Shown one piece after another: positions 1-29,846 of a DNA stretch of 29,846 bases; position 1 is the stretch's first letter, and each line of letters begins with the position of its first letter. Made by a program: the position numbers and the translations under genes. The stretch spans positions 1 through 29,846 of IMG/VR virus record IMGVR_UViG_3300025110_000080; one strand, given 5' to 3'. The DNA comes from a virus. Under the pieces are notes generated by a model that did no database searches, was not told where the DNA came from, and saw nothing but the letters and a program-made list of their open reading frames with translations.

Positions 1-410
1 ACAGAGGAGAACCTAGTGGTATTGCAGCAACCGAAGCTAAATATGTAGCATATATTTTGGTAGACGAAGAACAAAACGATAACGCAGTTATATTTCTAAA
101 GACAGAAATCATTAAGGCAATCTGTCGTCAATACCTTGGCCATCCCAAGCGTGATATAAAAGGTGGGGATGACAATGCGTCTAGTTTAATTCTATTACCT
201 ATTGAAGAACTGCTGAACCCTAAGTTTGTATTTGGTGTTGAAAGAGAAGAACCCGATGTACACTACGGAGACACTCAGAATGATAAAAATTCTTGGGTAT
301 ATATATGTACTGAATGTAGTTTTATGCACAGGGCCGGAGTAAAGAACCTCCACAAGAATTGTCCTAAGTGTATGGAGAAAGACGCTGTAAATAAAATGGT
401 GATACAATGA
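1..410 (+). CDS. PD-(D/E)XK-like phage nuclease, C-terminal part, with zinc ribbon (partial)
   Basis: The reading frame is open to the left edge (first whole codon at base 3), so the N-terminus lies outside the window; a TTG at 57 is only an internal codon. The visible 135 residues contain EPSGIAATEAKYVAYIL near the edge and, about 50 residues later, KGGDDNASSL. This pairing resembles the C-terminal half of small phage restriction-endonuclease-fold nucleases that begin with a D/E-x-K core, which would lie off the window. The last 35 residues hold a four-cysteine zinc-ribbon pattern, CTEC followed by CPKC. The stop overlaps the next ATG as ATGA, so the two genes are coupled. The likely role is DNA processing (branched or packaged DNA), inferred from fold resemblance only. 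The catalytic core is not visible, so this assignment is moderate to low. Confidence 0.45.
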   Translation, partial: RGEPSGIAATEAKYVAYILVDEEQNDNAVIFLKTEIIKAICRQYLGHPKRDIKGGDDNASSLILLPIEELLNPKFVFGVEREEPDVHYGDTQNDKNSWVYICTECSFMHRAGVKNLHKNCPKCMEKDAVNKMVIQ

Positions 411-655
411 AATCAAAAAGAAATAAATTAAGTAACAGAGAGAGAGACGACCAACTTAACTACTTGTTTAAATCGGTATACGAATTAAGTCAAGAGTTAA
501 GAATGACTCGTTCATTATTTGAAAACTATATCATATGGAAAAAAGATGTCAAAAAATTCACAAAGCACCTCCAGTACGAAGAAGCGAAAAGAAAATCAGA
601 GGCGAGGAAAGCGGAACAGACAACGGGGAGCGGAGCTCCAGAGACAGACAGTTAA
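407..655 (+). CDS. Small conserved-looking phage protein, unknown function
   Basis: This 82-residue, highly charged, mostly helical protein has the central segment LRMTRSLFENYIIWKKDVKKFTKHL, followed by a lysine/glutamate-rich tail. I do not recognise a named family, although similar small proteins next to nucleases feel familiar from aquatic phages. The ATG overlaps the stop of the upstream nuclease (ATGA), which supports coupled translation. Its last ~110 bases overlap the following nuclease gene in another frame. The tail that lies in the overlap (ending GSGAPETDS) looks low-complexity, so the functional part is probably the first 60 residues. No cysteines or catalytic motif are evident. 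Confidence 0.6.
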   Translation: MKSKRNKLSNRERDDQLNYLFKSVYELSQELRMTRSLFENYIIWKKDVKKFTKHLQYEEAKRKSEARKAEQTTGSGAPETDS

Positions 656-902
656 TACTGCTAAACATTTTAAACTAGAAGCTTTCAACAGAGATAGAGG
701 TGGAGCCCAACATGAAATGGGTGATGTAGAGATTGAAGGAAATTATTACGGATGTAAAAGAAGAAAGACGATTGCAACTTGGGTCAAACCAGAAAAGCAA
801 GAAGTCGGTGTGGTAATCAGGGAAGATAGGGGTGAGCCTTTTATGGTCGTACCTCTTGAACATTATTGTTTACTACTTTCATTAGTAAAAGATTCTGTTT
901 AG
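546..902 (+). CDS. Hjc/resolvase-like PD-(D/E)XK nuclease
   Basis: The protein has 118 residues from the ATG at 546; a TTG at 519 would add nine poorly convincing residues. After a basic N-terminus it shows RQRGAELQRQTVNTAK, then FNRDRGGAQHEMGDVEIEG, then YYGCKRRK, and finally REDRGEPFMVVPLEHY. This order (basic helix with an acidic residue, GDV, x-C-K-R-R, RxxxEPxxVxPL) is the layout of archaeal-Hjc-like and phage Holliday-junction-resolvase-like nucleases. The usual acidic residue (or Q) two before the lysine is G here, so the active site is non-canonical. It would cut branched DNA before packaging or during recombination. It overlaps the upstream gene by about 110 bases out of frame. GGA lies about 7 bases before the ATG as a weak ribosome binding site. 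Confidence 0.55.
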   Translation: MSKNSQSTSSTKKRKENQRRGKRNRQRGAELQRQTVNTAKHFKLEAFNRDRGGAQHEMGDVEIEGNYYGCKRRKTIATWVKPEKQEVGVVIREDRGEPFMVVPLEHYCLLLSLVKDSV

Positions 903-913
903 CAAGGGCAAAA

Positions 914-994
914 ATGGTTGGCGCCAAAAACTTAACAAAAATTAAGTTTGCTTTTAAACTTGCTAAAAATTTAATAAAACAAAGGAGCCTATAA
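914..994 (+). CDS. Possible 26-residue basic peptide
   Basis: An ATG at 914, preceded by AAGGG, opens a 26-residue frame (MVGAKNLTKIKFAFKLAKNL and six more) that ends in TAA, overlapping the next gene's ATG as TAATG. The peptide would form a basic amphipathic helix. The coupling and the otherwise empty 90-base gap support it, but the size and AT-rich composition mean it could be chance, or act only as a leader peptide for the downstream gene. Confidence 0.3.
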   Translation: MVGAKNLTKIKFAFKLAKNLIKQRSL

Positions 995-1218
995 TGGCAT
1001 TCGAACATAAAGAAAATACTGCGACAGTATTTAATAACGATAAGAAGACTGCGGACAATCAACCTGATTTTACTGGTAAAGGTAAAGTGGGTGATGAGCT
1101 TATGGATTTTGCTATGTGGAAACGCGAATCAAAAGCTGGAAATAGCTACTATTACATGAGTTTTAAGAAACCAGACGAGAAATTTAAGAATAGTGGGTCA
1201 AACAAGCCAGCATTCTAA
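994..1218 (+). CDS. Small phage protein of the GxGxVGDxxxxxAxW type
   Basis: This 74-residue protein starts at an ATG with a strong AAGGAG seven bases upstream. It reads HKENTATVFNNDKKTADNQP, then DFTGKGKVGDELMDFAMWKR, then ESKAGNSYYYMSFKKPD. The pattern (N-terminal 'xGxxFxNxKK', 'xDFTGxG', a short beta strand with Trp, 'SKxGxxYxxxxF') is a common small beta-rich phage protein encoded beside DNA-replication genes, reminiscent of DUF736-like proteins. A role in binding DNA or a replication protein is conceivable but not shown. The sequence after the stop forms a strong hairpin. Confidence 0.7.
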   Translation: MAFEHKENTATVFNNDKKTADNQPDFTGKGKVGDELMDFAMWKRESKAGNSYYYMSFKKPDEKFKNSGSNKPAF

Positions 1219-1229
1219 AATATCTTACG

Positions 1230-1270
1230 AATAGGAGAATAGCGGGGGTGTATCTCTCGCTTCTCCTGTT
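1230..1270. other. Strong RNA hairpin in the intergenic gap
   Basis: AGGAGA (1233-1238) and AGCG (1241-1244), separated by an AT bulge, pair with CGCT (1258-1261) and TCTCCT (1262-1267). The stem extends outward by AAT/GTT (one wobble). The result is a stem of about 13 pairs with a 13-base loop (1245-1257) of GGGGTGTATCTCT. No T-run follows, so it is not a standard intrinsic terminator. The 5' arm itself contains AGGAG, a Shine-Dalgarno-like sequence that the stem would hide. It may stabilise the upstream mRNA end, bind protein, or control the downstream gene. Confidence 0.6.
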
Positions 1271-1331
1271 AGCCATACATTGTATCAAAAAGTTTATTAT
1301 ATCGCCGTATCGAGGCAATTAGAGGCACTTT

Positions 1332-1652
1332 TTGGAGCCAAGTCGTACCTTAAATTATAAAATGAAGTCTATGTTTAAAATCTGCCCTAAAATAGAAAAA
1401 CAGTGTGCATTCTGCGGAGAATCCAATTGGAATCCTATGACCGATAGCAAATCTGACAATATATATTTATTTTGTGGAGCGACATCAGGTTATGAAACTA
1501 GGGTTGAACCTTTGCCAGAGTGTTGGTTAAAAATGACACCGGCTATGCGAACAAAATATAGGAAGCAAAAGAAAGCAGAGTACGAAGCGTTGAACCCAAA
1601 GACATTAAATTATGAAACAGTTAGAAATAAAAAATATAATAAAAGCTATTAA
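1332..1652 (+). CDS. Small cysteine-containing protein, possible zinc binding, unknown function
   Basis: The start is uncertain. A TTG at 1332 has AGAGG six bases upstream, while the ATG at 1362 (96 residues) has no visible ribosome binding site. The protein carries a CAFCG knuckle (C25, C28), with further cysteines at 48 (LFCGATSG) and 64 (LPECW). This could be a single zinc site. The C-terminus is rich in lysine, tyrosine and asparagine. No family is recognised. It is the last + strand gene before the strands converge, and its TAA overlaps the stop of the 1200-residue gene on the other strand. Confidence 0.6.
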   Translation: MEPSRTLNYKMKSMFKICPKIEKQCAFCGESNWNPMTDSKSDNIYLFCGATSGYETRVEPLPECWLKMTPAMRTKYRKQKKAEYEALNPKTLNYETVRNKKYNKSY

Positions 1653-4600
1653 GGACTCATCTCTTTCTTATATATAGTCATTAATCTTTTGTTAATAGCA
1701 TCAACATCAATATCATCATAGGTCAATGGCCTTTCTGGAAAAGAATTGTTCCATTCCCTTACCAACCGATTAGCCATTCTATCATTACCTTCTATTAGAT
1801 AATCTAATATCCTAGGTCTAATTTTTGTTAATCTATATTTAACGTAATTTTTTCTTTGGCCTTCTGTTTCAAGTCTGCTTAATAATCTACGACCAACACT
1901 ACCAAAGACAGGCGCTACATTTCTTGCCGCTCTCTGTCCCGTAACCCACGTTGGGCCAAATGTTCCTGTATCAGCAACAAGTCGTTGAAGTGCTGAGTAC
2001 GCTTTGCTTGCATCTTGAATCAGTACAGGCTTTGCCGCAAACTCTAAAGCTCTCCATTTACTCTCGGATGCTATAATATCAGAAACAATACCAAAACCTC
2101 CAACAGCTGCCATTGAATCAATAAAGTCATTTAACCCGTATTCCTCACCTTCAATAGAATGCTTATAACTTTCATCATAAATATCTTTACCAGCAAATAA
2201 ATCACTCAAGCCATTTCTGGCCCATTGAACAAAAGTTCCACCAGCCATACCGGCTGCACCAAGTCTTAATAAAAACACTGGGTTCTTATTATCGTACACT
2301 TCTTTTTTCATTTCCCCATATAACCATTCTGCCTGCCTGTATCCAAAACGCTTAAATAAAACAAAGGGTTGAAACCTTGGGTCATTAAAGAAAGCAGGTT
2401 CTCTAAATACATTCTTTTGTAGTTGGGTATCCCTTGAGAACTCAAGCATAGCCCTAGACATATTCTTTTGTGTAAGTTTTTTATTAATATTCTCGACACC
2501 CATACCTTTTAAATTAGATATCGCCCACTCTTTTCGTGCTTTTATATTCGTAGTCTTTGCTATTCTTTGCCATCTCAAAGCAGCTTCGTAACCAGTATAA
2601 GCAGCAACAAACTTGTTTATTTTATTAATTCCTTGGAAGCCAGAATACTTTGTTATCTTGTCAGCAACACGTGCAGTAAGACTAGCATTTGCAGGATTAA
2701 AACCAGCTATAATGGCGTGAAGCTCAAGAGAACCAGCACCAGAGTATTCTTTAATAGCTTCTCGATATTTTTTATCAGTAGCCATTTTATAAGTTCCTTT
2801 AAAGAAAGGAGAATACCCTGCTTTTAAAATACTAGAAATAAGAGACTGTGTTAAGTTTGGAACAGTAGCAAAACCTAAACCTATTTTGGTAGCTACTTGG
2901 AAATTAACTAAATCATTTAAAACACTTTTAGATTTAGGGCTCCAGTTGTAACGCCTATCAACTTCAATTGTTCCCGTAAAAGAATTAATAGCCTTAGATA
3001 AAAGTTCTGCTTCATTCTTGCCACCCATATCACGAATAGCTTTTATCTTGTTAAAAAGTTTTGCACCATCAGCGCCAGCTGTTTCAGCAAACGCAACAGA
3101 CTTTCCGACTTCTCCTATGTAGTTTGTAAGCAAAGTTCCTGCATCTCTTTCATAAAACATATTGTCTAGCTTGTCGCTAGTTCTAGCTTTTGTTAAAGAT
3201 TTACTTGTTGGGGCAATTTCGCTAAATAACTCTCCTCTAATTCTTTCAAAAGACTCTGACAAAGAAACATCATTAACTCTTCTTTTGGTAGACTGAGCAA
3301 TTTTTTCTCTCATTCGCTCTATTTGCTGAATTGTTTCAGGTCTTAATACTTTTGTGTTTAAAGCTTGCTTTAAAGTGGCTTCAAAGTTTTCTCTGTTTTT
3401 AAGCTCAAGGCTCATGGTTCTTGGGTCAATCTTTAAATACTTTTCAAAGTCTTCTCTTAAAATTCTTTTTAGTTTTGCATTGTATTTTCTAGGTAAATAA
3501 TTATCTACTACTGGAGCTAACTCTATCCCCGATTTTTCTGCTACTTTCCAAGCCGTTTCTAAAACTTTTCTATATTCAAGCGTTCTTTGAACCGAATCAG
3601 GATTCTTTGACTCAAGGTCGTTTGAAAGCTCTTCTCTGTCTTTTTTAGATTTAATTTTTTTAAGTCCCTTTATTACTCTGCCGTCTTTTGTAGTATAGGT
3701 TGCTTGATTTAAAGCATACCAAAGTTGTTGAGTTAACCCGTCTTGTCTAGCAGACATTGTAAAATAATCAGCTTTTACTTCATTAGATAATGGTTGGAAT
3801 CTGGGGTCATTAACTCGACGGTCAAGAGGTTTGAGGGCTGTTAAAGAATCGTAGACAGCAGGGGGCAACCATTTCTTAAAAAAAGATTCTCCTGACGCTT
3901 CGTAAATAGGAATACCCTCTTTTTTATAACCATCAATTTCTTTTTGAATTGCTTTTTTTGTTTCTAGCTGTCTTAATAATTTTTCTCTAGCTTCATAGTT
4001 ATTAGAAAGCTCATCGTAGTTAGTGCTTTTTTTACCTTTTTTTGTTTTACTTGGTTTTTCCGCAAAAGTTTCACCTGCTACACTATTAATCATACGCCTA
4101 TATTCAGCGTCACTTATTTTCAATTCCCCTTTAAGAGCAAAAGATTTATTTTGAATAAGCTTGTCTACGTCTTGACCTTTTTTAGTTGTCTTTAATCTAT
4201 AGCCACCATCTTGTGTTGATTTAAAAAAATCTTTCTTAGGTACAGCAAAAGACTTTCCATCTGTTCCGTCTTTGTTAACTTCTCTAACTTTTAATATAGT
4301 TTCTTTTCTTTCGGTGTTAACCCAGTCAGTTAGTATCTTAACATTCTTAGTTCCGTCTGTGTATATTTCTTGTTGTCGTATTGCCGCTTGCTCTCTGCTC
4401 TGCTTGGCCTCTGCATTCTCTCTGTAAATTGCTTCAAGTTCTTTACCCTCTAAAGCTCTACCTTTAGGTTTAAAAACTTTATTGCTAACTGCTTTGCGTA
4501 ATGTAAGTCCGCCAATGACACCAGCGGCGTGTATGTAAGAATCAAGGCTAGGCAATTCACCTTCTAATAATGGAGAAGCTGTACCAAACAAAGCTGTCTC

Positions 4601-5251
4601 TGCACCTTTTTCAACAAGGGTAGCTTTTCGTGAACTTAATCCTCTTTGTAAAGCAGCGCTTTTAGATACTACACCTAACGCACCTGTTCCCGCACCTAGG
4701 CCAGCCCCTATAGCTGCATCCTTTAATGTTGTTGTAAAGCTAATATCTTCATCAGTTACCTGTTGTCCTAGTGCTGATTGCAAACCAGAATAAAAACCTA
4801 ATCCAGTTGCTCCAGTAACCGCCTTTGCCCTAGCTTGATTTAACACTTTAGTAGACGCCTTAGCAACTTGCGCCTCTGCTACTTCTTTTTTTAATCCAGA
4901 TTTAACCAGCTGAGAAACAGCTTTTTGAGAAGAAGCTTTTAAAGCCAAGCCTCCTACCCCTCCCCCTAAAACCATAGCACCAAAGTCTGTAGGTGTTAAG
5001 AAGCTAACAACAGTTGCTCCAATATCTTCTATCATACTTGGGTTGTAGTTTTGGTCTAATTTAAATACAGGGTCACCTTTGACTACTTGTTGCGCTAACC
5101 CCTCTATGCTTTGATTATAGCCTTGCTTTACCCAGTTAGGAAGCCAACCTCCCGGAATAAAACCATATAAAGACTCTTCTTTGTTAGATTGACCAGAGCC
5201 AAGCGATTGTAAAAAATCTATCTCTTCTTTTGTTATATTATATTGAGGCAT
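1649..5251 (-). CDS. Large internal virion (DNA ejection) protein candidate
   Basis: The protein has 1200 residues and is the longest gene in the window and the last of the - strand series. Residues ~75-110 and ~175-200 are Gly/Ala-rich hydrophobic stretches (for example GAMVLGGGVGGLALKA), as in proteins that enter the cell envelope during ejection. The centre (~400-900) is highly charged and helical, with LPRKYN and GFATVPNLTQS. Another Gly/Ala hydrophobic stretch lies near the C-terminus (RLGAAGMAGGTFVQW). I see no lytic transglycosylase motif. Position at the end of the structural genes, length and composition fit the large ejectosome protein of short-tailed phages (compare T7 gp16 by role, not by sequence). 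A tape measure is less likely because no tail-tube genes accompany it. There is no clear ribosome binding site before the ATG; the upstream stop is 21 bases away. Confidence 0.65.
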   Translation of the reverse strand: MPQYNITKEEIDFLQSLGSGQSNKEESLYGFIPGGWLPNWVKQGYNQSIEGLAQQVVKGDPVFKLDQNYNPSMIEDIGATVVSFLTPTDFGAMVLGGGVGGLALKASSQKAVSQLVKSGLKKEVAEAQVAKASTKVLNQARAKAVTGATGLGFYSGLQSALGQQVTDEDISFTTTLKDAAIGAGLGAGTGALGVVSKSAALQRGLSSRKATLVEKGAETALFGTASPLLEGELPSLDSYIHAAGVIGGLTLRKAVSNKVFKPKGRALEGKELEAIYRENAEAKQSREQAAIRQQEIYTDGTKNVKILTDWVNTERKETILKVREVNKDGTDGKSFAVPKKDFFKSTQDGGYRLKTTKKGQDVDKLIQNKSFALKGELKISDAEYRRMINSVAGETFAEKPSKTKKGKKSTNYDELSNNYEAREKLLRQLETKKAIQKEIDGYKKEGIPIYEASGESFFKKWLPPAVYDSLTALKPLDRRVNDPRFQPLSNEVKADYFTMSARQDGLTQQLWYALNQATYTTKDGRVIKGLKKIKSKKDREELSNDLESKNPDSVQRTLEYRKVLETAWKVAEKSGIELAPVVDNYLPRKYNAKLKRILREDFEKYLKIDPRTMSLELKNRENFEATLKQALNTKVLRPETIQQIERMREKIAQSTKRRVNDVSLSESFERIRGELFSEIAPTSKSLTKARTSDKLDNMFYERDAGTLLTNYIGEVGKSVAFAETAGADGAKLFNKIKAIRDMGGKNEAELLSKAINSFTGTIEVDRRYNWSPKSKSVLNDLVNFQVATKIGLGFATVPNLTQSLISSILKAGYSPFFKGTYKMATDKKYREAIKEYSGAGSLELHAIIAGFNPANASLTARVADKITKYSGFQGINKINKFVAAYTGYEAALRWQRIAKTTNIKARKEWAISNLKGMGVENINKKLTQKNMSRAMLEFSRDTQLQKNVFREPAFFNDPRFQPFVLFKRFGYRQAEWLYGEMKKEVYDNKNPVFLLRLGAAGMAGGTFVQWARNGLSDLFAGKDIYDESYKHSIEGEEYGLNDFIDSMAAVGGFGIVSDIIASESKWRALEFAAKPVLIQDASKAYSALQRLVADTGTFGPTWVTGQRAARNVAPVFGSVGRRLLSRLETEGQRKNYVKYRLTKIRPRILDYLIEGNDRMANRLVREWNNSFPERPLTYDDIDVDAINKRLMTIYKKEMSP

Positions 5252-5272
5252 TTAAAAACGTTAACAAAAACA

Positions 5273-6376
5273 CTAAAGTGCAGAAAGTTTAGTAGCCGTA
5301 GGAGAAGTATAAAAAGGCTTTGTCTCTTTTCTTGCTTGTTTTAAACGACTTCTTTGTTTCTTAATTTCATCTTTTGTTGCTTTAATAGCTGCATTAATTT
5401 GTTCTAATTCTTTAGCTTGAACTTCCGTTAAGTTTCTTAGCTTACCTGTCCTGTCTAATATGTTTTTTCTGTTTTCTAACGTAGATAAAGAACTTTGTAG
5501 TGTTCCAATGTTAATATCAGATGAAACTTCTACTTGGGTTGCTATTTGCTTGACACTTTCTTCTGCTTGTGGGCCTAAGTCTAATGAATCTTCTGGTTTA
5601 AACAATATATCAGAGACCAATCGTTCAGCTTGCTCGTCTATTGACAAGTCCTGAGTATCTACTTGAGCGGTGGTACCACCTGCACCAACTACACCTGTTT
5701 CTCCAAATTTTTCTTTTTGAAATCTACCTAGCATTAAATTCATTTGTTCAAAAATTCCTTGAACATCAGCATTAGGCATTTTAAGCATATTTTCATATGT
5801 TTCGTATTGAAGTTTATAGTATGGATTTGTCAACATATCTCGATAGGGGTTTTTAATTTCTTTAAAAGCACTGTCTCGTCTAGTCACTACCTGTCCGTAA
5901 GCAGCGGAGGTAGGGTCTAAACCTTCAAGAGCCTTGTTGCCTTCTGACACTATCTCTTGAGGAGAGCTTACTGCATAGAAACTTTTTAATGAAGTTTTCT
6001 GGTCTTCTTCTTTATCGCCCTGAACGCGCATTTGGTCAGCCATATCATACATTCCGTATTTACTATATATAGCTTGTCTTTGATAAGGCTCTGTAACAGA
6101 GCGTAATAAAGTATTCATTTCTGATTTTTTATCTTGCTCGGCTTTATATGCTTGCGCTTCAATTCTATTTTGTTGATTAATTCTTGCTTGCTGCCTTCTA
6201 AACTCTCTATCTTTTTCTTGTCCTTCTGCAATTAAATCTAACCTTCTGTTTTCCGCTTTTATTCGAGCATCATCTCTTTTAGAAGCGCGCCATTGTTGCA
6301 ACATCTGAGGTGTTTCTAAAACTTTTTGATTTAAAAATTCAAGAAGTATGTCTCCACGTTTATATCTTTCAGCCAT
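5273..6376 (-). CDS. Internal virion protein candidate, coiled coil
   Basis: The protein has 367 residues. Residues ~30-90 form a long, very charged helix (RxxDxRIKAENRRLDLIAEG, then repeated RQQ/NQQN), which looks like a coiled coil. The middle is moderately conserved-looking (SKYGMYDMADQMRVQGD; NPYRDMLTNPYYKLQYETYE). The C-terminus (~300-350) is again a coiled coil (QAKELEQINAAIKATKDEI) with a basic tail. There is no membrane segment or enzyme motif. Its place immediately upstream of the 1200-residue protein fits a partner internal core protein (the role of T7 gp14/gp15). That role is inferred from order and composition. Confidence 0.6.
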   Translation of the reverse strand: MAERYKRGDILLEFLNQKVLETPQMLQQWRASKRDDARIKAENRRLDLIAEGQEKDREFRRQQARINQQNRIEAQAYKAEQDKKSEMNTLLRSVTEPYQRQAIYSKYGMYDMADQMRVQGDKEEDQKTSLKSFYAVSSPQEIVSEGNKALEGLDPTSAAYGQVVTRRDSAFKEIKNPYRDMLTNPYYKLQYETYENMLKMPNADVQGIFEQMNLMLGRFQKEKFGETGVVGAGGTTAQVDTQDLSIDEQAERLVSDILFKPEDSLDLGPQAEESVKQIATQVEVSSDINIGTLQSSLSTLENRKNILDRTGKLRNLTEVQAKELEQINAAIKATKDEIKKQRSRLKQARKETKPFYTSPTATKLSAL

Positions 6377-6394
6377 TATCTCTTACCTTTAGTT

Positions 6395-6892
6395 TTAATT
6401 AGTGTATAACAATATCGGTTCATTATTATAAACTCTTGCTCTTTGTTTACTTGTTGGATATACTTTTTCTTCATAAAATAAGTTAGGATAAACTTTTTTT
6501 AATTTTTCTTTTTTGTTTAAAAGTACACCATTTTTAATTATTTTATCTCCATACATAAGCTTGCCTACTAGCGTTTTATTTACTTCACCAGTACAATAAT
6601 TAAGAGGCTTTCTATTCCAGTGTTGAATATCTACAAACATATTGTACTTATCTAAACCAATCTTAATACCTTCTTTCATTAACTGTACTAACTCAGCATA
6701 ATTAGGTTGTCCATTTAACACTATATCTACATCCATTGTACTCCATCCTTCAAGAAAGCCACTAGCAAGCCATACTTTATATTTTTCAACGTTAGGTAGC
6801 TTAATAAAATCATCAAACCAACTAAAGAACTTACTTAAAGTAGGGGCTTTAGGCGCTTGTGAAAATTTCATATTGCCGTATTGATAGCTCAT
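6395..6892 (-). CDS. Nucleotidyltransferase-fold protein
   Basis: This 165-residue protein has a segment reading KVWLASGFLEGWSTMDVDIV at residues 39-58. It resembles the minimal nucleotidyltransferase signature, in which a strand ending in G/S is followed about ten residues later by D-x-D (here D54 and D56). A third acidic residue sits on a later strand (MFVDIQHW, D88). The helix between them (YAELVQLMKEGIKIGLDKYN) is where that fold expects one. The canonical GS is SG here. If active it would transfer a nucleotide to an RNA, protein or small molecule. The ATG overlaps the stop of the upstream structural gene (TAATG). It lies among tail and ejection genes, so delivery with the particle is possible but unproven. 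Confidence 0.5.
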   Translation of the reverse strand: MSYQYGNMKFSQAPKAPTLSKFFSWFDDFIKLPNVEKYKVWLASGFLEGWSTMDVDIVLNGQPNYAELVQLMKEGIKIGLDKYNMFVDIQHWNRKPLNYCTGEVNKTLVGKLMYGDKIIKNGVLLNKKEKLKKVYPNLFYEEKVYPTSKQRARVYNNEPILLYTN

Positions 6893-8619
6893 TAACTTCG
6901 AGTACCTCCAGAGCCACCTTGCATATCTTGAAAAATTTGTCTTTCTGCTTCTTCTTGTGTATAGCCTTGGTCAACTAAAGCTTGTATTTCTGCGTCTTGT
7001 TGTGTTGTTCCGCCTTCTCCTTGGCCAAAAGTAAATTGACCCTTCTCTTCAATGTCTCTAATACTGCTAAGTAAGTCTGACTGAAATCCTTCAACAACAC
7101 CTCTGCGTTTACGAGCCTGTTCTCCTAATAATCCACTATATTGCTGACCAAACGCTTGTGAGCCTGCACCAGCACCCGCAAATCCACCACCCATGTTTCT
7201 TTGTGCATTGTACATTTGTAATAATGCTTGTCTACCGCCTGATTGAATATCGCCAAACTTTTGTTGATATCCCATACTAAATTGCGGTAAATCTTTTAAA
7301 TATTTTTCTAATCTTGGGTCATTAGCAATATAATCCATTCCCATTTGTCCTAGTGCTGCCATTGGGTCTATAGCTGTTCCATACCCACCATAAGCTCCCG
7401 GAGCAGAGCCACCTGTACCAGTCCCAGTCCCTGTACCCATCCCTGTACCAGTTCCTGTACCAGTTCCCGTTACTGCACTAGTTCCTGTTCCCGGCGTAAA
7501 ACCCATATCAGTACCAACACCAAGGTCAACTCCAGAGCCATCCCCTAAAACAGAACCGCCTAAAAAATCACCCATATTAAAACCACTAGCAGATAGTTGA
7601 CTTAAAGCCTCAGTATCAATACCTCCCATTGTTTTTGGAGTTTGTGTAGACATAGGAGACTTAGCTGTACCAGCATAATCAGTAACAGTGCTAGTTTGTT
7701 GAGCCGCTTTTCTTGCTTCTTCTGTAGACATATTTGCTAACGCTTCTGCTGACATATTTGTATGAACTGGCCCTCCATGTGGATATTTAGGTATCATTCC
7801 ACCTTGTTTATTCATAATAAGTCCGGGATATCTACTTCCAGACTGTAACGGGCCTTGCGTTCTAGTGCCATAATTTATTAAACTTTCATAAGAAGTTGGA
7901 GAATAATCGTAAGTTGGCATAAAACTAGAAATAGAAGCTTGCGGAGAAACAGTATTCATATCTTGAAAAGCCCAATCAGGTATGTCACTTGACAGCACAT
8001 TAGAAGACATGGCATTTCTTCTCCTAAAATCTTGTCTAATATTATCAGAGCTTGGGAATTGAAAAGGTTCGTCAACGTCTAGTATTTCTTCTGGTGTTCC
8101 AGCATCTGGCAGTGAACCTGCATCGCCAAACTTAGCATCTAAATAATTTAAACCTCCACGTGTAATAAAATCATCCCAACCAGTATCTAGCCCTTGAATA
8201 AAAGCTCGTTCTTTTCTACTCTTACTAAAATCATCTGAAGCGCCTTGCAAGTCTTCTTTTGTTTGTAATGCATATTTTCCACCCTCAAATTCGGTTGGTG
8301 TATATCCTGAAACTTTTTCACCGAAAAAACGACCTAACCCAGAGCCTAATCCTTTTCCAATAGACTTTCCAACAAACTGACCTACTCCGGGAATAGGAAT
8401 AAAACTACCTGCAAGTTCTCCAGCTTTACTAAAAAGATTACCTAAAAGATTTGCTTTTCCCATCTTTTCTGCATCTCTATCTTTTTTTCTTTGTAAATCA
8501 GCTAGTTCAGCTTGATACTCTCTCCCTCTTCTTGAGCGAGCTATTTGTCCACCTAACTGGTAATTGTTTGACTTGCCTACCATACCGCCACCATATAATT
8601 CCATTAAACTATTTGCCAT
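6892..8619 (-). CDS. Glycine-rich virion-associated protein with GGM motifs
   Basis: The protein has 575 residues. The N-terminus is MANSLMELYGGGMVGKSNNY followed by QLGG, then a charged helix (~27-55) and a Gly/Ala-rich, weakly hydrophobic segment (~65-100, SFIPIPGVGQFVGKSIGKGL). Residues 273-283 read GGMIPKYPHGG, matching motifs in the large protein at 24612-26456. Residues ~378-403 are a GT dipeptide repeat. The C-terminal half includes LPQFSMGYQQKFGDIQSGGR, which looks conserved, then an acidic/Gln tail. No enzyme motif is visible. Position between the nozzle-like gene and the ejection genes suggests a structural or internal virion component. GGAA precedes the ATG. Confidence 0.6.
   Translation of the reverse strand: MANSLMELYGGGMVGKSNNYQLGGQIARSRRGREYQAELADLQRKKDRDAEKMGKANLLGNLFSKAGELAGSFIPIPGVGQFVGKSIGKGLGSGLGRFFGEKVSGYTPTEFEGGKYALQTKEDLQGASDDFSKSRKERAFIQGLDTGWDDFITRGGLNYLDAKFGDAGSLPDAGTPEEILDVDEPFQFPSSDNIRQDFRRRNAMSSNVLSSDIPDWAFQDMNTVSPQASISSFMPTYDYSPTSYESLINYGTRTQGPLQSGSRYPGLIMNKQGGMIPKYPHGGPVHTNMSAEALANMSTEEARKAAQQTSTVTDYAGTAKSPMSTQTPKTMGGIDTEALSQLSASGFNMGDFLGGSVLGDGSGVDLGVGTDMGFTPGTGTSAVTGTGTGTGTGMGTGTGTGTGGSAPGAYGGYGTAIDPMAALGQMGMDYIANDPRLEKYLKDLPQFSMGYQQKFGDIQSGGRQALLQMYNAQRNMGGGFAGAGAGSQAFGQQYSGLLGEQARKRRGVVEGFQSDLLSSIRDIEEKGQFTFGQGEGGTTQQDAEIQALVDQGYTQEEAERQIFQDMQGGSGGTRS
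7411..7488 (-). repeat. GT-dipeptide coding repeat
   Basis: On the + strand this is a run of imperfect units close to CCTGTACCAGTT, encoding (Gly-Thr)n with one Met interruption. It forms a flexible linker in the glycine-rich virion protein. Slipped-strand length variation between relatives would be expected. Confidence 0.7.
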
Positions 8620-8620
8620 T

Positions 8621-8815
8621 TTATATTCCTGTAAATTCCATGTACCAAAGTTTGCCGAACTCTTTACGGTACACCCTTAATGTTTGACCACCTGCCAATA
8701 CGACACGCTCATCTCCATCGCTCATCTCATTAATAGACGGTTGTTGTGTGGACGCAGAAACCTGTGTCCTTTTAGTTTGTTCAAGTCTTCTAAGTCTTAC
8801 ATCTACTTCGCTCAT
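8621..8815 (-). CDS. Small protein beside the tail nozzle-like gene
   Basis: This 64-residue protein has an N-terminal helix (MSEVDVRLRRLEQTKRTQ), a Ser/Gln-rich linker, then a compact beta-rich end (ERVVLAGGQTLRVYRKEFGK, ending LWYMEFTGI). No named family is recognised. Its ATG overlaps the stop of the 854-residue gene (ATGA) and its own stop lies two bases before the next start. Such tight coupling suggests it works with the tail protein, perhaps as an accessory subunit. Confidence 0.6.
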   Translation of the reverse strand: MSEVDVRLRRLEQTKRTQVSASTQQPSINEMSDGDERVVLAGGQTLRVYRKEFGKLWYMEFTGI

Positions 8816-11376
8816 GTGACTCTCTTATTAATTGTTCTGTATTCTATTGAAATATCGTTAATATCAATTCTAGCACCAGCTGTAGGATTAGAAATTTTAA
8901 TTTGCATACTTTGGCACTCTACTGGAGAAGAAGGATATGCATACAACACATCCCAAGCACTACTTGTATCTAAAAAATTACCTGTAAAATTAGAAAAAGA
9001 TGTGCTTCCATTTATTGCATAAGAAATAGGTGTTGTTTGCGCTGAACTAGACTGATAAGTAATGCGCAATCCATATACTTTTTTAATTCTTGCAGGGTCT
9101 CCAAAATCTATATCTTTAGTTTTTACTATAAATTTACCTGTAGAAACTGTAGAACCTTCTTCAGCACTATCAATACCTCTTTGAGAAGCACTAGAAGAAC
9201 TAGTTAGGGTGCTCATGCTATTAAAAATAACATCTCCAGAATTATCATCAATCAGATTGCTAAAGAAATAATCATCATCATCTTTAACTGCTTTTGCCCA
9301 TCCTCTTGCATCAAAATTATATACAAAAAAATCACCTATTCCAGCAGTGGTTAAAGATAAATCATTTTGACCGACATATAAGCTGTTGGTCTCTTCGTGA
9401 AAAGCAACCAGTGGGTGACTGTTGTCAGTAGCATTAACTGTCCAATCTTTTTTAGGTATCTTTCCTTTTATTAAATTTTTAATACCTGTGCCATCAAAAA
9501 AGAAAGCACCAAATCTATTTGCCCAAAAAATACCATCTTGACTGTAAAAAACACCACCTGTAGAAGCTACTCCTTTGTTTCTTTCTGTTGACTCTAAAAA
9601 CCAGTTAGCAGGTGAAGGTGAGCCAATATTAATAACATATAAAGTTTTTCTTTTAAACGCAAACAGTCTATCGCCATAAGTAGCTAGAGCAGTGTATTCA
9701 TCAGAATCACCTTTAACTACATCTATAAAAAAACTACGAGGAAACGTTTCGTATTTATTAGGAGGCGTATACATAATGCGGTCACGCATTCTTTTCATAA
9801 TGTTTCCAAAAGTAAGTGTACCATTTGTTACACTACCACCAGTAGTAGAAGCAGATAGCTCAAATGTAGTCGCATTAGTTATAGAAGATACAAAAGCTCC
9901 GCTTGGAATACCCGTACCGCTAACACTCATACCAATTCGTATACTATCTGTACTATCCATTGTTATAGTAGGGTCATTATTATAATCACAAGTAGCGTCA
10001 GTAAATGGGTCTGCATTTTCATCTACCATTTGAACATTGCAAACAAATACACGCCGGTTTGCTATAATGGAATCTTTATAAGATTCACCGAACTCTGATA
10101 AACTAATAGAAAACTCGTCAGGATTAAACCCGTTTAAAATAGTATAGGTCTCAAGGTTTTCAGATGTCAATATTAGTGTGTCTACACCAGCCTCTGTAGC
10201 ATCACTACCTACGGCCCATGCTTTATACTCGTCATCCATTCCAGTCCTACAGCCGTCCTTTAAGTCCATGTCTATCATTAAAGACCAAGGTTCATTTGTA
10301 CCGTTTGGACGTATATAAACACGCGCACCTGTAATCCTCTCATCGTATGCTGGCGAAGCGTTTACATCTATATCTACATAATCACCAGAAGCTGTCGTAA
10401 ATGTATTGTTAGCGGTAGGTATGTATAATTTAGATTCTTGATTACCTCTATAAATAAACGAACCTGCTATTTGATATGTTTTTGCACCAAACTGTCCAAT
10501 AGTATCGCTATCTGTAGCCGGATGTGTAACGTTTAAATGAAATCCCGTGCCTGCACTTGGATACGAAGACCCATGAATTAACAAAGCAGTAGGCGGTGAT
10601 AAGTCACAATCATTTGCATACCAATTATCATAAACGTCTTTCGCTACACCCGCATCTTCAAAATGAATTTGTTTAATATAACCGTATTGTTTTCTTTTCA
10701 TCCCCGAATTAAATGCACCATCTGCTATCCTAAGAGTATCGTCAGAAGCAAAAAATATTCCCTTTGCTAAAACAGTAAAGACAGTAGCCCCTGCTTCAGA
10801 AGCTTCAGTTGTAAAAGTTGGTGCCCCAAAACTAAGGTCTTTTGAACCAACTATCTTTTTTACCCGAACCACTCTATTATTAGCCGCGACGTCTGTACAT
10901 CCGGTAATTCTTATTACATCAGCTTCTTTAAATTTTTCTTCAAAATTTTCAGAATCATTCGCGTCAACTATAGTCGTTGATTGAAATTGAAGCTCATTAG
11001 CTGCAAAAGAAAAAGATGAAGGTGTCCCCATGTCTACAACAACAGCCTCAGCCGTGCTACTTCCGTTTAATGAGACTTCTCCTGTTATAGAATTAAGGGC
11101 AGCTACCCAAGTTTCTCCAATATCTTTTGCCGCAGCAGAACCTTCTCTATCTGTTTCAAAAGGAAAAATTCCACCACCGGGATATACATATATATCTGGA
11201 ATACTGCTAGTGTCTCCATCATCTCCTCTTACTAAATTAGCTGTCATTAGCCTTCCTGCTTTTTTTAAATTAGCATTATCTGCTTGCGCCAACTCATTCA
11301 TAGCAATATCTCTTGGGTCTTGAATTAAATTTAATCCACCGCGAAAATCATTTAACTTTAAAAACTGTTTAGGCAT
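8812..11376 (-). CDS. Tail nozzle-like structural protein
   Basis: The protein has 854 residues. It starts with LNDFRGGLNLIQDPRDIAMN and ELAQADNANLKKAGRL, a beginning I associate with large tail proteins of short-tailed marine phages: 'F+GGLN, D.RDI..NEL..A.N'. It continues as an all-beta, Gly/Ser/Asp-rich sequence. Around residues 460-510 there is a small Ig-like/beta-sandwich unit (SGTGIPSGAFVSSITNATTF). It is followed by a propeller-like stretch (YGDRLFAFKRKTLYVINIG; GVFYSQDGIFWANRFGAFFF). No signal peptide or catalytic motif is visible. The likely role is a tail nozzle/tubular protein (the place of T7 gp12). The endolysin gene ends just before it, and AAGGGA provides the ribosome binding site. 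Confidence 0.6.
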   Translation of the reverse strand: MPKQFLKLNDFRGGLNLIQDPRDIAMNELAQADNANLKKAGRLMTANLVRGDDGDTSSIPDIYVYPGGGIFPFETDREGSAAAKDIGETWVAALNSITGEVSLNGSSTAEAVVVDMGTPSSFSFAANELQFQSTTIVDANDSENFEEKFKEADVIRITGCTDVAANNRVVRVKKIVGSKDLSFGAPTFTTEASEAGATVFTVLAKGIFFASDDTLRIADGAFNSGMKRKQYGYIKQIHFEDAGVAKDVYDNWYANDCDLSPPTALLIHGSSYPSAGTGFHLNVTHPATDSDTIGQFGAKTYQIAGSFIYRGNQESKLYIPTANNTFTTASGDYVDIDVNASPAYDERITGARVYIRPNGTNEPWSLMIDMDLKDGCRTGMDDEYKAWAVGSDATEAGVDTLILTSENLETYTILNGFNPDEFSISLSEFGESYKDSIIANRRVFVCNVQMVDENADPFTDATCDYNNDPTITMDSTDSIRIGMSVSGTGIPSGAFVSSITNATTFELSASTTGGSVTNGTLTFGNIMKRMRDRIMYTPPNKYETFPRSFFIDVVKGDSDEYTALATYGDRLFAFKRKTLYVINIGSPSPANWFLESTERNKGVASTGGVFYSQDGIFWANRFGAFFFDGTGIKNLIKGKIPKKDWTVNATDNSHPLVAFHEETNSLYVGQNDLSLTTAGIGDFFVYNFDARGWAKAVKDDDDYFFSNLIDDNSGDVIFNSMSTLTSSSSASQRGIDSAEEGSTVSTGKFIVKTKDIDFGDPARIKKVYGLRITYQSSSAQTTPISYAINGSTSFSNFTGNFLDTSSAWDVLYAYPSSPVECQSMQIKISNPTAGARIDINDISIEYRTINKRVT

Positions 11377-11769
11377 TTATCCCTTTATCTCAAAGTGTAC
11401 CAAGTCGTCAAACTTATTATCTTTGGTATGTGTGTCTTGATTCCAGTCTCCGCCCCAACGAATGTTCATACCCATTTCTTTCGCCACTCCGAGAACAAAG
11501 CCACCAAAGTAATGGAACCTATCACGGTCACTCCAATCAATAGGATAAGGAGCCACGTCAACAGCAATAGAGGGATTTTGATTATGTTTACCATTCGGAT
11601 ACTTAACTTTACTCTTGCCGTCAGCAAAGGCTTTATTTTGGCGCTCCTCTCCTCTGTGCCCCTCGATAATGGAACAATCGAAATGCTTAACTACCTCGTA
11701 AAACAGTTCTTGTAATTTTTGGTCGCACGTCTTAAGTCTGCTAATGGAGCGCTTTCCAAAGCGAGGCAT
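11377..11769 (-). CDS. Endolysin, M15-type (T5-endolysin-like) peptidase
   Basis: The 130-residue, single-domain protein would cut peptide cross-links of peptidoglycan to release progeny. The zinc-binding pattern of the M15 family is visible: H62 in GKHNQNPSIAVD with D71, then H125 in DDLVHFEIKG. D122, three residues before H125, stands where the T5 endolysin has its catalytic aspartate. The fold signature 'W..RDRFHYFGGFVLGVAKEM' sits between them. There is no signal peptide, so it needs a holin or another membrane lesion to reach the wall. Its ATG overlaps the stop of the 51-residue gene upstream (TAATG), in a run of small membrane-protein genes that supports the lysis role. Confidence 0.88.
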   Translation of the reverse strand: MPRFGKRSISRLKTCDQKLQELFYEVVKHFDCSIIEGHRGEERQNKAFADGKSKVKYPNGKHNQNPSIAVDVAPYPIDWSDRDRFHYFGGFVLGVAKEMGMNIRWGGDWNQDTHTKDNKFDDLVHFEIKG

Positions 11770-11924
11770 TATTTAAAACTCTCTAACAAAAGTTTTACTT
11801 CTTCCCACACTTCGTCATCTTTTTTAGACTTAGTAGCACCTACTGCATAGTCACCTATCATCATTAACAGGCCAACCATTCCTAGTTTTTTAACCAGTCG
11901 TTGTATTATTCTTTTTAACATCAT
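11769..11924 (-). CDS. Small membrane-associated protein in the lysis cluster
   Basis: The protein has 51 residues and starts at MMLKRIIQRLVKKLGMVGLL, with AAGGA just upstream. It has a basic amphipathic N-terminal helix, a short hydrophobic stretch (GMVGLLMMIGDYAVGA) and an acidic C-terminus (DDEVWEEVKLLLESFK). The stop overlaps the endolysin ATG (TAATG). It could be a small holin, a pinholin-like protein or a holin regulator. The hydrophobic part is too short to be confident of a full membrane span. The gene fills an otherwise empty 160-base interval. Confidence 0.6.
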   Translation of the reverse strand: MMLKRIIQRLVKKLGMVGLLMMIGDYAVGATKSKKDDEVWEEVKLLLESFK

Positions 11925-11933
11925 TCTTCCTTG

Positions 11934-12125
11934 TTATTTATTATTTGAAGCCTTACCAAAATTAGCACCTAAAAAATTAACAACATCTAAAATCATTTGT
12001 ACAATTCTATCGTCACTTTTGTTAGGTGTCATAGATGCTATTACAGCAAATCCACCAACAATACTTGCAGCTGCTGATAAGATAGCTACATAGTTATTTG
12101 AAATTACACTTACAATATCGCTCAT
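11934..12125 (-). CDS. Holin candidate with one N-terminal membrane segment
   Basis: This 63-residue protein has a clear membrane segment at about 11-32 (NYVAILSAAASIVGGFAVIA). A charged turn (TPNKSDDR) and a C-terminal amphipathic helix (IVQMILDVVNFLGANFGKAS) follow. This layout recurs in small proteins beside endolysins of aquatic phages and is the best holin candidate here. A strong AAGGAG stands before the ATG. Topology and pore formation are inferred only from hydropathy and position. Confidence 0.6.
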   Translation of the reverse strand: MSDIVSVISNNYVAILSAAASIVGGFAVIASMTPNKSDDRIVQMILDVVNFLGANFGKASNNK

Positions 12126-12126
12126 T

Positions 12127-12384
12127 CTAACTCCTTATGTTAAAAAGCCAGCCAATAAAACCAGAAAAGATTACGGCAATTGCAGAACCCACCGCTTTAA
12201 TTGCTGATGTCTGCTGTTCTAAAACACGTACCCTTCCATTCTGTTCTTTAACCAAGCCTTTGATTTCATCTACAGATTCTTTAATGTGGGCCAACTCACT
12301 GTTCTGTTTAGCTCCCATTACTGTTAGTTCTTCTAGTCGAGAATCTACGCCAACTCTCCAATGTTCTACTTCTACTTTGTTCAT
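12127..12384 (-). CDS. XhlA-like coiled-coil protein with C-terminal membrane anchor
   Basis: This 85-residue protein is a heptad-rich helix from about 10 to 60 (RLEELTVMGAKQNSELAHIK; VRVLEQQTSAI). One membrane segment follows near the C-terminus (63-81, VGSAIAVIFSGFIGWLF). This is the layout of haemolysin XhlA-type phage proteins, which associate with the membrane and assist holins. Its ATG overlaps the stop of the upstream coiled-coil gene (ATGA). A holin accessory role is inferred. Confidence 0.55.
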   Translation of the reverse strand: MNKVEVEHWRVGVDSRLEELTVMGAKQNSELAHIKESVDEIKGLVKEQNGRVRVLEQQTSAIKAVGSAIAVIFSGFIGWLFNIRS

Positions 12385-12695
12385 TTTCCGTTTATCCTAC
12401 CTTTTAAATATGCCAAATCATCAGTAACATCGTTTAATTCCTTTACAATATCTTCTCTATGTCTTTGTCCAACCTCATCGCTTCTATTCCATCGGTCTAA
12501 CATCTTTAAAATAATTCCTTCAACATTAATCATTTTAGTTTCAGCTTTGACGATAGACTGCCTAATGATATCTAGGTCTTCATTTTGCAGCTTTTGACTT
12601 TTAATTAAGTTCATTATCATCATAACAAACAAAACAACTATTATACCAACAGCTCCGTATTCGGCATACAAACTAAAGACCTTAGAATCAATCAT
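12381..12695 (-). CDS. Membrane protein with N-terminal anchor and coiled coil
   Basis: The protein has 104 residues. A hydrophobic helix spans about 12-31 (EYGAVGIIVVLFVMMIMNLI), followed by a long charged helix (40-100) with heptads (IRQSIVKAETKMINVEGIIL). No lipobox and no cysteine are present. The shape (short outside end, one span, coiled coil) resembles inner-membrane spanins or holin-like proteins of the BhlA kind, but orientation cannot be told. It is coupled to the XhlA-like gene by an ATGA overlap. Confidence 0.55.
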   Translation of the reverse strand: MIDSKVFSLYAEYGAVGIIVVLFVMMIMNLIKSQKLQNEDLDIIRQSIVKAETKMINVEGIILKMLDRWNRSDEVGQRHREDIVKELNDVTDDLAYLKGRINGK

Positions 12696-12697
12696 TC

Positions 12698-12919
12698 TTA
12701 TTTTTTTGAATCTTCTTTATCTATGGAAGTTTTTAACGCATCTACAAATGCTTGCCTTCCAAAGCGTAATTGAATCAAATTAAATTCACTTGAATTTAGC
12801 TTTTTGTCAAGGTCAGCTATGTGATTTATCATTGATTTTTGTTCGTCGTTCATTGATTCAATATCATATTCTTTATCGTCTATCTTAAGTATCGGCTTTT
12901 CTTTTTCTGTTTTAGCCAT
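12698..12919 (-). CDS. Small soluble helical protein (DUF6447-like)
   Basis: The real start is the ATG at 12919, which has AAGGAG five to six bases upstream; a longer frame from 12964 would overlap the previous gene and has no such signal. The 73-residue protein reads ILKIDDKEYDIESMNDEQKS, then MINHIADLDKKLNSSEFNLI, then QLRFGRQAFVDALK. A short beta hairpin followed by two helices fits the family I recall as DUF6447, common in marine phages; the name is from memory. It is soluble and lies between the secreted thioredoxin-like gene and the membrane coiled-coil gene. Function unknown. Confidence 0.7.
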   Translation of the reverse strand: MAKTEKEKPILKIDDKEYDIESMNDEQKSMINHIADLDKKLNSSEFNLIQLRFGRQAFVDALKTSIDKEDSKK

Positions 12920-12942
12920 TGTAACTCCTTTGTTTGTTTGTT

Positions 12943-13329
12943 TTATTTTTGTCTTGAATACCAATCAATAGATTTTTTAACATCATCTGTGGTCAATTCA
13001 AGCTTTCCATCAAAATTTGCTTTCCAAGCTTTTACTTTTTTACCATCTTTAAATAAAACTACACTTGGAAAATTTCTTAATCTTAATTTTCTAACAGTTT
13101 GACTTACATTCTTTGCAGGTAATATCATCATCTGTGTTCCTAAATAAGCACTATCACCAGTTACGATAAACTTGCCTTGATAAAAATTTTGTTTACTATC
13201 TTCTGACCATTCAGCGGTATACCGAACTAACCACATTCCTTTATAAATAGCGCCATAAAAATTTGCATCATTCACGACTTGTTGTGCTGGTTTACTAAAT
13301 ACCAACGATAATAATAGTAGCCACCTCAT
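12943..13329 (-). CDS. Secreted thioredoxin-fold protein lacking both active-site cysteines
   Basis: The protein has 128 residues. The N-terminus MRWLLLLSLVFSKPAQQ looks like a short signal peptide. The body follows the thioredoxin order. WLVRYTAEWSEDSKQ (33-47) matches the strand and active-site loop usually read as AEWCGPCK, with W41-S42-E43-D44-S45-K46. LRLRNFPSVVLFKDGKKVKA (82-101) matches the cis-proline strand (P88) and the turn after it. The C-terminal helix follows. There is no cysteine anywhere in the protein, so thiol-disulphide chemistry is excluded. The two serines use different codons (TCA and AGT). A binding, chaperone or structural role outside the cytoplasm is likely. The gene is coupled to its upstream neighbour by ATGA and sits in the lysis/membrane cluster. 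Confidence 0.65.
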   Translation of the reverse strand: MRWLLLLSLVFSKPAQQVVNDANFYGAIYKGMWLVRYTAEWSEDSKQNFYQGKFIVTGDSAYLGTQMMILPAKNVSQTVRKLRLRNFPSVVLFKDGKKVKAWKANFDGKLELTTDDVKKSIDWYSRQK

Positions 13330-13679
13330 TGTACTGCAATCCTCAAGTCAATAACTTGTTGTTTTAGTTTTTCAATTTCTTCTTGTAATTCTTCAACCAT
13401 TTCAAAAATCTCGTCTTGGTTTTCACCTAAGTCTCCAACCTGTTGTTTATATTGTTCGTATGATGGACTCCAATTATAATCGCTAATGCCTTTACTTGGA
13501 TATTCTTGAGAGAATAAAGATACAGGAACAGGTAATTCTTTAGCTTCTTGTATGTCTGCCTGAAGGGCAAACCACATTCCGATGAGGCTACTAAGGCCCA
13601 TTCCTCCAGCAATCATTGTTTGAAGACTAAGGGTAAACTTTGACCCTAATATTTTTTCTTCGCTTATTTCTTTACTCAC
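13326..13679 (-). CDS. Membrane protein with N-terminal anchor and C-terminal coiled coil
   Basis: The protein has 117 residues and starts at GTG, overlapping the upstream stop (GTGA). One membrane segment lies at about 17-41 and ends in GMWFALQADIQEAKELP, a sequence I recall from many aquatic phages. A Pro/Ser/Tyr-rich linker (50-72) follows, then a strong coiled coil (85-115, EMVEELQEEIEKLKQQVIDL). It has no cysteines. It could be an inner-membrane spanin or a scaffold for the neighbouring thioredoxin-like protein. It is probably paired functionally with the next gene upstream, which has the same layout. Confidence 0.6.
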   Translation of the reverse strand: MSKEISEEKILGSKFTLSLQTMIAGGMGLSSLIGMWFALQADIQEAKELPVPVSLFSQEYPSKGISDYNWSPSYEQYKQQVGDLGENQDEIFEMVEELQEEIEKLKQQVIDLRIAVQ

Positions 13680-13945
13680 TTTTTTAAACCTATTTTTTGT
13701 AATAAACTTTTTTGTTCTTTTACTGTAGCTTCTAATTCTTCAATTTGTTCCTGTTCCATTCCTTCTACCGATGCAGTTAAAACAGTAACTTTACTTTGCA
13801 AATCATTCAACGTTGAATCTATACTTGCAAATTTCATTTGTATTTGATAATATGATGCAATTAATAAGCTAATACCTACCATCGCTTTTATTAAAAAAGC
13901 TATTGATATATGTATTTGACTATCTGCACTAATACCCTTCTGCAT
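13676..13945 (-). CDS. Membrane-anchored coiled-coil protein, inner-spanin-like
   Basis: The protein has 89 residues. One membrane segment lies at about 13-33 (ISIAFLIKAMVGISLLIASY), followed by an uninterrupted coiled coil (38-85, FASIDSTLNDLQSKVTVLTA; QIEELEATVKEQKSLLQ). The size and layout fit an inner-membrane spanin subunit. The gene upstream, which overlaps it by 17 bases, carries a possible lipobox, and overlapping i-/o-spanin genes are a familiar arrangement. The similarity is architectural only. Confidence 0.55.
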   Translation of the reverse strand: MQKGISADSQIHISIAFLIKAMVGISLLIASYYQIQMKFASIDSTLNDLQSKVTVLTASVEGMEQEQIEELEATVKEQKSLLQKIGLKK

Positions 13946-14153
13946 TTAAAGAATCCAATTCCATTTCTATTCTCATTAATAATGAGTCAACTTCAAATAT
14001 TTGCTGATTAATCTCTTCAAAATCTTTATTGTATCCAGCTATATAAATATTATCATCACAAGACGACACAATCATAAACACATAAGCTATAGCTACCATA
14101 CCAGTCATCTTAAGTAGTGTATTTAAAAAAGTTTCTATTTTATCTTTTTTCAT
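13929..14153 (-). CDS. Small lipoprotein-like or single-span membrane protein
   Basis: The protein has 74 residues. A charged start (MKKDKIETFLNTLLK) is followed by a hydrophobic stretch (16-31) that ends in MIVSSC, a plausible lipobox with C32, then CDDN. If processed, the mature protein has about 43 residues and is acidic and helical (DFEEINQQIFEVDSLLMRIE). The aspartate at +2 would favour inner-membrane retention under enterobacterial rules. It may instead stay as a single-span protein. It overlaps the next gene by 17 bases, an arrangement seen in some spanin pairs. Function is inferred. Confidence 0.5.
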   Translation of the reverse strand: MKKDKIETFLNTLLKMTGMVAIAYVFMIVSSCDDNIYIAGYNKDFEEINQQIFEVDSLLMRIEMELDSLNAEGY

Positions 14154-14458
14154 TAGTTTTTAGTACCCCAACTATCCTGTCTTTCTTGTGCGGTATGATT
14201 AAAAGTTTGAGTCTGTGTATTTACTCTACTTTCTCCACTACCATTAGAAGATTGTCTTTGAGGTCTTTGATTATTAAAAGTATCAGGTTGCATTCTGTAA
14301 TGGTAGTAATGACTTGGAAATGGTCGATAGATATATCTTACCATATACTGGTCATTAGTATAGTAATTAACCCTCTTAGCTGGTTTACCATCTGTAAGTT
14401 CGACAACTGCCAAACCTAAACAGAATCCTACAAATGTCCACATAAATGCCTTACCCAT
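14153..14458 (-). CDS. Small membrane-anchored protein with Tyr/Gln/Asn-rich tail
   Basis: The protein has 101 residues. The N-terminal hydrophobic helix (about 4-20, AFMWTFVGFCLGLAVVE) acts as a signal anchor. The remainder is polar and aromatic (NYYTNDQYMVRYIYRPFPSH; YYHYRM), then Gln/Asn/Ser-rich and disordered-looking. No family is recognised. The tail would lie outside or within the periplasm. Genes on both sides abut with one base or overlap (TAATATG, TAATG). It is the first of the run of envelope proteins after the fibre genes. Confidence 0.6.
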   Translation of the reverse strand: MGKAFMWTFVGFCLGLAVVELTDGKPAKRVNYYTNDQYMVRYIYRPFPSHYYHYRMQPDTFNNQRPQRQSSNGSGESRVNTQTQTFNHTAQERQDSWGTKN

Positions 14459-14459
14459 A

Positions 14460-14783
14460 TTAAAGAGCTTTTAAATCTTTTTCTAGTTCTTCCCAATTAG
14501 ATTGTTCATCTTGTTTGCCTGCAACTATAGATTTACAATCTTCTATTTCCCAAGCAACTTGAGTTAAACTATAACTTTTAACTACATCATCTAATTCTTC
14601 TCCTGTTGAAGAGTTATAAGATTTTAATGTTAATTGTAGTTCTTCATGAGATTCTTCAGCCACAGCTTTAGTAGTTACATTTCCATCACTATCTTTAACT
14701 TCATCAACCTTTGCCGTAGTAATTACTTTTGCTTTTGCAACAGAAGCTTTACCTGCTGATTTTAATGCTTTATAATTTTTCAT
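14460..14783 (-). CDS. Fibre-adjacent protein, possible tail-fibre accessory
   Basis: This 107-residue protein has an N-terminal Ala/Lys-rich helix, then a beta-like region (ELQLTLKSYNSSTGEELDDV), then a helical acidic end (LTQVAWEIEDCKSIVAGKQD; WEELEKDLKAL). It follows the S74 fibre gene directly and has its own AGGAA. Small proteins with this helical end often sit beside fibre genes and act as assembly chaperones, but no signature proves it here. Confidence 0.5.
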   Translation of the reverse strand: MKNYKALKSAGKASVAKAKVITTAKVDEVKDSDGNVTTKAVAEESHEELQLTLKSYNSSTGEELDDVVKSYSLTQVAWEIEDCKSIVAGKQDEQSNWEELEKDLKAL

Positions 14784-14805
14784 ATTATTCCTATTTATTA
14801 ATTTG

Positions 14806-16602
14806 TTATGCGTTTTCTAACGCTTTTACTTTTGCTGATAATTCTTGAACTGCTTTTATTAATGGAACTACAAATTTGTCATACTGTAACATTTGTCTTT
14901 GTGATGTGTCACTCTCATCACCTTGCCACCCACTAAATGTAGTTCCTAAGTCATCTGCTATTTTTTTAACTTCTTGAGCTACAAATCCATCTTGCACAGC
15001 ATTACTTGATTCTGTAGTAATTGCCTCAGATTTCATTCCACTTTTTAATTCATCTGACCATTCTGACGAAGGCTTATCTTTGTATTTTATAGTCCTTAAT
15101 TTATTAACAAAATCTAAACCCAAGTCTCCATCAACAATATCTTTTTTAATTCTAATATCAGAAGTATTAGCCCAGCTATTTCCCGATGCACTAAAGTTTA
15201 GTTCTGTAAAATTAGTACCATTTCCAAGTCTTGCGTGACTATTAGCTGCTGAAGTAATGTCTTTACCAATACAAATAGTATCATTTCTATCCGCAGCTGC
15301 AACATCATTATTATATCCAATCAGTGTGTTATTATTACCTGAAGTAATTGAGTCTCCACACTTTGAACCAAACAAAGCATTTTCTGCTCCACTTGTCATA
15401 GCTTTTCCTGCTTCAAAGCCTACAACAGTATTATGATTTGAAGAATTACCTTCTAATCCTTTACCAGCATCATGTCCAATAATAACATTGTAATCTCCTG
15501 TCCAAGCTGTGCTATCATTACCATGTGCAGCTTGAAATCCTATAACAACATTTTGACCAGCTTGCGATGCGTTTGTAGCAGCTTCATGTCCTATATAAAC
15601 GTTACCACTACCACCAGTTAAGTCTACACCAGCTTGAGAACCAACAAGAGTATTATTAGCACCATCTGTAATATAATATCCAGCTTGGTGTCCAATCATA
15701 ACGTTATTACTATGACTATTACCAACTCCACTGCCAAATCCAGCTTCATAACCAAGAAATGTATTATTTTGTCCAGTTACATTATAATACCCAGCATAAC
15801 CACCAACTGCTGTATTGCCACTTACTGTATTATCGCCATGAGTAGCCATAGTTTGCTTATTTAAAGCTGAATGACCAATAGCAACTGAATGATTTCCTAC
15901 AGTTTCTACTATTAAGGCATCCTTTCCAATAACAGTATTATTAGCGCCTACTGTCATAGCATCACCAGCAGATACTCCCATAATGGTATTGTTACTACCA
16001 GTAGTTAGTTGCACACCAGCTTGACTTCCTAATACTGTGTTATTATCACCACTTGTTAAATTAGTTAAATCATTATATCCAATACCAATATTATTAGTAG
16101 CATCATTCATTGTAGCATTAGATACATTCTCGCCTATGAATATATTATAATTAGAACCAGCATCTATGTTTGTTCCAGCATTCTTTCCAAATACTGTATT
16201 GGATGTTCCACTATCATTATTTGAAAGACTGACTTTTGAGTTAGTGTCAAGAGCAACCATAGTACCTGTACCAATAGCTGTTGTACCAATCTTAAATTTA
16301 TCAGAATCACCATCATCCACACCCATTGTAAATTTTGATGTACCGCTTAATTGAAATGATAAAAATGCATCTCCGTCAGTTGCAGAGTTATCAATTTGTA
16401 TTTCTGTACCATTTGCATGGCTACCATCTACAGCCAAAACGGCTTTACCAGTAGACGCATCTGTCATAGATATACAAAATGTAGTACCATTATCTCCATC
16501 TTTTACAGATACTAGACTTGCTCCATTACCCCCACCATCAGTATCTACGTGTAGTAGTTGTTCATAACTACTTGCTATTGTTTGTGAACCTAAAGCTGCC
16601 AT
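14806..16602 (-). CDS. Tail fibre/spike with YadA-head-like repeats and S74 self-cleaving chaperone
   Basis: The protein has 598 residues. Residues ~130-460 contain about 18 copies of a short unit of the form G-x-N-N-T-x-x-G-x-x-A-G (for example TGSNNTIMGVSAG, DGANNTLVGSQAG), the left-handed beta-roll repeat of YadA-like adhesin heads. The C-terminal 118 residues are a Peptidase_S74 intramolecular chaperone domain. The Ser-Lys dyad sits in WANTSDIRIKKDI (S481, K486), and FVAQEVKKIA and a final coiled coil (PLIKAVQELSAKVKALENA) are present. The chaperone trimerises the fibre and then cuts itself off at S481. This is the best receptor-binding protein candidate in the window. Confidence 0.88.
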   Translation of the reverse strand: MAALGSQTIASSYEQLLHVDTDGGGNGASLVSVKDGDNGTTFCISMTDASTGKAVLAVDGSHANGTEIQIDNSATDGDAFLSFQLSGTSKFTMGVDDGDSDKFKIGTTAIGTGTMVALDTNSKVSLSNNDSGTSNTVFGKNAGTNIDAGSNYNIFIGENVSNATMNDATNNIGIGYNDLTNLTSGDNNTVLGSQAGVQLTTGSNNTIMGVSAGDAMTVGANNTVIGKDALIVETVGNHSVAIGHSALNKQTMATHGDNTVSGNTAVGGYAGYYNVTGQNNTFLGYEAGFGSGVGNSHSNNVMIGHQAGYYITDGANNTLVGSQAGVDLTGGSGNVYIGHEAATNASQAGQNVVIGFQAAHGNDSTAWTGDYNVIIGHDAGKGLEGNSSNHNTVVGFEAGKAMTSGAENALFGSKCGDSITSGNNNTLIGYNNDVAAADRNDTICIGKDITSAANSHARLGNGTNFTELNFSASGNSWANTSDIRIKKDIVDGDLGLDFVNKLRTIKYKDKPSSEWSDELKSGMKSEAITTESSNAVQDGFVAQEVKKIADDLGTTFSGWQGDESDTSQRQMLQYDKFVVPLIKAVQELSAKVKALENA

Positions 16603-16624
16603 AATATTTTCCTATTCATAATTT

Positions 16625-16747
16625 TTATCCTGTATGCTCATCCCATTTAACGTTAATTTCATTAAAATCTAATTGAACCTTATTCCAAATAACGTCATAT
16701 ATTGACCTTAAAAAGTTTAGACCTGTTCTTTTCCATCCTAAAGGCAT
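16625..16747 (-). CDS. 40-residue protein between spike and fibre genes
   Basis: The ATG at 16747 comes one base after the TAA of the spike-like gene (TAATATG), and the frame ends in TAA at 16625. The protein reads MPLGWKRTGLNFLRSIYDVI, then WNKVQLDFNEINVKWDEHTG, with three tryptophans. Re-initiation coupling and filling of a 146-base gap support it. No family is recognised. It could be a small structural or assembly partner of the spike. Confidence 0.5.
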   Translation of the reverse strand: MPLGWKRTGLNFLRSIYDVIWNKVQLDFNEINVKWDEHTG

Positions 16748-16748
16748 A

Positions 16749-17636
16749 TTAAGCTTTCAAGGCTACTATGTTTGTAGCTGTTGTGTTTGTAGCATTTACA
16801 ACCGTAGCTCTTACTGGTAATAATTGACCGCTAGCTAAGTTTTTAAATACTATATTAGAACCGCTTGTTGCACAATCTAAACTAACATCTCCACCAACGC
16901 CTATAAAAAAAGCTTCATAAGTAGCACCCAATGAATGGTCTGAACCTCCGTGAACAGCTGTAACAGCAAGTGCTGTTCCATATAACATTTTTTCTAAAGC
17001 TGCTTGAGACGCTTCGGTTGCAACTTCTATTTCAGCAAGGTCAACAACCATAGCATCTAATACTGCGTTGTCAGTAGAACCAAGGTCAACTACCCCTATA
17101 GTATTTGAACCAGCTGGTAAAGAAGCAACTACATCTACTTGCATTTCTGAACCACTAATAGCGTTATCTAATAATTCTACCGCAGTTTCTATTGCTTCAG
17201 TATCTACTTTAATTGTATCTAATACTGCATCTATCTCAGTATTCTTTGTAAGTATATTATCTAATACAGCATCAAATGTATCTATCTTTGAATTAGTAGA
17301 TGTTATTAAAGTTTCGATTCCATCTACGTGACCGATTATTGTAGATTGATTTGCTGCCGTTGCTCCACCGGAAGGTAAAGCAGATGATACAATATCTATT
17401 TGTAAGTTGCCAGCTGCGTCAACCAATGGAACGGTACTATCACCACTACCATCTGCTGCTGTGTTAGCATATATAGTAACACTGTCGTTAGCCTTATCTA
17501 AAGCAACGTCTATTGCTACGTCGCCACCTTCAGTGGTCAGTGTTACGTTATCTATATCTACATTTAACGCATCCTCACCTGAGTTTAAAACTTTGTTTAA
17601 TACTTCGTGTGATTGATATTTAATTCCGTTAGCCAT
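16749..17636 (-). CDS. Spike-like or appendage structural protein
   Basis: The protein has 295 residues and is acidic. An N-terminal IKYQSHEVLNKVLNSGEDAL is followed by beta-rich repeats (NVTLTTEGGDVAIDVALDKA). The central part is helical and heptad-like (IIGHVDGIETLITSTNSKID; AVLDNILTKNTEIDAVLDTI), probably a trimeric coiled coil. The last ~75 residues form a compact beta domain (EAFFIGVGGDVSLDC; GQLLPVRATVVNATN). This shaft-plus-tip layout suits a tail or head fibre. It has its own AGGAA. No catalytic motif is seen. Confidence 0.55.
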   Translation of the reverse strand: MANGIKYQSHEVLNKVLNSGEDALNVDIDNVTLTTEGGDVAIDVALDKANDSVTIYANTAADGSGDSTVPLVDAAGNLQIDIVSSALPSGGATAANQSTIIGHVDGIETLITSTNSKIDTFDAVLDNILTKNTEIDAVLDTIKVDTEAIETAVELLDNAISGSEMQVDVVASLPAGSNTIGVVDLGSTDNAVLDAMVVDLAEIEVATEASQAALEKMLYGTALAVTAVHGGSDHSLGATYEAFFIGVGGDVSLDCATSGSNIVFKNLASGQLLPVRATVVNATNTTATNIVALKA

Positions 17637-17652
17637 AATCTATTCCTAATTT

Positions 17653-18084
17653 TTATGTAAAGTCTGGCATAGAAATACGTCTATCGCCACCAGTCTTATC
17701 TCGTTTTTGCATTCCATGCTTTTTAACTGCTTCGTTCCATTTACCTTCATGTATTGTTGCTAAATTTATACTGACACCAGCTACGCCACCGTCACCTGTA
17801 GAACCTGCCTTGTCTTGATATAATCGCGCTTTAACATAGTCTATAATACAAGTATGAAATACATTATCTACGTCAGGTGTATCGGTTATTGCAGACACTG
17901 CATTTGGCTCTGCATAATAATGAATTAATACACCATTAGTTACTGCTTCATCTATCGGTTTATATTGACCGTATTTTGAATGTGTTGTGTTAGCATCGTT
18001 TCCTTTTAATGTAACAACTGCTAAATGATTTCCTTTGATAAACCAAGATATATAATTCTCTGGGTATTTGTATGTGCTTGCCAT
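17653..18084 (-). CDS. Connector-region structural protein
   Basis: This 143-residue protein contains YPENYISWFIKGNHLAVVT, then VFHTCIIDYVKARLYQDKAG, then INLATIHEGKWNEAVKKHGM and QKRDKTGGDRRI. The helix 'IIDYVKARLYQDKA' followed by 'Wxxxxxxxxxxxx' resembles gp6/adaptor-like helix-rich connector proteins of tailed phages. The exact family is not recalled. It overlaps the upstream adaptor-like gene by TAATG, in the stretch between capsid and fibre genes where head-tail connectors sit. Confidence 0.5.
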   Translation of the reverse strand: MASTYKYPENYISWFIKGNHLAVVTLKGNDANTTHSKYGQYKPIDEAVTNGVLIHYYAEPNAVSAITDTPDVDNVFHTCIIDYVKARLYQDKAGSTGDGGVAGVSINLATIHEGKWNEAVKKHGMQKRDKTGGDRRISMPDFT

Positions 18085-18392
18085 TAGTCTATGTCCATAG
18101 TTGGTATTTCGTTATCTACTAATCTAGGTATCTTAACATAAGTACCGTCTGCATCCATAAAGTCTACTCTAAATACTTTATTAATTTCTACGCCTGCATT
18201 GGTATCGCTTAATGTATACCACTGCTGGTCTGCTACCATATTTGTTTTTGCGTATTCTACTTTTGTAGCATACTTTCCAAGTTCAACAATAGCTTCATTT
18301 ATAAGGTTCATAATATAAGCTTCGGGTGCATTTGGAAAAGCTTGCCTTACCCTAGATATAATTTTTTTTACAGTTAGGCTATGTACCGCCAT
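18084..18392 (-). CDS. Head-tail adaptor-like protein
   Basis: This 102-residue protein opens with SLTVKKIISRVRQAFPNAPE, then AYIMNLINEAIVELGKYATK. Two N-terminal helices of this type (including 'INEAxxEL') are usual in phage adaptor/connector proteins, and are followed by a beta part (WYTLSDTNAGVEINKVFRVD). It is coupled by TAATG to the repeat protein upstream and to the next structural gene downstream. The role as an adaptor ring subunit is inferred from helical pattern and order. Confidence 0.5.
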   Translation of the reverse strand: MAVHSLTVKKIISRVRQAFPNAPEAYIMNLINEAIVELGKYATKVEYAKTNMVADQQWYTLSDTNAGVEINKVFRVDFMDADGTYVKIPRLVDNEIPTMDID

Positions 18393-18664
18393 TAATCAGA
18401 ATCCTTTCCTAGCAATCCAATTTGTTGCCATGTTCTAGTTTCATCTTCCCAGTTATTAACTGTCATATCAGGCCAACTGCCGGGTAGTTTCCAAGTTGAT
18501 GTAGTTGGTAAAGATACCCCAGTAAAAGATGGAGAGGTATTTAAACCTACCCCAGTCCAAGTCGGGGATGTGTTTAAGGTTACTCCAGTCCAACTAGGAG
18601 ATGTATTTAAAGTTACTAGTGTAAAAGAAGGTGAGGTATTTAATGTTACTAAAGTCTTAGCCAT
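18392..18664 (-). CDS. Small protein of 11-residue tandem repeats
   Basis: The protein has 90 residues. Residues 5-59 are five consecutive 11-residue units of consensus [L/G]V[T/G]LNTSP[S/T][W/F]T, the last one decayed (GVSLPTTSTWK). The rest is Trp-rich (WKLPGSWPDMTVNNWEDETR). It is probably a beta-strand stack, with aromatic residues at a fixed place in each unit. The ATG overlaps the stop of the upstream gene (TAATG) with AAGGGG before it. No family is recognised. The position among connector genes suggests a virion component. Confidence 0.65.
   Translation of the reverse strand: MAKTLVTLNTSPSFTLVTLNTSPSWTGVTLNTSPTWTGVGLNTSPSFTGVSLPTTSTWKLPGSWPDMTVNNWEDETRTWQQIGLLGKDSD
18488..18652 (-). 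repeat. Five 33-base in-frame coding repeats
   Basis: On the + strand the units share GGNGANGTNTTTAAN-like cores (for example GGAGATGTATTTAAAGTTAC). Four are close copies and the leftmost is diverged. They encode the 11-residue units of the repeat protein. Confidence 0.8.
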
Positions 18665-19434
18665 TACCCACCCCTTACAATTTGAATACCTTTATCGTAG
18701 TCAGCTTGTAGTTTTGCTTGTTGTTCTTGATACCACTTATATTCAGCCATAAATTGTTGCATTTCACTACTTAAAGAACCTACAATACTAGAAGCTAATT
18801 CTATATCTTCCGAGTTCTCTAATAAATGTCTTACCTTTTCATAACCTTGTGAGCTAGATGAAGCGGTTGTAAATGTTCCGTCTTGGTCAGAGTTTCTAGG
18901 AATCTCGTCCATCATACTAGCCATTTTATTTTGTAATGTTTTAATAGCTCCATATAAAGGAATTAAATATTCAGCTTCATCTGGGAATCTAGCAACAGAA
19001 CTATCGCCAAAAGCAACAGCTGGATATGCTAATGCTTGAACGTGAGCATTATTAGAGTTAGAAGGTTCTGGGACTACAGATAATAAATTATTACTTACAT
19101 AATATACGGGGTCAGTAGCGCTAGCCGCCATCATGTCGTCAGAATCTCTTACTCTTCCACTTAATCTTGCTGGTATTTTACGACATGGCTGGTTTATAGT
19201 ACCATCATCTCTAGTAACAGCAAACACCTCAGAGCCGGCAACTGTATAATTAACTGAACTACCATTTAACTCGTTAGATGTAGTAAACAATTGTTTTTTA
19301 GAGTCTGGTAAAGAAGTAAGAATTTCTTTTGCACCGTCAGTTAAAAACTGCGTTAATTCAGTTTGTGTTGGCGCACTACTCCCATCTATAGATAAGCTAG
19401 TTAATCCCTCTACTTGCGCTTCAAACGTTGCCAC
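18664..19434 (-). CDS. Structural protein of the head-tail junction
   Basis: This 256-residue protein starts at GTG with a strong AAGGAGG eight bases upstream, within the end of the zinc-ribbon gene. Motifs seen are TQFLTDGAKEILTSLP near the N-terminus, a beta-rich middle (YYVSNNLLSVVPEPSNSNNA), and then RFPDEAEYLIPLYGAIKTLQ followed by a long C-terminal helix (EMQQFMAEYKWYQEQQAKLQ). The 'FP.EAEYL..LYAA.K.L' element is familiar from adaptor/connector-region proteins of aquatic phages. It probably forms part of the head completion or neck complex. This is inferred. Confidence 0.55.
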   Translation of the reverse strand: MATFEAQVEGLTSLSIDGSSAPTQTELTQFLTDGAKEILTSLPDSKKQLFTTSNELNGSSVNYTVAGSEVFAVTRDDGTINQPCRKIPARLSGRVRDSDDMMAASATDPVYYVSNNLLSVVPEPSNSNNAHVQALAYPAVAFGDSSVARFPDEAEYLIPLYGAIKTLQNKMASMMDEIPRNSDQDGTFTTASSSSQGYEKVRHLLENSEDIELASSIVGSLSSEMQQFMAEYKWYQEQQAKLQADYDKGIQIVRGG

Positions 19435-19636
19435 GTATCTCGCCTCCTTTTGATTCTATGTCCTCACCCATAGTTGTTACCTGAAAATCAATCTGGTCTT
19501 TCCTTATAGCTGTAGCAAACCCCGCTTCTCTTATTATGATAGCAGGGCTAAACAAAGGTTTATTGGCTCTCTTGCCACAACTGCGACAGTAGAACCAGCC
19601 TTCTGAATTATCTTTTTTGCAATGTTGACAGGACAT
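19421..19636 (-). CDS. Zinc-ribbon protein in the head gene cluster
   Basis: This 71-residue protein has CQHC (C3, C6) and CRSC (C17, C20) ten residues apart, a zinc knuckle pair of the ribbon type, followed by a beta-rich C-terminus (SPAIIIREAGFATAIRKDQI). It may be a small structural or RNA/DNA-binding protein. Zinc ribbons are unusual between capsid and connector genes. It is coupled to the upstream gene by TAATG, and its last 14 bases overlap the next gene. Confidence 0.65.
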   Translation of the reverse strand: MSCQHCKKDNSEGWFYCRSCGKRANKPLFSPAIIIREAGFATAIRKDQIDFQVTTMGEDIESKGGEIRGNV

Positions 19637-19839
19637 TAAGCCCCACCAACCACCATCGTAAGTATTCTGTCACCATTTAATTGAGTGTGAGTAATAGATA
19701 AAACTTTATTATTTGTTGAATCTAATGTGTCAATAAAGTCTTTTATATCTCTTGCCATTGTTCCAGCAGCACCTGTTTCAATTCCGGGATTACCGGGGTG
19801 AATAAATACTTTTACTTTTACATTTGAGTATACAGCCAT
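19636..19839 (-). CDS. Small protein of unknown function
   Basis: This 67-residue protein reads MAVYSNVKVKVFIHPGNPGI, then MARDIKDFIDTLDSTNNKVL, then HTQLNGDRILTMVVGGA. The beta-alpha-beta pattern gives a compact alpha/beta domain. A good GGAGA lies before the ATG. It is the first gene after the tandem hairpins that follow the decoration gene, and is coupled to the zinc-ribbon gene by TAATG. No family is recognised. Confidence 0.65.
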   Translation of the reverse strand: MAVYSNVKVKVFIHPGNPGIETGAAGTMARDIKDFIDTLDSTNNKVLSITHTQLNGDRILTMVVGGA

Positions 19840-19872
19840 AATTTCTCCAATTTTTAAATTATTAGGATATTC

Positions 19873-19916
19873 GGGGGTTGCCTTTTATTGACAGCCCCCA
19901 CAGAATCCAAATCTGT
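19873..19916 (-). terminator. Tandem hairpins after the capsid-decoration genes
   Basis: Read on the - strand RNA, ACAGA pairs with UCUGU (19900-19916, loop of 7). Immediately after it comes GGGGGCUGUC, pairing with GGCAACCCCC (19873-19899) as five G-C pairs, one C/A mismatch and four more pairs, loop AAUAAAA. No T-run follows, so it may be a weak or Rho-assisted terminator or a 3'-end stabiliser for the abundant capsid message. Confidence 0.4.
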
Positions 19917-19935
19917 TTACCCTTATTTATTTGGG

Positions 19936-20364
19936 TTATGAAGTAGTAACAGCGTCATCAATACTAGATAAACACTCTGCAACCCACTCATCGCCAGCAG
20001 CCATTATATTAATATAATCGCCTTTTTGTGCACTTGTTCCAATAACAATATTAGAAACTTGAGTACCTGCGGTTGAGTTGGAAGCATTGCCTCCAGCATC
20101 TTTCATTACCAAACTAACGATAGCGCTACCAGCTGCTATTGTAATAGCACCAGTTGGCGTTTCTTCACTAACTACGAATTTCCAATATACTCCATCTTCC
20201 AAAGCTGTTGGAAGAGTAATGGAATAAGCTCCGCCAGCGGAATCAAGCATAAATACTTTTCCACTTTCATCGTTTGTTAATGTTCTAGCTACGGTAACAT
20301 TTTCTACTTTTTTCTTGACTCCAGCGGTTACACCGCTATTCTGTTCTAAGAAAGCACTTCTCAT
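19936..20364 (-). CDS. Capsid decoration/cement protein candidate
   Basis: The protein has 142 residues and is almost entirely beta. TVARTLTNDESGKVFMLDSA is followed by YSITLPTALEDGVYWKFVVS, AITIAAGSAIVSLVMKDAGG and DYINIMAAGDEWVAECLSS. 'LT..DSGKVF.L.SAGG..ITLP....G..WKFVV' is a pattern I know from proteins next to major capsid genes in many phages, consistent with a decoration or head-fibre domain. It has the best ribosome binding site in the window (GGAGGT), as expected for an abundant protein. It follows the capsid gene by 15 bases. Confidence 0.65.
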   Translation of the reverse strand: MRSAFLEQNSGVTAGVKKKVENVTVARTLTNDESGKVFMLDSAGGAYSITLPTALEDGVYWKFVVSEETPTGAITIAAGSAIVSLVMKDAGGNASNSTAGTQVSNIVIGTSAQKGDYINIMAAGDEWVAECLSSIDDAVTTS

Positions 20365-20379
20365 TATTCATACCTCCTA

Positions 20380-21723
20380 TTAATTAGACTCAAAGTTAAA
20401 TAGAGCATGAGCTTCAGGAAGAGAAACTTCAAGACCTGCTTCAGTTAGAACCATGTCTTTACGTAAATCTTCATCTGCTGACTGTACATTCGTTTGAATG
20501 TGTGTGTCTCTATTTACCCCATTGCCAACTAGAGGACGATAAGCTACATTATCAAGGTCAACTAAACACATATATGGCGCTGCATGGCCTCTAAATAGAG
20601 GTTCTTTTACGAGCGTCAAATCACCATGGATAGTTTCAACCTTCATTACTTTATGACCATAAGAACCACTCGCTTGCGACATCATTGGATTCGCAGCAGA
20701 ATAAGCACTTGATAGAAAAGTATTAGAGCTTGCCATCTTGTTAAAGAATGAAATAACAGGAAGTGAACAAAGCGCAAGCTTTGATGAACTACCACCACGA
20801 GCCGGGTCAAAAATCACTTCAAGGTCTTTTAAGATAACATCGTAAGTTGTTTCAGCATCTGTACGAGTTGTAAAATAACCTTTGTCTTCAGTATATGATA
20901 CTTGAGTTGATGCTCCAGTAATCTGAGACTGTGAGTTTTTAATAATGTGACCAACGATACCATCAGTATAGTTGATTCCATTTTGACTTGCGGAGTTTCC
21001 AAAAAGCATAGCTCTTTCAATGTCCACTTTATGTTCACGAAGTTTTAGATTCCATATTCTGTCCCACTCACTAGCATAGCCACGGTAAACCGTTGCTCTT
21101 GCAGTATTAGTAAGTTCACAGGCTGTCTTAAATATTTGACAATACCCATTACCATTTTCTAATTCACGAGACCAAGAATCAGGAGAACCTGAACCTTCTT
21201 CGAATGCACTTCCAATAACTGTACACTTTTGACCATCAACAACGGCAGTTGTACTACCAGTTGCTGCGGAAATTGTACGACCAGTAAAGGTAGTTTCAGT
21301 GCTACCAGCGACAGGAGCAGACTCAACACGGACAATAGCTGTCTCGGGTTCATTTGTGCTCGCATTTGTTTCGCCAATTGCAAATACCATACCTTTAATA
21401 ATCCAATCAGGAGCTGCACCTGCACCGTCATCAACGGTGTAAGTAAGTGTGCTACCTGCGGCTGGAACAGTATGAGATGCATCTAGTGCAAATGTTCTGT
21501 CCGCCATTTGGATTTTATTACGGTCTTTTAACCATCGGAACTGCGGGTCGTCCGTTGGAACTTTAGCAACTTTGGATAAGTAAACGAAAAATGGAGACTC
21601 ATCAGGGGCTAAATCAGCGATTCTATCACTGAAATTATACAGCCGCCTTGATGGTATCACACTATCAATTACTGCACCGGGGTCACCAAACTTTAACGGG
21701 CCGGGATTATTATAACTTGGCAT
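20380..21723 (-). CDS. Major capsid protein (HK97 fold, SU10/DUF5309-like)
   Basis: The protein has 447 residues. The N-terminus (FGDPGAVIDSVIPSRRLYNF and DRIADLAPDESPFFVYLSKV) contains the 'D.I....P.ETP...' element of this capsid family. The E-loop-like and insertion region (~75-175) is beta-rich. CELTNTARATVYRGYASEWD and WNLKLREHKVDIERAMLFGN form the spine helix. VETIHGDLTLVKEPLFRGHA and YMCLVDLDNVAYRPL form the A-domain. The C-terminal KDMVLTEAGLEVSLPEAHAL ends as SU10-like/DUF5309 proteins do. The preceding scaffold gene and the strong GAGGAAGGA site agree with a capsid protein. No obvious N-terminal cleavage domain is present. Confidence 0.8.
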   Translation of the reverse strand: MPSYNNPGPLKFGDPGAVIDSVIPSRRLYNFSDRIADLAPDESPFFVYLSKVAKVPTDDPQFRWLKDRNKIQMADRTFALDASHTVPAAGSTLTYTVDDGAGAAPDWIIKGMVFAIGETNASTNEPETAIVRVESAPVAGSTETTFTGRTISAATGSTTAVVDGQKCTVIGSAFEEGSGSPDSWSRELENGNGYCQIFKTACELTNTARATVYRGYASEWDRIWNLKLREHKVDIERAMLFGNSASQNGINYTDGIVGHIIKNSQSQITGASTQVSYTEDKGYFTTRTDAETTYDVILKDLEVIFDPARGGSSSKLALCSLPVISFFNKMASSNTFLSSAYSAANPMMSQASGSYGHKVMKVETIHGDLTLVKEPLFRGHAAPYMCLVDLDNVAYRPLVGNGVNRDTHIQTNVQSADEDLRKDMVLTEAGLEVSLPEAHALFNFESN

Positions 21724-21750
21724 TATATATATCCTTCCTCAGTTTATTGT

Positions 21751-22572
21751 TTAAAGTACGCTATTACGGCTACCAGCATTTACAATACCATCCCACATTT
21801 TGTTTTCTTCAGACTTAGGTGAGCTTGGTGCTCCACCTTGAAGAACTCCAGCTGTGCGAGGTTGCTGTTGAGCTGCTTGTACTGCTTGTGCCGTTTCAGG
21901 GACGTTACTTTTTTTATTAACGTCTCTATATAGCTTTACCAGATTCGATAAACCAACTTGCTCTTTGGGTTGCGAAACAAACCCCATAAACTCTTGAACA
22001 TCTTTGTCCGAAAACTTATAAGTGTTACGTAACTCATTCACAGTATTGTTGTATGTTATCTCTTCTGTCATCTGTCGTTTTTGCTCATTCAATGCATTGT
22101 TCACTACATTATTCATCATGCCAACCTCTTGGTTAACACGAAACTTAAATGATGGTGATTCTGAATTGTAATAAGCATCCCAAGGGTTAAAGTCCTCAGC
22201 GGATAATCCTTGCTGAGGTTCTTGCTGTGCTTGTTGTGGTTGTCCATTTATGTTCTTCTGTAATACGTCAACAAGGTCAGGTCGTGATTCTAATAAATCC
22301 CCCAATGGCTCAAGCCTTTTAAGCTTATCATTCTCCGCTTGGGTTCTATCATACATTGACTGGAATTTACGGGCTTCAACTTCCCACTCATTCTCAGGAA
22401 TTGTTTCCTGTTTTACTTCAACTTCTGGAGCTGAAAAGTCTACTTGCTCATTTTGAGCAGCAGGCTCTGTGTATTGTTCTTCTGCTTCCGTTCTTACTTC
22501 ACTAACGATATTTGGGCCATTATCAACCAAGCCATCAGCTACGGGTTGGGCCTCTGTCTGTGCATTGTCCAT
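21751..22572 (-). CDS. Capsid scaffold protein
   Basis: The protein has 273 residues. A disordered acidic N-terminus (about 1-65, rich in E, Q, A and P) is followed by helices (EVEARKFQSMYDRTQAENDK; LLESRPDLVDVLQKNI), a Gln/Pro/Ala linker, and then helical NPWDAYYNSESPSFKF and NEQKRQMTEEITYNNTVNEL. The C-terminus carries GVLQGGAPSSPKSEENKMWD, a short region suited to capsid binding. The position directly upstream of the capsid gene, the charge and the disorder are typical of scaffolds. No protease signature is present. GGAGA precedes the ATG. Confidence 0.78.
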   Translation of the reverse strand: MDNAQTEAQPVADGLVDNGPNIVSEVRTEAEEQYTEPAAQNEQVDFSAPEVEVKQETIPENEWEVEARKFQSMYDRTQAENDKLKRLEPLGDLLESRPDLVDVLQKNINGQPQQAQQEPQQGLSAEDFNPWDAYYNSESPSFKFRVNQEVGMMNNVVNNALNEQKRQMTEEITYNNTVNELRNTYKFSDKDVQEFMGFVSQPKEQVGLSNLVKLYRDVNKKSNVPETAQAVQAAQQQPRTAGVLQGGAPSSPKSEENKMWDGIVNAGSRNSVL

Positions 22573-22581
22573 ATTGTCTCC

Positions 22582-24612
22582 TTAAGATGTCCCGAAGGTT
22601 TCTGGAGCCGAACTAGCATCTGCTCTAACATTTGCTAATTTCTCCGCTTCGAGCTTCACCTTTGTTTGTAGATTGTTTAACTGAACTCTTCTGTCAGCTT
22701 TGGCGTCTGATGCAACATCCGCTAATCGAGATTTAAATTTCTCAACCTCGACACGCTTTCTGTCGCTAACAGACTCCCTTTGGGCAGTCTGGAGGTCTCC
22801 CTCCAAATTCTTTATTTGCTCACCCATCGCCTGAACTTGTTGCATGAGTTGATTCTTCTCATCAGTCCGACGAAGGATAGCTTCTTTATCAAATATTTCT
22901 GGATTCTTCTTTAACACTTCTACCTTATCTACGATACCCATTTGATAGGCTTCCATATACACACCTAACTCTGCCCACTTATTGGTTGGCAAAGTAGAGC
23001 CCGGTTCAATACGTATATCGTGTTGTCCTAAATTATGTCTTTCTTTTTTAATGTCTAAGATAGCGCCTACTTTATCATCATATGTATTTACTGTAACCTC
23101 AGTTATATCGTTGTTTGCGCTATTTAAACGGAAAATCTTTTTGTAAGTATAGTGACCTTTAGATAGGTTATATAAGACTTGACCTAAACGATTAACACTA
23201 AACTCAATATCTCTTAGTTTTGATTTAGGCCTATCGGTTCCTAGTGCTATCATCCGCTCTGTACCTTTTACAGTATCCGGTGCTTTCTCTGCGAAACCAT
23301 GCATCATTTCAGGTAAACCAAATGTAAAGTCAATATAAAACTCACATTGTTGGATTAGTTTATAAAATTCACCTGCTAATGGTTGAGGTGCAGGAAAGTG
23401 TGGTTCACCTTGAGTGCTGTCTACTTCTATGACTGCATTCGGATTAGCCCAATCTCTTTCTAATTGACCTAAGTCTTCTACACTACCTAGTGGTACTAAT
23501 AGTTTTAATCCACCAGAAGCCTGAGCGTGGGATAAAGCAAGTGACCATAACTTATTAAGTAATCGTTGCATTGGACGAGCGCGAGATACATCTGACTTAG
23601 GATAAGGGGTTTCTGTAAATACATTTGGTATAGGTACTATTGGATAATGGTCTGTGTTTAAAATAGTTTCATATAATACAACTTGGCCAATAGAAGCACA
23701 TACTTTAACTCGTGTTTGTTTAACCGGTATAATTTGATATTGACTTGCTTCTATCTGCTCTCGATTGTTATCGATAAATTCTTCATACTCCTGCTCACTA
23801 AAGATAGCTTCTTCACCTGACTGCATATCAATAACACGGTAAAAACTAACCTTTACTTTATAGAAACGCTCTAAGACTTGATATTTATTTCTTTCAAAGT
23901 AATCTAAATCTTTTGCTTCTGCTGGTGTAAATACCTTTTTACCATTATTATTCATTGCATCTGGGTAATCTTCTTCCATATAGGTATCAAGGTCTTGAAT
24001 GATACCTTCTTCCATCTCACCCGTTTCTGGGTTTTCTTGTTCACCTAATTCTGGGTAGAGGCTGACAACTTGTTCACCCGTGAGGATAGTAGAGAGGATA
24101 ACACCTTCAGCGTCATCGAACCATCGGTTGCGAGTATTTGGAGAGACATATACCCTGAATGGGTTGACATAAGTGAACTTGACATCGCCCCTACCAAAAT
24201 CTGATTCGGGGTCTACATATGAATATAGATATCCCATTCCGGTAGTAGCATAATCATGGATAGCTTGTTTTAACTGCCAGTCTCCATTGGAGTTACCCCA
24301 CACATAACCCATGATAGTTCTCCATACAGAAGCAACCTTAACATCGGAATCTTCTCTAGGGGTCATGGTAAACGCTGGGGCTCTGGAAGTTAATACAGCT
24401 TTAAATTTTTCTACAGCTGGCCCAATCCTGTCCATAGGTACATCAGCTTGATTACGAGACTGTAGTTCATCTACTTCATCACTACTAAAGTGATTACCAT
24501 GATAAAAGTCTACATCATATCTTGCTTCTGTATCCCAATCAGAACGTGCGTTGCGCCAACGACGATAAAGGTCTTGGTTATAATCGGCGCGTTTATCTTT
24601 ATCTAATGTCAC
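22582..24612 (-). CDS. Portal protein
   Basis: The protein has 676 residues and forms the dodecameric ring at the capsid vertex through which DNA enters and leaves. N-terminal helices (YNQDLYRRWRNARSDWDTEA; RYDVDFYHGNHF) lead to VPMDRIGPAVEKFKAVLTSR. The clip-and-wing regions include GMGYLYSYVDPESDFGRGDV and FRVYVSPNTRNRWFDDAEG. FTFGLPEMMHGFAEKAPDTV and TERMIALGTDRPKSK are portal-type stem helices. The C-terminal ~100 residues are a charged coiled coil, as in P22-like portals. It starts at GTG, overlapping the stop of the upstream gene by one base (TAGTG). Confidence 0.88.
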   Translation of the reverse strand: MTLDKDKRADYNQDLYRRWRNARSDWDTEARYDVDFYHGNHFSSDEVDELQSRNQADVPMDRIGPAVEKFKAVLTSRAPAFTMTPREDSDVKVASVWRTIMGYVWGNSNGDWQLKQAIHDYATTGMGYLYSYVDPESDFGRGDVKFTYVNPFRVYVSPNTRNRWFDDAEGVILSTILTGEQVVSLYPELGEQENPETGEMEEGIIQDLDTYMEEDYPDAMNNNGKKVFTPAEAKDLDYFERNKYQVLERFYKVKVSFYRVIDMQSGEEAIFSEQEYEEFIDNNREQIEASQYQIIPVKQTRVKVCASIGQVVLYETILNTDHYPIVPIPNVFTETPYPKSDVSRARPMQRLLNKLWSLALSHAQASGGLKLLVPLGSVEDLGQLERDWANPNAVIEVDSTQGEPHFPAPQPLAGEFYKLIQQCEFYIDFTFGLPEMMHGFAEKAPDTVKGTERMIALGTDRPKSKLRDIEFSVNRLGQVLYNLSKGHYTYKKIFRLNSANNDITEVTVNTYDDKVGAILDIKKERHNLGQHDIRIEPGSTLPTNKWAELGVYMEAYQMGIVDKVEVLKKNPEIFDKEAILRRTDEKNQLMQQVQAMGEQIKNLEGDLQTAQRESVSDRKRVEVEKFKSRLADVASDAKADRRVQLNNLQTKVKLEAEKLANVRADASSAPETFGTS

Positions 24613-26456
24613 TATATAGGCTCGTTAGCTAAACGTTGAACTAAAACCCTTCCAAGTAAACTTTGTACTTGTGGGTTTAATGTTTCAGGTGCAATTGCTT
24701 TACGCTGCAATAGACTTCGTTGTCTTCTGGATAGCGGTGTTTCTATTCCCATTGACTGCATATAAGCAGAAGAAAGTTTCGGAACTGTTAATTTTACTTT
24801 TGGATTTTTTGCAAATTCATAGTTATCAGCAGGACGAATTCTTTTATCTTCGCTTATATTGCCCATAAGAGAATCAAGGCTTTGAGGTTTTATTAAACCT
24901 TGTGCTATTGCTTCTTCTATTGTTCCTGTACTAGTAGGTGCATCCGTTCCTCTTTGCCCATACTGCATCGCTGCTTCAAACTCGGGGTTAGACATAGGAG
25001 CATCAAAGTTTGGAAAACGATTCTCTAAACTCTCTAAGCCAACCATCTTATATTTTACTTTTCCACCTTTTTGCATACTCTTGCGACCAGTTCGAGGCAT
25101 CTTAGACTTTTTCATTCTTTGTAATAATCGTAAAGAATCTAATTGCGGGTCAATCGTATCACCAGTAAGGGCGTTTAATTTATTTCTTCTGTCGCTCTCC
25201 ATATAATAATTTAACAAATCATCTAAATTACCCATGGTTGTATCAGGCCCCATTAAGCTATCAGGTGGGCCATACATTTGTGGGTTGCGAATCTCTTGCT
25301 GTTTACGAGGCTGCATCTGTCCACCCTGCTGGTATTGTTTAATCATGCCGCCTTGTTCTTTAGATGGAATAAGTTCAGCGGTACGCATATTTTCCATTTG
25401 TTGTCTTAAACTAGCAACATCAATCTGAGGGTTAATTCCCGGATTTTTTCTAACACTACCGCTATATCCTACAGGAATAAGACCAAATAAATCTCTACCT
25501 GCTTTTGACTGTGCTACATTATACGGGTCAATACTTTTGTATTTATTATCGTCATCAGATACTTGATATCCTATGTCGCTACCTTGTATAAATTGGTCAG
25601 CCATAGTATCATCCATACTCTCAGCATTCATTCGATATGAAAAATTTCTTGGGTTTTCAGCCGCAACATTTAACATTCCTGTCATAAACATATCTTTTAC
25701 CGTCTGGTCGTTTACCTCGGATTGTTCTCTTAAAGCTCTTCCAGATACATTAACTCCTCGTTCTAGTTCTGCTTCTCTTTTCATTAATGCTTCGGGGTTA
25801 TTAAAAACTTGTTCGCGATAATCACTAGCTCTCTGATACGCTCTTTTACCGCCGACACCCGGAATTATATCTAAAATCTTTTGTAACGCATTAGGGCTAT
25901 ACTTGTATGATTCTGCACGTTCTAGCCCAACATCTCCACCTCCATACTTGTCTCCAAAGTACTCTCTATAAGCATCATTATATTCATCTTTAGAGTAAGA
26001 GCGACCTGATTTTATGTAGTCATCTATTTTTACCTTACCACCATCTTGATACTGGGGCATCATGCCACCCATTTCGTAGCCATATTTTTTTTTATCTTTT
26101 TGATTATACATTCTGCGACTATGAAGTTGACCACCACCTTCATACTCATCCATCATACCACCACCCATAAACATGGGTGATTTAGGTTGAGCTAGTCCAG
26201 TTTCCATAGAAGCGGACGCAATTAAAGCATCCATAGCCGAATTGCCATTCTGCATTTGCTGCATGGCACGACCTTCATTAGTGATTTGTTTTAAAACGGG
26301 TAGGTAATCAGGGACAGCTTCTTTGGGTATTATCCATTCGCCGCCCTCTAATTCAACAGGCTGTTCACCGGCAACCATGCCAGCAACTCCGCCTTGTTCA
26401 TGTGATGGCCCCCTAACTAAGCCGTAGCTGGGGAACCTGCTTTTTTGTTTAGCCAT
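24612..26456 (-). CDS. GGM-motif protein between terminase and portal
   Basis: The protein has 614 residues and is polar, glutamine-, methionine- and glycine-rich. Residues 16-46 hold GPSHEQGGVAGMVAGEQPVE and LEGGEWIIPKEAV, a conserved-looking opening (GPSH-x2-GG, E-x-EGGE-x-IIP). GGM-type motifs follow: GGGMMDEYEGGG (98-109), GGMMPQYQDGG (130-140) and GGMIKQYQQGG (369-379), plus a GGKVKYK repeat at about 464. I recognise this type from marine phages but not its function. It lies between terL and the portal gene, a place usually empty or filled by a head protein. No clear ribosome binding site precedes the ATG, and a 114-base gap lies upstream. It is perhaps an internal capsid or assembly protein. 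The gene is real by length, with function unknown. Confidence 0.6.
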   Translation of the reverse strand: MAKQKSRFPSYGLVRGPSHEQGGVAGMVAGEQPVELEGGEWIIPKEAVPDYLPVLKQITNEGRAMQQMQNGNSAMDALIASASMETGLAQPKSPMFMGGGMMDEYEGGGQLHSRRMYNQKDKKKYGYEMGGMMPQYQDGGKVKIDDYIKSGRSYSKDEYNDAYREYFGDKYGGGDVGLERAESYKYSPNALQKILDIIPGVGGKRAYQRASDYREQVFNNPEALMKREAELERGVNVSGRALREQSEVNDQTVKDMFMTGMLNVAAENPRNFSYRMNAESMDDTMADQFIQGSDIGYQVSDDDNKYKSIDPYNVAQSKAGRDLFGLIPVGYSGSVRKNPGINPQIDVASLRQQMENMRTAELIPSKEQGGMIKQYQQGGQMQPRKQQEIRNPQMYGPPDSLMGPDTTMGNLDDLLNYYMESDRRNKLNALTGDTIDPQLDSLRLLQRMKKSKMPRTGRKSMQKGGKVKYKMVGLESLENRFPNFDAPMSNPEFEAAMQYGQRGTDAPTSTGTIEEAIAQGLIKPQSLDSLMGNISEDKRIRPADNYEFAKNPKVKLTVPKLSSAYMQSMGIETPLSRRQRSLLQRKAIAPETLNPQVQSLLGRVLVQRLANEPI

Positions 26457-26570
26457 ATGGTATGTGGATTAATAGCTTTATTTAAAATGTTTATAAACAG
26501 GTGTGTGAAGTTACACTCCACAGCATTTAAATATAAGAAGGACAATGACAATAAACCAAGAAATAAATAA
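26457..26570 (-). other. Intergenic gap between terminase and GGM-protein genes
   Basis: This is the largest - strand gap (114 bases). Read on the - strand it contains a near-consensus -10 (TATATT) with only a poor -35 (TTGGTT) 18 bases upstream, and an imperfect inverted repeat GTGTAACTTCACAC. A promoter here is possible but weak. I see no gene in it on the - strand, and only a 9-codon frame on the + strand. Confidence 0.3.
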
Positions 26571-28235
26571 TTAATTTCTAGCACCCGTTATCCAGTTGTA
26601 TTTACGCAGTTTAGGTAAGAGTTTACTTTTACGTTTACTACTAGCAAATCCTTCTTTAGTGGTGGCTTGTGATTTCGGCGCTCTAGCAAAGTAGTCTGCA
26701 TAGTATAGCGCATCCATAATATCATCGTTTCGAGGTTTGGGGTGTTCAAAGAACTCATCTATTATCTCTGTCATCTCTCTTCTGATATATAATTTCTTAG
26801 AATTAACAATAGGGCCTAGTGTGGTTTCTAGCCTATCTTGCTTTTTTATTCTATTGGGTGGCTTAACACCCTTAAAGATACCGGGCATCAGTCTTTTTTC
26901 ATTAGCACTCATACGGGTTACCATATCTCTAACCATCTCTTGGGCTGCAACGGTCTCAATCGTTACCCGCCTAACAGGACTATACTTCTTTGCCATCTCT
27001 ATAATCTTAGCTGGGACATCAAAAGTAGGGATACGTTCTCTAAAATACTCTAAAACATACCGATTACTCTTAGAATCTATCGCCATTACCAGTATGACTT
27101 GATAGTCAGAGTTCTCTGTAGCTGTAGCTGCAAGGTCAACACCCATGTAAATATTGATAGGAATTACTTCATCACCCTCTACTAAGTAGTTAAAACCGTT
27201 CATAAGCTTACGCTCACCATTGTAATGCTGGATTCTATCTATCTTAAACGATGCATTGGTAATATCTCTCGCATCATTCATGTATTCTTGAGCAAACTTA
27301 TTAACTAAGCCTGCTTCTATAAATTCTTGTTTCTTATGATTTAACTTAGAAAGCGGGAACTGCTCAGGCCATAATGCTTTACCTTCTTCAATCGCCCTGT
27401 GAAAGAACACATCCCATGGATAACTTCTATCATCTTTTTGTGCTTTACGGAATCCATCATAGGTCATCTGTAAAAAGCTATCAAAGTGTACAATAGTACC
27501 GGCTAACCATATCCAACCCTCATTACCGGGTGATTCTTCTAAAGCAGGATAGATTGTAGATACCACCCACCTTTTAATCTCATTACGTCGCTCAGGAGTC
27601 TTTGTATTTAGCTCTGATTCAAAGTCATCCAAGATAATACCCGTATAACGGACATCTACCTCTGCACGCCCCCTAAGCCTTTGAGAAGTACCTTTAGCTA
27701 TAATTCTATCTCCTTTAGGAATAACAAGGTCTTTTTCTGTCCAACGCTTTCCTACGCTACCCCCATCCATATTACCAAAGTAATACTTGATGGTCTTGTT
27801 GGTCTCTAAGTGATATCGAAGATACTTTAAGTGGTCAATCGCCTGACCTTGCTCTTCCGATACCCATGCAATAAAGTTTTGGTCGTCCTCACTAGCAAAG
27901 CATAACTTATGTAAAATAGCTGATTTAGATAGAATAGATTTACCAAAGCCCCTAGGAAGTATAATACATATACGTTCCCCGGGTTTAGTTGATATTAGTC
28001 TTTTAGAAACGGTGTAGTGACAGGAAGGGGATGCACTCTTATGCATAAAGTCTTTGGGAAGAAAGGCTCTTCCAAAGAATAGTAGGTCTTTATAAGACTT
28101 GGCTAATATCTCGTCCCGACGAATCATCTCTTCAGGAGGAGGTATAACGTTAAATGTCTCTATTGGCTTCTTTTTTGGCAAGTTTTCTCGCTCTTCTGCG
28201 TTTAGCTCGATACTCAGCAATCTTTTTGGTAGCAA
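26571..28235 (-). CDS. terL: Terminase large subunit (TerL)
   Basis: The protein has 554 residues and packages DNA into the capsid using ATP, and cuts concatemers. Walker A is LPRGFGKS (93-100), atypical because F replaces the usual third residue. Walker B is IILDDFE (200-206). The nuclease domain shows NIYMGVDLAAT (D367), TIETVAA (E427) and RNDDIMDALYYA (D504, D505 and D508). The N-terminal LLFFGRAFLPKDFMHKSASP matches the usual beginning. The start is not settled: a TTG at 28235 has GAGG eight bases upstream, but a 29-residue frame from the ATG at 28239 uses the same site in another frame, and the ATG at M37 (NVIPPPEEM) is a further option. Confidence 0.9.
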   Translation of the reverse strand: MLPKRLLSIELNAEERENLPKKKPIETFNVIPPPEEMIRRDEILAKSYKDLLFFGRAFLPKDFMHKSASPSCHYTVSKRLISTKPGERICIILPRGFGKSILSKSAILHKLCFASEDDQNFIAWVSEEQGQAIDHLKYLRYHLETNKTIKYYFGNMDGGSVGKRWTEKDLVIPKGDRIIAKGTSQRLRGRAEVDVRYTGIILDDFESELNTKTPERRNEIKRWVVSTIYPALEESPGNEGWIWLAGTIVHFDSFLQMTYDGFRKAQKDDRSYPWDVFFHRAIEEGKALWPEQFPLSKLNHKKQEFIEAGLVNKFAQEYMNDARDITNASFKIDRIQHYNGERKLMNGFNYLVEGDEVIPINIYMGVDLAATATENSDYQVILVMAIDSKSNRYVLEYFRERIPTFDVPAKIIEMAKKYSPVRRVTIETVAAQEMVRDMVTRMSANEKRLMPGIFKGVKPPNRIKKQDRLETTLGPIVNSKKLYIRREMTEIIDEFFEHPKPRNDDIMDALYYADYFARAPKSQATTKEGFASSKRKSKLLPKLRKYNWITGARN

Positions 28236-28277
28236 GCATTCTACCTCTTTTTCTTAATTTAGCCCCCTTGTTAGGCA

Positions 28278-28568
28278 CTACCACTTGACCCGATTTGCCC
28301 AGTAAGCTGCGGACATCTTACCCTTTGCAATATTCTTTCTGTGTCTTGCCTTAAACGATTTACGTCTCATCTTTTGTTTACGAGACTCACCCGCTTTAGG
28401 CTTACCAGCGGTCTTGACCCCCTGTTGGCCAAATCGAATGGTCTTAATCTGTGTTCCTTGTTTAGCAACAACGATATGACTTTTCTTTGGATGACCCGGA
28501 GTTCTCTTTGGCTTGTTATATCCCGACACACCTGCTCGGGCTAATCTTGAATCTTTTTTCTTTGGCAT
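28278..28568 (-). CDS. Small basic protein (DUF6321-like)
   Basis: This 96-residue protein is very rich in Lys and Arg. It has LARAGVSGYNKPKRTPGHPK, then SHIVVAKQGTQIKTIRFGQQ, then MRRKSFKARHRKNIAKGKMS and AAYWANRVKW. The SFKARH-(x)4-IAKGKMSAAYWA ending matches the family I recall as DUF6321, found in phages and in large algal viruses; the name is from memory. Function is unknown. The charge suits DNA or capsid-interior binding. It is coupled to the gene upstream by TAATG and sits just before terL. Confidence 0.75.
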   Translation of the reverse strand: MPKKKDSRLARAGVSGYNKPKRTPGHPKKSHIVVAKQGTQIKTIRFGQQGVKTAGKPKAGESRKQKMRRKSFKARHRKNIAKGKMSAAYWANRVKW

Positions 28569-28963
28569 TATGCTCTTCTCACTTTACCTGCTATTCGTTT
28601 ACTATACTTTGCTTTTCCTTTGCCAGCTTTGCTCGCTGCTCGTTTACGTCTATTAGTAGCAGCTTTTTGGGATTTACTAAGACTTTTCCTAACTTTTTTA
28701 GGTAGGTAACGTCCTCGTTTTTTTCTTGGTTTCTTTTCATCGCCTTTGGTTGTATACCCCCACTCTTGCTTTGTCCATTTAGACAAACGGTTACTACTTG
28801 ATTTTGCACCTTTGTAGCCACCACCTGCCTTTTTATAACGAGCGGTAGCTAATTGTGCTTTACGTGCTGACCATTTTCCTTTGGGGCCACCCTTGCTGCC
28901 CGCTTTTACACTAGCAACAATTCGTTTCCACATTGCTGGCTTGGTCTTGACAGCTGAAGCCAT
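28568..28963 (-). CDS. Very basic protein (DUF5872-like) with histone-H1-like tail
   Basis: The protein has 131 residues. The N-terminal core reads AMWKRIVASVKAGSKGGPKG, then WSARKAQLATARYKKAGGGY, then SSSNRLSKWTKQEWGY and RYLPKKV. The W-(x)4-I/V, GWSARKAQ and GYLPKxV elements are those I recall for the DUF5872 family of phages and algal viruses; the name is from memory. The last ~35 residues (KAATNRRKRAASKAGKGKAK) are nearly all Lys, Arg, Ala and Gly, like a histone H1 tail. It probably binds DNA. It is coupled to the neighbours by TAATG on both sides. Confidence 0.75.
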   Translation of the reverse strand: MASAVKTKPAMWKRIVASVKAGSKGGPKGKWSARKAQLATARYKKAGGGYKGAKSSSNRLSKWTKQEWGYTTKGDEKKPRKKRGRYLPKKVRKSLSKSQKAATNRRKRAASKAGKGKAKYSKRIAGKVRRA

Positions 28964-29145
28964 TACTTGCCCCAGCTCTTCTTAGCCACACTTTTGGCTT
29001 GTTTACTTAATTCACCAAAGTGAAACAACCGTTTACTGTTTGGGCCATGTGTTTTACCACTATGTAGTTGCCCATTAGGCATCTTATGCAGACCGCCCTT
29101 ATGTTCTTTACCACTTTTAAAGTAGTGTTTAACTCCCATTCCCAT
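28963..29145 (-). CDS. Small basic His/Gly/Lys-rich protein
   Basis: This 60-residue protein reads MGMGVKHYFKSGKEHKGGLH, then KMPNGQLHSGKTHGPNSKRL, then FHFGELSKQAKSVAKKSWGK. Its central 'M.NG..HSGK.H...SK.L.HF..L' is a pattern of small phage proteins beside terminase genes. GGAG stands five bases before the ATG. It is basic, with seven histidines, and is possibly a minor virion or DNA-binding protein. Function unknown. Confidence 0.7.
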   Translation of the reverse strand: MGMGVKHYFKSGKEHKGGLHKMPNGQLHSGKTHGPNSKRLFHFGELSKQAKSVAKKSWGK

Positions 29146-29153
29146 GGTAACTC

Positions 29154-29285
29154 CTATTTCTTTTTCTTAACGCGTCCACCTTTACGCATCTTTTTAACAA
29201 CTCCACCACCCATCATCTTCTTTTTCTTCTTCTTCTTTGGTGGTCTTCCCTTTTTTGAACCGTAAGTTCCTTTTCCGTATGGCAT
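29154..29285 (-). CDS. 43-residue polylysine/glycine protein
   Basis: The ATG at 29285 is preceded by AAGGAAATAAG, and the frame ends in TAG at 29154. It reads MPYGKGTYGSKKGRPPKKKK, then KKKMMGGGVVKKMRKGGRVK, then KKK. I recall the same opening (MPYGKGTYGSK.GRPP) in other aquatic phages, which supports a real gene. A run of seven lysines and MMGGG...KGG elements would make it a very basic, flexible peptide. Function unknown; DNA binding or a virion component is plausible. Confidence 0.7.
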   Translation of the reverse strand: MPYGKGTYGSKKGRPPKKKKKKKMMGGGVVKKMRKGGRVKKKK

Positions 29286-29359
29286 CTTATTTCCTTATTA
29301 TTTTAATGTTGTAATGTATCTTACCCCACTGAACATATACAGGATATGCCCAATTGGGT

Positions 29360-29846
29360 CTATTGAGACGCATTCTCTTCTATTAGCCCCGTCTCAAAGG
29401 CTTTTAATCTATCCTTAGAGAAACCAGTAAACTCTTGTATCAAGGCTACAGAGTCTGTTTTCTTTTCGGTAGACAATAATCCTGATATCTTCATCAAGGT
29501 CTCTAATGCACGTAACTTATCACCATCCCGTACATCTGCTTTATCTACTACTGACTTTGCATTCTCTAATAAATAAGTCTTAGTAATCCCCAAGTCATCC
29601 ATTAACTCTTCTACTTCTTTGTTAATCAATGTTCGTATCCTCTTTTGTCTTAATAAAATCTTAGAACGAGTCAAAGCATACCGACGGTTCTTGGTCTTAT
29701 AGACCGTTAAGTAAGCATCCGTTGCATCACGACCCATGGCTACCATCTTAGCAAACAGCTTTTCTCTAGCAGTAATGTACTTGCTGTTCTTACGGCGTGT
29801 AAATGTATAAATATCTTTGGGAGGCTCTCCCTCTAGCTTGGCATTC
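29360..29846 (-). CDS. terS: Terminase small subunit-like protein (5' end outside the window)
   Basis: The frame runs open to the right edge, so 161 residues are visible and the N-terminus is missing; the ATG at 29746 is internal. After RRKNSKYITAREKLFAKMVA it reads MGRDATDAYLTVYKTKNRRY, the small helix-turn-helix-type element of small terminases ('K...A...A...AY.......A...GSKLLR...V...I'). Helical IRTLINKEVEELMDDLGITK and DGDKLRALETLMKISGLLST follow. It recognises DNA to start packaging. Downstream are the basic proteins and terL, which supports the role. The exact family is not resolved. Confidence 0.72.
   Translation of the reverse strand, partial: NAKLEGEPPKDIYTFTRRKNSKYITAREKLFAKMVAMGRDATDAYLTVYKTKNRRYALTRSKILLRQKRIRTLINKEVEELMDDLGITKTYLLENAKSVVDKADVRDGDKLRALETLMKISGLLSTEKKTDSVALIQEFTGFSKDRLKAFETGLIEENASQ

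Follow-up and report, generated by a model that had tools for sequence, protein, structure and literature searches.

Thioredoxin folds that have lost their redox chemistry are known from the animal endoplasmic reticulum (ER), where PDILT has Ser-Lys-Gln-Ser at its site and ERp29 lacks the CXXC box (PMC3500226). Among phages, T7 employs a thioredoxin as a binding part, not for redox work: the T7 DNA polymerase uses E. coli thioredoxin as its processivity factor (PMC3556154). In phage T4, the holin T is a single-pass protein with a periplasmic domain, and the antiholin RI is a periplasmic protein with a cleavable signal peptide (PMC11413866). Finally, the MshEN motif characterizes the N-terminal domain of MshE and PilB (PMC5013675).

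The DNA analyzed here (the window) is a 29,846-base virus record of IMG/VR that encodes a large terminase (phrog_38), a portal (phrog_156) and a major head protein (phrog_1328). We found that the gene at 12943-13329 of this window encodes a cysteine-free protein predicted to adopt the thioredoxin fold and is one half of a conserved, newly recognized gene pair. The features of the locus are as follows.

11377-11769, minus strand: endolysin, peptidase M15-like (phrog_465, E 3e-35; PF13539, E 0.013)
11934-12125, minus strand: small one-helix membrane protein, holin candidate (phrog_9685 of unknown function, E 2e-7; holin family phrog_526 only at E 0.08)
12127-12384, minus strand: protein with a coiled coil and a C-terminal transmembrane helix
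12381-12695, minus strand: protein with an N-terminal transmembrane helix and a coiled coil
12698-12919, minus strand: DUF6447 protein (PF20045, E 4e-8, over the cut-off)
12943-13329, minus strand: cysteine-free protein of 128 aa with a predicted thioredoxin fold and a putative N-terminal signal peptide
13063-13089, minus strand: KLRLRNFPS with the cis-proline P88, the most conserved stretch and a substrate-groove loop of thioredoxins, with little or no variation between members of subfamilies A and B (see below)
13195-13206, minus strand: S42-E-D-S45 at the place of the thioredoxin C-x-x-C (codons TCA for S42 and AGT for S45)
13294-13329, minus strand: signal-peptide-like N-terminus MRWLLLLSLVFS, with cleavage placed after about residue 12 by eye under the -3/-1 rule
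13326-13679, minus strand: membrane partner, with a brief N-terminal stretch in the cytosol, a single transmembrane helix at about residues 19-41 and a periplasmic coiled coil, as judged by hydropathy
13676-13945, minus strand: protein with an N-terminal transmembrane helix and a coiled coil, i-spanin-like in shape (weak match to the Rz-like spanin family phrog_739, E 0.09)
13929-14153, minus strand: lipobox-like VSSC-DDN protein, o-spanin-like in shape as judged from sequence, overlapping 13676-13945

With the endolysin at one end and small membrane proteins in between, the label of a lysis cluster that had been given to this region from the sequence is a fair one. The overlapping genes at 13676-14153 appear to be better spanin candidates of the window phage than the thioredoxin pair. 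Elsewhere in the window, large late proteins (1200, 367, 575 and 854 aa) encoded at 1649-11376 have no PHROG match, and a short protein at 18392-18664 is built of repeats such as TLNTSPSWTGV.

The product of 12943-13329 (MRWLLLLSLVFSKPAQQ...TAEWSEDSKQ...RLRNFPSVVLFKDGKK...) contains no cysteine in its 128 residues. At the start of helix 2, where a redox-active thioredoxin has C-x-x-C or one nucleophilic cysteine, it has S-x-x-S within AEWSEDSK; further on, NFPSVVLF contains P88, which aligns with the cis-proline that precedes strand beta-4 of thioredoxins. The gene boundaries, the signal-like N-terminus, the kept P88 and the unrelated codons of the two serines, all described in the sequence-only reading, were confirmed, the strand being minus. 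Compared with thioredoxins of the PF00085 family, such as the S. aureus Trx C32S mutant (2o89), the phage protein shares the common fold, the Trp before the site, the cis-proline and the groove loops, but lacks C-x-x-C, so that no disulfide chemistry is expected, and adds a signal peptide and, behind the site at about residues 47-62, a further loop. It resembles PDILT and ERp29 as a secretory-pathway thioredoxin fold in which the redox cysteines are replaced and which is kept for binding; those, however, are multi-domain animal ER proteins with no gene partner and with no sequence link to the phage protein beyond the fold. Whereas the thioredoxin of T7 is host-encoded, cytosolic and retains C-x-x-C, the protein described here is phage-encoded, cysteine-free and probably exported.

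We collected 151 distinct relatives, which fall into subfamilies A (49; the subfamily of the window protein), B (22) and C (80). None of the 151 has C-x-x-C, and none has a cysteine at either site position, which rules out a chance loss in one phage. The most common site in subfamily A is S-x-x-N (26), followed by S-x-x-S (17), S-x-x-D (4) and one case each of S-x-x-G and A-x-x-N; the site varies in subfamily B and is N-x-x-N in 77/80 members of subfamily C. Thus, of the serine-for-cysteine site noted earlier, the loss of C-x-x-C holds generally, whereas the serines themselves are not conserved as a pair, and S-x-x-S as a fixed motif is ruled out.

Conservation lies outside the site pair. Over subfamilies A and B, W41, KLR.RNFPS, L92-F93, G96, K98, W102-K103 and D107-G108 are invariant, and across all three subfamilies (83 sequences) P88 is the sole invariant residue besides Met1. 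The residues invariant over A and B are placed, by the alignments and by what is generally true of thioredoxins, at the three loops lining the substrate groove. The dN/dS values between subfamily A members are 0.07-0.22; hence the protein is under purifying selection, which argues against decay, and, the reading frame being the same in relatives, a frame error or pseudogene is ruled out. The C-terminal residue is Phe in 73/80 thioredoxins of subfamily C and 20/22 of subfamily B, possibly as a docking or sorting end; this Phe is absent from the window protein.

Several comparisons point to the thioredoxin fold. As a single sequence, the window protein scores 19.6 bits (E 9e-4) against the Pfam family PF00085, for which the curated cut-off is 23.5 bits; a member of the sister subfamily (L267) exceeds this cut-off at 37.5 bits, the best score in subfamily C, where 30/32 members match the family at E <=0.1. 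When searched against PDB chains, the subfamily A profile matches a thioredoxin-domain protein (E 4e-6) and that of the sister subfamily C a thioredoxin (E 5.5e-9); the A and C profiles also match one another (hhalign probability 96, E 1.6e-9). AlphaFold2 with 83 diverse relatives gave a model with pLDDT 81.5 and pTM 0.75, poor at the loop of about residues 47-60; an earlier run with 29 close relatives (pLDDT 51) was set aside. Foldseek assigned the model to the thioredoxin fold with probability 1.00, the PDB matches listed being thioredoxins or thioredoxin-domain proteins, and VIA-align superposed 98 residues on 2o89 (Z 13.4). This agreement is more than chance and, as far as structure prediction goes, the protein has the thioredoxin fold that had been read from its sequence.

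The N-termini follow the pattern of Sec export in a rule-based check for a basic n-region, a hydrophobic core and a signal peptidase I site. A basic residue lies within positions 2-8 in 150/151 relatives, a hydrophobic stretch is found in all 151 (9-residue Kyte-Doolittle maximum >=0.76, median 2.96), and a small residue followed by Gln occurs at the likely cleavage point in 91/151. By these signal-peptide rules, the protein is probably exported to the periplasm, in agreement with the proposal that a thioredoxin scaffold has been kept without its redox cysteines and exported.

The partner gene 13326-13679 lies directly upstream and overlaps the start of the thioredoxin gene by 4 nt (ATGA), an overlap present in 46/123 partner-thioredoxin pairs. 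In loci fetched with the thioredoxin, a partner homolog is directly upstream wherever the contig extends far enough; because such a set is biased by its query, a separate search was run with the partner alone. Of the distinct partner ORFs, 110 have 1.6 kb of downstream sequence; in 109 of these, a thioredoxin-like gene follows downstream, at most 50 nt away in 100 of the 110, with one or two genes inserted in the other nine. An apparent lone partner (L152, the same locus as L037) proved to be a 50-residue fragment, with an intact pair in the same locus. The suggestion that the protein acts with neighboring membrane coiled-coil proteins thus gains strong genomic support. At least 586 partner matches were found in one scan of IMG/VR.

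Partners of subfamily B carry an extra N-terminal domain that matches the N-termini of PilB (E 7e-12) and MshE (E 6e-7) and is absent from the partners of subfamilies A and C, including that of the window. The fusion of this domain to a phage membrane coiled-coil protein is seen at L101:5287-5937, L105:5249-5908 and in other subfamily B partners. Their MshEN motif is only partly kept, with Asp in place of the Gly conserved in the first repeat, and, in contrast to MshE and PilB, they have no ATPase.

At least three phage lineages have the pair, and its neighbors often include genes for endolysins, holins or outer-membrane proteins. Outside the window lineage, the pair stands beside Amidase_2 or M15 endolysins and holin-like genes with three transmembrane helices (GTA_holin); in L277, an M15 gene directly follows it. 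This locus, apparently a prophage of a Flavobacteriales-order genome, also encodes a 2220-residue protein upstream of the pair (5512-12174). By similarity to 13 query proteins, an endolysin or holin lies within 4 kb in 35 of the 84 loci with enough flank, a lower bound, and a barrel-like exported protein near the pair in 51/84; in subfamilies B and C, the barrel-like gene often immediately precedes that of the partner. Examples of the latter are L203:1938-2999 and L108:3147-4433, outer-membrane-barrel-like and without a Pfam match. A protein in another phage contig (L102:6907-7560) matches Popeye (POPDC1-3) and cyclic-nucleotide-binding proteins (E 2e-15).

The hosts are probably Bacteroidota. 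Beside the pair in L205, a gene (2-340) ends in the type IX secretion system (T9SS) sorting domain Por_Secre_tail (E 1e-15), which suggests a phage protein secreted by the host type IX system. In a Flavobacteriales-order genome (G181), the partner, thioredoxin and M15 protein adjoin a TonB-receptor-like gene in what looks like a prophage edge. Both of these observations come from subfamily C; for subfamily A, the pair is carried by a metagenome-assembled contig named Flavobacteriales (L117), which may be a binning error. Among cultured phages, tblastn with thioredoxins of all three subfamilies and with partners found nothing credible, matches to Streptococcus tape-measure proteins (E 0.08 or worse) being coiled-coil noise. 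No PHROG family was matched by either subfamily searched, and in the open-access literature we found no phage-encoded exported or catalytically dead, cysteine-free, partnered thioredoxin.

We propose, at about even confidence, that the window protein is a redox-dead exported binding protein that works in the periplasm, jointly with the membrane partner, at a late stage of infection. The evidence is computational: the predicted fold, the absence of C-x-x-C, the conservation of the groove, purifying selection and the pairing over three lineages; from these, we infer export, physical binding and a role in lysis. The secreted protein would bind another protein through the old substrate groove, that is, the Trp41 loop, the cis-Pro88 loop and the W102-K103...D107-G108 loop, and the bound target would most likely be the periplasmic stalk of the 13326-13679 membrane protein. 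Together, the two would form an inner-membrane/periplasm complex, encoded in the phage late region, that governs or assists a late-infection step at the membrane; the likeliest such step is host lysis, which the complex would control or carry out. A lysis role is proposed because, by hydropathy and signal rules, the two proteins are arranged like T4 T and RI: one crosses the membrane once with its N-terminus inside, and the other is a putative periplasmic binder with a signal peptide. The resemblance is one of topology, not of a demonstrated sequence or fold relation; RI has not been called a thioredoxin, and gene adjacency is the sole link between partner and thioredoxin. By this analogy, lysis control is the leading, if unproven, role for the pair; taken by itself, we hold the lysis role somewhat short of even. 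The lysis genes beside the pair, both in the window and elsewhere, favor it, whereas the recognition of an endolysin or holin in fewer than half of the loci speaks against it; furthermore, neither the holin nor the spanin role is vacant because other candidates for both sit in the same cassettes.

The pairing itself can be read in other ways. In a distance-matrix (mirror-tree) test of subfamily C, the thioredoxin co-diverged with the barrel-like neighbor at r 0.70 and less strongly, at r 0.50, with the partner, which is short and gives noisy distances; the test thus did not favor the partner and counts against binding to it. This result, together with the frequency of the barrel-like gene next to the pair, the Por_Secre_tail protein and the existence of redox-inactive PDI-family proteins such as PDILT and ERp29 (PMC3500226), would fit a periplasmic chaperone or assembly factor for exported phage proteins (barrel-like or T9SS-sorted), with the membrane partner as a tether. 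We consider this role, of the chaperoning kind raised in the sequence-only reading, unlikely, if plausible: the barrel-like gene did not turn up in the window, nor in five other subfamily A and C loci checked, where the pair persists. For a spanin-like complex that disrupts the outer membrane, with the partner as the inner-membrane spanin and the thioredoxin as the periplasmic connector, the N-in/C-out topology and periplasmic coiled coil of the partner do resemble i-spanins (PMC6139136). However, the thioredoxin, having no cysteine and hence no lipobox, is not an outer-membrane lipoprotein, and the window contains the better spanin-like pair, which makes this role very unlikely.

Superinfection exclusion or envelope remodeling, in which the complex keeps other phages out of the cell or blocks surface machinery of the host, for instance pili, is suggested by the relation of the subfamily B cytosolic domain to PilB and MshE and by type IV prepilin-like genes near the pair (L101:7228-7677, with N_methyl PF07963, tested in L101; L103:8119-9483). 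The location of the gene among late structural and lysis genes and the absence of that domain from subfamilies A and C make exclusion quite unlikely. The blocking of a host Dsb-type or thioredoxin redox partner by a decoy, raised in the sequence-only reading, is unsupported and, in our estimate, extremely unlikely: the substrate groove is kept, but no relative retains a site cysteine, no Dsb gene was seen nearby, and the constant neighbor is a membrane coiled coil. A broader conjecture, to which we assign little likelihood, is that marine phages of Bacteroidota widely share the pair as a previously undescribed envelope module: the redox-dead thioredoxin would sense or gate the membrane protein from the periplasmic side and, in one lineage, a PilB/MshE-type, possibly c-di-GMP-binding cytosolic domain would couple lysis or exclusion to a host second messenger.

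Redox-dead thioredoxin folds, already known in animal ER proteins, are here a regular component of the genomes of marine phages. The probably exported, cysteine-free thioredoxin and its partner, with hundreds of partner matches in IMG/VR, are absent from the cultured phages and PHROGs searched. The N-x-x-N site that prevails in subfamily C, together with near-absolute pairing, makes for a small, testable two-protein system, and the pair sits in the late region of what are probably Bacteroidota phages, where lysis is poorly described.
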